Origin: Gluconobacter kondonii
Lineage (GTDB): Bacteria > Pseudomonadota > Alphaproteobacteria > Acetobacterales > Acetobacteraceae
Assembly (NCBI RefSeq): GCF_002723995.1
Contig: NZ_BEWP01000001.1
Span: 124,001 to 188,000 of the forward strand
Length of the DNA: 64,000 nt
Direction of reading: 5' to 3'
Part shown: positions 1 to 64,000 of the stretch, in pieces
Layout: every line of letters begins with the position of its first letter
Numbering within the stretch: the stretch's first letter is position 1
Notes under the pieces: generated by a model
Seen by the model: only the letters and a program-made list of their open reading frames with translations
What the model was told of the DNA's origin: nothing
Databases searched by the model: none
Program-made: the position numbers and the translations under genes

Positions 1-689
1 AGATTGGTCCCGAAACGGTCCAGCGCCACTTCTTCCGCTTCGGGACGATCAGCCACGACTGCCCCGACGCGGCAGGCTGCCGCGAACAGAGCCGCCGTCT
101 TGCCGTGAATGACTTCCAGATACCGCTCAACCGGTGTGGAGAGATCGTTCTGCGTCACCATCTGAAGGACTTCGCCCTCGGCAATCGTCGCCGAAGCATC
201 GGACAGGATCGCCATGACCTTGAGCGAGCCATCGGCCGTCATGAGCTGGAACGAGCGTGCGAACAGGAAGTCGCCCACCAGAACGGACGCCTTGTTGCCA
301 AAAACTGCATTGGCCGACGCCAGCCCACGACGCAGATTGCTTTCATCGACCACGTCATCGTGAAGCAGCGTTGCGGTGTGGATGAACTCCACACAGGCTG
401 CCAGTCCGACATGACGCTGATTTTCAGGAGTCGACTGATAGCCACACAGGCGGGAGGCGGCGAGCGTCAGCAGTGGCCGCAGGCGCTTGCCACCCGCTGC
501 AACAAGATGGGCGCCAAGCTGCGGAATGAGCGGAACCGGGCTCTCCATCCGCGCGATAATGGCGCGGTTGCAGGCCTGCATGTCCTGTTCCAGATAGGCG
601 GACAGAGCGGAAAGGGCGCTCTCGCTCCCTGCATCCCTGAGCACAGCTTTATCAACGGTCGCAGAAACGTCCGGTGCGGCAGAATCCAA
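1..689 (-). CDS. Polyprenyl diphosphate synthase (partial, runs off left edge)
   Basis: Trans-isoprenyl diphosphate synthase that would extend allylic diphosphates with IPP to make the ubiquinone side chain (IspB/DdsA type). The translation shows the first aspartate-rich motif in the context LLHDDVVDE and a GKTAALFAAAC segment; the second DDxxD lies beyond the edge. The frame has a TGA two codons upstream of a TTG at 689, so TTG is the most upstream possible start; an ATG six bases earlier is in another frame. Chain length cannot be told from this fragment. UbiA, which uses the product, is encoded at 20721. Family assignment is firm, start moderately so. Confidence 0.88.
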   Translation of the reverse strand, partial: MDSAAPDVSATVDKAVLRDAGSESALSALSAYLEQDMQACNRAIIARMESPVPLIPQLGAHLVAAGGKRLRPLLTLAASRLCGYQSTPENQRHVGLAACVEFIHTATLLHDDVVDESNLRRGLASANAVFGNKASVLVGDFLFARSFQLMTADGSLKVMAILSDASATIAEGEVLQMVTQNDLSTPVERYLEVIHGKTAALFAAACRVGAVVADRPEAEEVALDRFGTN

Positions 690-838
690 GGGTCATTACT
701 CCAGTTCCCGCAACGGCTCCGGGGGCTGGCCCAGGAGCGCACGGGCACGATATGATGTGGCGTAGCCCGTTCTTTCTCTCCTGTCGCGACAAGAACGAAC
801 GGACCATGTAACGCCGGACGACAGGTTGGAAAGACCAT

Positions 839-1705
839 ATGAGCGGCAGCAGGAAGACGGTCAACCCATTGCCCCCTCCGAACATCTTTTCCGGCCATGC
901 ATTTTCCGGTCCCGGTCCGGCCCGCGAAGAAGGATCGCTGTTGGGAGGGCGCGTGCGCTACGACCAGTTCACCGAAGGTTACAGGACGGGCCTGGAACCT
1001 GTTCTCATGGCGGCCTCCATCCCGGCAAAAGACGGCGAAACAGTTCTGGAAGCCGGTTGCGGGGCGGGAGCAGCCCTGCTGTGCCTCACCGCGCGCCTTC
1101 CGGGGGTTCGTGGAGTCGGGCTGGAAGCCGATCCGGAAACTCTGGCACTGGCCGAGCGCAATATCCGCGCCAATGCTGATCCCGACGGTGAAACGCGGAT
1201 TCAGGTGGTCCACGCCCATCTGCCCGACATCCCCAAAAACCTGCGCGCCCTCACACCAACCGCCAATGGTCGTTTTCATCATGTAATGGCCAATCCGCCT
1301 TGGCACAGCGCGCACGGTACGCCTTCTCCCGACAGCCGACGCCGCCTCGCCCTGAGTGCGGAGACGACCGCACCGGAAGACTGGGCCCGCGCTCTGACGA
1401 AATGGGTTCTTCCGGGCGGAACGCTGACATTCGTCCTGTCAGTCGCCAGCGCGGACAGGATCTGCCGGACTTTACTGGAAAATGGGTGTGGTTCGATCCA
1501 GCTTTATCCTTTCTGGCCACGAGCGGGCCGCGAAGCAAAGCTGGTTCTGGTCCGCGCCGTCTATGGCGGACGGGGAATTTTCCGGCTTCGGGCCGGACTG
1601 GTTCTGCATGAGACGGACGGGCGTTTCACCGCTGCTGCAGAGCGTGTTCTGAGAGACGGAGAAGCCCTGCCTGAAAGTCAGAACCTCTCCAGACCCTGTT
1701 TTTAG
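839..1705 (+). CDS. TrmN6-like SAM-dependent methyltransferase
   Basis: Resembles tRNA1(Val) (adenine-37)-N6-methyltransferases (YfiC/TrmN6). It has the family N-terminus GGRVRYDQFTEGYRTG (about residues 37-52), a SAM-binding glycine motif EAGCGAG near residue 72, and the N6-adenine catalytic motif NPPW near residue 152, which shows that an exocyclic amine is the target. Length (288 aa) is slightly above the family norm because of a proline/glycine-rich N-terminus. It is divergent from the polyprenyl synthase gene and its stop overlaps the stop of nrdB by four bases, so the two are convergent. The exact substrate is inferred from family, not shown. Confidence 0.82.
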   Translation: MSGSRKTVNPLPPPNIFSGHAFSGPGPAREEGSLLGGRVRYDQFTEGYRTGLEPVLMAASIPAKDGETVLEAGCGAGAALLCLTARLPGVRGVGLEADPETLALAERNIRANADPDGETRIQVVHAHLPDIPKNLRALTPTANGRFHHVMANPPWHSAHGTPSPDSRRRLALSAETTAPEDWARALTKWVLPGGTLTFVLSVASADRICRTLLENGCGSIQLYPFWPRAGREAKLVLVRAVYGGRGIFRLRAGLVLHETDGRFTAAAERVLRDGEALPESQNLSRPCF

Positions 1706-2721
1706 CTGAAAACGTTGCCTTCAAACGCTTCTTCCCATGTGCCGGAGGTGGAGGCACGGGAATATTCGGTCGAACGGTTCTCGAAGAAATTGGCGTGTTC
1801 AACGGCGTTCAGCATGTCGTCGATCCACGGCAGTGGGTTGCTTTCCTGCCCATAGACCGGATCCAGACCAAGCTGCGTCAGGCGACGATCAGCGATGAAT
1901 CGGATGTACGCCTTCACATCGTCCGACGACATGCCCTCGACCGGGCCCATTTCGAACGCCAGATCGATGAACGCATCTTCGTGCTCGACCGTCGTGCGGC
2001 AGACCTGCGTCAGTTCCTCGCGGAAATCGGGGGTCCACAGTTCCGGGTTTTCGCGGATGAACGTCCGGAACAGGCGGATCATGGACAGGCAGTGCAGCGT
2101 CTCGTCACGCACCGACCAGGACACGATCTGCCCCATGCCCTTGAGCTTGTTGAAACGCGGGAAGTTCAGCAGAATCGCGAAGGACGCGAAAAGCTGGAGG
2201 CCTTCCATAAACGCCCCGAACGCCGCCATGGTTTTGGCGATTTCACGCTTACTGTCGATGTTGAACGACTGCATGAAATCGTATTTGTCCTTCATCTCCT
2301 TGTATTTCAAGAAGGCCGAATACTCGGTCTCGGGCATCCCGATGGTATCAAGAAGATGGGAATACGCGGCGATGTGGATCGTCTCGATGTTCGAGAACGA
2401 CGACAGCATCATCAGCACTTCAGTCGGTTTGAAAACCTGACTGTAATACTTCATGTACGCGGAATTTACTTCCACGTCCGCCTGCGTGAAGAAGCGAAAA
2501 ATCTGCGTGACGAGATGCTGCTCGGCTGCCGTCAGCGTCCGGTGCCAGTCTTTAACGTCATCGGCCAGCGGCACTTCCTCGGGCAGCCAGTGGACGCGCT
2601 GCTGGGTCAGCCAGGCGTCATAGGCCCAAGGATAGCGGAAAGGCTTGTAGACCGGGTTGGCGGTCATCAGGTCGAAATGCTGCTCGTCCGGCGTGCCGGA
2701 GATCGGGGTGGTGTCGCTCAT
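1702..2721 (-). CDS. nrdB: Ribonucleotide reductase class Ia subunit beta (NrdB)
   Basis: Small subunit that holds the diiron-tyrosyl cofactor and passes the radical to NrdA for dNTP synthesis. Visible ligand residues include E113 and H116 in ETIH, followed by Y120 at the position of the E. coli radical tyrosine Y122; a second metal-site motif DETLH is present about 95 residues later. At 339 aa it has no N-terminal ATP cone, unlike some NrdB proteins that pair with cone-less NrdA. It follows nrdA by 25 bp on the same strand, so it is co-transcribed, with regulation through the site upstream of nrdA. Confidence 0.96.
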   Translation of the reverse strand: MSDTTPISGTPDEQHFDLMTANPVYKPFRYPWAYDAWLTQQRVHWLPEEVPLADDVKDWHRTLTAAEQHLVTQIFRFFTQADVEVNSAYMKYYSQVFKPTEVLMMLSSFSNIETIHIAAYSHLLDTIGMPETEYSAFLKYKEMKDKYDFMQSFNIDSKREIAKTMAAFGAFMEGLQLFASFAILLNFPRFNKLKGMGQIVSWSVRDETLHCLSMIRLFRTFIRENPELWTPDFREELTQVCRTTVEHEDAFIDLAFEMGPVEGMSSDDVKAYIRFIADRRLTQLGLDPVYGQESNPLPWIDDMLNAVEHANFFENRSTEYSRASTSGTWEEAFEGNVFS

Positions 2722-2746
2722 GATCGCGTCCTTTCACATCCCGCCA

Positions 2747-4723
2747 TTACTGGCAGGACAGGCACTCTTCGTAATCGCCGCTGCTCATTTCGCCGCGCGG
2801 GGCGGCCTGAGCCGTGGCTTCGTATTTTTCGTCTTCCAGAATGTCGCTCTTTACCGCCAGCGTGGACACCGCATCGGCGCGCTGCACGGACAGGGAGCGG
2901 CAGTAATAGAGAGACTTCAGGCCCTTTTTCCAAGCTTGGAAATGGATCTGATGCAGGTCACGCTTGTGCACGTCAGCGGGCAAGAACAGATTGACCGACT
3001 GCGCCTGACAGATGAACGGTGCACGGTCTGCGGCATGTTCCACGACCCAGCGCTGATCGAGTTCAAACGCCGTTTTGAACACATCTTTCTCGTCCTGCGT
3101 CAGGAAGTCGAGATCCTGCACCGAGCCCTTGTTCAGCGTAATCGCCGACCAGACTTCATCCGTGTCCTGCCCGCGCTCTTCCAGAATTTTCTTCAGGTGG
3201 CGGTTGCGCACCGAGAACGAACCCGAAAGCGTTTTCTGCAGAAACACATTGGCGCTGATCGGCTCGATTCCGGGGCTGGCATTGCCCGTGATGATCGAAA
3301 TCGAGGCCGTCGGAGCGATCGCAAGCTTGTGCGAGAAGCGCTCCATGAAGCCGTATTCCTCGGCATCGGGGCACGGACCACGCACTTCCGCCAGATGCTT
3401 CGACGCAGCGTCAGCCTGCTTGCGGATATATTCAAAAATTTTCCGGTTCCAGACCTTCGCCATCACGGACTCGAACGGGATCATCCGGGCCTGAAGGAAG
3501 GAGTGGAAACCCATCACGCCTAGCCCGACCGAACGCTCACGGGCAGCGGCGTATTTGGCACGCGCCATATCATCTGGAGCGCGGTCGATAAAATCCTGCA
3601 GCACGTTATCGAGGAACAGCATGACGTCCTCGATGAACTGCGGATCATCCTTCCACTCGTCCCAGGTCTCAAGATTGAGCGAGGAGAGGCAGCAGACAGC
3701 TGTGCGGTTCTTGCCATGATGGTCGATGCCGGTCGGCAGGGTGATCTCAGCGCAGAGATTGGATGTCTTCACTTCCAGCCCGGCCAACTTGTGATGCTCG
3801 GGCCGCGCGCGGTTCACATGGTCGGAATAGATGATGTAGGGCTCGCCCTGCTCCATCCGCGCCGTCAGGATCCGGATCCACAGACCGCGCGCCGACACCT
3901 TGCGGATCGTGCTGTGATCCTTCGGCGACAGCAGTGCCCATTCTTCGTCCGCCTCGACCGCACGCATGAACGCATCGGTCACGAGCACGCCGTGATGAAG
4001 GTTCAGCGCCTTGCGGTTCGGATCACCACCCGTCGGGCGGCGCATCTCAACGAATTCTTCCACTTCCGGATGCCACACCGGCAGATACACCGCGGCCGAG
4101 CCACGACGGAGCGAACCCTGCGAGATTGCCAGAGTCAGGCTGTCCATGACACGGATGAAGGGAATGACGCCGGAGGTCTTGCCGTTGCGACCGATATTCT
4201 CGCCGATGGACCGCAGATTGCCCCAGTAAGACCCGATGCCGCCGCCCTTGGACGCCAGCCAGACGTTCTCGTTCCACAGCCCCACGATTCCCTCAAGGCT
4301 GTCCTCGGCTTCGTTCAGGAAGCAGGAAATCGGCAGTCCGCGCTCGGTTCCGCCATTGGACAGAACAGGCGTGGCCGGCATGAACCAGTGGCGGGAAATG
4401 TAGTCATAGATCCGCTGCGCATGACCTGCATCCGCGCCGTAATAGGAGGCGACGCGGGCGAAAAGTGACTGATAGTCCTCGCCCGGAAGCAGGTAGCGGT
4501 TGTTGAGTGTCGCCTTGCCGAAATCCGTCAGCAGGGAATCGCGCGAACGATCGACGCGTACGGCATGATGGCCCGGAAGCTGCACCACATCGTCGAACAT
4601 GTCCGCCGAATTGGCATCTCCGGGAATCGGCGTCTCGCCCACGGGGTGGTCGGATAGCGGGCGCACGTCATGCGGTCGGTCGGACTGATCGGACACGTCC
4701 ATCGTCACGTCATGAAGGGTCAT
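2747..4723 (-). CDS. nrdA: Ribonucleotide reductase class Ia subunit alpha (NrdA), without ATP cone
   Basis: Catalytic subunit reducing ribonucleoside diphosphates. Conserved cysteines are seen in PISCFL (C134), NLCAEI and AVCCLS, corresponding to the redox and thiyl cysteines of E. coli NrdA, and the C-terminal re-reduction pair ends the protein in ECLSCQ. The first 65 residues are polar and lack the VxKRDG-type ATP-cone motif; the recognisable enzyme core begins at about residue 62 (LLTDFGKATLN). I prefer ATG 4723 (658 aa) because GGAGAG lies just upstream; GTG 4765 would add 14 residues and also has a GGA. It is first in the nrdAB operon. Confidence 0.95.
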   Translation of the reverse strand: MTLHDVTMDVSDQSDRPHDVRPLSDHPVGETPIPGDANSADMFDDVVQLPGHHAVRVDRSRDSLLTDFGKATLNNRYLLPGEDYQSLFARVASYYGADAGHAQRIYDYISRHWFMPATPVLSNGGTERGLPISCFLNEAEDSLEGIVGLWNENVWLASKGGGIGSYWGNLRSIGENIGRNGKTSGVIPFIRVMDSLTLAISQGSLRRGSAAVYLPVWHPEVEEFVEMRRPTGGDPNRKALNLHHGVLVTDAFMRAVEADEEWALLSPKDHSTIRKVSARGLWIRILTARMEQGEPYIIYSDHVNRARPEHHKLAGLEVKTSNLCAEITLPTGIDHHGKNRTAVCCLSSLNLETWDEWKDDPQFIEDVMLFLDNVLQDFIDRAPDDMARAKYAAARERSVGLGVMGFHSFLQARMIPFESVMAKVWNRKIFEYIRKQADAASKHLAEVRGPCPDAEEYGFMERFSHKLAIAPTASISIITGNASPGIEPISANVFLQKTLSGSFSVRNRHLKKILEERGQDTDEVWSAITLNKGSVQDLDFLTQDEKDVFKTAFELDQRWVVEHAADRAPFICQAQSVNLFLPADVHKRDLHQIHFQAWKKGLKSLYYCRSLSVQRADAVSTLAVKSDILEDEKYEATAQAAPRGEMSSGDYEECLSCQ

Positions 4724-4842
4724 TCGCTCTCTCCGCAGGGCATCTATTTTCGAAATCTTGAGCACTCATTTCCATCACTCCGAACCCGATCGCAAGCACG
4801 AAGTTCGCTTGCAAAATCGAAAGAGCTGTGAATTCGAACCAT

Positions 4843-4886
4843 CCCATATCTAGGGAAGGAATTCGTTAATGCCCCTAGATATAGTG
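4843..4886. promoter_or_regulatory. Probable pair of NrdR boxes upstream of nrdAB
   Basis: Two related sites face each other: CCCATATCTAGGG at 4843-4855 and CCCCTAGATATAGTG at 4872-4886. The reverse complement of the second shares ATATCTAGGG with the first. Their centres are about 30 bp apart, close to three helical turns, which is the usual spacing of NrdR box pairs. They lie about 120-160 bp upstream of the nrdA ATG. NrdR is the ATP/dATP-sensing repressor of ribonucleotide reductase genes; the match to its consensus is by memory and not scored. Confidence 0.65.
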
Positions 4887-5061
4887 CTGATCGCAGAAAA
4901 CCGCCCCTAAGCGTTGTTATCCCAAGAGTTTTCCCCTGAGGCATTTTCCCGGTGTGTGATAGCGGTCACAGGGTTGGGAAATTTCATGAACATCGCGTCG
5001 GGCAACGATCCGAACGGCATCGCGTTTGGAGTACGAAACCCAAATTGCGAAAGACCCCATC

Positions 5062-5493
5062 ATGACGATCAAAAAGACAGCTTCGGCACATTGGAGCGGC
5101 GGTCTCAAGGACGGCAAAGGCACGATTTCCACGCAGAGCGGCGCTCTGCATGACCAGCCTTATGGCTTCAACACCCGCTTTGAAGACAAGCCCGGCACGA
5201 ACCCCGAGGAACTGCTTGGCGCGGCCCATGCCGGGTGTTTCACGATGGCGCTGTCCATGATGCTGGAACAGGCTGGCTTCAAAGCCGAGTCACTGGAAAC
5301 GAAAGCGACCATCTCGCTGGACAAGTCAGGCGAAGGCTTTGCCATCACCCAGTCTCATCTCACGTTGCGCGGTAAGGTTCCGGGCGCGTCGGAAACCCAG
5401 TTTCTCGACATTGCGAACAAAGCCAAAGCGGGTTGCCCGCTGTCGCAGGTCATCAAGGCGAACATTACGCTGGACGCCACCCTCGAACACTAA
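5062..5493 (+). CDS. osmC: OsmC/Ohr-family organic hydroperoxide protein
   Basis: OsmC-like thiol peroxidase that reduces organic hydroperoxides. The first catalytic cysteine is in AHAGCFTMAL and the second in KAGCPLSQVI, with the usual separation, and the N-terminal segment SAHWSGGLKDGKG is typical of OsmC proper. Starting at ATG 5062 gives 143 aa, the normal family length; an upstream in-frame start at 5026 would add twelve residues with no homology expectation. It is divergent from nrdAB with about 340 bp between starts and convergent with aroC. Confidence 0.93.
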   Translation: MTIKKTASAHWSGGLKDGKGTISTQSGALHDQPYGFNTRFEDKPGTNPEELLGAAHAGCFTMALSMMLEQAGFKAESLETKATISLDKSGEGFAITQSHLTLRGKVPGASETQFLDIANKAKAGCPLSQVIKANITLDATLEH

Positions 5494-5517
5494 AACGGCG
5501 CTTATGCTGGCGGGGGT

Positions 5518-6600
5518 CTAACGGCCCCAGCCACATTGTGCATGATCGCGCAGCAGATGGTCGGCCAGTACGCAGGCCATCATCGCTTCCGCCACAGGAA
5601 CGGCGCGGATGCCAATACAGGGATCATGCCGTCCCTTGGTCATCACCTCCACAGACTCGCCCGCGCGCGTGATACTCGAAACGGGTGTGAGGATCGAACT
5701 GGTCGGCTTGATCGCAAAGCGCGCCACGATGGGCTGTCCCGTGGAAATACCGCCCAGAATGCCACCGGCATGGTTGGACGCGAACTGCGGCCCTGGCGAA
5801 ATCGGATCGGCGTTCTGCTCGCCGCGAAGGGCGGCCACGGCAAAACCATCCCCGATCTCGACGCCCTTGACGCCATTGATCCCCATCATGGCGCCCGCCA
5901 GATCGGCATCCAGCTTGCCATAGACCGGCGCACCGAGTCCGGCTGGCAGACCTTCTGCCACGACTTCAACGGTCGCACCGATGGAGGATCCATCCTTACG
6001 AACGGAGTCGAGCAGAGCCTCCCACGACACCACCGAACCCGCATCCGGGCACCAGAGCGGATTACGCTCGACTTCGTCCCAGTCCCAGCGGGATGGATCA
6101 ATGGTCTGACCGCCGATCCCCGTCAGGGCTGCGCGGATTTTCACGCCTTCGCTTACCAGCGCCTTCAGTAGCACACGCGCCACAGCCCCTGCGGCAACCC
6201 GCATGGCCGTCTCGCGCGCCGAGGAGCGCCCGCCTCCGCGATAATCGCGGATGCCGTATTTCATGTCATAGGCAATGTCGGCATGACCAGGACGATACCG
6301 GGTTGCGATATCGCCGTAATCTTTCGACCGCTGATCGGTATTTTCGATCATCAGCGAAATGGGAGTACCGGTCGTCTGGCCTTCAAACACGCCCGACAGG
6401 ATGCGGACCTGATCCGGCTCCCGGCGCTGCGTGGTAAAGCGGGACTGCCCCGGACGACGACGGTCGAGCCAGGGCTGGATGTCCTCTTCGGACAGCTTCA
6501 GGCGGGGCGGACAGCCATCAATGACGCAGCCGATGGCTGGCCCGTGACTTTCACCCCAAGTGGTAACGCGAAAAAGCTTCCCGAAGCTGTTGTCCGACAT
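5518..6600 (-). CDS. aroC: Chorismate synthase
   Basis: FMN-dependent last step of the common aromatic pathway, converting EPSP to chorismate. The N-terminal [19 protein letters not shown] motif, the RPGHAD motif near residue 100 and the [11 protein letters not shown] motif are all intact. ATG 6600 is chosen because it follows the fabI stop with one base between (TGA-C-ATG) and has GGGA eight bases upstream; an ATG at 6618 would overlap fabI and add six residues. Co-transcription with fabI is likely. aroE lies elsewhere in the window (36053). Confidence 0.97.
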
Positions 6601-6601
6601 G

Positions 6602-7453
6602 TCAGGTCCCGGAGCCAACCGCTGCGATGTCCGGAGCGTCCGGGTTCTTCATGCCGACCGTGTGGTAGCCGCAATCCACGTGATGAATCTCGCCCGTCAC
6701 GCCGCTGGACAGGTCGGAGAGCAGATACATGCCCGAACCGCCGACATCCTTGAGCGTCACGTTGCGCTCCATCGGAGCATTGAGCTGGTTCCAGCGCAGG
6801 ATATAGCGGAAATCGCTGATCCCGTTGGCGGCCAGCGTCATGATCGGACCGGCGGAGATGCCGTTGACGCGGATATCGTCACGGCCCAGATCGGCAGCCA
6901 TGTAACGCACGGAGGCTTCCAGAGCCGCCTTGGCCACACCCATCACATTATAGTGCGGCATGACGCGCTCGGCACCGAGATATGTCATGCTCAGGAAGGA
7001 CCCGCCCGGATTCATCATGGCAGACGCACGACGTGCGACGGCAACGAAGGAATAACAGGAGATATCCATGGCCTGCAGGAAGGCATCGCGCGGCGTGTCG
7101 ATATAACGGCCGCGGAGATACTGCTTGTCGGCGAAGGCAATGGCGTGGAGCACGAAGTCGATCTTGCCCCAGACCTTTTCGATCTCGTCGAACGTGGTGT
7201 TGATGGCGTCGTCATCGCTGACATCACAGGAGATAACGAGTTCGGACCCAACACTCTCAGCCAGCGGACGGACGCGCTTGCCCAGCGCCTCGCCCTGATA
7301 GGTGAAAGCAAGTTCCGCACCCTGTGCCGCGCAGGCACTGGCAATGGCCCAGGCAATCGAGTTCTTGTTGGCGACACCCATGATCACACCGCGCTTGCCC
7401 TTCATGAGGGTTCCGGTCACGGGTGCCGGGATATTGTCTTCCGTTTCAGACAT
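6602..7453 (-). CDS. fabI: Enoyl-[acyl-carrier-protein] reductase (NADH), FabI
   Basis: Last reductive step of each fatty-acid elongation cycle. The short-chain dehydrogenase fold is seen from [13 protein letters not shown] (nucleotide binding) through the catalytic Tyr/Lys segment [12 protein letters not shown] and the SAGPIMTLA loop that closes on triclosan-type inhibitors. ATG 7453 (283 aa) has AGGAAA at a proper distance; the longer ORF start at 7501 does not fit the family. It is first of a two-gene unit with aroC. Confidence 0.96.
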
Positions 7454-7835
7454 GGTGATTTCCTGAATCGCGTTGGCGTATTGAGGGTCGTGGTTGCACA
7501 AGCGCCCGTTACAGACAAGACTTTGCGACGATTGCCCAGTTTTTTGCCTTCTGACAGGACATTAAGGCATCACTCCGGCGCAACGACGGTTCCTGAGCGT
7601 TTTCAGGAAACGAGCATCCTTTCAGTCATTCAGATGTCGCCGTCGGATATTGAAGCCATGGGTTTTCCCGACAACAGCAATGCGCCTGACGCAACCCTGC
7701 TGCGTTACCATCCGCAAACGCTACTCCAATATGCCGCGCGATAGCTGCAAGGCGTCAGTCGCGTTATGATTACAGATAGAGCGGTCCGGCCCTGCACCGG
7801 TCCGTCATGCCGATCTCGCTTCCAAGGAGCTTCTG
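7454..7835. other. Divergent intergenic region between fabI and pdxH
   Basis: This 382-bp gap must hold the promoters for fabI (minus) and pdxH (plus). The clearest structure is a perfect 7-bp inverted repeat with a 6-base spacer, TTCCTGAgcgtttTCAGGAA, at 7590-7609, a possible operator. A 36-codon ORF at 7634-7744 has no ribosome binding site and I do not call it. I see no RNA gene here. Confidence 0.4.
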
Positions 7836-8438
7836 ATGTCCGACCTTCCCCTGATTGATCTGAAGGCCGATCCCTTCGCCCTGTTCGCAGCCTGGATGTC
7901 GGATGCAGAGGCCGCCGAGCCAAACGATCCCAACGCCATGGCCGTCGCCACCTCCACGCCTGACGGACATCCATCCGTCCGGATGCTGCTACTCAAGGGC
8001 GTGGATGATCGGGGTTTTGTTTTCTATACCAATCTGGACAGCCGCAAGGGCAGCGAACTGCGCGCCAATCCGCACGCCGCCCTGCTGTTTCACTGGAAGT
8101 CCGTTCGCCGTCAGGTCCGGATCGAGGGGCCGGTCGAAGCCGTTACTGCAGCCGAGGCCGACGCCTATTTCGCCAGCCGCTCCCGTATGTCGCGCCTCGG
8201 CGCCATTGCTTCCGATCAGTCCCGCCCGCTCGACGAGCGCAGCACATTCGAGGATCGCCTGAAAGCCGCGGACGAAAAATATGGCGATGGCCCGATCCCC
8301 CGCCCTGACAACTGGTCGGGTTTCCGCGTTCTGCCCGAGGCTATCGAATTCTGGCAGGACCGTCCCTATCGCCTGCATGATCGTGCTGTGTGGGCGCGTG
8401 ATGGAAACCAATGGAACGTCACACGACTTTATCCGTAA
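7836..8438 (+). CDS. pdxH: Pyridoxamine 5'-phosphate oxidase
   Basis: FMN enzyme that oxidises PNP/PMP to PLP. It has the N-terminal DPFALFAAWMSDAEAAE segment, FMN and substrate contacts in VRMLLLKGVD and FYTNLDSRKGSEL, and the C-terminal family signature around NWSGFRVLPEAIEFWQ. Length of 200 aa fits the family. AAGGAG eight bases before the ATG fixes the start. It is followed 47 bp later by a stress protein on the same strand. Confidence 0.96.
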   Translation: MSDLPLIDLKADPFALFAAWMSDAEAAEPNDPNAMAVATSTPDGHPSVRMLLLKGVDDRGFVFYTNLDSRKGSELRANPHAALLFHWKSVRRQVRIEGPVEAVTAAEADAYFASRSRMSRLGAIASDQSRPLDERSTFEDRLKAADEKYGDGPIPRPDNWSGFRVLPEAIEFWQDRPYRLHDRAVWARDGNQWNVTRLYP

Positions 8439-8485
8439 ATACATCATAACGACGTCACAAAATTACGGCCGGGGAGCCTTCACCC

Positions 8486-9370
8486 ATGCTTATCGACATC
8501 AAGAACATCCTTCTCCCCCTGAACGGCACCTATGAGCTGGACGCAGTCATGTCGGTCGCGCTGGATTTCGCGCGCCGGTTCGACGCCCATCTGTCCGCGG
8601 TCGTGGTCGGTTCAGACCCGTCCGAAGTCGCGACACTGGCCGGTGAAGGCATCTCGGCGAGTATGGTCAATGAAATGATCGACACCGCCATGACCGAATC
8701 CCATCGGCGGGCAATCAAAATCCGCAAGGCTTTCGACGCTTTTGTTCACGAACATGGCATCCGTCGTATCGAGCCTTCGAAAATCGGCTCTTCGGCCGGA
8801 GAAGGCGTCAGTGCGAGTCTCGACGTTCTTAACGGGACAGAGCACGACTCTCTGACGTGGCGCTCGCGTCTGGCCGATATGACGCTGGTCCCGAATCTTG
8901 CCAAAGACGGCGACCCGCGCGCTTCCGAAACGCTGCACGCCATCCTGTTCGACAGCGGACGTCCCCTGCTGATCGCACCGCCGTCTCCGCCAAAATCGGT
9001 CGGCAGGCGGATTGCCATTGCCTGGAACGGAACGCCCGAAGCCTCGCTGGCCCTGCGCTGCATCCTGCCCTGGGCCCACAAAGCCGAAGCGGTGCAGGTT
9101 CTGACCTGTCAGGATTATCAGCGTCGCGGTCCGGGTGCGGACGAGGTCGTAACCTATCTGCGGATGCACGGTATCTCCGCCACATCCCGCGAGTTCGAGG
9201 CCGTAAACCGGGATATCGGCGTGGGCCTGCTGAACGCTGCCACGGAGTTCAATGCCGACATGCTCGGTATGGGCGCCTATTCCCATTCGCGCCTGCGTCA
9301 GATGATTCTGGGCGGCGTCACACGTCATATTCTGGAACACGCTCAGATCACGGTTCTCATGAGCCGCTAA
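8486..9370 (+). CDS. Universal stress protein, two-domain arrangement
   Basis: Protein of 294 aa with a UspA-like N-terminal half beginning IKNILLPLNGTYELDAVM and a better conserved C-terminal half starting near residue 172 (GRRIAIAWNGTPEASLAL). The second half carries an ATP-binding glycine motif in GMGAYSHSRLRQMILGG (about 255-275); the first half lacks it. The ribosome binding site GGGGAG is eight bases upstream. The function is stress adaptation by family only. It sits between pdxH and a secreted protein gene, all on the plus strand. Confidence 0.85.
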   Translation: MLIDIKNILLPLNGTYELDAVMSVALDFARRFDAHLSAVVVGSDPSEVATLAGEGISASMVNEMIDTAMTESHRRAIKIRKAFDAFVHEHGIRRIEPSKIGSSAGEGVSASLDVLNGTEHDSLTWRSRLADMTLVPNLAKDGDPRASETLHAILFDSGRPLLIAPPSPPKSVGRRIAIAWNGTPEASLALRCILPWAHKAEAVQVLTCQDYQRRGPGADEVVTYLRMHGISATSREFEAVNRDIGVGLLNAATEFNADMLGMGAYSHSRLRQMILGGVTRHILEHAQITVLMSR

Positions 9371-9417
9371 ACACGCCTGTTGCCGCTTTTTGCCTGTTGA
9401 CCTGAAGGAACCGTCCC

Positions 9418-10146
9418 ATGTCCCTGCCCCGCCTTCTCTGCGCCACCTGCCTGACCCTTACGCTGGCGGGCACCGCACTGGCTCCCGCATCGGCCATGGA
9501 CACGCACGCCCCACCTCAGGCTGGTGGTTTTACCCTTCAGGAACCGCAGGCACGCCTCAAATTGCGCCTCGTTCCAGGCACCACGCTCGCTACAGGCTAT
9601 CACAGCCCGTTCTATGAGCAGAATGCCGCGACCGGCGCCATTACCCTGCAAACGGACGCGCTTCAGCCATCAATCCGTGGCCAAACAGCTCCCGCGACCG
9701 TGCTGCGCGAAGGGACGGCATGGTATTTCCAGCAGACCCCGGCGGACATGACCGCCACCCTGCACATCGACACATGGCCCAGCAATCAGCGCGTTATCAT
9801 CGGCCAGATCCAGAGCGCGCAGGGGCCGGTCGTACAACTGATCGCTGATGGCAAGCGTTCGCAGGTCATTGCCGTCATTCATAATGGCACCGAAACACGC
9901 CGCGTCGTTGCCGGGACGATCTATCCCGACCGCAGCATCAGCTACGGTCTCTCTTCCCGGCCCAACGGAACGCTGCTCGTCGTCGTGAATGGCACCCGCA
10001 ATATATTCGCCATGCCCGCCGCCGCAACGGCTCCCGCCATGTGGTTCGAGGCTGTTGCCGGGCAGACCGGCTGGCACATGCCCTGCCACAGCGATGCAGC
10101 GCGTGTGACGTTCACATCCCTTGAGATGAGTCATCCGGCAGGCTGA
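9418..10146 (+). CDS. Secreted protein resembling a PL7 (alginate-lyase 2) fold, catalytic residues apparently lost
   Basis: Signal peptide with an APASA cleavage site near residue 26, then about 215 residues that follow the segment order of PL7 polysaccharide lyases: ATVLREGTAWYF (93-104) where lyases have R(T/S)ELR, TATLHIDTWP then VIIGQIQ (127-132) where they have the QIH catalytic motif, ISYGLSSRPNGTLLVVVNG (174-192) and MWFEAVAG (208-215) where they have YFKAGxY. The catalytic His is Gln and the Tyr and first Arg are replaced. It may be a glycan-binding or structural protein. Assignment rests on remembered motifs; moderate confidence. Confidence 0.5.
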   Translation: MSLPRLLCATCLTLTLAGTALAPASAMDTHAPPQAGGFTLQEPQARLKLRLVPGTTLATGYHSPFYEQNAATGAITLQTDALQPSIRGQTAPATVLREGTAWYFQQTPADMTATLHIDTWPSNQRVIIGQIQSAQGPVVQLIADGKRSQVIAVIHNGTETRRVVAGTIYPDRSISYGLSSRPNGTLLVVVNGTRNIFAMPAAATAPAMWFEAVAGQTGWHMPCHSDAARVTFTSLEMSHPAG

Positions 10147-10210
10147 TGGCTCTGCCAGTCGAAATGCCCGCTCTTTGCGGCCTGTAACGTCGCGTGCTAC
10201 CCGACGCGAC

Positions 10211-12076
10211 ATGACCCTGTCTCCACGCCTGCTCCGCCTGTGGCTGGGACTCTGCCTACGCTCCACGCGCTGGCAGGTCAGCGGCTCTCCCCGTGCGGTC
10301 GAAACACTGCTCACGCCCGGTCAGGGAAGCGTGGTCGCCTTCTGGCACCGGTCTCTGGCGCTCAGTCCGGCCCTCTGGTTTTGGGCACGCCCTCAAGAAC
10401 CCCGTCTGGCGCTCCGGTTCCTTGTTTCGCGTAATCCGGATGGCGTGCTGATCGCAAAGATCGTCCGTGCCTGGGGCATCATTGGCATTCACGGATCGTC
10501 CAGCAAAAAGGGCAAGGACAAAGGTGGCGCAGCGGCGCTTCGAACAGCCCTGAAAGAGATTCGAAGCGGTTCGATTGTCGGCATCACCCCCGATGGTCCT
10601 CGCGGACCCGCCGAACAGGTTCAGCCCGGCGCCGTCGTCCTGTCGCGCCTTGCAGGATGCGCTGTGGTGCCTCTTGGTATGGCCTGCACGAGTCTGCGCC
10701 TGCCTTCATGGGACGGCTTTGCCTTCCCGCTCCCCTTCGGACGCGGCGCGCTTATTCTAGGCGAGCCCCTGCTTCAACCCGACGCTCCTGTTCTTCAGAA
10801 CGCTTTGAACGATGTTTCCCGACACGCCGAAAACCTTGTACGGCACCATCAGTCCAGTGTGATCGACCGTCTGTGGCGTCTGACAGGAACCCTGCTTGCC
10901 CCGGCCCTGACCGTCATGCTCCGGGTCCGGTTGCAGAAGGGTCGTGAACTCCCCGATCGTCTGCGTGAACGCATGGGGCTGGGCGACATCCGTCGCCCAA
11001 CAGGCCGGATTCTCTGGCTTCATGCCGCCAGTGTTGGCGAAACCCTCTGCGCCCTGCCACTGGCCGAGGCCCTGCTCGACGCCCGACCGGAGCTGACACT
11101 TCTTTTTACGACAGCAACCGTCACAGGCAGCGAAATCGTCGCGCGCCACCCGCTTTTCGGGAAGCGCATCATCCATCGCTTCATTCCGCATGACGTGCCC
11201 CGCTGGCTGAGGCGCTTCCTCAACCTCTGGCAACCCGAAGGCGCAGTGTTCGTCGAAAGCGAGCTCTGGCCGGGCATCATCGCGGCTTGTTCGGACCGGG
11301 ATATTCCCGTCATGCTCGTCAACGGACGCCTGTCGGACCGCTCTTCCCGACGTTGGAGCCGTCTGCGTGGCCCTGCACGGCGCATGATGGGACGTCTCTC
11401 TTGGGTAGCAGCCCGCGGCCCTGAAGATGCAGCGCGATTTCGCGCACTTGGAGCCTCTCCAGTCTACGAAGACGGCGATCTCAAACAGGATGCTCCCCCT
11501 CTCCCTTACGACGAAGCGGAGTATAACCGTCTGAAGGCCCTGTTTGGGGAACGCCCGATATTCGTTGCCGCATCCACCCATCCGGGAGAAGAGAACCTCG
11601 TCCTTCAGGCTGCCGAAAGCGCCCGCACCCTTCAGCCCGATCTTCTGACCATCCTTGTCCCGCGCCATCCCACCCGTGGGGCGGAACTGGCAGAGCGTTT
11701 CAGCCTTCCCCGCCGTTCCTCAGGACAGGACCCAACGCCGCAAACCCCAGTCTGGCTGGCCGACACACTCGGCGAGCTTGGCCTGTTCTACAGGCTGGCG
11801 GACCGCTGTTTTCTGGGCAATTCCCTGATCGGAAAAGGCGGCGGCCACAATCCGTTCGAACCGCTGCGTCTGGAAGTTCCAACAGCAACCGGCCCGAAAA
11901 TGGAGAACTGGCGGGAGGCAATGGCCACGGTTTCTGATACCATCCAGATCGTGAACGATGTGGAGTGTCTCACACGATGGCTCAAATCCCCTCTCCCGCC
12001 CGTCAGGACCACGGGATTGCAGCGCTCGGTCGTGAGCCTCCTGCGAGACCGTATCCTCAGAACGGTTGAACGATGA
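10211..12076 (+). CDS. waaA: Fusion of DUF374 acyltransferase-like domain with Kdo transferase WaaA
   Basis: Residues about 1-200 are a DUF374 domain, with the AFWH motif near residue 45 and ITPDGPRGP near 126. Residues about 225-620 are 3-deoxy-D-manno-octulosonic acid transferase, beginning with the hydrophobic anchor TLLAPALTVMLRVRLQKG and showing RERMG, HAASVGET, VESELWP, NGRLSDRS and GGHNPFEP. WaaA adds Kdo to lipid IVA at the inner membrane face. The two are more often separate adjacent genes. ATG 10211 is preferred to an upstream TTG (10175), though the ribosome binding site is weak. It overlaps lpxK by four bases. Confidence 0.9.
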   Translation: MTLSPRLLRLWLGLCLRSTRWQVSGSPRAVETLLTPGQGSVVAFWHRSLALSPALWFWARPQEPRLALRFLVSRNPDGVLIAKIVRAWGIIGIHGSSSKKGKDKGGAAALRTALKEIRSGSIVGITPDGPRGPAEQVQPGAVVLSRLAGCAVVPLGMACTSLRLPSWDGFAFPLPFGRGALILGEPLLQPDAPVLQNALNDVSRHAENLVRHHQSSVIDRLWRLTGTLLAPALTVMLRVRLQKGRELPDRLRERMGLGDIRRPTGRILWLHAASVGETLCALPLAEALLDARPELTLLFTTATVTGSEIVARHPLFGKRIIHRFIPHDVPRWLRRFLNLWQPEGAVFVESELWPGIIAACSDRDIPVMLVNGRLSDRSSRRWSRLRGPARRMMGRLSWVAARGPEDAARFRALGASPVYEDGDLKQDAPPLPYDEAEYNRLKALFGERPIFVAASTHPGEENLVLQAAESARTLQPDLLTILVPRHPTRGAELAERFSLPRRSSGQDPTPQTPVWLADTLGELGLFYRLADRCFLGNSLIGKGGGHNPFEPLRLEVPTATGPKMENWREAMATVSDTIQIVNDVECLTRWLKSPLPPVRTTGLQRSVVSLLRDRILRTVER

Positions 12077-13056
12077 GAGGTCGCCCACCCCGTTTCTGGC
12101 TGCATCCGAGGCGCAGTCTCACCGCCCGTCTCCTCAGGCCGCTTTCTCTCGTCGCCACGACCCTTACCCGCCGCCGCCTCAGGCGGCCCACATTTCATGC
12201 TCCCATTCCGGTTCTGTGCTGCGGCAACATCACCACAGGTGGAACAGGCAAAACTCCTCTCGCCCTCGACCTCGTGCAGCGCCTCAAAGACCGGGGCCAC
12301 CATCCTCATATCCTCAGCCGGGGCCACGGCGGACGTGAGCGCGGCCCCATCGACGTCAATCCCGGACGCAGCACCGCCCGCGACGTAGGCGACGAACCGC
12401 TCCTCCTCGCACAGTCCGCGCCGACATGGATTGGCGCAAACCGGGCTGAAACCGCGCGCCTCGCCATTGGTCAGGGGGCAGACTGCCTCGTCATGGATGA
12501 TGGCTTCCAGAACCCGACGCTGCACAAGACCGTCTCCATTCTGGTGGTGGACGGCATAACGGGCTTCGGAAACGGATGCGTCCTCCCCGCAGGTCCGCTC
12601 CGCGAACCCCTCCCGGACGCCCTCTCCCGCGCACAGGCTGTCGTCGTCATCGGAGACGACAGACACAACCTGCTTCCGACATTTCCGCGTCATCTCCTGA
12701 CCGCACAGGCCAGACTGGTTCCCGGCCCTGAAATCCGAACCCTTCAGGGACGGCGGATCGTGGCGTTCGCAGGAATCGGGCGCCCAGAAAAATTTTTCGA
12801 CATGCTACGGGACGCCGGTGTCACACCCATCCGCGCACTCCCGTTCCCCGATCATCATGTCTACACGCCCCGCGATATTCAGCGCCTCGAAACCCTCAGC
12901 CGGGAATCGGGCACCACACTGGTCACGACCGCGAAGGATGCCGTGAAACTGCCCTTTCCATTCCGCACAGAGGTAAAGGTTATCAGCGTAGAATTACTCT
13001 GGGCTAATCCGAAAGCGCCCGAACGCCTTCTCGATCTGCTGTTCAGCACTCCATGA
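12073..13056 (+). CDS. lpxK: Tetraacyldisaccharide 4'-kinase
   Basis: Phosphorylates the 4' position of the lipid A disaccharide at the inner membrane. The Walker A motif GNITTGGTGKTP lies near residues 51-62, the conserved MDDGFQN motif near 141-147, and the VLPAGPLREP segment follows, all in family order. Length of 327 aa is normal. Four-base overlaps with the genes on both sides (ATGA) indicate translational coupling within a lipid A operon. Confidence 0.96.
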   Translation: MRGRPPRFWLHPRRSLTARLLRPLSLVATTLTRRRLRRPTFHAPIPVLCCGNITTGGTGKTPLALDLVQRLKDRGHHPHILSRGHGGRERGPIDVNPGRSTARDVGDEPLLLAQSAPTWIGANRAETARLAIGQGADCLVMDDGFQNPTLHKTVSILVVDGITGFGNGCVLPAGPLREPLPDALSRAQAVVVIGDDRHNLLPTFPRHLLTAQARLVPGPEIRTLQGRRIVAFAGIGRPEKFFDMLRDAGVTPIRALPFPDHHVYTPRDIQRLETLSRESGTTLVTTAKDAVKLPFPFRTEVKVISVELLWANPKAPERLLDLLFSTP

Positions 13057-13967
13057 CGTCCTTTCTGTACCGCTCGGAAACCTTGCTGATCCGTGGCCTT
13101 CTGGCCGTGATCCGTGCCCTTCCCGCAGCCGCAGCCTCGAATCTTGGAGGGGGTGTGGCCCGGACGATCGGGCCAGCACTACCCGTCTCGAAAATAGCGG
13201 ACCGGAACCTGCAACTCTCCATGCCCGAACTCGGCTCCGTCGCCCGGCGACGTATCGTGCGCGACTGTTGGGATAATCTGGGTCGGACGGTCGGCGAATT
13301 TCCCCATATCGGCCGATTGAAACACAACACGGCCTCCGGTGCAGGATGGAGCGTCGAGGGCGCAGAACATCTTGAAGCCGCAAAGGCTTCAGGCCGGCCC
13401 GTCATTTTCTTTTCCGGCCACATCGGCAACTGGGAACTCATGCCGCCGGTCGTTGCGCGCTACGGTATGCCATTCGCCTCCTTCTATCGGGCGGCCAGCA
13501 ACCCCGGCGTCGACGGTCTGATCCACAGCCTGCGTCAGGAGGCCATGGGGCAGGACGTGCCAATGTTCCCCAAAGGGGCCAAAGGCGCACGCTCAGCCCT
13601 GAAACACCTTTCCAAAGGCGGTCATCTGGGTGTTCTGGGCGATCAGAAAATGAACGACGGAATCGAAGCGCGCCTTTTCGGACGCCCCGCCATGACAGCG
13701 TCCGCCGCCGCAGTCTTCGCCCTCAGACATGATGCCCTGATCGTCACGGGCCATGTGCGGCGTGACGGCCCAGCGAGACTCGTGCTGGTCGTCGACCCGC
13801 CCTTTTCGCCTGAAAAAACGGATGATCGCGCAAAAGACGTCCTCGCCCTGACGCAGCTTTTCAACGACCGTCTTGAATCCTGGATCCGTGAAATCCCGGG
13901 CTCCTGGCTCTGGCTGCATCGCCGCTGGGACAAATCCCTGTACCGGAATATGGCAACACCCTGTTGA
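13053..13967 (+). CDS. Lipid A biosynthesis acyltransferase (LpxL/HtrB family)
   Basis: Transfers a secondary acyl chain to Kdo-lipid A. The HxxxxE catalytic motif is H123/E128 in GHIGNWE, and the later motif LGDQKMNDG with the downstream FGRPAMTASAAAVFAL follows the family pattern. Its N-terminal 40 residues contain a hydrophobic stretch that would anchor it to the membrane. Third gene of the waaA-lpxK operon. Whether it is the LpxL or LpxM type cannot be read from the sequence. Confidence 0.92.
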   Translation: MTSFLYRSETLLIRGLLAVIRALPAAAASNLGGGVARTIGPALPVSKIADRNLQLSMPELGSVARRRIVRDCWDNLGRTVGEFPHIGRLKHNTASGAGWSVEGAEHLEAAKASGRPVIFFSGHIGNWELMPPVVARYGMPFASFYRAASNPGVDGLIHSLRQEAMGQDVPMFPKGAKGARSALKHLSKGGHLGVLGDQKMNDGIEARLFGRPAMTASAAAVFALRHDALIVTGHVRRDGPARLVLVVDPPFSPEKTDDRAKDVLALTQLFNDRLESWIREIPGSWLWLHRRWDKSLYRNMATPC

Positions 13968-14091
13968 GCTATGCGTTTACAGCATGGCAGATTTGCCACA
14001 GTGGGGATGGTTTGTGTCGTAAAACCTTCTTCAGACGTTATTAAAGATTGTGAACCGCCCCATCTAAACCCTAGCCTGAATTCATCACCAC

Positions 14092-14117
14092 AGCCCGGGT
14101 GCCTTGCCCGGCTTTTT
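14092..14117 (+). terminator. Stem-loop with T run directly in front of a ribosome binding site
   Basis: AGCC-C-GGG, loop TGCCTTG, CCC-GGCT followed by TTTTT forms a 7-bp stem with one bulged C and a U tract. It lies about 125 bp after the lipid A operon and ends only two or three bases before the GAGG ribosome binding site of the gene at 14133. It may be the operon terminator or an attenuator in the leader of the next gene. Confidence 0.6.
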
Positions 14118-14132
14118 GATGAGGACTTCCTG

Positions 14133-14516
14133 ATGGCGCAGGTGGCTCACCTTCACGACCTTTCTCACAGCCGCAGCACGAGCAATATCGTGCCTCTGCG
14201 ACAGGGCCTGCTGCCGCGTCACCGCGAATATCTGCTGCGCTGGCTCGAAGCGGGACAGCGTATGGGCGTTTTCGATGCGGAAATCGCAGATGCTTCCCAC
14301 GACATCATCAATGTAGACGGAAGCGCACCTGTCGATCATGTTCTGGTCTGGGTCCGTGAAAATCCCGATCCCGCTTACATGCTGCGGCCACAGGGTATGC
14401 ACTGGGTGCTGATCGACCAGATCCGAAACCATGAGCTGGGCAGCTATGCCAGCTTCGAGTTCGCCCTGCATGTCATCCGCCCGGTCCTGCCGCTCGCCGA
14501 AACCTGCGCTGCCTAA
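14133..14516 (+). CDS. Conserved-looking hypothetical protein, 127 aa
   Basis: I do not recognise a family. The product has no signal peptide or membrane segment and reads as a small soluble, acidic protein: a polar N-terminus rich in His and Ser, a basic amphipathic stretch LLPRHREYLLRWLEAGQ, then VDHVLVWVRENPDPAYMLRP. ATG 14133 is chosen because GAGG stands eight bases before it; the same frame stays open upstream to 13971 but without a ribosome binding site. It has its own leader with a terminator-like hairpin and converges on the terminator at 14546. Third-position GC is typical of its neighbours, so it is probably coding. Confidence 0.75.
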   Translation: MAQVAHLHDLSHSRSTSNIVPLRQGLLPRHREYLLRWLEAGQRMGVFDAEIADASHDIINVDGSAPVDHVLVWVRENPDPAYMLRPQGMHWVLIDQIRNHELGSYASFEFALHVIRPVLPLAETCAA

Positions 14517-14545
14517 ACCTGCGCCAGGGCTTTCTCAATCAGACA

Positions 14546-14588
14546 TAAAAAAAGCGCGCCGTTCAGAGAACGGACACGCTTTTCTTTT
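14546..14588. terminator. Bidirectional intrinsic terminator
   Basis: A run of A, then AAAGCG-cg-CCGTTC, loop AGA, GAACGG-aca-CGCTTTTC with a T-rich tail. It lies between the stop of the 14133 gene and the stop of the convergent lipoprotein gene at 14603, so it can serve both directions. Confidence 0.85.
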
Positions 14589-14602
14589 GAAAAAATACAG
14601 CC

Positions 14603-15943
14603 TCAGCTTGGGCGGATCGCCACATCCCGCGATGCCGGAACCACGATGCGCGCGCCACCGCCACGCTGGATCTGATAAATCGCCAGCGCCCGAGTCACAT
14701 GCCCGTCCGGCCGCAGGCGGAAGAGGCCGTCAACGCCCATATAACCATCCGGGCGCGTCAGAGCTTCGACCGTCACACCGCCCTTGCGAATCAGGCTGCC
14801 AGCCAGAGCGGCGGCATCATACGCAAAATCACTGACGGGCGACGGTGCCTGTTTGTAGAGGGCCCGATACTGCGCTACATATCCCAGCCGGTCATGCGCA
14901 TCCGGGGCTGCATACCAGGCGCCATGCAGCGCGCCGAGCTTGCCATCAAACGCTTTCCAGAGCGCGGGCCCCATGATCTGGACCTGCGACGAATCGATAT
15001 GATCGGCCTGAAGCGCGGTGATGACGCGTCCAAGCTCCAGCCCCGTATCAGCTAGCACCAGAGCATCGAATGGCGGCGGCGCGGGTTGCGCCGCAGGCGT
15101 GGTAGCGGGAGACGGAGTTCCCGCTGGAGCAGCGTCCGGAGTGGCCTCACCTGTCGGGTCAATCGCGGATGGGCCAGACGGCGTCTCCGCAACCACTGGC
15201 GCAGCGGGCTGACGTGTTTCGATGGCGGACAGCGCTTTCAAGCCGTCGTCGATGTTCTGTACATCCATCGTATGGAAGACGATCTGCGGATCCTTCAACC
15301 CCGCATCCCGGCAGGCCCGGGCCAATCCGTCCCCCATGGCGTGTCCGAAAGCATTGTCCGGCAGAAACGCCGCAAACGTTTTCCGTCCTGTCGCCCGCGC
15401 GGCATCGACCATCCGGCGCACCTGCTGCTCCGGCGTCAGCCCCATCACCCAGACGCCCGGACGGGCCTGCGTGGAGTCGCTGGTGAAGGCAAGCTCTGGT
15501 TTGCCCGCATTGATCGCGAGCGGTGCAGCGGCGGCAGTTTCGGTAGCGGTCAGAGGGCCCAGCAGAATGGCGTCACCCCGCGCAAGCGCATCGCGCACGG
15601 CCTGTTCCGTCCCGCCCGGACCATTGGTGTCATGAACGTCAAGCGCAGGCGACCCCTTGGCGGAAAGGGCCAGTTTTGCCGCATCGCGCATCCGCATGCC
15701 GTAAGACGCATTGCGTCCCGTCAGCGGCAGGATCAGCCCGACATCATGGGCTCCCGGCCCTTCGGAAACGCCCGGAATACCGCCCACACCCGGCACGGAA
15801 GACGACCCGCCACCCGAGCAGGCGGCAAGGGTCAGGAAGGTTCCCGCGGCAAGGCCGGTGCTTACACCCTTGCGCAGACGGCTCAAGGGGCGACAATACG
15901 TCCCTGAGTTTGTCACCGAGGATGCAGATGTCCGAAAAGTCAT
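14603..15943 (-). CDS. Penicillin-binding protein activator (LpoA/LppC-like) lipoprotein
   Basis: Periplasmic-binding-protein fold lipoprotein of the LppC/YraM type, which in gamma-proteobacteria stimulates PBP1A; the alphaproteobacterial members are less well studied. A lipobox LAAC places the acylated cysteine at about residue 42. The ligand-binding fold starts VGLILPLTGRNASYG and includes DNAFGHAMGDGL. A long Pro/Ala/Thr-rich insertion (around 260-300) interrupts it. ATG 15943 has GCGGAA upstream. It is arranged head to head with rsmI, overlapping its start by 16 bases, the same neighbour pair as in E. coli. Confidence 0.87.
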   Translation of the reverse strand: MTFRTSASSVTNSGTYCRPLSRLRKGVSTGLAAGTFLTLAACSGGGSSSVPGVGGIPGVSEGPGAHDVGLILPLTGRNASYGMRMRDAAKLALSAKGSPALDVHDTNGPGGTEQAVRDALARGDAILLGPLTATETAAAAPLAINAGKPELAFTSDSTQARPGVWVMGLTPEQQVRRMVDAARATGRKTFAAFLPDNAFGHAMGDGLARACRDAGLKDPQIVFHTMDVQNIDDGLKALSAIETRQPAAPVVAETPSGPSAIDPTGEATPDAAPAGTPSPATTPAAQPAPPPFDALVLADTGLELGRVITALQADHIDSSQVQIMGPALWKAFDGKLGALHGAWYAAPDAHDRLGYVAQYRALYKQAPSPVSDFAYDAAALAGSLIRKGGVTVEALTRPDGYMGVDGLFRLRPDGHVTRALAIYQIQRGGGARIVVPASRDVAIRPS

Positions 15944-16869
15944 GTTCCGCTGAAACTCCCTTGAGCGATGCGGCTGAAACGTTACCGGCCGCCCCCCTGC
16001 CAGCGCAGGGCCAGGCCGAAGGTGGATGTCTGATATTGGTTGCAACGCCGATCGGCAACCTGGCCGATATCAGCGAACGCGCAATCGAGGCCCTTGGCAC
16101 CGTGGATGCGATCCTCTGCGAGGACACGCGCGTTACGGCAAAACTCCTTCTTTCGCGCAATATTGCCACACCGACCCGAACACTGCACGACCATAACGAA
16201 CAGGACCGCACTCCGTTCCTGATCGAAAAATTGCAGGAAGGTGCCCGCTATGCCGTCGTCTCTGACGCGGGTACGCCGCTGGTGTCCGATCCCGGCTACC
16301 GACTGGTCCGCGCCGCCATTGCGGCCGGAATACACGTCACGGCCATTCCCGGTCCGAACGCCGTCATCACGGCCCTGACGCTTTCGGGCCTGCCGCCCCT
16401 GCCCTTCATGTTTCTGGGGTTTCCGGCTCCACGCAGCGAAGCTCGCAAGAGCGGCTTCTCTGCCCTGCGCGCCGCAGAACAGGCGGGTCTGCATTCAACG
16501 CTGATCTGGTATGAAGCGCCGCACCGGCTGGTCGAGAGCCTCGAAGACCTGATCGACGTGTTCGGCCCCGAACGCGAAGCGGCAGTCGGACGCGAGCTCA
16601 CCAAGCGGTTCGAGGAAATGGTGCGCGGCACTCTCGCAGAGGTTTTGGAACATTTTCGCATGACGGCACCACGCGGCGAAATTACGCTGCTGATCGGCCC
16701 GTCCGACGAAGACGACAGTGGCGCGGCCGATCTGGACACGCATCTGCGCGAGGCTCTTGCCACCCATTCTGTCAAGGACGCGGCGGCTCTGGTCGCGGGC
16801 ATCGTCAAGCTGCCCAAACGCACGGTCTATGCCCGCGCGCTGGAGCTTTCACGCGAACTAAAACACTGA
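15928..16869 (+). CDS. rsmI: 16S rRNA (cytidine(1402)-2'-O)-methyltransferase
   Basis: Tetrapyrrole-methylase-fold enzyme that methylates C1402 of 16S rRNA. The motifs LVATPIGNLADISERAIE, CEDTRVTAKLL, VSDAGTPLVSDPG and IPGPNAVITALTLSGLP stand in order. ATG 15928 is preferred to one six bases earlier because CGAGG sits at a proper distance. A short acidic N-terminal extension of about 30 residues precedes the core. It ends four bases before the convergent lolA. Confidence 0.95.
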   Translation: MSEKSCSAETPLSDAAETLPAAPLPAQGQAEGGCLILVATPIGNLADISERAIEALGTVDAILCEDTRVTAKLLLSRNIATPTRTLHDHNEQDRTPFLIEKLQEGARYAVVSDAGTPLVSDPGYRLVRAAIAAGIHVTAIPGPNAVITALTLSGLPPLPFMFLGFPAPRSEARKSGFSALRAAEQAGLHSTLIWYEAPHRLVESLEDLIDVFGPEREAAVGRELTKRFEEMVRGTLAEVLEHFRMTAPRGEITLLIGPSDEDDSGAADLDTHLREALATHSVKDAAALVAGIVKLPKRTVYARALELSRELKH

Positions 16870-16873
16870 AAGT

Positions 16874-17500
16874 TCAGTCCGCTTTCGGCAGCACGAACAG
16901 CGATTGCGGCACATCTCCGCCGAGATGCACATCGGACAGCGCAATCGTGGTCGTGCGCCCCTGCGCGTCCACAACGCTCCAGCCTTCCAGTGCCAGAGGC
17001 GCATCGGAAAATACGAGCGTCAGACTGCCTTCCCCGGCACTCTGCGTCCGGACAAGCTGAATTCGGATCTGACCGTCCCGATGCTCGAATCCTGTTACCG
17101 TAACATCGCCTGAGAGCTTGAACTCAGGACGCAACAGCAGCCCCAGCGGGGTACGGTCCAGCGGAAGAGTCGTGACCTGATCGACGCTGCGGTCCTGAAA
17201 CACCACACGACCGTCATTGGCGACCAGCAGCAGCGGGCTCGGCTTGTCATAATCGAAGCGCATCCGCCCCGGTCGGTCGAGCGTCGCCGTCCCGGTTGTC
17301 ACGCTGCCATCCGCAGCCGTCTGGCGAAAATGTGCCTGAAGCGTCGTCACCTTTCCGAGCGTGTCTTCAATGCGGGACACCCACCCCTGATCCGCGGGAC
17401 GAAGCTGCACGGAAGCCGTCTGTGCAAAAGCACTGCAAGGCAAGGAGACAGGAAACAGCGCCGCCAGAACAGCCGCGCGGAAAAAGGAACGATTCATCAT
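16874..17500 (-). CDS. lolA: Outer-membrane lipoprotein carrier protein LolA
   Basis: Periplasmic chaperone carrying lipoproteins from LolCDE to the outer membrane. A cleavable signal peptide ends at CSAFAQ (about residue 26). The mature part has the LolA pattern: KVTTLQAHFRQT, then TATLDRPGRMRFDYDKPSPLLLVANDGRVVFQDRSV, written with family-conserved R and F/Y residues. At 208 aa it is normal in length. An adjacent second ATG could be the start instead. It lies three bases after mbfA on the same strand. Confidence 0.93.
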   Translation of the reverse strand: MMNRSFFRAAVLAALFPVSLPCSAFAQTASVQLRPADQGWVSRIEDTLGKVTTLQAHFRQTAADGSVTTGTATLDRPGRMRFDYDKPSPLLLVANDGRVVFQDRSVDQVTTLPLDRTPLGLLLRPEFKLSGDVTVTGFEHRDGQIRIQLVRTQSAGEGSLTLVFSDAPLALEGWSVVDAQGRTTTIALSDVHLGGDVPQSLFVLPKAD

Positions 17501-17503
17501 GTC

Positions 17504-18460
17504 TCAGGAACTGCCAATCAGCACGCCGGTTGCAAAAACAAGAGCCCCGCCCAGGAAAACCTGCACCATGGCCGAGCCGAACGGTGTGTCCTGATACCGC
17601 CAGCGTACCCAGGAAATGAGCAGAAGCTCAATCGCCACCGCAACGAGCGCCACGCCGAAAGCAAGACGGAAATCCGGCACCAGAAACGGCAGCGTATGAC
17701 CGATACCACCGCCGAACGTCATGGCTCCACAGATTAGCCCGCGCAGAAGCGGTGCGCCCCGCCCGGATAGCTTGCCGTCATCAGCCAGTCCTTCCGCCAG
17801 TCCCATGGAAATCCCGGCCCCGAGGGACGCAGCAAGCCCGACCAGAAAAGCCGCATGAGGGCTGTGCGTTGCAAACGCTGCCGCAAAAACCGGCGCCAGC
17901 GTCGAGACGGAGCCGTCCATGAGGCCGACCAACCCCGGCTGGACGATCCGCAGCACGAAATCGCGGCGACTGTGCTCGTCCTCGCGGTCACGACTGTTAT
18001 CGTTCAGATGCTCGTCTTCCAGACGCCGCGCCTCACGCTGGTGACGGTCTTCTTCTGTTGCCAGATCACCCAGCAGCTTACGAATTTCCGCATCCTGCGT
18101 CTGCCCGGCGGCCTGACGGTAAAACCGTGCCGCCTGCCTCTCCATGTCGGCAGCCTGCGCCCGTATCGCCTCGATCCCACGATTCTGCATCTGCCAAGCA
18201 GATTTGCGGGACGGGAACCCCTGTACGTCCTGCCGACGAACCAGCGGAATGTGATTGCCGAAACGCCGGACGAACAGGTCGATCAGTGCCCGACGGTGAT
18301 GGTTTTCTTCTTCCGCCATATCCTGAAAAATGGCGGCGCTGTCGGGATAATCTTCCGCCAGCATCTGGCCGAAATCCGCGTAAATATGACCATCTTCCTC
18401 CTCGCTGGCGATGGCCAGCGCAAGGATTTCGCGTTCGGTCAGCTCGGAAAGTTTTGTCAC
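17504..18460 (-). CDS. mbfA: MbfA-type fusion of rubrerythrin and VIT1 iron transporter
   Basis: N-terminal rubrerythrin-like diiron domain (about 1-150) with EEE-type ligands in [18 protein letters not shown] and ATEEDRHQ, followed by a VIT1/CCC1 membrane domain (about 165-318) with [19 protein letters not shown] and several transmembrane helices. In Agrobacterium and Bradyrhizobium MbfA exports iron and protects from iron and peroxide stress. No Irr-type site was recognised upstream. The gene is followed directly by lolA, an unrelated envelope gene, and preceded by gshA. Confidence 0.93.
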
Positions 18461-18487
18461 GTAGGCAGCAGGTCCCGTCTCATAAAA

Positions 18488-19864
18488 TCAGATGGCGGCT
18501 TCGGTGAAGAGCGGTTTCACGCTCTGCCCCCACGCACCATTATACAGATCCAGCCAATGCTGCGCCTGATTCGGACCACCATCGGCAATCAGATGCAGCG
18601 GATCGAGATAGCTGGCCTCGTTGCGCACGCGGGCCCGCAGGCCCTGCTCCGCAAGCTGGACCACACGTTTGGCCAATGGCTTCAGTCCACCTGGGAACGC
18701 AGCATCCAGTCCCAGACGCGGCACTTCGGCGCGGAGCTGCTGATAGGCGCTCCAGGGCTGCTCACGCACCAGCTTTTCAACAGCTTCCAGTGTTGCCGGG
18801 TCGTATAGCAGGCCAACCCACAGGGCCGACTGAGCCACCATCATCTCCAGTTTCCCAGCATCCGCGCCGCGCATTTCAAGAAACTGCTTGAGGCGCACAT
18901 CCGGGAAAACAGTCGTCAGATGGTCTTCAAAATCGCCCACTGTCGGCGTCAGGCCTTTCAGTGGCTCCTGAACGTCTCCGGAAAGCCAGCGACGGAACGA
19001 GCAGCCTGCCACGTCGATGTTCTTCCCTTCGCGCGAGACGAAATACATCGGCACATCGAGCGCCCAGTCCACATATTGTTCAAAACCAAACCCATCCTCG
19101 AAGAACACCGAAGGCTGGCCCGAACGCTGGTTGTCCGTATCGGTCCAGATCCGTGCACGGTTGGACAGCAGACCATTGGCCTTGCCCTCGACGAACGGAG
19201 AATTCGCAAACAGCGCGGTGGCCAGCGGCTGAAGGGCCAGAGAGACGCGCATCTTGCGCGCCATGTCGGCTTCGTCGCTGAAATCGAGATTGACCTGAAC
19301 GGTGCAGGTCCGCGTCATCATGTCGAGGCCAAGCGTGCCGACTTTCGGCATGTAGTTGCGCATGATCGCATAGCGGCTCTTGGGCATCCAAGGCATCTCA
19401 TCGCGCGACCAGAGCGGCTGAAAACCGAATGGCAGGAAGCCCAGCCCCAGTTCCGCAGCCGGACCACGGACCTGATCGTAATGCTCCTGCATCTCCGCTT
19501 CCGTTTCCTGAAGCGACACGACCGGGGCGCCCGAAAGCTCGAACTGCCCGGCCGGCTCAAGCGAAATTGCCCGTCCGGCCTGTGCGTTCTGACCTTTCAG
19601 CCCGATCAGGTTTTCACCGTCCATGATGGGTGCCCAGTCCGGGCCCTGAAGCTTTTCCAACAAGGCTCCGATTCCGCGCGGCGCGTAAGGCGGCGGTGAG
19701 AGCGGCTCGCGTCCATCAGCATCCTGAGGAAGGATGAAACCGAATTTTTCATGTTCGGTCCCGATTTTCCATTCCGATTTCGGTTTGCAACCCCTTGCGA
19801 TCGCCTCGACGAGCTGCGCCCGGCTTTCGATCGACGCAGCATTGGACGTTCCGGGATTGGACAT
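18488..19864 (-). CDS. gshA: Glutamate-cysteine ligase, plant/alphaproteobacterial type
   Basis: First step of glutathione synthesis, ATP-dependent ligation of Glu and Cys. It shows IGTEHEKFGF near the N-terminus, SLEPAGQFELSGAP, MMTRTCTVQVNLDF and TLTPTVGDFEDHLTT-like segments of the GCS2 family used by plants and alphaproteobacteria. ATG 19864 (458 aa) has GAGG upstream; the ORF is open further but without homology. It lies 73 bp after rsmE and 27 bp before mbfA on the same strand. Confidence 0.95.
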   Translation of the reverse strand: MSNPGTSNAASIESRAQLVEAIARGCKPKSEWKIGTEHEKFGFILPQDADGREPLSPPPYAPRGIGALLEKLQGPDWAPIMDGENLIGLKGQNAQAGRAISLEPAGQFELSGAPVVSLQETEAEMQEHYDQVRGPAAELGLGFLPFGFQPLWSRDEMPWMPKSRYAIMRNYMPKVGTLGLDMMTRTCTVQVNLDFSDEADMARKMRVSLALQPLATALFANSPFVEGKANGLLSNRARIWTDTDNQRSGQPSVFFEDGFGFEQYVDWALDVPMYFVSREGKNIDVAGCSFRRWLSGDVQEPLKGLTPTVGDFEDHLTTVFPDVRLKQFLEMRGADAGKLEMMVAQSALWVGLLYDPATLEAVEKLVREQPWSAYQQLRAEVPRLGLDAAFPGGLKPLAKRVVQLAEQGLRARVRNEASYLDPLHLIADGGPNQAQHWLDLYNGAWGQSVKPLFTEAAI

Positions 19865-19937
19865 GGCGTTTGGCCTCGGTCTGAATTCGTTGTTCGATAA
19901 TGATTGAACTGTAGCAGGTCCGACGGTTCTGTCACCC

Positions 19938-20657
19938 TCAGGGCGTGTCGCCGGCTCCTGCTGCGAGACGGGCCAGCCCCGCGCACACGGCCGTTTCCGC
20001 CCGCAGCACGAGCGGCCCCAGACTGAGCGCATGAACGGCACTATGCCGCCTGAGCATCTCCACTTCGGTTTCCGAAAAACCGCCCTCCGGCCCGATCAGC
20101 AGAGCGGCGGCCCTCACGTTCGCACGCTCGCCGGGGCGACGCTCCAACGCGGCAAAGAGCGGACGATCCTCTGGCCACTCCGCCAACACCACACGCAGCG
20201 ACTCAGGGGGCAGGATGTCTGGAACATCCAGCCGTTCACACTGCTCCGCCGCTTCCGTCGCAATCACCGCCAGACGCTCCAGATTGAGGCGATGCGTATT
20301 GGTGCGCTCCGTCACGATGGGCCGGAAGCGTGTCACTCCGAGTTCCGTGCCCATGCGGATCACAAGCTCCGTCGCGTCCCGCTTGAGAGGCGCAAACAGC
20401 AATTCTACCCCCTGTGTCGGCATGGGGTCCCGCTCGCGGTGTTGGAGCAGGACGCTCCCCCGATCCTTCTTCAGAGCCGCAATCTCTGCGCTCCACTCCC
20501 CATCACGCTCGTTGAACACCCGCACAAGGCTTCCTACGCCCTGACGCATGACGTTGCCCAGATAATGCGCCTGTCCGAGAGGAAGCGGCACTGTCTGGCC
20601 TTCCACGAAAGCTGTTTCAGACGCGGGAACATAAAGACGGGGATCGGATCGGCTCAT
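19938..20657 (-). CDS. rsmE: 16S rRNA (uracil(1498)-N3)-methyltransferase
   Basis: SPOUT-class methyltransferase of U1498. The N-terminal PUA-like part begins RLYVPA and has AHYLGNVMRQGVGSLVRVF; the SPOUT knot shows LLIGPEGGFSETEVE and LSLGPLVLRAETAV. ATG 20657 (239 aa) with GGAAAAGG just upstream fits the family; in-frame ATGs at 20684 and 20702 are less likely. Divergent from ubiA by 63 bp. Confidence 0.94.
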   Translation of the reverse strand: MSRSDPRLYVPASETAFVEGQTVPLPLGQAHYLGNVMRQGVGSLVRVFNERDGEWSAEIAALKKDRGSVLLQHRERDPMPTQGVELLFAPLKRDATELVIRMGTELGVTRFRPIVTERTNTHRLNLERLAVIATEAAEQCERLDVPDILPPESLRVVLAEWPEDRPLFAALERRPGERANVRAAALLIGPEGGFSETEVEMLRRHSAVHALSLGPLVLRAETAVCAGLARLAAGAGDTP

Positions 20658-20720
20658 CCTTTTCCGATAGCGCGCCTGAGCCATTGACGGAAGCACGTCC
20701 ACACAGCATCACATCTTCCC

Positions 20721-21638
20721 ATGAGCCAGACCCGCGCCCATACCGACATTGATCTGAGCGGCCGTATTGCCCGCCTCCCCGAGCCGTGGCGCTCCTATGC
20801 GCTGCTCGCCCGTCTCGACCGCCCGGTTGGTACGTGGCTCCTGCTGCTGCCCGGCGTGTGGGGCCTGTTCCTCGCCCCCGGTGCGTCCCTCCAGACGCGG
20901 CTGATTGATACGGCGCTGTTTGCGTTCGGCTCCCTTGTCATGCGCTCCGCCGGATGTGTCGTGAACGACATCTGGGACCGCGACATCGACGCAAAAGTCG
21001 CCCGGACCGCAGGCCGTCCCCTCGCCAGTGGGGCGCTGTCGCTGAAACAGGGGCTGCTGCTTCTGGCGGTGCTGCTCCTGATGGGGCTTGGCGTACTGGT
21101 CTGCCTGCCGCCTGTCTGCTGGGCCCTCGCCCCGCTCGCGCTTCTGCTCGTCGCGCTCTACCCGGCGGCCAAGCGAGTCACATGGTGGCCGCAACTCGTC
21201 ATGGGGTTCACTTTCGGATTCGGCGCCCCCATGGGATACGCTGCAGCAGCCGGGACGCTCGATGGCAACGGGCTGTTGCTCTATGGCGCCGTCATTTTGT
21301 GGCAGCTCGGATTCGATACGATCTACGGCTTTCAGGATATGGACGACGATGCCCGCATCGGTGTGCGCTCCACCTCGCGCCTGATGGAGAAAAACGCGCG
21401 CTCCTTCATCGGCACCTGTTACAGCCTCATGATTCTGGCTCTGGCGCTCGTCGGTATCCACGCCCATCTGCACTGGATTTTCTGGCCGTTTCTCGCCATC
21501 GCAACGGCCATGCTGCTCCAGCAGGTCCGGGTGCTGAACCCGTATGACGCTCCGGCGTGTCTGAAGGAGTTTCGTCGTAACGTGCCCATCGGGTTCGTGC
21601 TGGCCGCAGGCTTCGTCGCGGCAAGAGTATTTGGATGA
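20721..21638 (+). CDS. ubiA: 4-hydroxybenzoate polyprenyltransferase
   Basis: Integral membrane prenyltransferase that attaches the polyprenyl chain to 4-hydroxybenzoate in ubiquinone synthesis. The two aspartate motifs, NDIWDRDID (about 84-92) and DTIYGFQDMDDD (about 202-213), are intact, and eight or nine hydrophobic segments follow the family layout. Length 305 aa is normal. Its stop overlaps the start of the next gene by four bases. Substrate supply would come from a synthase like the one at the left edge. Confidence 0.95.
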   Translation: MSQTRAHTDIDLSGRIARLPEPWRSYALLARLDRPVGTWLLLLPGVWGLFLAPGASLQTRLIDTALFAFGSLVMRSAGCVVNDIWDRDIDAKVARTAGRPLASGALSLKQGLLLLAVLLLMGLGVLVCLPPVCWALAPLALLLVALYPAAKRVTWWPQLVMGFTFGFGAPMGYAAAAGTLDGNGLLLYGAVILWQLGFDTIYGFQDMDDDARIGVRSTSRLMEKNARSFIGTCYSLMILALALVGIHAHLHWIFWPFLAIATAMLLQQVRVLNPYDAPACLKEFRRNVPIGFVLAAGFVAARVFG

Positions 21639-22303
21639 TCACCACGTTGGGCGATCCTGTCGGCTTCATCCGCGACAATACACGCATTGAACAAGCGTCA
21701 CTGGTTCCCGAGATTTCCCTGTATCTGGCGACGGAGATCACCCCGATCTGGCAAGCCAGCGAGACCTATCTCGAACAGATCGGCATAGAGCCGCCTTTCT
21801 GGGCTTTCGCATGGCCGGGAAGCCAGCTCATCGCCCGTTTCATCCTCGACAATCCCGAGCTTGTGCGCGGACGTCGCGTTCTGGATGTGGCCTGCGGATG
21901 TGGACTGGCGGCCATTGCGGCTGCCCTGTCCGGCGCATCGGCTGTGCAGGCCAACGATATTGATGTCATGGCGCTGGAAGCTACGGTCCTTAATGCGGGG
22001 CTGAACCACGCAACTGTCACTCCGCTTCCCGGTGATCTGATCGGAACGGTTCCGGACTGTGATCTGCTGGTCATCGGGGACGTCTGCTACAACGAAGCCA
22101 TGGCTTCACGGATTATTCCGTGGCTTCTGGAGTGTTCGAAAACCTGCGAAGTCTGGCTCTGCGATCCGGGTCGGCATTATGCGCCATCAATGCCGCTTGA
22201 AGTGCTGGTCCGGCACTCCGTCTCCGTCACGCAGGAACTGGAAAGCGTGGAGCAACGCGCTACCACACTCTTCAGGCTGCGAGATATTTCCGCCCCAGAC
22301 TGA
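21635..22303 (+). CDS. METTL20/ETFB-lysine methyltransferase-like protein
   Basis: Small class I SAM methyltransferase of the group that includes ETF-beta lysine methyltransferase (METTL20) and its alphaproteobacterial relatives. The family N-terminal motif PPFWAFAWPGSQLIARFILDNP is followed by the SAM-binding VLDVACGCGLAAIAAAL and a later GDVCYNEAMA segment. It is translationally coupled to ubiA, although the two functions have no known link. ETF as target is inferred from family. Its 3' end overlaps the convergent MFS gene by 32 bases. Confidence 0.8.
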   Translation: MITTLGDPVGFIRDNTRIEQASLVPEISLYLATEITPIWQASETYLEQIGIEPPFWAFAWPGSQLIARFILDNPELVRGRRVLDVACGCGLAAIAAALSGASAVQANDIDVMALEATVLNAGLNHATVTPLPGDLIGTVPDCDLLVIGDVCYNEAMASRIIPWLLECSKTCEVWLCDPGRHYAPSMPLEVLVRHSVSVTQELESVEQRATTLFRLRDISAPD

Positions 22304-23663
22304 GTATTGATCCCGTCAGCGCCACGGTCATGGCCGCCCCGAGGCAAATGAAGGCCGGATGGGGGAAGATCGTAAACAGTGCTGCCACGAGGAGCGCCCC
22401 CGTCGTCTGTCCTGCCAATCGTGCAACAGACAACATACCGCTTGCCCCGCCCTCCCGTCCGGGAGGGGCCGTCACCATGATGGCGCGGTTGTTGGGCGGC
22501 TGAAACAGTCCAAAGCCACATCCGGCAAAAAGCGTCCGCCAGGCGATATCCCAGTTGCCTGCATCCGTCGGCAGGAACCAGAGCAAGCAGAAACCGCTCG
22601 CCGTAATGAACAGACCGATTGACGACAAAACCGACGCCGGGAAACGGTCGGCCAGACGGCTGACTACAAAAGACATCGTCGCTACACCCACCGCCCACGG
22701 CGCGATCAGAAGACCGATCGTTCCCGCCCCGCGATGGAATGCCGTAGCCAACGTGAAAGGCATCGCCACAATGTAGAGATTGGACGCCACGAAGCCCAGA
22801 AATCCGACCAGACACGCCAACAGAAACGGCCGGCGCGCCAAGAGATCGACCGGCACGATCGGTTCAAGTCGTTCACGCTGGTAATGCAACAACATCGCCC
22901 AGCACAACACACCTGCAGCCGTGACTGCGGCGCCGGACACGAAATCGGCATGCATCAGCCCATCCAGCCCCACGCCGGTCAAGGCGAAAGACGCCACCGT
23001 CAGGAGCGAGCCGACCACGTCGGTTGGAATATCACTGCGTGGAGTCTCGGGGAGAGCTGCATGAGCCAGCGCCAGAGCAGCCAGAGCCAGTGGCAGATTG
23101 ATCCAGAAAATCCAGGGCCACGTCGCAACAGACAGGATCAGAGACCCCAGAGTGGGTCCGAGCGCCACGCCGATACCGACGAACAATCCGTTCAGCGCAA
23201 TCCCGCGCCCCAGTTCATTATGCGGATAGATGAAGCGAACGAGCGCAATGTTCACGCTCATGATGCACGCCCCACCCATGCCCTGCAGGGCGCGCGCCAG
23301 CGTCAATTCCAGAAGGTTTTGTGAAAGCGCGCAGGCCACGGAGGCAATCAGGAACAGGAAGATTCCGAACTGGCTCAGCCGTCCGAATCCCACGCGCGCG
23401 CCCAGAGAGGCCAGCGGCAACAGACAAGACAGATTCGCAAGCTGATAGGCATTCACGACCCAGATGGCCCGCGACGATGACGCATGCAGATCCACCGCGA
23501 TCAGCGGCAGAGCCACATTGGCAATCGCATAATCCAGAACCGATAGAAGAAGCGCCAGAAGAACGGCCGACATCGCCTTGACCCGCTGCGCCCCGTAGAG
23601 CCCAGCATGGCGTTTGGAGTCGTATTCTTCGTGTTGTTGCTCGTCTTCCGTCGTGGTCGTCAT
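22272..23663 (-). CDS. MFS transporter, DHA2 (14-TMS) drug-efflux type
   Basis: Proton-coupled exporter of the EmrB/QacA-like group. Motif C-like ALGPTLGSLIL and motif D1-like LDYAIANVALPLIA in helix 1 are visible, along with roughly 14 hydrophobic stretches over 463 aa. ATG 23663 is chosen four bases after the stop of the sugar-porter gene, suggesting co-transcription; the ORF is open up to 23735 but that would overlap the upstream gene. Substrate unknown. Confidence 0.85.
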   Translation of the reverse strand: MTTTTEDEQQHEEYDSKRHAGLYGAQRVKAMSAVLLALLLSVLDYAIANVALPLIAVDLHASSSRAIWVVNAYQLANLSCLLPLASLGARVGFGRLSQFGIFLFLIASVACALSQNLLELTLARALQGMGGACIMSVNIALVRFIYPHNELGRGIALNGLFVGIGVALGPTLGSLILSVATWPWIFWINLPLALAALALAHAALPETPRSDIPTDVVGSLLTVASFALTGVGLDGLMHADFVSGAAVTAAGVLCWAMLLHYQRERLEPIVPVDLLARRPFLLACLVGFLGFVASNLYIVAMPFTLATAFHRGAGTIGLLIAPWAVGVATMSFVVSRLADRFPASVLSSIGLFITASGFCLLWFLPTDAGNWDIAWRTLFAGCGFGLFQPPNNRAIMVTAPPGREGGASGMLSVARLAGQTTGALLVAALFTIFPHPAFICLGAAMTVALTGSILSLGRKYLAA

Positions 23664-23667
23664 GGTA

Positions 23668-25103
23668 TCAGCGCCCCAGATCACGCAGGCGCATGCCTGC
23701 AAAAAGATTGGCCTCCAGCTTTTCGAGCGAGACACCTTTCGTTTCGGGAACGAACAATAAGGTCACAACGATGAAAAGACCATTGAAGAGGGCAAATATC
23801 AGGAACGTCACGGACGCCCCCATCATGGCCATGCCGAGCGGAAACACGTTGGAGATGGCCCAGTTGGCAACCCAATTGGTCACTGTTGAACAGCCAATCC
23901 CGAAATCGCGCCCCCGTGTTGGCTGCACTTCCGAGCACAGCGTCCAGACCAGCGGCCCTTCGCCAATGGCAAACCCGGCGACGAACAGAAGCACAAACCC
24001 GCAGAGCAGAAGCTGGGATTCAAAACTGTTCGCTCCGATGGCGAGCAGCGTTCCAACGCCTGCAAGAGAAAAGGCCGCAATCGCACAGCTCAGGATCAAC
24101 AGCGGCCGCCGCCCCCAGCGATCAACACAGGCGATCGCAACACCCGTCAGCGCCCCATATTCGTGAGCCCGACGAGAGTCGTCGCCCAGATGGCCGCGTT
24201 CGTTCCGAAATGCGCGGCCTGAAACACGCGCGGCGCATAATACAGGAGCGCGTTGATGCCCGAGAGTTGCTGCATGATCTGAAGCAGCATGCCCAGAAAG
24301 ACCGTGCGCCGGAAATTGGGGTTGCTTTTGAAAAGCCCGATCCCCGCGTCGCTACTTTTCTGGAGCCGCGACTGGATATCGACCAGTTCCGCTTCCGCCA
24401 CTTCCTCATCGGATCGCAGGCTCTGCAAAACCCGGCGTGCGTGCTCCGTTTCCCCCCGCATCATCAGCCAGCGCGGGCTATGCGGCAGGATCAGAACAAT
24501 CACAAGAAAGAAACTGGCCGGGACCGCCATGATCCCCAACATCCAGCGCCAGTGCCCTCCCGAAGCCAGCAGGCTGTCCGAGACAAATGCCAGAAAAATC
24601 CCAAGAGAGACCATGAGCTGATAAAACGAAATCATGGCTCCGCGAACGGATTCAACTGTAATTTCGGAAATATAAAGCGGGGCTGCAAATGCCGCGACAC
24701 CAACCGCAAGCCCCAGAAAAATTCGGCCTACGATCATGATCGCAGCGCCCGGAGCCAGAGCGCAGAGCAGCGTACCAATCAGAAACAGAATTGCAGCGCC
24801 AAGCATCGCACCGGTGCGCCCGAACCGAACCGAAATCCGACCGGCAAACAGCGATCCAACCGCAGCCCCTGCCATCATAGAGGACACGATCCAGCCTTGC
24901 AGAACGTCGCCCGCATGAAAATCGGTTGCAATGAAAGGAAGGGCGCCCGCGACAACGCCGGTATCAAGACCGAACATCAGTCCCGCTAAAGCTGCCAGAA
25001 TACCAAGGGTTGTCGCCCGTGCGGTGCTGCGGGTCTGTCCTGTCGACAGACCTTCGCTGGAAGACGCAGCAATCCCAACCATACCCTTAGTCACCCCAAA
25101 CAT
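23668..25103 (-). pseudogene. MFS sugar-porter, interrupted by a -1 frameshift
   Basis: The N-terminal 318 residues (25103-24147) and the C-terminal part (from about 24150 to 23668) are the two halves of one sugar:H+ symporter of the XylE/GalP group. Motifs: GLDTGVVAGALPF, GRIFLGLAVGVAAFAAPLYISE, SGINALLYYAP in the first part, and DRWGRRPLL, PETKGVSLE in the second. The frame breaks after TTLVGLTNMG at a run of four G near 24153-24156; a fifth G would restore the frame to NMGALTGVAIACVDRWG and a product of about 477 aa. Good ribosome binding site GGGGGA before ATG 25103. It may be a pseudogene, a sequencing error or slippage-dependent. Confidence 0.82.
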
Positions 25104-25139
25104 ATCCCCCCATACTGGCGAGGGAAACAGAACCGAATG

Positions 25140-25153
25140 TTCCGAAATCGGAA
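25140..25153. promoter_or_regulatory. Palindrome upstream of the sugar-porter gene
   Basis: TTCCGA-AA-TCGGAA is a perfect 6-bp inverted repeat with two central bases, 37-50 bp before the start codon of the sugar-porter gene, where a repressor or activator could bind. No consensus recognised. Confidence 0.4.
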
Positions 25154-25215
25154 ACAGACGGTCCTGTATTTAATGATCAATCAGGGGTGTAGTCTATATC
25201 GAAACCAACAGAAAA

Positions 25216-26601
25216 TCACTTTTCTGCGTAAGGATTTTTCGTTCCGCGCAATTGTACGCGCACCGGAACGCCCGGCATGTGGAACGTTTCACGCAGGCCA
25301 TTAACTAGGTAACGCTTGTAGGAATCGGGAAGCTGTTCCGCACGCGTGCCAAACAGAAGGAACGTCGGAGGACGTGCCTTCACCTGCGTCATATAACGCA
25401 GCTTGAGGCGACGACCGTCCACCAGAGGCGGCTGATGGCGCTCCAGAGCATCTTCGAACCAGCGGTTCAGTTCACCCGTCGAGATGCGCGAGTTCCAGAT
25501 CTCGTAAACCTCCCGCACGGCCGGAAGAAGACGGTGCACGCCCGCTCCCGTGAGTGCAGAGAACGTCACAACCGGAATACCCCTGACCTGCGCAAGAGAA
25601 ATTTCCAGACGGTCCAGAATCGCCTTTTTCGTCGCGTTCCGGTCCTCGACCGCATCCCACTTGTTCAGCGCAATGACACAGGCGCGGCCTTCGCGCTCGA
25701 TCAGACGACCAATCTGGAGATCCTGCTCATGCACGCCGAGCGTCGCGTCGATCACCAGCACAACCACTTCCGCCATTTTCAGGGCTTCGATGGAGGCCGA
25801 AACGGACATCCGCTCCAGATGCTCCTCGACGCGGGCACGCTTGCGCATTCCGGCCGTATCGACGAGTCGGATCTCGCCCTGATCGTCATGAAGCGTGACT
25901 GCAATGGAATCGCGCGTCAGCCCGGCTTCAGGACCGGTAATCATCCGCTCTTCGCCAAGCAGACAATTCAGAAGCGTGGATTTTCCAGCATTGGGCCGTC
26001 CGATAATCGCCAGACGCAGCGGACCCGCCGGGCGTTCCTCTTCTTCACCCTCGGCATCAACCTTCGGCGCTTCCCGACGACGCTGTTTTTCAGCCGGAGG
26101 CAGACGCTCGGCAATCTCACCCATCAGATCGGCAATGCCTTCGCCGTGCTCTGCTGACAGTGCCAGCGGGGTGCCAAGACCAAGGGAATAGGCTTCAAGC
26201 GCCGCATTCGTCCCCGCCTGCCCTTCCGCCTTGTTGGCGATCAGCAGAACCGGGCGGTTCTGACGACGCAGCCAGCTCGCAAAATGGGCATCCGCCGGCG
26301 TAATGCCAGAGCGCGCATCAATGCAGAACAGTACCAGATCCGCCATCGCAACAGCAGATTCTGACGAAGCGCGCATGCGCCCATACAGCGTATCGGGTGC
26401 TGCTTCTTCTAGCCCGGCCGTATCGATCAGCCGCACACGGCGGCCACGCAGCAGGGCTTCGCCCTCCTTACGGTCGCGCGTAACACCCGGCATATCGGAC
26501 ACGATCGCCTGACGGCGGCCGACAAGCCGGTTGAACAGAGTGGATTTCCCGACATTCGGGCGCCCGGCAATAACAACAACGGGCAGGTTCTCAGAGGTCA
26601 T
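25216..26601 (-). CDS. der: Ribosome biogenesis GTPase Der (EngA)
   Basis: Two tandem GTPase domains with Walker A motifs GRPNVGKS near residue 14 and GRPNAGKS near residue 200, the G3 motifs DTAGLE and DTAGMR, and the C-terminal KH-like domain ending in VQLRGTKNPYAEK. Der acts in 50S subunit maturation. Start: ATG 26601 lies four bases after the bamB stop; ATG 26613 would overlap bamB by 8 bases and is a close alternative. The residue stretch between the domains is acidic. Gene order with bamB and the TPR gene matches the E. coli yfgM-bamB-der block. Confidence 0.95.
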   Translation of the reverse strand: MTSENLPVVVIAGRPNVGKSTLFNRLVGRRQAIVSDMPGVTRDRKEGEALLRGRRVRLIDTAGLEEAAPDTLYGRMRASSESAVAMADLVLFCIDARSGITPADAHFASWLRRQNRPVLLIANKAEGQAGTNAALEAYSLGLGTPLALSAEHGEGIADLMGEIAERLPPAEKQRRREAPKVDAEGEEEERPAGPLRLAIIGRPNAGKSTLLNCLLGEERMITGPEAGLTRDSIAVTLHDDQGEIRLVDTAGMRKRARVEEHLERMSVSASIEALKMAEVVVLVIDATLGVHEQDLQIGRLIEREGRACVIALNKWDAVEDRNATKKAILDRLEISLAQVRGIPVVTFSALTGAGVHRLLPAVREVYEIWNSRISTGELNRWFEDALERHQPPLVDGRRLKLRYMTQVKARPPTFLLFGTRAEQLPDSYKRYLVNGLRETFHMPGVPVRVQLRGTKNPYAEK

Positions 26602-26605
26602 TCGT

Positions 26606-28006
26606 TCAGCCATAGGCCCGCAGAACGGCATCCTGCGACAGAGCCAGCACATGACCGTCACAGACGATCGGCTGAACCTGACACGGGGCAACGGTCTTGC
26701 GGGTTAGTTCAAGTTTCCCGGTCACGGCGTTCACGACCGCCATGCCTTCTTTCGGAAAGGTGGAGAAGCAGACCAGCTTGCCATTCACCAGAAGCGGTCC
26801 CACCCAGGCAATGGCGTCTTTTTCCACATCCACACGGATAAAGCGACGGAGCTGCGTGATCCAGCGGACATGCCCGGACAGACGATCCAGACAGGCGATC
26901 TGCTGATCCGTGGACAGCACATACATCCAGTCGCCACAGATCGCCAGAGGACTCTGTCCGCTGACCTCACGTTCCCACAGGCGGCGGCCCGAACGCATAT
27001 CGATTGCCACCAGCACACGGGACATGGACACAGCATAGGCCGTGCCGTCCTTGATGACCGGCGCGCCCCGGATGCATGAGAAGTCCAGCATGGCGCCCAT
27101 GCCGTTCGTGCCACCCAGACTGTCGCTCCAGACCATCTCGCCAGAAGCGGCACGCAACGCGACCAGATCGCCACTGCCAAAGCCCGCGAGAATCACACCA
27201 TCCACAAAGGCCGGAGCCGACTGGCCGAAAATGACCGTGTCTGCCGCCGTCGCCTGATACGCCCAGACCTGATGGCCCGTATTGGCATTCAGTGCAATCA
27301 GCCGCTCGTCAATGGTTCCGAAGACCATCAGGCCTTCCGCGATCGTGGGAGCGGAACGGCCCGGCGTTCCCGTACTCACGCGCCATTTCACCTTGCCCGT
27401 CAGCGCTTCAACTGCAAGGGCCTGCGCCACGCCATCCACAATGTAGAGGGTGTCCCCGTCAATCGCGAGGCCGCCACCAATATTGGTGGACCGGCTTGCC
27501 GAAGATGCAGGCTGGCGCGTCCAGACAAGGCGACGCCCCGGCCATGTCCAGGCTTTCACAACGCCTTGAGCGTCCGTCGTGTAGAGATGACCATTTCCAA
27601 TCACCGGAGGAGACTGGATGGCGCCACGATTAGTCGGCATGATGGCGATCATGGACAGGAAACTGGATGGGTCGGTCGGCGCACCGATGGTCTGGCTCCA
27701 GGCCAGATCCGGGCCGTTCCAGGCCGCATTCACCGCGACGTGGGACGGACGACCGCCCTCCTGAAGCCATTCCCGAACCGGCTGCACCGGACCGAGATTG
27801 ATCGGCGTATGATCGTCACGATCGACCGTGAGCCCTGCCCCCGTGGACAGCACATCCACACGATGCCCGGCCAGAGGTGGCTTCTTGTCGTCTTCAAACA
27901 GGCTGCATCCGCCAAGAACTGCGAGCGCACTGCCTGAGCAGGCCGTCCGAAGCAGAGCCCTGCGGTTCACGGAGAGAGAAGAGCGGGAAAGAACAGGACG
28001 GCGCAT
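26606..28006 (-). CDS. bamB: Outer-membrane assembly lipoprotein BamB-like (PQQ-type beta-propeller)
   Basis: Lipobox LGGC near residue 34 follows a twin-arginine-like NRRALLRTACSGSALAVL segment. The body holds repeated propeller blades: GVVKAWTWPGRRLVWTRQ, GKVKWRV, GHQVWAYQ, GEMVWSD, GRRLWEREV and GHVRWITQ. As part of the BAM complex it would help insert outer-membrane proteins. ATG 28006 shares its A with the upstream stop (TGATG), which signals coupling to the TPR gene; a TTG one codon earlier is possible. Conserved neighbour of der. Confidence 0.93.
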   Translation of the reverse strand: MRRPVLSRSSLSVNRRALLRTACSGSALAVLGGCSLFEDDKKPPLAGHRVDVLSTGAGLTVDRDDHTPINLGPVQPVREWLQEGGRPSHVAVNAAWNGPDLAWSQTIGAPTDPSSFLSMIAIMPTNRGAIQSPPVIGNGHLYTTDAQGVVKAWTWPGRRLVWTRQPASSASRSTNIGGGLAIDGDTLYIVDGVAQALAVEALTGKVKWRVSTGTPGRSAPTIAEGLMVFGTIDERLIALNANTGHQVWAYQATAADTVIFGQSAPAFVDGVILAGFGSGDLVALRAASGEMVWSDSLGGTNGMGAMLDFSCIRGAPVIKDGTAYAVSMSRVLVAIDMRSGRRLWEREVSGQSPLAICGDWMYVLSTDQQIACLDRLSGHVRWITQLRRFIRVDVEKDAIAWVGPLLVNGKLVCFSTFPKEGMAVVNAVTGKLELTRKTVAPCQVQPIVCDGHVLALSQDAVLRAYG

Positions 28007-28689
28007 CAACCGGCGTCTCCAAATGTCTCAAGCAGGGCCTGTGCACGCGCACGCACCCCTTCGGTCGCGTTTGCACTGCTAACGATCTGGGTCAGGATAC
28101 GCCGGGCTTCCTTCTGCTGGTCGGCCGTCGCACCGGATCGCAGATCCAGCGCCACAAGACCTTCCTGAGCGAGAGGCGCCCATGCTCCACCACCCTGCGC
28201 CAGAGCTTCATAGCCCGAACGGATCGCCTTCGGGTCAGTAGGAGAGGCCGTCTGGGCGTTCAAGCCCATATAGCGCGCCATATCGCGCAGAGACGGTTCG
28301 GCTGCGGAATCATCTGCAACGCTTTTCCATGATTGGAGAGCTGCAGCGTCCTGATGTGCCTGAACCTGAAGATCAGCCAGACGCAGCGCAGCATAGGAGC
28401 GCGCACCCGCAGGGCCGTGCTCCGCCAGATCCTGCAAGGTTGCGGTGGCTTTACTGATGGCCGCAGCGTCCCGCTTCGGATCAGACAGAGCAGCCATGGC
28501 CGTGAAATAGCGTGCCGATGCCGCCTTTTGTGCGACATGACGTGCGTGACTGTTCCAGCCCCATACGCCACCCCCAATGACACTAACGAGCACAACAACG
28601 CCAGCTACAGCACCAATCCGCCGTGCCATGGCCCGCAACCGCTGCGCCTGCATTTCTTCGTCAATCTGCGTGATGAAATCGTCTGCCAC
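28006..28689 (-). CDS. YfgM-like TPR membrane protein
   Basis: Single N-terminal transmembrane segment (about residues 26-46, GAVAGVVVLVSVIGGGVWGW) after a short acidic cytoplasmic leader VADDFITQIDEEMQAQRLR, then an alpha-helical, alanine-rich periplasmic domain with TPR-like helices. This matches the YfgM/TPR_21 family, ancillary to the Sec translocon and periplasmic chaperones. I place the start at GTG 28689 because homologues begin at this ADD-type motif and GGGG lies about eight bases upstream; ATG 28770 would add 27 poorly conserved residues. Coupled to bamB. Confidence 0.82.
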   Translation of the reverse strand: MADDFITQIDEEMQAQRLRAMARRIGAVAGVVVLVSVIGGGVWGWNSHARHVAQKAASARYFTAMAALSDPKRDAAAISKATATLQDLAEHGPAGARSYAALRLADLQVQAHQDAAALQSWKSVADDSAAEPSLRDMARYMGLNAQTASPTDPKAIRSGYEALAQGGGAWAPLAQEGLVALDLRSGATADQQKEARRILTQIVSSANATEGVRARAQALLETFGDAG

Positions 28690-28876
28690 CTGGTCCCCTG
28701 CTGGATCGGTCTTCAAACTGTTTGCACGACCATACAGGTGCCGAACCGTCGCGGCAAACGCTTCACACACCCGAACAGATATTCACGCAGCGCGCAGTGC
28801 TGAAAAACCGGTTTTCGTCAGAAAATCCGACCGACATTCAGACTTCCTTAACGTGACCCAAAGCATCCTGACGGCC

Positions 28877-29179
28877 ATGAAAAAACCCGTCCCGCTCTTG
28901 CTGCTTCCACTGGTGTTCTGCGTCCTTGGCGGCTGCGCGCCGGACCGTATCGCGTCCGCCATTACCGGAAAGGACTGCAACACGGCCTATCTGTATGACA
29001 ACGAGAGCTTCTGTGCCCGCCCGATCGGTCCACCTCCGCCACAGCCTTACTGTACGACGAGTTTTGAAGGCACGACCTGCTGGGCGCGTCCTGACCTCAT
29101 GCCCAATGTCGCCCGCCAGACCTATGAAGGCCCGACGACGCTGACACCGCTCCAGAATCAGGAACGCATGGGGCAGTAA
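28877..29179 (+). CDS. Small lipoprotein of unknown function
   Basis: Product of 100 aa. MKKPVPLLLLPLVFCVLGGC is a lipoprotein signal peptide with the lipobox LGGC and cysteine 20 as acylation site. The mature part has five more Cys (for example DCN, SFCAR, PYCTT, TTCW), a proline run PIGPPPPQP and no family I recognise. The start has only a weak ribosome binding site. It is divergent from the YfgM-like gene and convergent with a secreted protein gene. Confidence 0.78.
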   Translation: MKKPVPLLLLPLVFCVLGGCAPDRIASAITGKDCNTAYLYDNESFCARPIGPPPPQPYCTTSFEGTTCWARPDLMPNVARQTYEGPTTLTPLQNQERMGQ

Positions 29180-29205
29180 GATTCGCAAACTGCCCCAACT
29201 GGGCT

Positions 29206-29601
29206 TCAGTGATGGCCGAGCTTCCGCCCGGCTGCCGCCAGATTGGCGGAAAGCGTCTGGAATGACGCGGCAATATGAGACTGAACGGCGGCACTTCCCG
29301 CATGAACATGCGCGATCCGCGCACTGGCATCCTGACTGATGGCCGTTTCTTCGCGGTTAGCCTGAGCCGCAACGCAGGCATTATAGACGCGGGCGGCCTT
29401 TTCATAGGCCGTCACACGGTCAACGCTTTCGTTATATTGCGCGACCGTCCCAGCCTTGACGGCTGGTGCCTGCGGCTCGGCACCACATTTTGGAGCCGTC
29501 CATGCTGCCTCACCCGCCTGTGCCGTTCCGGCACCAACAATTCCTGCGAAAACCAGTCCAAACAGCACCGCCTTACGGCTGGCGGCAACGCAACGTCTCA
29601 T
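29206..29601 (-). CDS. Small secreted protein of unknown function
   Basis: Product of 131 aa with a signal peptide ending at AQAG (about residue 29). The mature domain has two cysteines (KCGAEP and YNACVAAQ) and is largely helical, rich in alanine, with YNESVDRVTAYEKAARVYNACV as the most structured stretch. I do not recognise the family. It lies 45 bp downstream of pyrC on the same strand and could be the last gene of that run. Confidence 0.75.
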   Translation of the reverse strand: MRRCVAASRKAVLFGLVFAGIVGAGTAQAGEAAWTAPKCGAEPQAPAVKAGTVAQYNESVDRVTAYEKAARVYNACVAAQANREETAISQDASARIAHVHAGSAAVQSHIAASFQTLSANLAAAGRKLGHH

Positions 29602-29646
29602 ACAGCTCCCTTTCCTGATTGAAGCGTTGCGCGCCCTACGCCCAGA

Positions 29647-30966
29647 TCAAGGCGCAAATTTGGCAGGCTGCCCCGTTGGCGCACCCGGAACCTCATTGTC
29701 CTGCATCACGACCGTTCCACGGACGATCGTTGCCATCGGCCAACCCGTGACACGCGTGCCATCGAATGGCGTCCAGCCCGCAGGCGTGACGATCCAGTCA
29801 TTGGTGATTTCGCGCTCGGCTTTCATGTCCACGAGTGTGAAATCGGCGTCGAATCCAACGGCCATCCGCCCCTTGGTCTGCAACCCGTAAACCCGCGCGG
29901 GCCCAGCGGCCATCAGATCCACCAGACGCGACAGCGACAGACGACCGGCATTCACGTGATCGAGCATGACCGGCACGATCGTCTGCGTCCCTGTCAGGCC
30001 AGCCGGGCATTTCGGCCAGGGAAGCTGCTTGGCCTCAAGCGGATGCGGCGCATGATCGGACGACACCACGTCCACCCGCCCGTCCCGCACGGCTTTCCAG
30101 CTCGCTTCCCAGTGCGGCCGGTCCCGGAGCGGCGGGTTCATGACCGCCAGACCACCGAGCTTTTCGTAACATTCTGGCGCGACCTGCGTGAGATGGTTCA
30201 CCAGGACCTCGACCGTGGAAATATCGCGATAATCGGCCAGATATTCCAGCTCTTCCGCCGTCGAGACGTGCAGAATGTGCGCCGGACGGTTGGTTTTGCG
30301 GGCCAGCGCCATGATGCGACGCGTGCCGAGGAACGCACATTCCACATCCCGCCACACACTGTGTGTTTCGTAAGGCTGACCCTCGTGGAACATCGGCTTG
30401 CGCGCCTGAAGGCGGTATTCGTCCTCCGAATGATAGGCCACGCGGCGATGGCCAGAGCGCATGACCGCCTCAAGACCAGCATCATCCTCGATCATGAGAT
30501 TGCCGGTGGACGATCCTGCGAAAACCTTCACCGCACACACGCCCGGCTGCTGCTCCAGCAGCGCCAGATCCGGCGTGTTTTCACGCGTCGCACCGACATA
30601 CATCCCGACATCCACATGGGCCGTCTTGCGGATATGAGCGCGCTTCCAGTCGATCATCGTCACGTCGGTGATGCTCGGAGACGTGTTGGGCATGTCGAAA
30701 ACCGTTGCAATCCCGCCCAGCGCCGCAGCGCGCGTTCCGGTTTCCAGTGTTTCAACTTCCGGCTTGCCCGGATCACGCAGATGAACATGTGCGTCGATCA
30801 GACCGGGCAGAACATGCAGGCCACGCGCGTCAATCACCCGATCCGCCTCATCCGCACTAGCAACGGACAGCGACGCCACTTTGCCGTTGCGAACCCCGAT
30901 ATCTGCTTCCGCTTCGCCCCAGGGAAAAACGCAGATTCCGCCGCGGATAATCAGATCGTAATGCAT
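29647..30966 (-). CDS. pyrC: Dihydroorotase (amidohydrolase type)
   Basis: Zinc amidohydrolase forming dihydroorotate in pyrimidine synthesis. Metal ligands are seen in DAHVHLRDPG, with the active-site lysine in AVKVFAGSS, further His in AYHSEDE and HILHVST, and Asp in SSDHAPH. Because the PG-motif and HAPH order is shared with allantoinase, the exact reaction has slight doubt, but the YHSEDEYRLQARK type loop matches annotated bacterial dihydroorotases. ATG 30966 has GGACGGA upstream. It is 28 bp after asnB. No pyrB is in this window. Confidence 0.85.
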   Translation of the reverse strand: MHYDLIIRGGICVFPWGEAEADIGVRNGKVASLSVASADEADRVIDARGLHVLPGLIDAHVHLRDPGKPEVETLETGTRAAALGGIATVFDMPNTSPSITDVTMIDWKRAHIRKTAHVDVGMYVGATRENTPDLALLEQQPGVCAVKVFAGSSTGNLMIEDDAGLEAVMRSGHRRVAYHSEDEYRLQARKPMFHEGQPYETHSVWRDVECAFLGTRRIMALARKTNRPAHILHVSTAEELEYLADYRDISTVEVLVNHLTQVAPECYEKLGGLAVMNPPLRDRPHWEASWKAVRDGRVDVVSSDHAPHPLEAKQLPWPKCPAGLTGTQTIVPVMLDHVNAGRLSLSRLVDLMAAGPARVYGLQTKGRMAVGFDADFTLVDMKAEREITNDWIVTPAGWTPFDGTRVTGWPMATIVRGTVVMQDNEVPGAPTGQPAKFAP

Positions 30967-30994
30967 ATTCCGTCCTTGCAAATCAGTAAGCTAT

Positions 30995-32755
30995 TCATAA
31001 AGCGCGCGAGAGAGTTTCGAACGTATCCCCGTCCACGGGAACACCCTCGATATGATGGCGATGCCAGAGCGCATAAAACAGTAATGTCCAGGCCTGCCGT
31101 GCGACGCCGCGCTGGCTGGCGCGGGCAAAAAGACGCTCCACATCCTGCTGGAGCATCATGGCGCGGATACAGGGCTGACGCGCGACCAGCGGCCCCAGGC
31201 GCGGCGCCTGTTTCTCGATCCATGCCCCTACAGGCACCGTAAATCCCTGCTTTGGCGCAAACGGCCGGGCCTGAGGCAGTGCGTCCTGAAGCCAGCGGCG
31301 CAGAAGCCATTTCCCGTAACCGTCACGCACTTTGAACGTCTCAGGCAAAGACCAGACCGCTTTGGCCACCACCGGGTCCAGCAGCGGAGTACGCCCTTCC
31401 AAGGAATGCGCCATCAGACAGCGATCCAGCTTGAGGAGCAGATCGTTGGGCAGCCATTCCGCGATATCCAGCGCCTGCGCGCCTTCGAGCCCGGATGTTC
31501 CGAGCGCCAGTTCCGTCATGGCGATCCCGTGCCGCCACTGCCGTCCCCGCTGCGGAAAATTTCGACCGAACGTCCCGGATCGGTACGGCGCACGACCACC
31601 TTTCCACCAGGGTTTCATGACCCGCCGATAGCGACCATAGCCCGCAAAAAGCTCGTCCCCGCCCTCACCACTCAGGATGACGGTCACGTCCTTTTTTGCT
31701 TCACGAGCCAGAAACCATGTCGGGATGATGGCATAATCTGCCGCCGGATCGTCCATACACGCCACAATGGCCGGCAGGTCACGCCAGACCATGTCTTCGG
31801 TGACGGTCAGGACATGATGCTCCGCACCGACAGACGCCGCCAGAGCGGTGGCATCGGCGGACTCATCTGCCGATCCGGCATCAAAACGCGCGGTCCATGT
31901 TTTGGGATGCGGAAGTCCCAGCCGATGAGCCGCCGCCAGAATGACCGAACTGTCGATCCCGCCCGACAGGAACAGCCCAAGCGGTACATCCGCCCGCAGA
32001 TGCGCCGCCACACTGTCAAGAAGCGCCGTGTCCAGCCGGGCCAGCGCATCTGTATCCGTCAGACCGGCCGGAACCGTATCCCGTGCCTCCTGCAAAACGT
32101 GACGGCGGCGTGACTCCACGATTCGCCCGTCCACGATCCTGAGCGTCTCACCCGGCAGAAGACGCCGGATGCCTTCGAAAATGGTGTCCTGGCCTGTTGT
32201 GAACTGAAGCTGCATCAGTTCGTCACGTGCCCCTTCGCGAACGCTGCGCCTGCCAAACCCGCCCGCAAGCAGCGCCTGTGTTTCGGATGCGAAGGCGATG
32301 CCGCCTTCGTAAGCCGCAATATAGAGCGGCTTGATTCCGAATGGGTCACGCGAGAGCACCATTTCATGACGCCCATGCTCGTTCTCCACGATCGCAATGG
32401 CGTACATACCCCGCAATGCATGGGTATAGCCCGCACCGTCCTGCAACCACAGATGCAATGGCGGCTCGCAGTCGCTGTGCGTCTGAAAGCAGGTTGTGGG
32501 GAAACGTGTGCGGATGGCCGGATCATTATAGATTTCACCATTCGCGATCAGAGCTGCCGCGCCAAGTTTAAAGGGTTGCGCACCGCCTGCGATATCGACG
32601 ATGGACAGTCGCCGGTGACGTAGGGCGGCCCCTGCCAGATCCAGTCGCCCCTCTCCATCCGGCCCACGATGGAAAATTGCCTGTGACATGCGCTCCAGCG
32701 CCGCGTGGTCCGGGCGATGTCCCGGCAGACAGGACAGGCCTGCAATACCACACAT
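30995..32755 (-). CDS. asnB: Asparagine synthase-type glutamine amidotransferase (AsnB)
   Basis: N-terminal Ntn glutaminase starts MCGIAG, so Cys2 becomes the nucleophile after Met removal; the RGPDG and ANGEIYN motifs are present. The synthetase domain (from about residue 210) has the ATP pyrophosphatase P-loop LFLSGGIDSS, then SGEGGDELFAGYGRY. Total 586 aa. Start codon shares its A with the stop of the upstream glycosyltransferase (TGATG). Neighbours are glycosyltransferases, so it may amidate a sugar or glycan rather than only make asparagine; this is inference from context. Confidence 0.88.
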   Translation of the reverse strand: MCGIAGLSCLPGHRPDHAALERMSQAIFHRGPDGEGRLDLAGAALRHRRLSIVDIAGGAQPFKLGAAALIANGEIYNDPAIRTRFPTTCFQTHSDCEPPLHLWLQDGAGYTHALRGMYAIAIVENEHGRHEMVLSRDPFGIKPLYIAAYEGGIAFASETQALLAGGFGRRSVREGARDELMQLQFTTGQDTIFEGIRRLLPGETLRIVDGRIVESRRRHVLQEARDTVPAGLTDTDALARLDTALLDSVAAHLRADVPLGLFLSGGIDSSVILAAAHRLGLPHPKTWTARFDAGSADESADATALAASVGAEHHVLTVTEDMVWRDLPAIVACMDDPAADYAIIPTWFLAREAKKDVTVILSGEGGDELFAGYGRYRRVMKPWWKGGRAPYRSGTFGRNFPQRGRQWRHGIAMTELALGTSGLEGAQALDIAEWLPNDLLLKLDRCLMAHSLEGRTPLLDPVVAKAVWSLPETFKVRDGYGKWLLRRWLQDALPQARPFAPKQGFTVPVGAWIEKQAPRLGPLVARQPCIRAMMLQQDVERLFARASQRGVARQAWTLLFYALWHRHHIEGVPVDGDTFETLSRAL

Positions 32756-33801
32756 CAGGCCCGCACCCCGTCCAGAAACGCGGACCATCTCGTCATGACC
32801 ACGTTCTGCGAAAACTCCCGCTCAAACCGCGTCCGCCCGTTCAGGGAAAGCTGCTGCGCCAGTGCGGGACTTTCCAAGACACTACCAATCTGCGCCGCAA
32901 GATCCTTCTCGTCCTCGACTGCGGCCAGAAGCCCGTCTTCCGTGCCTTCAAGAATTTCCTGCGGTCCCTGAATGCGGCTCGCCACGACCGGCACCCCGGC
33001 GGAGAGCGCTTCGATCACGACATTGCCCAGCGGTTCAATCCGGGACGGGCAGACCAGAACGTCACAGGCCCGCAGCCATGGGCCGCTTTGCCCGATCCAG
33101 CCGGGAAGATGCACGCGATCTGCAACAGCTTCCGCCTTCGCCAGCGCCTCAAGCGCGGCACGCTCCGGCCCTTCGCCCGCAATCACAAGGTGAGCGCCGG
33201 GTACATGCTTCATGCTCCGGATCAAAACATCGAAGGCCTTGTTTTCATGCAGACGGCCCAGAGCGAGCACAAACGGCACACCGGGCGGCAGAAAATCGGG
33301 ACGCTGCGGAGCTACGTCTGAAAAATCCGTCGCGAAATTCGGCAGATGATGCACGCGATCGGCGGCCCAGCCCTGCGTTTTCATCCAGTCTGCCAGACCC
33401 CGTGTATTGCCGATCAGATGATCGCATCGCCGGTAGTTCGACAAGTCATAATATCCGCCCAGACGCCCAGCCATCTGCCACGGCCCTGACGGCACGAGAC
33501 GCGCCGCCCGGCTCATCCACGCTACAACAACATCCGGCCGGAACGCATTCAGACTACGCCGCAGTCCAGGCCGGGTCCGCAGATCCAGCAAACCACCAAA
33601 CCGGTATGTCCGGGTGTCGACTCCTGCTTCCTCAAGCCGTACGAGCCGACCAGCATCGTGTCGGATCAATGCCTGAACGGGACGGCCATCCCGCATCTGG
33701 GCCATCGTCAAGCGCTCGAAGAAAAGCTCTGCGCCCCCTCGGGGAGCCCCCGCCATCACATGGGCCACACGGCCCCGGTATTCGTTGGACGATGCAGACA
33801 T
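32755..33801 (-). CDS. Glycosyltransferase, family 4 type
   Basis: GT-B fold retaining transferase. The N-terminal half begins VAHVMAGAPRGGAELFF; the C-terminal donor-binding half has LALGRLHENKAFDVLI, VIAGEGPERAALE and the EX7E-like segment SRIEPLGNVVIEALSAGVPVVAS. No membrane segments, so it acts at the inner face. The start is uncertain: tandem ATGs at 33804 and 33801 follow AGAAGAAGG; ATG 33822 has no clear ribosome binding site. It lies between a heptosyltransferase-like gene and asnB, so a role in LPS or exopolysaccharide is likely. Confidence 0.88.
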   Translation of the reverse strand: MSASSNEYRGRVAHVMAGAPRGGAELFFERLTMAQMRDGRPVQALIRHDAGRLVRLEEAGVDTRTYRFGGLLDLRTRPGLRRSLNAFRPDVVVAWMSRAARLVPSGPWQMAGRLGGYYDLSNYRRCDHLIGNTRGLADWMKTQGWAADRVHHLPNFATDFSDVAPQRPDFLPPGVPFVLALGRLHENKAFDVLIRSMKHVPGAHLVIAGEGPERAALEALAKAEAVADRVHLPGWIGQSGPWLRACDVLVCPSRIEPLGNVVIEALSAGVPVVASRIQGPQEILEGTEDGLLAAVEDEKDLAAQIGSVLESPALAQQLSLNGRTRFEREFSQNVVMTRWSAFLDGVRA

Positions 33802-33840
33802 CATCCTTCTTCTATCGGCCATGACCGACGGAGCATCAAG

Positions 33841-34764
33841 TCAGTCTGTTGCAAGGTCCGGAACAAACACGTTTTTTTCATTCAGGATTTCCGTCGCAGC
33901 TTTCAGAACCTGCGCCACATCCAATCCGGCCATAGGAGCATGACCTTCCGGCCCCGGTGCTTCCACAAAGCGCGCAAGACGACCGGCGGGCGCATATTCC
34001 GACGCTCGTGACGGCCCAAACAGACCCAGCGTCGGCGTCCCTGCAGCGGCGGCGAGATGCATCAAGCCGGAATCATTGCCCACAAACAGCGCGCAACGCT
34101 GAAGACGTGCCGCCACATCGCCCAATGTATGGTTGCCACCCAGATCCAGCGCATCGGGAAGCGCTTTCAGTACGGGTTCCGCCCGTGCACGCTCGTCCTC
34201 ACCGGGTCCATAAAACACGACGGGGCGTAGATTTTCCGACCGCAACGCCTGCGCCAGCGCCACGAACCGTTCGGGAGGCCAGATTTTGCCATCCCAGTTC
34301 GCCGTTGGCCCCAGCGCCAGCCAGCGCCCTTCAGGCAATGTCGCAACCGCATTCGCCTGTTGAGCCTCGGACGTCCAGACCTTCGGCATGGGCGTACGGC
34401 GATACCCCAGCGCCTCCCCGAGTTGCTCGACCCGCCTTCCGGGCCGGCGCCCACCTCGCACAATGACCCGACGCCGCGCCCACAACGTCAGCCCGATCAG
34501 CGACCCCCGCAGATCCACGACCATGAACCATCGTGTTCGGAAACAGGCCCGCCACAAATCAATCCAGTGCCGGTCATGGCGGCGCTTTTCCATGGTAATG
34601 ATGCGCTCACAGCGCGGGTCCGCTTCGAAAAGCCCCGACGCAACGGGGCCACAGACCACCGTGAACATTGCCGCCGGATAGCGCTTCTGCAGGGCATCCA
34701 GAACGCCCGTGGAAATCACCGCATCGCCCAGACGGTTGGACGTGATGAACAAAATCCGCATCAT
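33841..34764 (-). CDS. Glycosyltransferase family 9, ADP-heptose:LPS heptosyltransferase-like
   Basis: GT9 family, usually adding heptose to the inner LPS core. MRILFITSNRLGDAVISTGVL is the N-terminal family motif, with later GPTANWDGKIWPPERF and VGNDSGLMHLAAAAGTPTLGLFGPS as the donor-binding part. Acceptor sugar unknown. ATG 34764 overlaps the dnaQ stop by four bases (ATGA), and a second ATG follows immediately. Its place between dnaQ and another glycosyltransferase is unusual. Confidence 0.9.
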   Translation of the reverse strand: MMRILFITSNRLGDAVISTGVLDALQKRYPAAMFTVVCGPVASGLFEADPRCERIITMEKRRHDRHWIDLWRACFRTRWFMVVDLRGSLIGLTLWARRRVIVRGGRRPGRRVEQLGEALGYRRTPMPKVWTSEAQQANAVATLPEGRWLALGPTANWDGKIWPPERFVALAQALRSENLRPVVFYGPGEDERARAEPVLKALPDALDLGGNHTLGDVAARLQRCALFVGNDSGLMHLAAAAGTPTLGLFGPSRASEYAPAGRLARFVEAPGPEGHAPMAGLDVAQVLKAATEILNEKNVFVPDLATD

Positions 34765-35447
34765 TCGCGATGCCACACCGCGTCCTTAATGGTGCTCACG
34801 AACGCCTCATGTACCTGAAGTTCTTCCGCTGTCGGCGGGGCCATTTTCCGTGGCGGACGACTGGCGAGCGCATTGATCCCGTCCGTCATGCTGCGACTGC
34901 GGGACGGACCTGCCAGACCTAAGCCACGCTGCCGCCCGCCCATCAGTTCGACATACACTTCCGCCAGAAGTTTACAGTCCAGCAGTGCGTTATGTGTGCC
35001 GCGCTGCGACAGATCGATGCCGAAACGTCGGCACAGTGCATCCAGGCTTGCCGGAAGGCCCGGATATTTCTTCCGCGCCATTTCCACAGTGTCGATGGCC
35101 CGACTGGCGTAGTCGAGCGGCTCGCGCCCACAGGCTTGCAGCTCGGCATTGACGAACTTGAAATCGAAGCGGGCATTATGCGCGATCATCGGACTGTCTG
35201 CGATGAACTCTAGAAAACCGTCCGCCACCTCGGCGAATTTCGGTTTCCCTTCCAGATCCTCAATCCGGAACCCGTGCACCTTGGTCGCCTCGGACGGAAT
35301 GTCGCGTTCGGGGTGGATCAGCACATGATACGCCTCACCCGTCGGCAGGTCGTCGATCAGTTCGAGAGCCGCGATTTCGATGATGCGGTCACCCATATCC
35401 GGGTCAAATCCGGTGGTTTCCGTATCGAACAGGATGGATCGTTTCAT
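34761..35447 (-). CDS. dnaQ: DNA polymerase III subunit epsilon (DnaQ)
   Basis: 3'-5' proofreading exonuclease. Exo I motif is FDTETTGFDP with the catalytic D and E, Exo II is AHNARFDFKFVNAEL and Exo III-epsilon is GTHNALLDCKLLAEVY with the conserved His and Asp. Length 228 aa. The C-terminal 45 residues form the low-complexity tail that binds the polymerase. It overlaps both coaE (4 bp upstream side) and the GT9 gene. The dnaQ-coaE-aroE order is common in alphaproteobacteria. Confidence 0.95.
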   Translation of the reverse strand: MKRSILFDTETTGFDPDMGDRIIEIAALELIDDLPTGEAYHVLIHPERDIPSEATKVHGFRIEDLEGKPKFAEVADGFLEFIADSPMIAHNARFDFKFVNAELQACGREPLDYASRAIDTVEMARKKYPGLPASLDALCRRFGIDLSQRGTHNALLDCKLLAEVYVELMGGRQRGLGLAGPSRSRSMTDGINALASRPPRKMAPPTAEELQVHEAFVSTIKDAVWHRE

Positions 35448-36049
35448 GACGCCTCACGCAGCCGGTGCAACAGGGCATGGACCTGCCGGGCGGCGTGTCC
35501 ACGGGACAGGCCGGTTCGTATCACGATGTCGGCCCGGCGTCTGCGTTCATGGTCACTCATCTGACGTTTCAGCAGCCTTTTGGCGTCCGTCATACTCATG
35601 CGCGCGCCACTGCGTCCCCGCTGTCGGATACGCGACAAACGCGTGCTCATTGGAGCTTCTGCAACTACAACCAGATCGCAGCGTCGGTCTTCGCCGATTT
35701 CCATCAACAGCGGAATATCGAGCACGCAGAACGGCTCTTTCCGGGCCCGACACTGCTTCAGAAAACGCGCCCGTTCGGCGCGCACCAACGGATGCATGAT
35801 GGCTTCCAGACGTTTCAGCGCGTCAGGCTGCGTCCGTACAATCTCTCGCAACGCGCCTCGATCCAGACGTCCCTCAACCACCGTGCCCGGAAATATTTGT
35901 TCGATCAAAGGGAGTGCCTTTCCCCCTTCGCCCTGAAGCCTCCGAACACATGCATCGGCATCGAAAACCGGCACTCCGGCTCTGCGGAACAGTGTTGCAA
36001 CAGTGCTTTTCCCGGCTGCCATCCCGCCCGTCAGACCAATGATCCTCAC
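35444..36049 (-). CDS. coaE: Dephospho-CoA kinase
   Basis: Last step of coenzyme A synthesis. The P-loop GGMAAGKST is at residues 8-16, followed by FRRAGVPVFDADACVR and the DIPLLME motif near residue 112. Length 201 aa is normal. It starts three bases after the aroE stop and its stop overlaps the dnaQ start, so the three are likely translationally linked. Confidence 0.95.
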   Translation of the reverse strand: MRIIGLTGGMAAGKSTVATLFRRAGVPVFDADACVRRLQGEGGKALPLIEQIFPGTVVEGRLDRGALREIVRTQPDALKRLEAIMHPLVRAERARFLKQCRARKEPFCVLDIPLLMEIGEDRRCDLVVVAEAPMSTRLSRIRQRGRSGARMSMTDAKRLLKRQMSDHERRRRADIVIRTGLSRGHAARQVHALLHRLREAS

Positions 36050-36052
36050 GCT

Positions 36053-36883
36053 CTAGCGCAGGCTCGCCGCCAGAAGGTCGAACGTCGTGTGGTCGGCCTC
36101 AGGGTCAACACCGAACCACGCCCGAAACCCGGCCCTCGCCTGATGGACGAGCATCCCCAGACCATCCACCGTCCGCAGTCCGCGCGCCTGAGCTGCCAAC
36201 ACCAGAGGCGTCTCGCGCGGTGTGTAGACGATATCGGTCACGCACAGCCCCGGTGCAGCCTCTCGCAACGCGGAATCCCAGTCCATGCCGGGCTTGCCCC
36301 CCATCCCCATGGAGGTGGCATTCACCAGAAGCGAACAACCCGACAGCAGGGACGGCCATTCGTACCACGCGACGGCCTCACCGCCGCCAAGGGCCCCGAC
36401 CAGTCCTTCGGCTCGCTCCAGCGTCCGGTTCGTAATCACAACCTCGCAGCCCCGGTCCAGCAGCGCAGCCGCCACGGCCCGCGCTGCACCACCTGCGCCC
36501 AGAATCAGCGCGCGGCCAGCAATCGCGACATCATGCGCGCCCAGATTATCGCAAAATCCCGTTCCGTCCGTGCAGTCACCGATGATCCGTCCCGCCACGA
36601 AACAGATCGTGTTTACGGCTCCCGCCCGTTTGGCGGTCGGAGTGAGTTCGTCACAGGCGCGCATCGCGGCTTCCTTGTGCGGAATCGTGACATTCACGCC
36701 CTGAAAACCCGCTGCTGCGAGCCCGCGCAACGCCTGATCGAACCCTTCAGGCCGCGTTGGCAACGGCACATAGGCGCCATTCACCCCGTTCACCCGGCAC
36801 CAATGGTTATGCATCATGGGAGAGCGCGAATGTTCAACGGGCCATCCCATGACGCCGGCGAGTTTCGTATGCCCGTCAATCAT
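36053..36883 (-). CDS. aroE: Shikimate dehydrogenase
   Basis: NADP-dependent reduction of dehydroshikimate. It has GVMGWPVEHSRSPMMHNHW near the N-terminus, NVTIPHKEAAM with the catalytic lysine, the nucleotide-binding ILGAGGAARAV and the C-terminal GLGMLVHQARAGF. ATG 36883 overlaps the stop of the upstream amidohydrolase by four bases. Length 276 aa is normal. Confidence 0.96.
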   Translation of the reverse strand: MIDGHTKLAGVMGWPVEHSRSPMMHNHWCRVNGVNGAYVPLPTRPEGFDQALRGLAAAGFQGVNVTIPHKEAAMRACDELTPTAKRAGAVNTICFVAGRIIGDCTDGTGFCDNLGAHDVAIAGRALILGAGGAARAVAAALLDRGCEVVITNRTLERAEGLVGALGGGEAVAWYEWPSLLSGCSLLVNATSMGMGGKPGMDWDSALREAAPGLCVTDIVYTPRETPLVLAAQARGLRTVDGLGMLVHQARAGFRAWFGVDPEADHTTFDLLAASLR

Positions 36884-37644
36884 GCTGCCAGCCTTTCCCA
36901 GACTTTCAGCAACAGAAGCGCCAAACGCTCGGCCCATGCCCGCTGCCCCTCTTTTTCAAGGATCAGATCCTGCCGGATTTCGATTTCCAGATAAGGCAGG
37001 CCCGCCGCTTCCGCATGGCGCGGCACCGTGTAGTCGGACGTATCGGTCAGGACGTAAGGCTCGTTATCGCCCACGCACAGCGCACTGTCTTCGCGCAGCA
37101 GATCCAGCGCGATCGACGCCATACGGCTGTCCTGATTGTGCAAAATGCCGATCTGCCACGGGCGGTCTTTCCCGTTCATCTGCGGCGTAAAACTGTGCAG
37201 CGCAATCAGCGCCGTCGGACGCGAACCGCGCTCGGCCAGAACCTCCGCGATCGTGTCATGATACGGATGCAGGATTTCCCGCTCACGCTGCGCCCGGCAA
37301 CTCTCCTGAGCCGCCTGATTAACCGGAACCGGCGTACCATCACTCACACCCGGCATGGAGGTCGGGTGGCCGGGTGCGCGGTTGCAGTCGATCACGAGCC
37401 TTGAATAGACCTGCTCGATCAGCGCCGCGCCCAGCGTTTCATGCAGCACGCGCCCGACACCGACGATGCCGATATCCCAGGCGATGTGCCGGTCCCAGTC
37501 CTCGGTCTGCACCCCCATGTCTCCCAGCGCATCCGGCACCGCCCGCCCTGCGTGATCGCTCACGAATACGAACGGAGACGGTGTCTTTTCAGGAAAAAGA
37601 AGGAAGGGTGCCGGGTCATTGGCGCCAAGAAGGGGAGCAGACAT
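36880..37644 (-). CDS. N-formylglutamate amidohydrolase family protein
   Basis: FGase (PF05013) family, zinc hydrolase of N-formyl-L-glutamate or related formyl amides. Visible motifs are FVSDHAGRAVP, YSRLVIDCNRAPGHP, and ALHSFTPQM. The gene has no histidine-degradation neighbours, so its natural substrate is uncertain. It follows the TlpA-like gene by 16 bp and is coupled to aroE. Confidence 0.88.
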   Translation of the reverse strand: MSAPLLGANDPAPFLLFPEKTPSPFVFVSDHAGRAVPDALGDMGVQTEDWDRHIAWDIGIVGVGRVLHETLGAALIEQVYSRLVIDCNRAPGHPTSMPGVSDGTPVPVNQAAQESCRAQREREILHPYHDTIAEVLAERGSRPTALIALHSFTPQMNGKDRPWQIGILHNQDSRMASIALDLLREDSALCVGDNEPYVLTDTSDYTVPRHAEAAGLPYLEIEIRQDLILEKEGQRAWAERLALLLLKVWERLAA

Positions 37645-37660
37645 CAGGACTTTACTCTTA

Positions 37661-38320
37661 CTATCCAGCCAGAGCCTGCACAGTATGCCTCACAGCGTCC
37701 GCAGACCAGTCCATGTTCCCGATGGATTCCGCCACGACTTCGCCTTTCGCATTCAGGATCAGCGACCGGGGCACGCCATGCAAGGACATGACATTTGGTG
37801 TCAGGCTCTTCAGATCATCCGGGCGCACCTGCTGGATCGATTGGATCAGCGCCGCCTGATCGGCCGTTTCCATCATCACTGCTGAAAGCGGATCGACCAG
37901 GATCGGCAGGGCATCAATGCCGTGGCTGTCATAAAACGCCCTGACCTTTGGAATCGTGCTGCCACGCACAGCGACGGCGACGATCTGCGGTCCCTCGGCG
38001 CCCAACGCCTTGGCCGTTGCATTCACCGAAGGAAGTTCGCGGATGCAGGGCGGGCACCATGTTGCCCAGAAATGCAGGATGAACGGTTTGCCATACCAGT
38101 GCGACAGCGGCACGTCCTGATCCTGCTCGTTCTTCACGCTCAGCGGCGGCAGAACTTTCGGCACAGCCAGTTTACCGAAAGAATTTGGTTCGAAAGCCAG
38201 CCCCTTGCCAGCTTCTTCCTTTGCCGCTGTTGCAGCAATCGCCCGTCCCGAAACCAGAAGGGCACCGGCTCCGCCTAAGAGATGACCCATGAGATGACGG
38301 CGCGTCAGGGGAAAAGTCAT
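37661..38320 (-). CDS. TlpA/ResA-like thioredoxin-fold protein 1
   Basis: Exported thiol-disulfide protein. The N-terminus TRRHLMGHLLGGAGALLVSG is a twin-arginine-like signal peptide with probable cleavage after AIAATA. The active site is FWATWCPPC; the cis-Pro loop is GVPRSLIL near residue 183. It is the last of three adjacent members of this family. The start could be ATG 38320 or 38341; the first has GGA upstream. Likely periplasmic reductant, perhaps for cytochrome c or protein thiols; substrate is not shown. Confidence 0.85.
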   Translation of the reverse strand: MTFPLTRRHLMGHLLGGAGALLVSGRAIAATAAKEEAGKGLAFEPNSFGKLAVPKVLPPLSVKNEQDQDVPLSHWYGKPFILHFWATWCPPCIRELPSVNATAKALGAEGPQIVAVAVRGSTIPKVRAFYDSHGIDALPILVDPLSAVMMETADQAALIQSIQQVRPDDLKSLTPNVMSLHGVPRSLILNAKGEVVAESIGNMDWSADAVRHTVQALAG

Positions 38321-38358
38321 GTTGGAAATCCGTTCTTTCATTTCTACTTTATCGCGTC

Positions 38359-38940
38359 TCAGGCAGTCGTGGCGGCAAGCACCTGATGAAGCACGCCAAC
38401 GGCATCGGAAGCGCCCCAGTCCAACGGACCGGCCGCCGTCGCGCGAATGCGCCCTGCATCATCAATCAGGAATGTTACAGGGATGGCAAGCGCCGCAGCC
38501 CGGTACCAGTCTTTCAGAGCCGTCCCGTCCACTGTCCATGCGGGCAAATCTGCAATGCCGTTTCGACCCAGAAACGCACGAACATCGTCGGGCGATCCAC
38601 TTGAAACCGCGACCGGAACAACAGGGCAATCTGTCCCCCATGCCCGCATGAACCCCACCAAAGCAGGCAGTTCATGACGGCAGGGCGGACACCATGTCGC
38701 CCAGACATGCAGCAGGAAAGGCGCTCCCCGACGCGAGACAAGTGACGAATGCGCACCTTCAGGGCCGGACAGCGAAAGCGTAACGGATTCCGAGACGGGC
38801 CGCCCCGGCATCAGCCGCTCAATCGGCATCCCACGGCGCACAACCGTCCCGGCCAGTTTCGAAGCTCCGACCCCGACCAGAACCGCAAGACCTGCCGTTC
38901 CCAAAACAAGGCTCCGCCGACTGGCCAGCCCACCGCTCAC
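38359..38940 (-). CDS. TlpA/ResA-like thioredoxin-fold protein 2
   Basis: Product of 193 aa: a twin-arginine-like motif SRRSLVLGTAGLAVLVGVG forms an N-terminal signal or anchor, then the domain with WATWCPPC at about residues 80-87 and a cis-Pro loop AIPVTFLI near 153. It starts with GTG that overlaps the stop of TlpA-like 3 (GTGA), so it is coupled to it. The 35 residues after the anchor are likely a linker. Confidence 0.85.
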   Translation of the reverse strand: MSGGLASRRSLVLGTAGLAVLVGVGASKLAGTVVRRGMPIERLMPGRPVSESVTLSLSGPEGAHSSLVSRRGAPFLLHVWATWCPPCRHELPALVGFMRAWGTDCPVVPVAVSSGSPDDVRAFLGRNGIADLPAWTVDGTALKDWYRAAALAIPVTFLIDDAGRIRATAAGPLDWGASDAVGVLHQVLAATTA

Positions 38941-39536
38941 GCGGGCTTGGACGCCTGAAGGCCCGACAGGATCTTTTCAAAAGAGGCCTGACTGTCCGGC
39001 GCGCTCCACGCCATTTCCCCTTCGACACTGGCGCGCAACCGTCCCTGCGAATCAACCACGCAGGTCATGGGAAGGCTTGGCTCGCCGGACGTGAACCATT
39101 GAGAAAACTCATGCTGGTCCAGCGTCCAGGGCGCGATATGCGGCAGATTGCCCTGCGCCAGAAAGATCATCACTTTCGGCAGCGGACTCGCCACGGCGAC
39201 TGGAATGACAGGAATGCTGGCTCCGGTTTTCTCGATGAACGCATTCAGTGCAGGAAGCTCGAGCCTGCACGGCGGGCACCATGTCGCCCAAAGATGCAGA
39301 ATAAAGGGCCGCCCCCTCAACGAGGAGAGTGCCAACATCGTGCCCTCCGGTCCCTTAAGCTGGAAATTCACGGGCTCCAACTTAGGCGCGCCGGGCGCGA
39401 GCGAGGGCAGCACTGGCTGTGCTCCATCCGCCGCGCGGGCGGAATTCCCCAGCCCGCAATTGCAGAGGGAGGCTGCCGCAGCTAGGCTGGCAGCTCCTCC
39501 AAGAAGGGTTCGCCGGTCGATCTGCTTCCGAATCAT
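38937..39536 (-). CDS. TlpA/ResA-like thioredoxin-fold protein 3
   Basis: First gene of the triplet. The N-terminus [18 protein letters not shown] is a twin-arginine-like signal; a Cys pair in CNCG follows but does not fit a lipobox well. Active site WATWCPPC, cis-Pro loop [11 protein letters not shown] 39536 is preferred because it leaves 15 bp to the divergent argH start; an upstream ATG at 39578 would overlap argH. No strong ribosome binding site is visible. Confidence 0.84.
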
Positions 39537-39551
39537 CTGCTTACGGTTATC

Positions 39552-40997
39552 ATGAAAAACGCTCCTGTCGACACACAATCAGATGCCGCCACGTCCTTTG
39601 AAGGCACTGCCGCCAATCCGCAATGGGGTGGCCGCTTTGCCTCAGGCCCTGCCGCCATCATGGGTGAGATCAACGCCTCCATCGGATTTGACAAGATCCT
39701 GTGGCGACAGGACATCCGCGGCTCTCTCGCACACGCTGCCATGCTCCAGAAAGTCGGCCTGCTGACCGAGACGGAACTTGCCGAAATCCGTCAGGGCCTT
39801 GGTGATATCGCGCAGGAAATCGGCGAAGGGCGCTTCGAGTTCTCCCCGGCCCTCGAAGACATCCACATGAACATCGAGGCACGTCTGTCCGAGCGGATTG
39901 GCGAGGCCGGCAAACGCCTGCACACGGCCCGCTCGCGCAACGATCAGGTCGCCACCGATTTTCGCCTCTGGGTCCGCGATGCCATCGACGGCCTTCAGGA
40001 CCAGACCGCCGCCCTGATGCGTTCCCTCGCCACCCGCGCGCTGGAACACGCCGCAACGCCGATGCCCGGCTTCACCCATCTTCAGGTTGCCCAGCCGGTC
40101 ACGTTCGGACATCATCTTCTGGCTTATGTCGAGATGCTGTCGCGCGATCGGGGCCGCCTGCGTGACGCTCGTGCGCGGCTGAACGAATGCCCACTCGGCT
40201 CGGCAGCCCTCGCCGGAACGTCCTTCCCGATCGACCGTCGCATGACGGCTGCAGCGCTGGATTTCGACCGCCCGACCGCCAATTCGCTCGATGCGGTTTC
40301 GGATCGCGATTTCGCGCTCGAATTTCTCTCCGCCCTGTCGCTTCAGGCCATGCATCTGTCGCGGCTGGCGGAAGAAATCGTGATGTGGGCCTCTGCGCCC
40401 TTCGGTTTCGTCACGCTGTCCGATGCCTTCACAACCGGCTCGTCCATCATGCCGCAAAAGCGCAACCCGGACGCCGCCGAACTGGTTCGCGCCAAGATCG
40501 GCCGGATCATGGGCGATTTCGTGGGTCTGCTGACGGTCATGAAGGGTCTGCCGCTCGCCTATGCCAAGGACACGCAGGAAGACAAGGAACCCGTCTTCGA
40601 CGCCACCGAGGCCATGACGCTTTCCCTCGCCGCCATGGACGGCATGATCCGGGACCTCAAGGCCAACGCTTCCCGGATGCGCGAAGTCGCGGGCATGGGC
40701 TTCTCCACGGCCACGGACCTTGCCGACTGGCTGGTCCGCGAACTCCGCGTCCCCTTCCGCACCGCCCATCACGTCACTGGTCGGCTCGTCGGCATGGCGG
40801 AACAGAAAGGCTGCGATCTGGCGGATCTGTCGCTTGGCGAAATGCAGTCCGTCGAACCGCAGATCAACGCGGGCGTTTTCGATGTTCTGACCGTTGAGGC
40901 CTCTCTTGCGTCCCGCACCAGCGAAGGCGGCACCGCACCGGCCAATGTGACGCATCAGGCCAAAGCGTGGCTCGCAAAACTCGGAGAATCCGCATGA
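39552..40997 (+). CDS. argH: Argininosuccinate lyase
   Basis: Last step of arginine synthesis. The superfamily signature [12 protein letters not shown] is near residue 295, with [16 protein letters not shown] and [13 protein letters not shown] before it. Length 481 aa is normal. It is divergent from the tlpA-like gene with only 15 bp between starts, so its promoter must lie within that gene. It overlaps the next gene by four bases. Confidence 0.97.
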
Positions 40998-41125
40998 AAA
41001 CCCTGCTGCTCGTCAGCATGGCGGTTATGGCTCTCAGCCTGACCGCCTGCGGCAAGAAAGGCGCGCCACACGCCCCCGGCCCCGCGCAGGACATCACCTA
41101 TCCGGGGACCTACCCGCCGGAATAA
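40994..41125 (+). CDS. lptM: LptM (YifL)-like small lipoprotein, 43 aa
   Basis: Starts at ATG overlapping the argH stop (ATGA). It encodes a short lipoprotein: a signal peptide [16 protein letters not shown] followed by [14 protein letters not shown], matching the LPAM_2/LptM pattern in which the acylated Cys is followed by GKKG or GQKG and a Pro-rich tail. LptM in E. coli helps LptD mature in the LPS translocon. Its last 32 bases overlap the convergent gluQ gene. In many proteobacteria this gene lies next to lysA or dapF; here lysA is 7 kb away. Confidence 0.82.
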
Positions 41126-41954
41126 AGCTCTCTTTCAAAGCCTGCCGCACCAGTGGATGGTCCAGAACCTGTCGGGCCGTCCACCCTTTCTGCCGCAGAA
41201 CCCGCACGCCTTCAGCCCCATCCCGTTTGGACAGCTTCTGCCCATCCGCGCCCATGATAAGTGCATGATGGGCATAGACTGGTTCCGGCCAGCCCATCAG
41301 GTCCTGCAACACCCGCTGCACTGACGTAGCCTCGTACAAATCCCGCCCGCGCGTTACGGTCGTCACGCCTTGCAGCGCATCATCACGAGTGACGCACAGA
41401 TGATACGACACACCCGTATCCCGCCTCGCCAGAACAATATCACCGAACGCCCCGGCCTGCCCTGCAATCTGCCCATGCCCCAGTTCGTGCCAGCCAGGCA
41501 CTTCCTGCAACACATCAAGCGCCCGCCCCATATCGAGCCGCCAGACCGGCTCCCGACCTGCATGCAGCGCGCCATGCCGACAGGTTCCCGGATACACGAC
41601 GCTCCCGTCCGGCGCGGTCTGCGTCGCGGCGTCGGCAATCTCCCGCCGCGTGCAGAAACACGGATAGAGCAGCCTCCGCTCCCGCAGAGTTTCCAGTACG
41701 GAATGATATTCAGACAAATGTCTGGACTGCCGCCGAACCGGCGCGTCTGACGACAATCCAAGCCAGTCCAGATCCTCCCGCAGCGCTGTTGTTAGCTCCG
41801 GCGTACAGCGCGTCGTATCAATATCCTCGATACGGATCAGGAACCTTCCGCCCTCACTCGCCATGATCCGCGAATAGAGCCCTGACACCACATGTCCCAG
41901 ATGCAGAAAGCCCGTAGGACTCGGCGCAAATCGTGTTGTGGCGGGAAGCGTCAT
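41094..41954 (-). CDS. gluQ: Glutamyl-Q tRNA(Asp) synthetase
   Basis: Truncated glutamyl-tRNA synthetase paralogue that adds Glu to queuosine of tRNA-Asp. It has RFAPSPTGFLHLGH at the N-terminus, the zinc-binding CFCTRREIAD plus YPGTC and QKLSKRDGAEG as the KMSKS-like loop. Length 286 aa lacks the anticodon-binding domain, as expected. Its 3' end overlaps the small lipoprotein gene on the other strand. Confidence 0.93.
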   Translation of the reverse strand: MTLPATTRFAPSPTGFLHLGHVVSGLYSRIMASEGGRFLIRIEDIDTTRCTPELTTALREDLDWLGLSSDAPVRRQSRHLSEYHSVLETLRERRLLYPCFCTRREIADAATQTAPDGSVVYPGTCRHGALHAGREPVWRLDMGRALDVLQEVPGWHELGHGQIAGQAGAFGDIVLARRDTGVSYHLCVTRDDALQGVTTVTRGRDLYEATSVQRVLQDLMGWPEPVYAHHALIMGADGQKLSKRDGAEGVRVLRQKGWTARQVLDHPLVRQALKESFIPAGRSPDR

Positions 41955-42096
41955 GAATGTGTCACCAGCGTTTGCTTGCGGTCCGCGCAGTTTACTGGAA
42001 TAGTTTCTTCAAAGAAGCCGACGACACGTGTTTTCCCGCTGTTTGTCCCGTTTTCATTCGGCGCCTAACCCCGCATGTGTCGTCCTTGCAGAAAGG

Positions 42097-42669
42097 ATGC
42101 GTGTGGTGTCCGTCAGCGGTCAGCATTTTCCGGCTCTTGTCCTGAACGCGGATTTCCGTCCGCTGTCCTATTTCCCGCTCTCGCTCTGGTCATGGCAGGA
42201 AGCCGTCAAGGCCGTCTTTCTCGATCGCGTCTCGGTCCTTTCGGAATATGAAGACGCCGTCGTCCACTCCCCGAGCCAGAGCATGCGCCTTCCCAGCGTG
42301 ATCGCCCTGAAAGACTATATTCCCAGCGCGCGCAAACCGGCTTTTACGCGCTTCAACGTCTTCCTACGGGACAATTTCTCGTGTCAGTACTGCCACGACC
42401 GATTGCCCACGCACGAACTGACCTTCGATCATGTCATCCCGCGCGCGCGCGGTGGCCGCACCACATGGGAAAATGTCGTCACCGCCTGTAGCCCCTGCAA
42501 CCTGCTCAAAGGCTCAAAACTGCCAAGCGAACTCGGCATGCACCCGCATCGCAAGCCGGTCCAGCCCAGCAGCCGCCTTCTTCAGGAAAATGGCCGGACC
42601 TTCCCGCCCCATTACCTTCACGAAAGCTGGCGCGATTATCTGTACTGGAATACCGAACTCGAAACCTGA
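42097..42669 (+). CDS. HNH endonuclease family protein
   Basis: Small protein common in alphaproteobacteria. The zinc-binding pair CQYCHD, the catalytic LTFDHVIPRARGG and a second CSPC motif with NLLKG form a complete HNH site around residues 95-145. The N-terminal half VLNADFRPLSYFPLSLWSWQEAVKAV is the family-specific part. AAAGG lies directly before ATG 42097, so GTG 42103 or 42106 are alternatives. No mobile-element context, so it is more likely a housekeeping member than a homing enzyme. Confidence 0.88.
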   Translation: MRVVSVSGQHFPALVLNADFRPLSYFPLSLWSWQEAVKAVFLDRVSVLSEYEDAVVHSPSQSMRLPSVIALKDYIPSARKPAFTRFNVFLRDNFSCQYCHDRLPTHELTFDHVIPRARGGRTTWENVVTACSPCNLLKGSKLPSELGMHPHRKPVQPSSRLLQENGRTFPPHYLHESWRDYLYWNTELET

Positions 42670-42722
42670 GCAGACGTTCTGTTGATCCCCATTCTGCCCA
42701 ACTTCTGTAAGGATGATTTTCC

Positions 42723-43169
42723 ATGCGTACAGGACTTATGCTCACAGCACTCGCCCTCGGTCTTTCCGTCACAGCCCTCCCGGCTTCCGCCGAGACCCTG
42801 CATCTTTTTGGCCCCTTCAAGGGCGAACATGGTGCCACAACGCCGATCAAGGGTTCGGCGTCCGCCATGCTGGACACCACGAAAAACACCCTGACCTACC
42901 GCTTCGAAGATAATGGCCTGTCTGGTCCCGTTACGGCGATCCATCTTCATGGCCCCGCAGATGCAGGTGAAGACGCAGGCGTTCTGGCCCCGATCAACGG
43001 TCCTTACACCACCCGCATGACCGGCACACTCCAGCTCACGCCTGATCAGGTGAAGGACGTTCAGGCCGGACGGAGCTATATCAATCTTCACACGGAAAAA
43101 TTCCCGGACGGGGAAGCCCGCGCCCAACTCACCACGGAACTGACCGGCCACCGCCACCACGCGGAATAA
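42723..43169 (+). CDS. Secreted CHRD-domain protein
   Basis: Signal peptide ends at PASAE (about residue 23). The mature 125 aa follow the CHRD pattern, with PVTAIHLHGPADAGEDAG and the AGRSYINLHTEKFPDGEARAQL segment. Function unknown. TAAGGA is about nine bases before the start, and a strong terminator follows. A single-gene unit is likely. Confidence 0.86.
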   Translation: MRTGLMLTALALGLSVTALPASAETLHLFGPFKGEHGATTPIKGSASAMLDTTKNTLTYRFEDNGLSGPVTAIHLHGPADAGEDAGVLAPINGPYTTRMTGTLQLTPDQVKDVQAGRSYINLHTEKFPDGEARAQLTTELTGHRHHAE

Positions 43170-43189
43170 GACTGTCATCACGGCAATTT

Positions 43190-43225
43190 AAAAAAGGCCT
43201 GCCCCTCACAGGGCAGGCCTTTTTC
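43190..43225. terminator. Strong bidirectional terminator
   Basis: AAAAAAGGCCTGCCC, loop CTCACA, GGGCAGGCCTTTTT, a 9-bp GC-rich stem extended by A/T runs. It ends the CHRD gene and lies downstream of the convergent repeat protein gene. Confidence 0.93.
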
Positions 43226-43261
43226 ATGAGACTGGCAACAGATCCAGTCTGGCGGGCGGTT

Positions 43262-43675
43262 TTATTCGCCTGTCGTGGAATTTTTCGTGGCGGGAGCCTT
43301 GGCGGGCTGTCCCGGATCAAGATCATGCACGGCTTTTTTCGTCCAGACGCTGGTGTCATGTACCGCATCCTTTGTGCCGTTCTTGGTGGCCTTCCACCCC
43401 TTCTCGCCTTCCTTGCCAGTCCAGTGAGCCGCATCGGAGACGCCATTTTTCGTAGCGTCCCAGCCTTTGACGCTCTCTTTCTTCGTCCATTGCGCCGCAT
43501 CGGACGTGTCATGACGAACCGCAGCCCAGGACTGACGCACACTCCGGCACAGATCGGTTTCACAGGGCTTCTCAGCGGAGTCAGCCGCCATAGCCTGCGA
43601 AGCCATTCCCAGCGGCAGCGCGGCCAGAGCAGCAAGAAGCAGAGGGGCGGAAGAGGAAATGAACCGGATCGACAT
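43262..43675 (-). CDS. Secreted protein with 22-residue tandem repeats
   Basis: Signal peptide MSIRFISSSAPLLLAALAAL leads to cleavage near AMAAD (about residue 31). The mature part is polar with two near-identical 22-residue units (58-79, 80-101 from the ATG), each with SDAAxWTxKE and KGWxATKNG, and a degenerate third unit at DAVHDTSVWTKKAV. Two Cys in PCETDLCRS may pair. It looks like a stress-type or envelope protein; I do not recognise the family. ATG 43675 is chosen because the signal peptide begins there. Confidence 0.8.
   Translation of the reverse strand: MSIRFISSSAPLLLAALAALPLGMASQAMAADSAEKPCETDLCRSVRQSWAAVRHDTSDAAQWTKKESVKGWDATKNGVSDAAHWTGKEGEKGWKATKNGTKDAVHDTSVWTKKAVHDLDPGQPAKAPATKNSTTGE
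43373..43504 (-). repeat. Two 66-bp in-frame tandem repeat units
   Basis: Two adjacent units encode the 22-residue repeats of the secreted protein; protein identity is about 75 percent by eye, with conserved W, GW and ATKNG positions. Confidence 0.8.
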
Positions 43676-43774
43676 CGTAAGTCTCCTGTTTTCAGAGACA
43701 TACACCCTGTCATCCTCCACAAGGTCGGACAAGCCCAACACAGCTTTCCCGTCGCAACACACAGCAGTTACAAT

Positions 43775-43804
43775 AAAAAACCCCGCATCACTGCGGGGTT
43801 TTCA
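43775..43804. terminator. Terminator downstream of guaA
   Basis: AAAAAACCCCGCA, loop TCAC, TGCGGGGTTTTC. On the minus strand it ends in a long T run (TTTTTTATTG), so it is oriented to end guaA; it also lies just upstream of the repeat-protein gene. Confidence 0.88.
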
Positions 43805-43846
43805 GCACGTCAAACCTGAACAGCTTCAAGCACTAACGAAGCAAAA

Positions 43847-45469
43847 TCATTCCCACTCGATCGTACCGGGCGGCTTGGACGTGATGTCGTAGGTCACGCG
43901 ATTGATGCCGCGCACTTCGTTAACGATACGGCCCGCAACGCGGTTCAGGAACTCGAAGTCGAACGGATAGACTTCCGCCGTCATGCCATCCGTGCTGGTC
44001 ACGGCACGCAGGGCGCAGGCCTGATCGTAGGTGCGGCCATCGCCCATGACACCCACGGTCCGAACCGGCAGCAGAACTGCGAAGGCCTGCCAGATCGCAT
44101 CGTAAAGTCCGGCGCGGCGGATTTCCTCAAGATAAATCACATCCACCTTGCGCAGCAGATCGAGCTTTTCCTTCGTGACATCACCCGGAATACGGATCGC
44201 CAGTCCCGGTCCCGGGAAGGGATGCCGCCCCACGATGCTTTCGGGAATACCCAGCTCGCGGCCCAGCATGCGGACCTCGTCCTTGAACAGCTCACGGAGC
44301 GGCTCAACCAGTTCCATGTTCATGCGGTCCGGCAGGCCGCCAACATTGTGATGGGACTTGATGGTCACGGACGGACCGCCCGAGAAGCTCACGCTTTCGA
44401 TCACATCCGGATACAGCGTGCCCTGTGCGAGGAACTGCGCACCACCCAGCTTCGCGGCTTCTTCCTCGAAAACCTCGATAAACAGACGGCCAATCGTCTT
44501 GCGCTTGGTTTCCGGGTCCGTCACGCCAGCCAGTTCTTTGAGGAACAGCTCGGACGCATCACGATGCACAAGGCGAATGTTGAAACGGCCACGGAACGTC
44601 TTGACGACCTCATCCGCTTCGCCCGTGCGCATGATGCCCGGATCCACGAAAATGCAGGTGAGCTGATCGCCGATCGCATCATGGATCAGTTTTGCAGCCA
44701 CCGAGCTGTCCACACCACCCGACAAACCACAGATCACCCGGCCCGAGCCGACCTGCTTGCGGATACGTGCAATTTCCAGATCGCGGAAACCCGCCATCGT
44801 CCAGCTTCCACTGCAACCCGCGACATTATGCGTGAAGTTGCGGATCAGCGCAGCACCATGCGGCGTATGCACGACTTCAGGGTGGAACTGCACGCCGTAC
44901 AGACGACGCCCCTCATCCGCGATGATCGCGAACGGCGCACCTTCTGAATGGGCAACAGCACGGAAGCCCGGCGGAAGCTGTGTCACACGGTCGCCGTGGC
45001 TCATCCAGACCTGCTCACGCTTGCCGCGCGCCCAGACGCCACGGAACAGCGAGCAATCCTCGGCAATATCGATATATGCCCGACCGAATTCGCGATGATC
45101 GTGGTTTTCGACCTTACCACCCAGCTGCTGGCACATGGCCTGCTGGCCGTAGCAGATCCCCAGCACGGGGCGGTTCAGCGCAAAAACCACGTCCGGAACC
45201 GGCGGTGCATTCTCATCATGGACGCTGGCCGGGCTGCCGGACAGAATAATGCCGCGCGGATTGAAAGCGCGGATTTTTTCCTCGGTCGCCGTGTACGGCC
45301 AGATCTCGCAATACACACCGCTCTCGCGGACGCGACGCGCAATGAGCTGCGTCACCTGGCTGCCGAAATCCAGAATGAGGATACGGTCTTCGTGAAGAGT
45401 TTCGTCGAGCTTTTCGACGGTGCTGGCGTCCTGCTGGGTCAATGTCGTGGCCTCGCGTTCCGGTTTCAT
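43847..45469 (-). CDS. guaA: GMP synthase (glutamine-hydrolysing)
   Basis: Converts XMP to GMP. The glutaminase domain has the nucleophile in GICYGQQ and the later His and Glu in FHPEV; the ATP pyrophosphatase domain has the P-loop GLSGGVDSS; the C-terminal dimerisation domain ends [19 protein letters not shown] 45469 (540 aa) has AAGG upstream; the longer ORF to 45520 does not fit. Single-gene unit with its own terminator. Confidence 0.97.
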
Positions 45470-45544
45470 GGTGCCTTTTGAGGCTCTCCTATAAGGTGTT
45501 GTGTCGTCTGCGTCATCCATTCTGCAACATCGAACAGGAACAAC

Positions 45545-45922
45545 ATGCGCCTGCTAGCATTTTTCGCCATTTCCGCCACGGCCCTGCTTGCCGCATGTGC
45601 GGGTACGCCCGATCCCGGCCACGATCCGAACGGAACCTGGACCGGCGCCCTTGTTACGGATCAGGGCACGTGCCCGACAGAACGCTCTTCGACACTGCGG
45701 ATACGAGGCCGGGAAATCCTGTTCACACCGGCAGACGGCTCGCAGGTCCTCCATGGCACTTACACGCCCGGCAACCAGCATTATCATGCAGAACTCGCCA
45801 TGACGGATCTGAATCACCACCCCACAGCCGCCGTCTTCAACGGCTACCCCGTCGGACAGGCGATTGGCGGTATTTTCGGCTCGCCGTCATGCCGCGCTCA
45901 TATCACCATGACGCGAAACTGA
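45545..45922 (+). CDS. Small lipoprotein of unknown function
   Basis: Product of 125 aa with a signal peptide [18 protein letters not shown] and lipobox LAAC. The mature domain is short and beta-rich, with two Cys (QGTCPTE and SPSCRAH) and no family I recognise. AGGAACAAC just before the ATG serves as the ribosome binding site. It is divergent from guaA and upstream of two tRNA genes. Confidence 0.78.
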
Positions 45923-45941
45923 AATTTTTTCGAAAGCGGGG

Positions 45942-45970
45942 TTGTCAGGTCAGTTAAGCCTCTGTAAAAC
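45942..45970 (+). promoter_or_regulatory. Candidate promoter of the tRNA-Arg pair
   Basis: TTGTCA at 45942-45947 and TAAAAC at 45965-45970 with a 17-bp spacer lie 13 bp before the first tRNA gene. The -35 matches five of six, the -10 four of six positions of the sigma-70 consensus. Confidence 0.5.
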
Positions 45971-45983
45971 CCCGCCTCACAGC

Positions 45984-46060
45984 GCACCCGTAGCTCAACT
46001 GGATAGAGCACCAGACTACGAATCTGGGGGTTAGAGGTTCAAGTCCTTTCGGGTGCACCA
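45984..46060 (+). tRNA. tRNA-Arg(ACG), copy 1
   Basis: 77 bases with a 7-bp acceptor stem (GCACCCG with CGGGTGC), the anticodon stem CCAGA/TCTGG with loop CTACGAA giving anticodon ACG, a T loop GTTCAAG and an encoded CCA. The A34 would be deaminated to inosine, so CGU, CGC and CGA are read. Confidence 0.97.
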
Positions 46061-46094
46061 GTCTTCTCCTGATGAAGACTTATACAATGTGTCC

Positions 46095-46171
46095 GCACCC
46101 GTAGCTCAACTGGATAGAGCACCAGACTACGAATCTGGGGGTTAGAGGTTCAAGTCCTTTCGGGTGCACCA
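46095..46171 (+). tRNA. tRNA-Arg(ACG), copy 2
   Basis: Identical in all 77 bases to copy 1, with a 34-bp spacer between them. Both include CCA. The identity suggests a recent or concerted duplication and higher supply of the tRNA that reads the frequent CGC codon. Confidence 0.97.
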
Positions 46172-46206
46172 CATTGCCTTCCCCCCTACGATATTTTACC
46201 TGCTAT

Positions 46207-46641
46207 CTAGTGGCGCACGCGCTCAAGGCAGCGATAGACCTCGTCCCATTCATAGGGCTTGGCCAGAAACATCGTTCCGCCCGGCAATTCCCCCAGTTCC
46301 TGAATCCGTGTTCCTGATGTCAGGACCAGTCCGATTTCAGGATGCTGTTCACGAATCCTGTGAGCAAGGTCCACACCATCCATTTCACCCGGCATGTTGA
46401 CATCAGAAAAAATGGTGCAGATATCCGGCTGTCGAGCGAGGACAGCCAGCGCTTCATCTGCATCAGCCGCAAGCGACGTCTCGTAACCAGCCTCTTCCAG
46501 CATGTCCGCAGCGAGGAATCGCAGAAGCGCCTGATCTTCAACGACCAGAACATGCTTTCTGTCGATTTTTTTACTCTCCCCCTGCGTGTTTCCCTGCGGA
46601 ACGACGCTGGATGATGCTCCCTTCATGGACATGGCATACAT
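46207..46641 (-). CDS. Single-domain response regulator (receiver)
   Basis: CheY-like receiver domain with no output domain. The acidic pair is in VVEDQ, the phospho-acceptor Asp in FSDVNMPGEMDG, the Thr/Ser in LTSGT and the Lys in LAKPYEWDEV. This sub-type is common next to HWE-type histidine kinases, but no kinase is nearby, so it is an orphan. Start: ATG 46641 has GGAAAG eight bases upstream; a longer GTG start at 46650 is also possible. A small inverted repeat ACACC/GGTGT (46674-46689) lies about 35 bp upstream. Confidence 0.9.
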   Translation of the reverse strand: MYAMSMKGASSSVVPQGNTQGESKKIDRKHVLVVEDQALLRFLAADMLEEAGYETSLAADADEALAVLARQPDICTIFSDVNMPGEMDGVDLAHRIREQHPEIGLVLTSGTRIQELGELPGGTMFLAKPYEWDEVYRCLERVRH

Positions 46642-46786
46642 GGCAATCACTTTCCGGGATTAAAAAACCTTTAACACCCATAATGGTGTCGTCTTTCCAA
46701 CAACGCGGCAACACGGCTCATGTTTGCATGAGTGAATTTTTTCTGACGTGCCCCGTGTCATGCAACCCGTAAAACCATCCCGGACC

Positions 46787-47482
46787 TCAGTGAGGTAATG
46801 GCGCGGCAAACCCGCCCCGCCCGAACGTCGCCAGAACATCAATACCAACAATCCCCCACTGCCCGTCGGGCTGACGCGCCAGAAGGGGGCCGCCACTGTC
46901 TCCACGTGTTGCGGAACAGTCATGATGGATCAGCCCATTCGCTGCCAACCCATTGATCTGACAGTCAATATCTCCATAGGGCACTTCCTGCCGATCTTGC
47001 GGATATCCGACCAACATCGCAGCCGCGCCTGTACGTGCAACGCCGTAAGGCACAAGATCTCCAGCCCCGATCACCTTGCGGTCCAGCACCAGTGTTGCAC
47101 GGTCCTCAGATGCCGTTCCGCCCTCATTTTTAGGGTCGTAACCGGGCGCAATAACAAACTGTGTCACCTGCGCATGAAGCCGATAATGTCCGAGCATATA
47201 CCCCATCAGGACATGAACATCCTCAGGCTGGATATAGTGCCGCGTCGCAGGCAGCCACAGACAGTGCGCCGCCGTCACCATGACGGTCGGTGCCACGGCG
47301 AATCCCGTGCAACGACTACCGAGGGAGGTCTGGACGCGCCCCAGAATCTTCCAGGGCGCCTTATTCACATCCACCACGCTGCGATGGCTGTTAGGTCCGA
47401 GTCCCGGCAGCGCGACGCCTGGAGCGGCGAACGCTGCTGCGCCGCAGATCCAGAACATCAGCAGCGCAGCGGCGCCTTTCAT
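46787..47482 (-). CDS. Secreted trypsin-like serine protease
   Basis: S1-type protease of 231 aa with a signal peptide (AAAFAAPG near residue 20). The triad is visible: H73 in VTAAHC, D127 in SEDRATLVL and S196 in GDSGGPL. Cysteines flank the His and Ser (RCTG/AAHC and IDCQ/DCSATRG), as in trypsin-fold disulfides. No membrane anchor or PDZ domain. It overlaps the cytidine deaminase gene by four bases, an odd coupling. Substrate unknown. Confidence 0.9.
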   Translation of the reverse strand: MKGAAALLMFWICGAAAFAAPGVALPGLGPNSHRSVVDVNKAPWKILGRVQTSLGSRCTGFAVAPTVMVTAAHCLWLPATRHYIQPEDVHVLMGYMLGHYRLHAQVTQFVIAPGYDPKNEGGTASEDRATLVLDRKVIGAGDLVPYGVARTGAAAMLVGYPQDRQEVPYGDIDCQINGLAANGLIHHDCSATRGDSGGPLLARQPDGQWGIVGIDVLATFGRGGFAAPLPH

Positions 47483-47868
47483 CCCAGATGATCCGGGCCG
47501 AACGCATCAGGCAACAGTTCGGCCAGAGTCCGGGTCAGAAGAATGTCTCCTTCAGGTGAGATCATATGCACTCGCAGGTCCGGCAGACCGAACTCCCGCA
47601 GTTTCTGCCGACACCCGCCACAGGGCGTACACGGCGCATCGCCGCCCACGACCACGATTTCCTCAATCCGCCGTCCCCCAGCACGAATCATGGAGGCAAT
47701 CGCACCGGCCTCAGCACATGTTCCCAGCGGATAGGCGGCGTTCTCGACATTGCAGCCTGAATGAACAACACCCTCACACCGCAAGGCCGCGCCCACCTGA
47801 AAGCGCGAATAGGGTGCATAAGCACGCGAACGGGCCTCAAGGGCCTCCCGGATCAGTTCCTGTATCAT
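47479..47868 (-). CDS. cdd: Cytidine deaminase
   Basis: Zinc-dependent deaminase of cytidine and deoxycytidine. The ligand Cys and the catalytic Glu are in TCAEAGAIA, and the other two Cys in APCTPCGGCRQ; SGCNVENAAYPLG binds the nucleoside. ATG 47868 (129 aa) fits the family; ATG 47907 would add 13 residues and has a poor ribosome binding site as well. It is divergent from lysA with 68 bp between starts. Confidence 0.94.
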   Translation of the reverse strand: MIQELIREALEARSRAYAPYSRFQVGAALRCEGVVHSGCNVENAAYPLGTCAEAGAIASMIRAGGRRIEEIVVVGGDAPCTPCGGCRQKLREFGLPDLRVHMISPEGDILLTRTLAELLPDAFGPDHLG

Positions 47869-47936
47869 GTGGATGATATTATCCCCTGCGGGTTCAGCTT
47901 GGAACATGCTTCCAAGAGCGATACGGTATCACCATC

Positions 47937-49292
47937 ATGAGTGCACCGCTTCCCTCCGATCCCGCTACCGACCCGTCCTTCCACGACATGCTGGACACCC
48001 GCCCGTCCCTGACGATGGATGCACGGGACGGCCTCCTGTTCGAAGGCGTGCCCCTGCACGTCATCGCGGCCGCTGTCGGCACGCCTTGCTGGATCACGGG
48101 AGCAGAAACGCTGCGACGGCGGGCAAAAGCCCTGCGCGCGGCGTTCGAGGCCCGGAACCTGCCGATCAGCATGCATTTCGCCATGAAATCGCAGGACCAT
48201 CAGGCCACACTGACCATCCTGCGACAGTGCGGTTATGGCGTAGATATCGTCAGCGGCGGCGAAATGCAGCGTGCGCTCCATGCCGGGATCAAGCCCTCGA
48301 AGATCGTCTTCTCCGGCGTTGGAAAATCCGATGCGGAGCTGCGGGCAGCCGTTGAACACGATATCGCGCAGGTCAATGTCGAAAGCGTCGAAGAACTATA
48401 CCGCCTCGACGACATTGCCCGGGCCTGCGGTCGCGTCGCGCGTGCTGCCCTGCGTGTTAATCCGGACGTGGACGCTGACACCCATGACAAGATTTCCACG
48501 GGGCGCGCCGGAGACAAATTCGGTATCGAACACCGCCGCGCCGTGGCCCTGTATGGTGAAGCGGCCAGCCTGAAGAACGTCCGCCTCGTCGGCCTTGCCG
48601 TTCATCTGGGCAGCCAGATGCTGACCGCAGGCCCTTTCCGCGAAGGCTATACCCGACTGGCCGACATGGTCCGCGAAATCCGCGCCGCCGGTCACACCGT
48701 CGAAGCCGTGGACTGCGGCGGCGGCCTCGGTATCCGCTATCGTGACGAAATCGCCCCCTCGCCCGATATGCTCGCGGGCGTTATTGCCGAAACGCTGGGG
48801 GATCTTGGTGTCCGCCTCAGCATCGAACCCGGCCGCTGGCTTTCCGCACCAACCGGCATTCTCCTAAGCCGCGTGATCGAAACGAAAGCTGGCAATCCAG
48901 ATTTTGTCGTGCTCGACGCCGCTATGAACGATCTCGCCCGCCCGTCTCTGTACGAATCCTGGCACGGCATCATACCCGTTGCTCCGAATGGCCTGACCAG
49001 CCCGACAAAACTCTGGGATATCGTCGGTCCGGTCTGCGAAAGCAGCGATATCTTCGCCCGAGATCGCGCGCTCCCTGCGGATACGAAACGTGGTGACCTG
49101 ATCACCCTGCTCGACACCGGCGCTTATGGATCTGTCATGAGTTCCACCTATAATTCCCGTCCGCTCGCCGCGCAGGTTCTGATCGACAACGGGAAATGGG
49201 ACATCATCCGCCAGCCCCAGAGCGTTGCGGAACTGATTGCCGCTGAAAGCATCCCCGAATGGCTGACGGCACCCGGGAATGACCATGGCTGA
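47937..49292 (+). CDS. lysA: Diaminopimelate decarboxylase
   Basis: PLP enzyme producing lysine. The PLP-lysine lies in HFAMKSQ; other PLP contacts are in HLGSQ, CGGGLGIRY and EPGRWL, and the substrate-facing Cys is in GPVCESSD. An N-terminal extension of about 40 residues precedes the barrel. It overlaps the TIGR02302 gene at its 3' end, so the two are probably co-expressed. Confidence 0.96.
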   Translation: MSAPLPSDPATDPSFHDMLDTRPSLTMDARDGLLFEGVPLHVIAAAVGTPCWITGAETLRRRAKALRAAFEARNLPISMHFAMKSQDHQATLTILRQCGYGVDIVSGGEMQRALHAGIKPSKIVFSGVGKSDAELRAAVEHDIAQVNVESVEELYRLDDIARACGRVARAALRVNPDVDADTHDKISTGRAGDKFGIEHRRAVALYGEAASLKNVRLVGLAVHLGSQMLTAGPFREGYTRLADMVREIRAAGHTVEAVDCGGGLGIRYRDEIAPSPDMLAGVIAETLGDLGVRLSIEPGRWLSAPTGILLSRVIETKAGNPDFVVLDAAMNDLARPSLYESWHGIIPVAPNGLTSPTKLWDIVGPVCESSDIFARDRALPADTKRGDLITLLDTGAYGSVMSSTYNSRPLAAQVLIDNGKWDIIRQPQSVAELIAAESIPEWLTAPGNDHG

Positions 49293-51960
49293 GCCAAACC
49301 CGGCCTTCCATCTCAAAACCCTGCGGCGCAAGGCCCAGCGCGTCCTGTGGTGGGAACGTGCGTGGGAACCCCTGCGCTGGCCACTGCTTCTGGTGGCGTT
49401 CTACGGCTTGGCCAGCCTGGCGCGCATTCCACAGTCCCTGCCCGACTGGTTGCACGCGTTGCTAGAAATCGGTGTGCTCGGCGCGGCTCTCTGGCTGACC
49501 GTTACCGGTTTGCGTCGCGTTGCCCCCGTCAGCATTCCTGCGGCTGATCGCAGAATCGAGCACGATTCCTGCCTCGCCCGCCAACCACTTCTCAGCCTAA
49601 CGGACCGCCCGGCCCTTGCCGGAAACGGCGAACAGTCCGCCATCTGGGCGCGCCATGTCGAACGCGTCACCGCCTCTCTCGGAACACTCCGCGTCGGTCT
49701 TCCGCATCCCGAAACCAGCCTGCAAGACCGCATCGGTCTTATCGCCGTCCCTCTGGCCTTGATCAGCGCCGCGCTGCTGGCGAGCACACACACACCGTCG
49801 CGTCTATACGCCGGATTGCTCCCCGGCGTGGACGATGACAGCGTTCCGCTTCCGACCCTTCAGGCCTGGATCGACCGACCGCCTTACGCTCCCGGTGCGC
49901 CCATTTTCCTGTCCTCAACGGGCCGCACCTCGCTTGATGTGCCGCAGGGTTCGATCCTGAACGCCACCATCACCGGCGCTCACGGAAAACCCACTTTGTC
50001 CGGCATCGCCTCTCCTGAGCAGAGCCGTCTGGATGCCGGAAGCTGGAACAGCCACGGCACGCTCCAGCAATCCGGAACCATCCGCATCGTCGTTCGTGGC
50101 CGCACTCTCGGCGCATGGCATGTGACCGTCGAGCCCGACTTACCCCCGACCGTCACATGGGACGGCAAACCCGGCCCGCAGAAAGACGACTGGCGTACCG
50201 GTCTGCCCTGGCATATCCATCAGACCTATGGCGTAGAGTCGCTGGAGGCCGAAATCCACCTGCCCGGCCTCTCCCGCGGTCGCGTGCTGCGCGTTCCAAT
50301 CCCTCTCGACGGTCATCCGAAAGATGCGAAAGGGGTCGCCACACCTGACCTCTCCTCCGATCCTTTTGCGGGAATGGACGTCGAAGGCCGTTTGCACGCC
50401 AAAAGCGTCTCGGGGCGCGAAAGCCGCAGCGATATCGTCAAATTCCAGATCGGCGCCCGCAAATTCACCGATCCGCTGGCCCGCGCCCTCGTGGCTTTGC
50501 GCCGCCGCCTCATGCTCGGGCAGGAACGCGCTTCAAAAGCCTCGGACGAACTCGCGCTCCTGACGCAGACAACTGACGAACGCGCGATTCTTGCGGCTCT
50601 GGGGTTGGAAATCGCATCCCTTCGCAAAGATGCCCCTGAAGGCTCGGCGGATCGCGTTCCCGGTGACCTCTGGGCGCTCGCACTTTATCTGGACGATCTA
50701 CACCGTGACGGCCCCGAAATCGCCGATGCCGCAGCTGAAGTCCGCGCAGCCCAACAGGGCGTGCAGCAGCAACTCGATCATATGCGCGAGCTTGGGGAAA
50801 AGGGTCATACCCTCCCCGAGCAGGAAGAACTCCAGCGCCGCACACAGACCCTCAAGGATGCCCTGAACCGCCGGATGCAGCTCCTGTTCGAACGCGCTGC
50901 CCAGAGCGGGATCATGATGCCGCAATCCGGCACCAGTTCGGCCGATCCGTTCTCAGACGAAATGCGCCGCCTCCAGTCCGAAGCCAATCAGGGGCATGGC
51001 GACGAAGCCCTGCGGCGTCTCCAGCAGATGGAAGACATGGCCGAACGCATGCGTCAGGCGCGCCCTGAAGACCTCAAGGCGCTTGCCGCCCAGATGAAAG
51101 CACAGGCCGAAGCACAGGCGCAGCGTGCGGCCCTGCATGATCTCGTCCACCGCGAGACCACGCTGCTCGACCACACGCAGTCCCGCCTTTCCGCCGCCCG
51201 CAAGGCCGCAGCACCGCCCGATGACGGCAATCCGCCCGATGTCAGTCAGATGTCCACGGCAGACCTGCTCCGCCAGCTTGGGATGCAGCCACCTGCCGGA
51301 ATGGATCAGCCTGCCGACAAGCCGCCCGCCCCGGTCGATCCGGCGACGGTCGCCGCCCAGTCTGACGGACGTCGTGCGGATCATGCCCTGCAACGCGCCC
51401 TTCAGCGCGTGAACGATATCCTGAGTCATCGCGTTAAAGATCTGACCGGCAAGCCCGCCACAGCTTTCGACAAGGCCAAAACGGACATGCAGAGCGCCCG
51501 CGAAGCCCTCGCGGACCGCAAGGACGCCGACGCGCAGACAGCCGAACAGAAAGTTCTGGCCGACCTGTCTGAAGCCGGAAAACAGATGCGCCAGAACCAG
51601 AAATCCGGCGGTTCCGGCAAAGGTGGACAGGGCGGAGGCAGCCTGAGCTTTATTCCCTCCGGTGGTGCAGGCGGTTCCGGTAAACCCCAGCACGGCGCAA
51701 AGGGCCAGCAGGGCGATGACGGTGACCAGCCGCAGGCTGGCGACGAAGATGGCGACGATGAGGATCAGAAGGATCAGGATCCGCTGGGTCGCAAACTCGG
51801 CGAAGGTGACAAAGGCAAGGATTCGGACGCCCATATCCCGGACAAAAGCGCCCGGGACCGCGCCCGCGACATCGAACGCGAACTCCGCCGCCGCGCCTCG
51901 GACCGTACGCGCCCGCAGAGCGAACTGGACTATCTGGAACGGCTTCTCAAATCGTTCTGA
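49285..51960 (+). CDS. TIGR02302/DUF4175 family large membrane protein
   Basis: An 891-aa protein (ATG 49285; 49279 also possible) whose N-terminus has two transmembrane helices (about 32-52 and 58-80) and a third hydrophobic stretch near 150-168. A long periplasmic part follows, then coiled-coil-like Gln/Ala/Arg-rich helices (about 500-700). The last 130 residues are low complexity: Gly/Ser (from about residue 775), then Asp/Glu/Lys, then an arginine-rich helix. This matches the alphaproteobacterial TIGR02302 family, which has no known function and is often placed beside lysA. Confidence 0.85.
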   Translation: MAEPNPAFHLKTLRRKAQRVLWWERAWEPLRWPLLLVAFYGLASLARIPQSLPDWLHALLEIGVLGAALWLTVTGLRRVAPVSIPAADRRIEHDSCLARQPLLSLTDRPALAGNGEQSAIWARHVERVTASLGTLRVGLPHPETSLQDRIGLIAVPLALISAALLASTHTPSRLYAGLLPGVDDDSVPLPTLQAWIDRPPYAPGAPIFLSSTGRTSLDVPQGSILNATITGAHGKPTLSGIASPEQSRLDAGSWNSHGTLQQSGTIRIVVRGRTLGAWHVTVEPDLPPTVTWDGKPGPQKDDWRTGLPWHIHQTYGVESLEAEIHLPGLSRGRVLRVPIPLDGHPKDAKGVATPDLSSDPFAGMDVEGRLHAKSVSGRESRSDIVKFQIGARKFTDPLARALVALRRRLMLGQERASKASDELALLTQTTDERAILAALGLEIASLRKDAPEGSADRVPGDLWALALYLDDLHRDGPEIADAAAEVRAAQQGVQQQLDHMRELGEKGHTLPEQEELQRRTQTLKDALNRRMQLLFERAAQSGIMMPQSGTSSADPFSDEMRRLQSEANQGHGDEALRRLQQMEDMAERMRQARPEDLKALAAQMKAQAEAQAQRAALHDLVHRETTLLDHTQSRLSAARKAAAPPDDGNPPDVSQMSTADLLRQLGMQPPAGMDQPADKPPAPVDPATVAAQSDGRRADHALQRALQRVNDILSHRVKDLTGKPATAFDKAKTDMQSAREALADRKDADAQTAEQKVLADLSEAGKQMRQNQKSGGSGKGGQGGGSLSFIPSGGAGGSGKPQHGAKGQQGDDGDQPQAGDEDGDDEDQKDQDPLGRKLGEGDKGKDSDAHIPDKSARDRARDIERELRRRASDRTRPQSELDYLERLLKSF

Positions 51961-51963
51961 GAC

Positions 51964-52000
51964 AAAAAAAGCCCGGTACCGTTATGGCACCGGGCTTTTT
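51964..52000. terminator. Strong bidirectional terminator
   Basis: AAAAAAAGCCCGGT, a short irregular loop, ACCGGGCTTTTT. It ends the lysA-TIGR02302 unit and lies downstream of the convergent phosphatase gene. Confidence 0.92.
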
Positions 52001-52042
52001 CAGAGGTGGCAAAGACGACCTCACCCCCTGAATTACATAATG

Positions 52043-52717
52043 TTACGGAATACGATAGAACGGATTCGGCAGCAGGAAAGTCTTTTCTGCAAAACCACCG
52101 CTCAGGTCGGACGGCTGATCCCCAAGACTTGCAATAATTGTATAGCCTTTACGCTCGATCCGCTCGCGGGTCGGCGCCTTGTACAAGGCAGCATATCCAT
52201 GAGAGGTCATCGGTCGTAGATACAGCCCGTCCCAGTGCTGAATTCCCGCCAGATGCAGGTTCCGCTCGGTCGCGTCCCGCTCGTCCTCATGACGCCCTGT
52301 CACGAAAAACACCGCGACATGATTCGCCTGAGCCTCTTCGATCAGCGCCCGCATGGACGCAAAAGCCGGGGCGCGGCCACTCTTTTCCCAGGCAATCGCT
52401 CCACACGGCCCTTTAGGCAGGGCGTCGCACGGACCCGCCGGAATATAGCCGAAATCATCGGCGCGGATCTCGTCCCAATTGGACAAGGTCGTCTCGTCGA
52501 TATCCAGAACGATTGCGGGATGGCGCGTTTTTGGCGCCGTTTGTTTGATCCACTGGCGTGCCTGAGCGACCACGGCGTCGAAATCACGCTGGTAATCGCC
52601 GCTGTCGTGATAGGCGCTGGCGGCCATAATGGCATCGCCAACATTCGCAGGCGGCGCGGCCAGCGCCGCGAGGGGCGCAACAAACAGGCTGGTGGCGAGC
52701 AGGAGGGAACGGATCAT
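52043..52717 (-). CDS. HAD-superfamily acid phosphatase (class B/IIIB type), secreted
   Basis: Signal peptide ends near ALAAPP (residue 22). The nucleophile motif is LDIDETTLSN near residue 71 and the later Thr in FFVTGR and Asp pair in LGDQPSD complete the HAD site. The family includes lipoprotein e(P4) and plant vegetative storage protein-like phosphatases. It would dephosphorylate small substrates in the periplasm. It overlaps the stop of the upstream MFS gene by four bases. Confidence 0.9.
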   Translation of the reverse strand: MIRSLLLATSLFVAPLAALAAPPANVGDAIMAASAYHDSGDYQRDFDAVVAQARQWIKQTAPKTRHPAIVLDIDETTLSNWDEIRADDFGYIPAGPCDALPKGPCGAIAWEKSGRAPAFASMRALIEEAQANHVAVFFVTGRHEDERDATERNLHLAGIQHWDGLYLRPMTSHGYAALYKAPTRERIERKGYTIIASLGDQPSDLSGGFAEKTFLLPNPFYRIP

Positions 52718-53880
52718 GGAGGAGCCACCTTTCGTGACAGAAGAACAAGCCCGACCCCGACCAGCGCCAGAGCCGTACCAATGACGGACACACCGCCATA
52801 GCCCAACCCCATGGACAGTGCGATCCCTCCCAGAGCCGCACCGATCGCATTGCCGAGGTTGAACGCCCCGATATTCATGGACGACGCCAGCGCAGGCGCA
52901 TCATGCGCGGCCTGCATCACCCGCATCTGAAGCGCAGGCATGAGCGCAAAGGTCGCCGCACCCCACAGCAGCGCCGCAAACAGTGCGCCCGGTACGCTCT
53001 GCGCCATCCACGGGAAGATCAACATGATCACGCCAAGGACGGGGAAAAAGACCAGCAGGCTCCCATCCAGAGAGCGATCCGCGCTCCGGCCGCCTATAGC
53101 GTTGCCGATCGAGAACCCTACCCCGGTCAGCATCAGCGCCAGAGTGATGATGGTCGGGCTGGCATGGGTGATGTGTTCGAGGATTGGCGCGATATAGGTG
53201 TAGAGCACGAACATCGCCCCCGCGCCGATCGCGGTCGTCAGCAACGCCAGAAGCACATTCCCCTTCACGAGAACCCGCAATTCGCGCCCAACTTCCGGGG
53301 CCGGGCCAATCTCGCGGGCCGGCAGGGCAAACTGCACGGCCAGCATGGTTACGAGCCCCAATATGGCCGTCACGCCGAACGCGCTGTGCCAGCCGAAAGT
53401 TATTCCCAGCCACGTCATCGCTGGAACACCAATGATATTGGCGATCGTCAGCCCCATGAACATGGACGCCACCGCACTCGCCCGGCGCGCTGGTGCGACA
53501 GACAGCGAGGCCTCCACAGCTCCCAGCCCGAAGAACGCCCCATGAGCCAGACTGGTCAGGACGCGTGAGGCAAACAACAGGTCATAGCTGGCGGAAACGG
53601 CAGAGAGCAGATTGCCTGCTACATAAAGCCCCATAAGCAGGATCAAGGCCAGTTTTCGGCGAAAACTGGCCATCAGCAGCGTAATGACGGGCGCGCCCAG
53701 CATCACACCAACTGCATAAGCCGTCACCAGCCCACCCGCCTTGGGCACACTGACCTGAAGACCATGCGCGATGACGGGCAGCAGGCCCATCGGTGTAAAT
53801 TCTGTGGTGCCGATGGCAAAGGCGCCAACGGCGAGCGAAAGCAGTGGCCAGTTTGGGGACGATTTCGCTGCCAGTTTCAA
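52714..53880 (-). CDS. MFS transporter, DHA1/AraJ-like
   Basis: Twelve-helix exporter of 388 aa. The family signature GTTEFTPMGLLPVIA in helix 1 is that of AraJ/YdhP-type efflux permeases, and SRVLTSLAHGAFFGLG follows. The start is TTG 53880 with GGAGA seven bases upstream; I see no better ATG nearby. It is coupled to the acid phosphatase gene. Substrate unknown. Confidence 0.86.
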   Translation of the reverse strand: MKLAAKSSPNWPLLSLAVGAFAIGTTEFTPMGLLPVIAHGLQVSVPKAGGLVTAYAVGVMLGAPVITLLMASFRRKLALILLMGLYVAGNLLSAVSASYDLLFASRVLTSLAHGAFFGLGAVEASLSVAPARRASAVASMFMGLTIANIIGVPAMTWLGITFGWHSAFGVTAILGLVTMLAVQFALPAREIGPAPEVGRELRVLVKGNVLLALLTTAIGAGAMFVLYTYIAPILEHITHASPTIITLALMLTGVGFSIGNAIGGRSADRSLDGSLLVFFPVLGVIMLIFPWMAQSVPGALFAALLWGAATFALMPALQMRVMQAAHDAPALASSMNIGAFNLGNAIGAALGGIALSMGLGYGGVSVIGTALALVGVGLVLLSRKVAPP

Positions 53881-53961
53881 GACCGGTCTCCGGGAGAACA
53901 GATTGTTCGAGATTTATCGAACCTTGCCACACCCGGAATCCCCGGACAACCCAAAGCTGTC

Positions 53962-54726
53962 TTACATCATGCCGTTGGGGTGCTGCCCCATATCCATGCC
54001 ATCCATGATCATGGCCTTGTGGTGCGGATCATCGAGATGACATTCATGGTCCTGAAGCTCTTCGCCCGATCCATGATCAAGCACATGCGCCATGTCATCG
54101 AGCAGGATGAACCCGCCATGCTTTGCCGGCGTGATGACGAGCGTGTGGATGGACATGTCATCAGCGGCAATTACCCGGAACGGCGACGGCTCCAGAGACG
54201 TCACGATCCGCGCCCGGTAGGGATGACCGTACAGCGAGACCAGAGACCAGTCCTCGGTGATCATGTTCTTGTCGAGCTCGGCACGGGCATAGGACGTCAG
54301 GCAATCCAGATGGATGTGCAACTGGTCCTGCGTGCGCCCCGGACGCGAATTGATCGCCATCGACAGATGCGAATCAGGAATTTCAAACCCGTAGGACTGC
54401 GCCACATGGGCACGCTGTCCCCAGGCTTCCGCAAAATAATTCGGCGTCTCAGGCTTCAGCAGACTTGGATCTTCAACGCCTGGGACCTTCTGCGTCGGGA
54501 TCACCAGATACTGGCCGCGTCCGGTCTGATCTTTGAGGAGAGCATAGCCATCCTTCTCGTCATAAACCGTGCAGGGCTTGTGATCCGCATCCACAGCACA
54601 ACGCCCGTGAACGACCTTCCACAACGCACCTCGATCATGGGACTTTCCGCAACCGGACAACCCGAAAACCACTGCCGCCGCTACAAAACCAAATCTGGCC
54701 GCCGTCCCGTAATCCCGCAAAGTCAT
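53962..54726 (-). CDS. cdh: CDP-diacylglycerol diphosphatase-like protein with Met/His-rich tail
   Basis: HIT-like hydrolase that cleaves CDP-diacylglycerol. An N-terminal hydrophobic segment ends in a lipobox-like LSGC (Cys26). The catalytic histidine motif LHIHLDC is at residues 136-142 and the segment SLYGHPYRARIV follows. The last 25 residues (from about 228) are His and Met rich, ending MGQHPNGMM, which is not part of the usual family. The start overlaps the ppx stop by four bases. Confidence 0.85.
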   Translation of the reverse strand: MTLRDYGTAARFGFVAAAVVFGLSGCGKSHDRGALWKVVHGRCAVDADHKPCTVYDEKDGYALLKDQTGRGQYLVIPTQKVPGVEDPSLLKPETPNYFAEAWGQRAHVAQSYGFEIPDSHLSMAINSRPGRTQDQLHIHLDCLTSYARAELDKNMITEDWSLVSLYGHPYRARIVTSLEPSPFRVIAADDMSIHTLVITPAKHGGFILLDDMAHVLDHGSGEELQDHECHLDDPHHKAMIMDGMDMGQHPNGMM

Positions 54727-56201
54727 TCTTCCCTAACCTGACATTCAAGCTGCATCGCAGCCGCCAGCCTCTCGAAGCGACGTCGGACCGCACTGCCCGC
54801 CGCCCGCACACTGCGCGCGCCCAGAACCAGCACGAGCGTTCCGTCTTCCACGAGAAGCCTGCACTCATCGAGCAGGACTTTTGTTCCCGCGCAGAGTGTA
54901 TAGGCCAGCCTGAGCGCAAGGCCCAGACGCACCGCCCGGTCAATCTCTGAACGCGACAGAAGCTGCCGGGAAGGTTCAATCAGGGGAGAGTCCATCGAGA
55001 CTTCATACCGCACGGCGAGCGTCAGGCCGATAAAAGCCCGAGCCGTATGATCGAAGCCCACACCATGCCCATACATCACCCGTCGGTAGGTCTGCTCGAC
55101 CCGATATTCCGGATGATCGTAAGAGCCGATATCGGAGAGCATACACGCCAGTTGGCGCAAGCGCTTCTGGGTGCGCGTCTCGTCGCGGAACAGCGGTGCC
55201 GTCCAGCTCACCAGCGCTTCAGCCAGCGAGGCGCTGCGGGCCAGACGATTGGCCATCTCCGTTGCCAGATCCGTCATCGGATCAAGATCCGCGACCGAAG
55301 ACGCCACGTGGCGCATATACCAGCCTTCGCGCAGGCCATCGACACTGAACACGACCTTGGACGGACGGACCCGCTCCATCAGACAACGCAGCACGACCGC
55401 CGCAAACGGCGCATCCGCCAGACGCTTGCGCGGGGCACCCGGCATTTTCTCAAGGGTCCGGCGCGGGGAACTGATGACCCAGTCCGCCATTTCCCGCGCT
55501 TCCCCCTCGGAAAGGGTAAACAGATGCACGAGGTTTAATGGATACTGCGTCCGCGCGATCTGAAGCCGCGCCAGCGCACGAAACGCCCCGCCCACGAGAT
55601 AAAGCGGCCGCCCGGTCATGCCCGGCAGCCAGTTAACCTCCGCGAGAAGCTCGTTCGCAATTTCCGCTGCCCGCTCAATGCTGCCCTTGGCACGATCATG
55701 CAGCCGGATCACGCCCAGCTTCGTCGTCACGGCTTCAAAATACTGGCTGTCCGCAACATGGATCAGTTCCAGAGAACCGCCACCAATATCCGCAACCAGT
55801 CCATTCGCTTCCGGCAGCCCACACAGAACGCCACGGGCCGCGTAGTCGGCTTCTTCGGTCCCTTCCAGAACGCGGATCGGCACGCCTGGCATCCGCGCTC
55901 GGATGGCGTCCACGAAATCCGGCCCGTTGGTCGCATCGCGAACGGCTGCGGTGGCGAGAACCTCAAAAGGCTCGGCCCCCATGGCACGGGCGACGGCATG
56001 GAACCGCCCCAGCACGTCCATCGCCAGCGTAACGCCCTCGTCATTGAGGCGCCCGGTCACATCCAGCCCGCGCCCCAGCTTGAGCGTGGCCTTCTCGTTG
56101 AAAATCGGAAGGGGATTGCGCGTCACCCCTTCAAAAACAACCAGCCGGACCGAGTTGGACCCAAGATCGACAATGGCGGAACGCTGTGCAGATGAGGACA
56201 T
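54723..56201 (-). CDS. ppx: Exopolyphosphatase (Ppx/GppA family)
   Basis: Phosphatase of inorganic polyphosphate or pppGpp with an actin-like fold: IVDLGSNSVRLVVFEG (N-terminal phosphate loop), ATAAVRDATN, and DIGGGSLEL. The C-terminal half is helical (HD-like, about 310-480). Length 492 aa fits. It follows ppk by five bases and overlaps cdh by four. The balance of polyphosphate synthesis and breakdown is thus on one transcript. Confidence 0.95.
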   Translation of the reverse strand: MSSSAQRSAIVDLGSNSVRLVVFEGVTRNPLPIFNEKATLKLGRGLDVTGRLNDEGVTLAMDVLGRFHAVARAMGAEPFEVLATAAVRDATNGPDFVDAIRARMPGVPIRVLEGTEEADYAARGVLCGLPEANGLVADIGGGSLELIHVADSQYFEAVTTKLGVIRLHDRAKGSIERAAEIANELLAEVNWLPGMTGRPLYLVGGAFRALARLQIARTQYPLNLVHLFTLSEGEAREMADWVISSPRRTLEKMPGAPRKRLADAPFAAVVLRCLMERVRPSKVVFSVDGLREGWYMRHVASSVADLDPMTDLATEMANRLARSASLAEALVSWTAPLFRDETRTQKRLRQLACMLSDIGSYDHPEYRVEQTYRRVMYGHGVGFDHTARAFIGLTLAVRYEVSMDSPLIEPSRQLLSRSEIDRAVRLGLALRLAYTLCAGTKVLLDECRLLVEDGTLVLVLGARSVRAAGSAVRRRFERLAAAMQLECQVREE

Positions 56202-56206
56202 GAAAA

Positions 56207-58498
56207 TCAGTCTTCCAAAATCCTGTCGGGCCGCTCACGGGGGCGATGTGCCTCCGGAAGGACCTTCTCCCGCGCAGCCGAGCCTCGGCCGGACAGGGAC
56301 GGATTGTTCATGAAGTATTCGTGGGCGGAGAACGGATGTGCGCCCGGCGAAACCCGATGCCAGTAGCCGTCCCTCGTGAGCGTCCAGCTCTGAAGGTTGT
56401 CCTTGATGTTCATCGTCATGATCTGGCCAAGAATCTGCGCATGGACCGTCGGGTTCGTGATGGGCACCATGGCTTCTACCCTCCAGTCCATGTTCCGCAC
56501 CATCCAGTCTGCCGAAGAAATGAAAACTTTTGCCTTGGCGGACGGCATCCGGTGGCCGTTTCCGAATGCGAAAACCCGCGCATGCTCCAGAAAACGCCCG
56601 ACAATCGACTTGATTTCGATATTATCCGAAAGCCCCGGCACACCGGGCCGCAGACAGCAGATTCCGCGAATAATCCCGATAATTTTCACTCCGGCCTGCG
56701 AGGCTTCGTAGAGCTTGTCGATCAGTTCGGCATCCACGAGGCTGTTCATTTTCAGCCAGATCCGCCCCGGACGCCCCTCCTTCACATGGTCGATCTCATC
56801 CTGAATGAGCTGTTCCAGCGTGGAGCGAATGGTGATGGGCGAGAAGGCCAGCGCATCCATTTTCGCGGGGATGGCATAGCCCGTCATGTAGTTGAACAGG
56901 CGCGCCGAATCTGAAGCCAGCTTCGGGTCACAGGTGAAGAACGACAGATCCGTATAAATCCGCGCCGTGATCGGATGGTAATTACCCGTCCCGAAATGCG
57001 CGTAAGAGCGCAGCGAGCCGTTCTCACGACGCACCACAAGGCTCAGCTTGGCATGGGTCTTGAGATGCGCGAAGCCGAACACGACCTGCACGCCCGCCGC
57101 TTCAAGCGCACGAGACAGGCGGATATTGGCTTCCTCGTCAAACCGCGCCCGAAGTTCGACCATCGCCGTGACCGACTTCCCGGCCTCTGCTGCTTCAATC
57201 AGCGCATGAACAATCGGGCTGTCACGGGACGTCCGATAAAGTGTCTGCTTGATCGCCAGCACATTCGGGTCCAGCGCCGCCTGACGCAGGAACTGCACCA
57301 CCACATCGAAGCTCTCGAACGGATGATGGACCAGCATGTCCTTCGCCCGGATCGCAGCGAAACAGTCGCCGTCATAATCCAGAACCCGCTCGGGAAAGCG
57401 CGGCGTGTAGGCCGGAAAAACCAGATCCGGGCGGTCATCCACGATCAGCTGCTTGAGATCGGTCACGCCGACAAAGCACGGCAGGACGACAACGTCCTCC
57501 TCACCCACGCCCAGCTCTTCACCCATCTCACGACCCAGCGTGTCCGGCAGCTTGCGGTCCAGCGCGAGATGAATGCATACACCCCGCCGACGCTGTTTCA
57601 GCGCCGTTTCATAAGACCGAACCAGATCTTCGGCCTCGTCCTCGAACTCCACATCCGTATCGCGGATCACGCGCAGCACGCCCGCCGCCCCGATCACCAG
57701 CCCCGGAAAAAGGCGTCCGGCGAAGAGTGTAATGAGGTCTTCGAGCAGCACGAAGCGGATTTGGTCCGGCGTCTCCTGCCCTTCCTTCAACCGCGCCGGA
57801 AGCCGCAGGAAACGCGGAACCTGTGCGGGAAGCAGGATCAATCCGTCCATCACGTGAGTCGAAGAGGCCGCGTCCTTCAGGCGCAGATGCAGCGCCAGAC
57901 CCATATTCGGGATGAAGGGCAAAGGATGGGATGGATCGACCGCCATCGGCGTCAACACTGGGAAAACCCGCTCGTCGAACAGCATGGAAAGCTGCGCCAG
58001 ATCCGTCTCATCCAGCGAGTCGGTCGGCAGGATGACGATCCCTGCGTCCTTCAGCTCCCCTTCCAGCACATGCCAGACGCGCTGTTGTTCCGCCAGAAGA
58101 TGCCGCGCCTTCTGCCGCACCTGTGAAAGCTGCTGGATGGGGGTCAGTCCGTCCGGACTGCGCACGACCATACCTTCGCGCACCTGTCCCACAAGCCCGG
58201 CCACACGCACGGAATAGAACTCGTCCAGATTGCTGGAACTGATCGAAAGAAACCGTACCCGCTCCAGCAGCGGATTGCGGGTATTTTCGGCCTCTTCAAT
58301 GACGCGCTCGTTAAAATCCAGCCAGGACAGTTCCCGGTTCAGGAAACGCTCCGGCGACGTTACCATACGTGCGTAATCTTCTGCCCGGATAGCGGGAGTC
58401 TGCCGACGACGGCTGCGGTTCTGGGCTGGAGTGACTGCACTGCGGGGCTTGCGGGGAGAGCGGCGGCGCGGCACGGGCCGGGAATCTTCAGTCGTCAC
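56207..58498 (-). CDS. ppk: Polyphosphate kinase 1
   Basis: Reversible transfer of ATP gamma-phosphate to polyphosphate. The phospho-histidine motif is in HLKTHAKLSLV and a second conserved His in EHARVFAFGNG, with the N-terminal LNRELSWLDFNERV domain intact. I place the start at GTG 58498 (763 aa) because GGAAGG lies about eight bases upstream; ATG 58537 has no ribosome binding site. The first 40 residues are basic and variable. First gene of the ppk-ppx-cdh unit. Confidence 0.95.
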   Translation of the reverse strand: MTTEDSRPVPRRRSPRKPRSAVTPAQNRSRRRQTPAIRAEDYARMVTSPERFLNRELSWLDFNERVIEEAENTRNPLLERVRFLSISSSNLDEFYSVRVAGLVGQVREGMVVRSPDGLTPIQQLSQVRQKARHLLAEQQRVWHVLEGELKDAGIVILPTDSLDETDLAQLSMLFDERVFPVLTPMAVDPSHPLPFIPNMGLALHLRLKDAASSTHVMDGLILLPAQVPRFLRLPARLKEGQETPDQIRFVLLEDLITLFAGRLFPGLVIGAAGVLRVIRDTDVEFEDEAEDLVRSYETALKQRRRGVCIHLALDRKLPDTLGREMGEELGVGEEDVVVLPCFVGVTDLKQLIVDDRPDLVFPAYTPRFPERVLDYDGDCFAAIRAKDMLVHHPFESFDVVVQFLRQAALDPNVLAIKQTLYRTSRDSPIVHALIEAAEAGKSVTAMVELRARFDEEANIRLSRALEAAGVQVVFGFAHLKTHAKLSLVVRRENGSLRSYAHFGTGNYHPITARIYTDLSFFTCDPKLASDSARLFNYMTGYAIPAKMDALAFSPITIRSTLEQLIQDEIDHVKEGRPGRIWLKMNSLVDAELIDKLYEASQAGVKIIGIIRGICCLRPGVPGLSDNIEIKSIVGRFLEHARVFAFGNGHRMPSAKAKVFISSADWMVRNMDWRVEAMVPITNPTVHAQILGQIMTMNIKDNLQSWTLTRDGYWHRVSPGAHPFSAHEYFMNNPSLSGRGSAAREKVLPEAHRPRERPDRILED

Positions 58499-58544
58499 AA
58501 TAGGGCCTTCCGGAACACACGGATTTACAAATCGCATTAACGGT

Positions 58545-58568
58545 CATGCCTTGGGATAGGCATGTCAA
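58545..58568 (-). promoter_or_regulatory. Palindrome and -35-like hexamer upstream of ppk
   Basis: A perfect 7-bp inverted repeat, CATGCCT and AGGCATG with six bases between (58545-58564), overlaps a perfect TTGACA on the minus strand (58568-58563), 47-70 bp before the ppk GTG. A good -10 at 17 bp is not seen; GTTAAT stands at 21 bp. An operator for an activator or repressor is likely; no Pho box seen. Confidence 0.4.
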
Positions 58569-58597
58569 ACAGAGTTTTTGTGTCACGTTCGCGACAC

Positions 58598-59311
58598 CTA
58601 CTCCTCAGGCATCAGCAGATCCGGCAGCATTTCCAGCGCCAACGCCCGCGTGATGGGCTGCTTGCGCACCAACGCCGCCTCGTCCAGCCGTTCCACTGCC
58701 GAAACCAATGCGTTGCCCGTCCGGGGCAGATGACGCCACAGCCAGTCCGTCACCGATTGCGACACGACAAGCTGCCGGTCTGCCAGCAGCGACAGGAGCA
58801 GCGTCGCCCGCAGATCGTCCTCGGGTTCGCCCGTCGCGGTCGTGGCTGTCGCCCGCAAACGGCTCGCAAGATCGGGCAGCATGAAATGACTGCGCGACGG
58901 CGGCAGGCGGCCCGCCATCAGAACGCGATCGCCTTGGGAGAACGCATCATTGAGCAGATGCAGCATGGTCGCCTCGTCGCCCGGCGAATCGGCATTGTCG
59001 ATGGCAAGATTTCCCTGAACCCGGATCCGCCCTCCCGCCGAAGACTTGGAAAACAGCCGGGCATCCAGCACCGTAGCGTCATGTTCGTGCGCCCATACCG
59101 TCAGGAGATGCGTCTTCCCCGTTCCCGAAGGGCCCCACAGCCACAAACGCCCATCTGGCCACTGACTGCGCGCAAGCCATGCCCGTGCCGCCACATTCGA
59201 CGGACCATTGATGAAACGATCGGACGTCATCGCCGTCACCCGACGCAGCGGAAACGCCATCTGGGTGGCTACGGGCCTTCCGGAAACCCCGTCCACATCC
59301 CGTTTCGTCAT
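58598..59311 (-). CDS. hdaA: DnaA-like AAA+ protein (Hda/HdaA-type)
   Basis: Short DnaA-domain-III homologue that would promote hydrolysis of DnaA-ATP together with the sliding clamp. N-terminus has QMAFPLRR, a clamp-binding-like motif near residue 16. Walker A is WGPSGTGKTHLL near residues 58-69, Walker B LAIDNAD. ATG 59311 has AAGGGGG five bases upstream. No DNA-binding domain, as expected. It is divergent from purM. Confidence 0.86.
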   Translation of the reverse strand: MTKRDVDGVSGRPVATQMAFPLRRVTAMTSDRFINGPSNVAARAWLARSQWPDGRLWLWGPSGTGKTHLLTVWAHEHDATVLDARLFSKSSAGGRIRVQGNLAIDNADSPGDEATMLHLLNDAFSQGDRVLMAGRLPPSRSHFMLPDLASRLRATATTATGEPEDDLRATLLLSLLADRQLVVSQSVTDWLWRHLPRTGNALVSAVERLDEAALVRKQPITRALALEMLPDLLMPEE

Positions 59312-59414
59312 CGCAGCCCCCTTTTTCATGCCGTAACACCGTCAAACAGGCGTTCCGCCAGCGCGCAGGATGCTCTAGAACGGCGTCACGTCAACCAGCG
59401 GGAACCTTTCGACC

Positions 59415-60500
59415 ATGACCGATCAGCCTGATATCGCCCCCGGCTCGAGCCACAGCACGACTGGCGGCGCAAGCTACGCACAGGCCGGCGTGGATATTGC
59501 CGCAGGCGATGCACTGGTCGACGCGATCAAGCCCGCAGCCAAAGCCACGAACCGTCCCGGCACAATGGGCGGCCTCGGCGGCTTCGGCGCGCTCTTCGAT
59601 CTGAAAGCCGCAGGCTTCACCGATCCCGTCCTCGTCAGCTGCACCGATGGCGTCGGCACAAAGCTGATGGTCGCCATCGAGGCCGGCAAGCATGATGACG
59701 TCGGGATCGACCTCGTCGCCATGTGCGTCAACGACCTCGTCGTACAAGGCGCCACCCCGCTGTTCTTCCTGGACTATCTCGCCACCGGAAAGCTCTCTGT
59801 CGAGGCCGCGGCTACGGTCGTCAAGGGCATTGCCAAGGGTTGCGCCGAGTCCGGCTGCGCTCTCGTCGGCGGCGAAACGGCTGAAATGCCCGGCATGTAC
59901 GCCCCCGGCCATTACGATCTCGCAGGCTTCAGCGTGGGTGCTGCCGAGCGCAACAACCTGCTTCCCGCCAACATTGCCGAAGGCGACACTCTGATCGGCC
60001 TGCCCTCCTCCGGCGTTCATTCCAACGGCTTCTCGCTGGTCCGCGAAGTCGTGCGCCGCTCCGGCCTCGGCTGGAACGATCCCGCTCCCTTCGCCGAAGG
60101 TCACACGCTGGCCGAAGCCCTGCTGACGCCCACGAAGCTCTATGTCCGCACGGTTCTGGACCTGCACGCCAAGGGCCTGCTGAACGGCTGCGCCCACATC
60201 ACAGGCGGCGGCCTGCCGGGCAACCTACCGCGCGTCCTGCCTGAAGGTCTTGGCGTCCGCGTGGACGGCTCCGCATGGGTCGTTCCGTCCGTTTTCCGCT
60301 GGCTGGCCAAAACCGGCAATGTGGCGGCTGACGAAATGCTCCGCGTCTTCAACTGCGGCATCGGCATGGTGCTTGTCACATCCGAGCCGGAAAAGGTCAT
60401 GGCGGAACTGGATGCGCGCGGCGAAACCGGTTTCCTCATGGGCCAGATCGTCCGCTCCGACGACGCCTACACCCTGACCGCACCGGTTTCCTTCGCATGA
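59415..60500 (+). CDS. purM: Phosphoribosylformylglycinamidine cyclo-ligase
   Basis: AIR synthetase of purine synthesis. It has [16 protein letters not shown] at the N-terminus, the GGFGALFDL and DGVGTKL segments, [11 protein letters not shown] and the [16 protein letters not shown] site. Length 361 aa is normal. Its stop overlaps purN by four bases, the classical purMN pair. Confidence 0.97.
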
Positions 60501-61141
60501 AGAAGCCGCCTGTCAGAAACAGAGCCAAAGCCCCGCCTAAAAACGCGCCTAAAAAAATCCAGAAGGTGCCTGTCGCGATCCTTATCAGCGGTCGCGGCAG
60601 CAATATGCGCGCGCTGATCGAAGCCTGCGCCCGACTGGACTATCCCGCCGAAATCGTGCTGGTCCTCAGCAACCGACCGGACGCCCCGGGCCTTCAGGTC
60701 GCCGAAAACGCGGGCCTGAAAACCCTCGTCATCGACCACAAGCCGTTCGGTACGGACCGCGAAGCCCATGAACGGGAAGTCGATGCAGCCCTTCAGGCCT
60801 CCGGCGCCATGCTGGTCGTCCTCGCGGGCTATATGCGTGTCCTGACACCATGGCTGGTCAAGGCGTGGGAAGACAGGATGCTCAACATCCACCCGAGCCT
60901 CCTGCCCGCCTTCCCCGGCCTGCACACCCATGAAGCCGCCCTCAAGGCTGGCGCAAAAGAACATGGCTGTACCGTCCACCTCGTGACTTCCGGTGTGGAT
61001 GAAGGCCCTATCCTCGGACAGGCCAGCGTTCCCGTCCTTGAAACCGATACGCCGGAAACCCTTGCCGCCCGCGTGCTGGAACAGGAACACCTCCTCTACC
61101 CGGACGTGCTCGAGATGATCTGCGACGTTTTTGCGAAGTAA
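60497..61141 (+). CDS. purN: Phosphoribosylglycinamide formyltransferase
   Basis: Transfers formyl from 10-formyl-THF to GAR. The motif [10 protein letters not shown] starts the fold, and the family signature [10 protein letters not shown] with the catalytic Asn-His-Asp set ([17 protein letters not shown]) follows. The first 25 residues are a basic [15 protein letters not shown] extension. It ends the operon at a strong terminator. Confidence 0.96.
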
Positions 61142-61162
61142 AAGACGTCCAGCGCCTCCAAA

Positions 61163-61200
61163 CAAAAAAGGCGCGGACCGAAGTCCGCGCCTTTTTTGTT
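61163..61200. terminator. Strong bidirectional terminator between purN and ndk
   Basis: AAAAAAGGCGCGGAC, loop CGAA, GTCCGCGCCTTTTTT, a 9-bp GC stem with a GNRA-like tetraloop. Confidence 0.95.
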
Positions 61201-61225
61201 GAGAACAGATTACCTGTCGTAAAAA

Positions 61226-61648
61226 TTACGGCAGAATTTCCGTCTCGGCGAAGAAGAAGGAGATCTCGTTCTTCGCGTTCTCAAGGCTGTCGGAACCGTG
61301 CACGGAGTTGGCTTCGATGCTCTCGGCGAACAGCTTGCGGACGGTGCCTTCAGCAGCATCGGCCGGGTTCGTCGCGCCCATGACTTCGCGGTTCTTGGCG
61401 ACAGCGCCTTCACCCTGCAGAACCTGCACGACAACCGGCTCGGCAATCATGGAGGACACGAGGCTGCCGTAGAACGGACGCTCCTTGTGAACCGCATAGA
61501 AAGCGCCAGCCTGCTTCTCGGTCAGGTGGATGCGCTTCTGGGCGACGATACGCAGGCCGGCGTCTTCAAACACGGCATTGATCTTGCCGGTCAGGTTACG
61601 CTTGGTCGCGTCGGGCTTGATGATGGAAAGCGTGCGCTCGAGAGCCAT
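61226..61648 (-). CDS. ndk: Nucleoside diphosphate kinase
   Basis: Phosphorylates NDPs to NTPs through His in NSVHGSDS (near residue 117). It begins [18 protein letters not shown] and ends [12 protein letters not shown], and 140 aa is the standard length. Single-gene unit, transcribed towards the terminator at 61163. No unusual features. Confidence 0.97.
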
Positions 61649-61791
61649 CTTTCTTCTCCTGTTAGGACCGGTCCTCGCTGGACCAGCGGGTCAATACCGC
61701 CGTTCCACTAGAGCAAATTCATCGTTCCTGATAGGTCTGTCGCAGTATTTTAACCGACCTGTTTCTTTTCTTCTGACTGATCGAGGCGCCC

Positions 61792-63699
61792 GTGAGCCTG
61801 CTCACCATCACCGACCTGACCCTCCGCATCGCGGGCCGCTCCCTGCTGGACAACGCGTCCCTCAGTGTGGACCCGGGACGCAAGATCGGCCTGATCGGCA
61901 GGAACGGTGCCGGAAAATCCACCCTTCTGGCGGCAATTGCTGGTGATTTCGCGCCGGACGGCGGCGCCATCACGCTCGCCGCCCGCGCCACAATGGGCCG
62001 CGTCAAACAGGAAACACCCTCCGGCAGCACGTCCATTCTTGATACAGTCCTCGAAGGCGACCTCGAACGCACACGCCTGCTCTCGGAAGCCGAAACCGCG
62101 ACCGATCCTGTCCGTATCGCCGACGTCCATGAACGCCTCATTGCCATCGATGCCTACACCGCCCCCGCCCGCGCAGGTGCCATCCTGTCCGGCCTTGGTT
62201 TCGATCAGGACGCGCAGAATCGGGCGGTTTCGGATTTCTCGGGCGGCTGGCGGATGCGCGTTTCGCTCGCGACTGCCCTGTTTCTGAACCCCGACCTGCT
62301 GCTGCTCGACGAACCAACGAACCATCTCGATATCGAAGCCACGCTCTGGCTGGAATCCTGGCTCGCGAAATTCTCGGGTGCCGCGATCATCGTCAGCCAT
62401 GACCGCTCCCTGCTCGACAACACCGTCGATGCTATCGCCCATCTCGATCACCAGAAAATCAGCGTTACCCCCGGTGGCTACGACAATTTCGTCCGCATCC
62501 GCACGGAACAGGCGCTTCAGCAGAACCGCGCTGCCGAGCGCATCGCGGCCCAGCGCGCGCATATGCAATCCTTCGTGGACCGCTTCCGCGCCAAGGCCAC
62601 CAAAGCCAAGCAGGCGCAGGCCCGTCTGAAAGCGCTCGAACGCCTTCCCCAGATCGAGAGCGTCGTGGAAGACACCCCCACCCGCTTCTCTTTCCCCGAA
62701 CCGCAGCCTTTGCCGCCCCCGATGCTGAGCCTGAACAATGTCAGCCTTGGCTATGACGGGCGCGTCGTGCTCAAGGGACTGAACCAGCGTCTGGATATGG
62801 AAGACCGGATCGCCCTGCTTGGTCAGAACGGCCGCGGCAAATCCACTTTCGCCAAGCTGCTCGCCGGTCGGCTGGAGCCCATGTCGGGCACCTACAGCCA
62901 TTCGCCCAAGCTGAAAATCGGCTATTTCGCCCAGCATCAGAGCGACGAACTCGTCCTGACCGACACGCCTATCGACCATATGAGCCGCGCCATGCCGGAC
63001 GCGCTTCCCGCCGCCGTCCGCGCGCAACTTGCCCGGTTCGGCCTTGATGAAAACCGTGCAGAGACAAAGGTCGGCGAACTCTCTGGGGGTGAAAAGGCAC
63101 GTCTGCTCCTCGCCCTGTCCACCCGCGAAGCCCCGCATCTGCTGATCCTCGATGAGCCGACCAACCATCTGGATCTGGACGCCCGTGACGCTTTGATCCG
63201 CGCCCTGTCAGCGTTCGAAGGCGCGGTCGTCCTCATCAGCCATGACAGCCATCTTGTGGAATCCGTCGCCGACCGTTTCTGGCTGGTCGAAGACGGTACG
63301 ATCTCTCCTTTTGACGGCGACATGGCCGAATACCGCGCCTGGCTTCTCGAACGGGCCCGCAAAGCGCGTGCCGAGATGGCGGAACGTAGCAAGGCCGCCA
63401 CGGCGTCAGCAGATGGCGGCACAGCGTCTGCTCAGAAACGCATCGACCGCAAGGAACAGACCCGTGCCCTCGCCCCGCTGCGGCGGAAAATTCGCGATGC
63501 CGAAGCAAAAATGGCACAGCTTTCCGGGGAAAAGAAAAAGATCGAAGCCCGGCTGGCCGATCCTGCTCTCTACCAGTCCGGTGATGCTGGGGAACTGACA
63601 TCCCTGAACGTGCATCTTGCCGCGCTCAACGCCACGCTCGAAACCGTCGAGGAAAGCTGGCTCGAAGCGCAGGCCGAACTGGAAGATGCAACGGCCTGA
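61792..63699 (+). CDS. ABC-F family ATPase (Uup/YheS-like)
   Basis: Soluble protein with two ABC domains and no membrane part. Walker A GRNGAGKST (about 43) and GQNGRGKST (about 346); signatures FSGGWRMR and LSGGEKAR; Walker B LLLLDEPTNHLD and LLILDEPTNHLD. The linker around 250-280 and the C-terminal coiled coil (about 525-630) match the ABC-F ribosome-associated group. GTG 61792 is the start, with GAGG about eight bases upstream. Sub-type (Uup or YheS) not settled. Confidence 0.92.
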   Translation: MSLLTITDLTLRIAGRSLLDNASLSVDPGRKIGLIGRNGAGKSTLLAAIAGDFAPDGGAITLAARATMGRVKQETPSGSTSILDTVLEGDLERTRLLSEAETATDPVRIADVHERLIAIDAYTAPARAGAILSGLGFDQDAQNRAVSDFSGGWRMRVSLATALFLNPDLLLLDEPTNHLDIEATLWLESWLAKFSGAAIIVSHDRSLLDNTVDAIAHLDHQKISVTPGGYDNFVRIRTEQALQQNRAAERIAAQRAHMQSFVDRFRAKATKAKQAQARLKALERLPQIESVVEDTPTRFSFPEPQPLPPPMLSLNNVSLGYDGRVVLKGLNQRLDMEDRIALLGQNGRGKSTFAKLLAGRLEPMSGTYSHSPKLKIGYFAQHQSDELVLTDTPIDHMSRAMPDALPAAVRAQLARFGLDENRAETKVGELSGGEKARLLLALSTREAPHLLILDEPTNHLDLDARDALIRALSAFEGAVVLISHDSHLVESVADRFWLVEDGTISPFDGDMAEYRAWLLERARKARAEMAERSKAATASADGGTASAQKRIDRKEQTRALAPLRRKIRDAEAKMAQLSGEKKKIEARLADPALYQSGDAGELTSLNVHLAALNATLETVEESWLEAQAELEDATA

Positions 63700-63774
63700 G
63701 CCGGGCCCATTGACCCTCCTTCCCCCGCCCCATAAGCCAGTTGCCAACGACTGAGCCTCAGGACTGACACCCCC

Positions 63775-64000
63775 ATGCGCATCTCTTTTTCCGATCCGGC
63801 AGAACGCAGCGAAACGGAACCCCGTGCGCGGGAACTGTCCAAAATTGCCGGGCTGATGCGGATCACGCTGGCCCTGACCCTGATGCTGCTCGCCATCTGG
63901 TTGATCGGCGATGTTCTGGCCGTGATCTTCGCCTCCGCCCTCGTAGCCGTCGTCCTGCACGGACTGGCCCGTATGCTCCGGCGTCACGTTCCCGTCATTC
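63775..64000 (+). CDS. AI-2E family transporter, N-terminal fragment (runs off right edge)
   Basis: The first 75 residues have a polar start MRISFSDPAERSETEPR and two hydrophobic helices (about 33-60) with IASALVAVVLHGL-like segment, in keeping with the AI-2E transporter (PerM/YdbO) family. The rest is outside the window. Possible roles include transport of small molecules. Starts 75 bp after the ABC-F gene, on the same strand. Confidence 0.6.
   Translation, partial: MRISFSDPAERSETEPRARELSKIAGLMRITLALTLMLLAIWLIGDVLAVIFASALVAVVLHGLARMLRRHVPVI

Follow-up and report, generated by a model that had tools for sequence, protein, structure and literature searches.

Three tandem, argH-linked TlpA-lineage proteins with conserved twin-arginine N-termini in Gluconobacter

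Three consecutive tandem ORFs of Gluconobacter, here called c3, c2 and c1, lie on the minus strand and divergent to argH in the window, the whole stretch of 64,000 nucleotides that was analysed. We place them in the argH-linked TlpA lineage of Alphaproteobacteria and not in the rhizobial TlpA equivalog. With slightly better than even confidence, we favor the explanation that their products are periplasmic thiol:disulfide reductases of this lineage that are exported through the Tat pathway, fed by DsbD, and divided in their labor.

Locus layout and family assignment

The genome comprises 63 contigs (3.27 Mb). The TlpA-like protein of c3 (38937..39536, minus strand; 199 aa) begins at ATG 39536, and the longest ORF (39578-38937) extends to a TTG at 39578. 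The GTG start of c2 (38359..38940, minus strand; 193 aa) at 38940 overlaps the c3 stop, and c1 (37661..38320, minus strand; 219 aa) begins at ATG 38320 within a longest ORF of 226 aa that opens at 38341. ATG 39536 and ATG 38320 are conserved in relatives, and these two codons together with GTG 38940 are the likely starts. The c3/c2 overlap of four bases and the 17-base gap between c2 and the c1 ORF suggest that a single transcript is likely. The divergent neighbor argH (39552..40997, plus strand) served as the synteny anchor; its ATG and that of c3 are separated by 15 bases (window 39536-39552), so that each promoter would lie within or very near the opposite gene. Directly 3' of c1 is an N-formylglutamate amidohydrolase-family gene (36880..37644, minus strand), which passed the Pfam FGase model and scored below the hutG cut-off in the profile search; aroE, coaE, and dnaQ follow further downstream, also on the minus strand. 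The best named match of c1, from G. cadivus, is 99% identical to it.

An earlier note on this DNA had described three tandem TlpA/ResA-like proteins with twin arginines near each N-terminus and with different anchors and cis-Pro loops, a description that the present analysis confirmed. All three ORFs encode WATWCPPC (c3, 39267-39290, counted from the sequence; c2, 38680-38703; c1, 38045-38068; all on the minus strand), and all three products scored above the Pfam cut-offs for both Redoxin and AhpC-TSA. In the three-way alignment, the adjacent N-terminal arginine pair (RR) was invariant (minus strand; c3, 39510-39515, counted from the sequence; c2, 38914-38919; c1, 38297-38302), and the cis-Pro loops read HGVPRS in c1, LAIPVT in c2, and PSLPMT in c3. 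Judged by eye, the signals of c3 and c1 look cleavable, at ARA-ADG and AIA-A, respectively; the N-terminus of c2 has a hydrophobic stretch without a clear cleavage site, and c2 is probably N-terminally anchored. The identity to c1 is 36% for c2 and 35% for c3.

The assignment to the argH-linked TlpA lineage is drawn from profile scores, fold matches, and argH synteny. The top NCBIfam model for all three copies was the rhizobial TlpA equivalog NF047696, although none reached its cut-off of 230 bits (69.5, 82.4, and 66.0 bits). This model is narrow, since its cut-off was reached in only 1 of 115 genomes sampled across the class. Bradyrhizobium TlpA was the closest solved relative by sequence for c2 and c3, and c1 matched a Geobacter thioredoxin, then ResA, and then, slightly lower, TlpA. 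Models of c1 and c2, predicted from 38 and 37 sequences, had mean pLDDT values of 78.0 and 86.1, with signal regions below 50. The thioredoxin fold with its CXXC motif and cis-proline was recognized in these two models and, for c3, in the sequence. The first fold match of both predicted structures was TlpA of Bradyrhizobium japonicum (PDB 1jfu; 4txo with ScoI, 4txv with CoxB); the c1 model aligned with 1jfu at Z 18.0 and an rmsd of 2.4 over 154 residues, and ResA chains came next at 16.4. The divergent position beside argH was shared by the window and 16/16 named Gluconobacter loci, an argH-linked TlpA relative was found in 101/118 other Acetobacteraceae genomes, and argH lay within about 1.5 kb of TlpA at 23 of the 30 best loci of the class. 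The copies thus resemble Bradyrhizobium TlpA in class-wide argH synteny and in a WATWC..C active site, and differ from it in their number, the CPPC motif, the RR N-termini, the probable release of two of them, and an insert in c1. Oxidoreductases of the ResA/StoA type have the same fold, and ResA chains ranked high among the c1 matches; however, the copies scored 57.4, 41.0, and 46.7 against a ResA cut-off of 170 (NF002854), and the argH synteny favors TlpA.

The same fold and reductase chemistry are common to TlpA-like proteins, ResA, and CcmG, and the copies could accordingly aid cytochrome c maturation alongside CcmG, given a genome with many c-type dehydrogenases. We regard this as very unlikely. 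The copies scored far under the DsbE/CcmG cut-off (TIGR00385, 123.15; 26.1, 46.8, and 35.2 bits), they lie beside argH and not in a ccm cluster, and the genome has a separate CcmG gene that adjoins CcmF elsewhere. Furthermore, the argH-side TlpA-like gene is absent in 17/118 family genomes, whereas CcmG was found in 96/100. The earlier note had placed the proteins in a setting rich in PQQ and cytochrome c dehydrogenases, and a Pfam scan of 18 window ORFs revealed no such gene; its sole PQQ-type match was BamB-like (26606-28009).

Duplication history, selection, and the insert of c1

Three intact copies were present in 17/26 Gluconobacter genomes. The other nine comprised one with a c3 without active site (G. 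japonicus, L020), one with a broken c1 (L171, G167), six with two copies, and one with a single copy; c1 was not found in L169 (G158) or L170 (G162). In the regions upstream of argH from other Acetobacteraceae (n = 118), 99 had one relative, two had two, and 17 had none, this last count referring to the gene beside argH. Fifteen of these 17 belong to the 38 genomes nearest by argH, for which longer stretches were read. A second copy was fully sought in these 38, two of whose regions are cut off by the end of a contig at about 2 kb; the other 80 regions cover no more than about 1.2 kb on the upstream side of argH.

A tree of 80 rows was built from part of the sequences collected, with CcmG as outgroup. 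All c1 fell in a single clade (support 99/98 versus the other named groups). This clade was joined, at 98/90, by the copy nearest argH from each of G079 and G025 and by the only copy of G048. A second clade (99/98) united all c2 and c3 with additional single or second copies; neither c2 nor c3 was monophyletic in the best tree, and later duplication or exchange among them is possible. A single recent triplication within Gluconobacter was rejected, the one-clade constraint lowering the log-likelihood by 60.04 (p-AU 0.0034). From the tree and the AU test, the triplet goes back to two successive tandem duplications of different age: the split of c1 pre-dates the genus, and that of c2 and c3 came later. 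The tandem triplication of the earlier note therefore holds as regards a shared origin of the copies, unrelated origins not being borne out, but not as a single event. The ancestral argH-linked gene would have been single, as it is in most relatives. Several tree rows are on long branches. The c1-like copy adjoins argH in G079 and G025, whereas c1 of Gluconobacter is the copy farthest from argH, so that either the copies were reordered or part of the grouping is incorrect.

Purifying selection acts on all three copies. Across 13 genomes, the median dN/dS was 0.094 for c1, 0.256 for c2, 0.115 for c3, and 0.031 for argH (pairs retained of 78 at dS 0.05-1.2: c1, 78; c2, 68; c3, 78), and that of the downstream FGase gene was 0.081 (12 genomes). 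The extra copies could be redundant leftovers of tandem duplication that are heading for loss, and the faster evolution of c2, the fastest of the three, would agree with this, as would a copy number that varies from one to three and the broken, missing, or inactive copies described above. We nevertheless consider it unlikely: c1 and c3 have dN/dS values near that of the FGase gene, most of the genomes keep three intact copies, and every intact c1 retains its insert.

This insert of about 25 residues is conserved and lies ahead of the cis-proline of c1 (about residues 159-184 of the 226-aa ORF; 37790..37867, minus strand, limits approximate). From the first active-site Cys to the cis-proline, an alignment of 21 rows showed 69-71 residues in c2, c3, and single-copy relatives (14/15 rows outside the c1 lineage plus the one other c3); the c1-like copies from three other genera had 76-77, and Gluconobacter c1 had 95-96, as did 23/23 intact c1 of the genus. 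The insert was modeled as helical at a pLDDT of about 60-80. The cis-Pro loop of thioredoxins contacts the client, and the insert adjoining it is therefore a candidate specificity element of c1. Given the divergence of the copies round this loop, which is greatest in c1 through the predicted helical insert, c1, c2, and c3 would most likely serve different clients.

Twin-arginine N-termini and the export route

Within the first 16 residues, RR was present in all intact copies of the genus (23/23 c1, 23/23 c2, and 22/22 c3; 68/68), a conservation that suggests more than chance. A stricter Tat pattern, RR.[FGAVML][LITMVF], that of the TatP program, was found in 23/23 c1, 17/23 c2, and 21/22 c3. 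Among the argH-linked TlpA proteins of Acetobacteraceae, RR stood at most five residues before the h-region in 84 of 98 scored ORFs, 69 of which carried the stricter pattern (104 ORFs picked, six left); an earlier scoring of 97 ORFs had given 88 and 67, with four unscored and with L139 and L254 missed by its motif. As tblastn gave 103 relatives, one of the 104 picks (L208 is named) is probably no relative. In 500 shuffles of the n-regions of the family set, RR occurred 17.3 times on average and 31 times at most, under a soft null that does not preserve the clustering of basic residues beside the h-region. For TlpA of other Alphaproteobacteria, RR was found in 4/29 (shuffles give 2.5) and the stricter pattern in 2/29; this set came from the best 30 loci, of which a first scoring covered 14 (two with RR) and a second the 29. 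The median h-region hydrophobicity was 1.78 in the family and 2.51 in the class set (Mann-Whitney p 1.4e-12, relatives treated as independent). The values of the three copies were 1.55 for c1, 2.30 for c2, and 1.53 for c3, compared with 2.31 for CcmG of the same genome.

A TatC gene is encoded in the genome, and c1 and c3 have the conserved RR ahead of a weakly hydrophobic h-region, as in a Tat substrate. Tat export, which the earlier note had read from the twin arginines, is plausible on these grounds and likely for c1 and c3. It is uncertain for c2, because its h-region is about as hydrophobic as that of CcmG and 6/23 orthologues miss the stricter pattern. As RR is common on argH-linked TlpA in Acetobacteraceae, the copies would most likely be exported in folded form through Tat, after which c1 and c3 would be released to the periplasm and c2 retained as an N-terminally anchored form. 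We found no publication on a TlpA-like protein with a Tat signal peptide in a search mostly without subscription literature.

CcmG is usually regarded as a Sec-type anchored protein. As a Sec-type control it failed: RR was present in all 28 scored CcmG proteins of Acetobacteraceae (L178:14002-14556 and L329-L358; 27 with the stricter pattern; median h-region 2.05), a set taken from the best 30 matches and hence from the nearest relatives, with two of the 30 loci not found. N-termini of the same genome were substituted. Among 167 ORFs with mechanical starts, drawn from the window and from ten further stretches of the genome, 41 signal-like N-termini were found (c3 was missed by the filter), of which 13 had RR and five the stricter pattern; without c1 and c2, the counts were 11/39 and 3/39. 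The twin-arginine N-terminus, for which the earlier note had called the triplet unusual, is frequent in argH-linked TlpA and CcmG of this family and uncommon in TlpA elsewhere in the class.

Since RR also occurs in CcmG and in the genome background, it may not mean Tat. The pairs could instead be basic residues of the usual positive-inside kind in Sec signals or anchors, in a genome rich in arginine, with all three proteins exported by Sec, and the h-region of c2 would suit this reading, which we regard as a serious alternative but rather unlikely. In the close relatives L131 and L132 (G118, G032), the single argH-linked TlpA carries KK-IR in place of RR, a replacement that would also favor this reading; a natural return from Tat to Sec is possible. 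Against Sec export of all three copies stand the frequency of the stricter pattern in the family relative to the background (Fisher p 6e-12, relatives treated as independent) and to TlpA of the class, the retention of RR in every intact copy of the genus, and the weakly hydrophobic h-regions of c1 and c3. Tat export thus remains our preferred reading for these two copies.

Partners, possible clients, and significance

The genome has one DsbD-family gene with N-terminal, membrane, and thioredoxin-like domains all present, and this single DsbD could recharge the copies. Each copy would hold a reduced CPPC pair that is recharged by DsbD and reduces the disulfide of a client. An ORF of 238 aa elsewhere (L182:3958-4674) oddly pairs a thioredoxin domain with a pyridine nucleotide-disulphide oxidoreductase dimerisation domain behind it. 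The plus strand of the window has two closely spaced tRNA genes of equal score (45984-46057 and 46095-46168).

Bradyrhizobium TlpA, a protein anchored in the membrane, reduces both ScoI and COX II (PMC6696091), a step that precedes copper insertion. In contrast to the COX II reducer, the present copies occur in a genome in which no CuA oxidase subunit was found, the sole COX2 match being CyoA with no CuA cysteines seen. The COX1 matches in the genome were CyoB and a 414-aa protein (L187:4351-5595), which is much shorter than CyoB and, by eye, lies beside a ctaB-like gene. Three SCO genes are present, one beside a PepSY_TM gene; those at L183:352-1029 and L184:5321-5980 are similar and on different contigs, and the second lies between the PepSY_TM gene and others. 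Our best guess is that the clients are copper thiol proteins of the SCO type, along with other CXXC proteins of the periplasm, and not a CuA subunit. In 35 chosen genomes, compared by inspection alone, the presence or absence of SCO and TlpA showed no clear association: G056 and G066 carry TlpA next to argH but gave no SCO match, and strong SCO matches occur in several genomes that lack the argH-linked gene. No paper on TlpA in Gluconobacter was found in the literature search, which was mostly without subscription literature.

This SCO mismatch counts against the whole explanation, together with RR in CcmG and the background, the fit of c2, and the curated TlpA cut-off that no copy reached. 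A broader speculation, which we consider a long shot, is that the periplasmic CXXC reductases of Acetobacteraceae (argH-linked TlpA and CcmG) shifted collectively to Tat. They would then acquire their fold and their electrons in the cytoplasm and bring DsbD-independent reducing power to the periplasm; Gluconobacter would have three such carriers, with c1 bearing a new helical lid at the active site for its own particular client.

Should the clients turn out to be the usual ones, the triplet would be an ordinary paralogue expansion. On the explanation favored here, the widespread argH neighbor seems to have switched to another export route within a single family and to have multiplied within a single genus. 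If this is true, TlpA would be decoupled from the assembly of CuA oxidase, Gluconobacter would be a tractable genus in which to look for other clients, and the export of a folded, reduced reductase would be a second route of reducing power into the periplasm.
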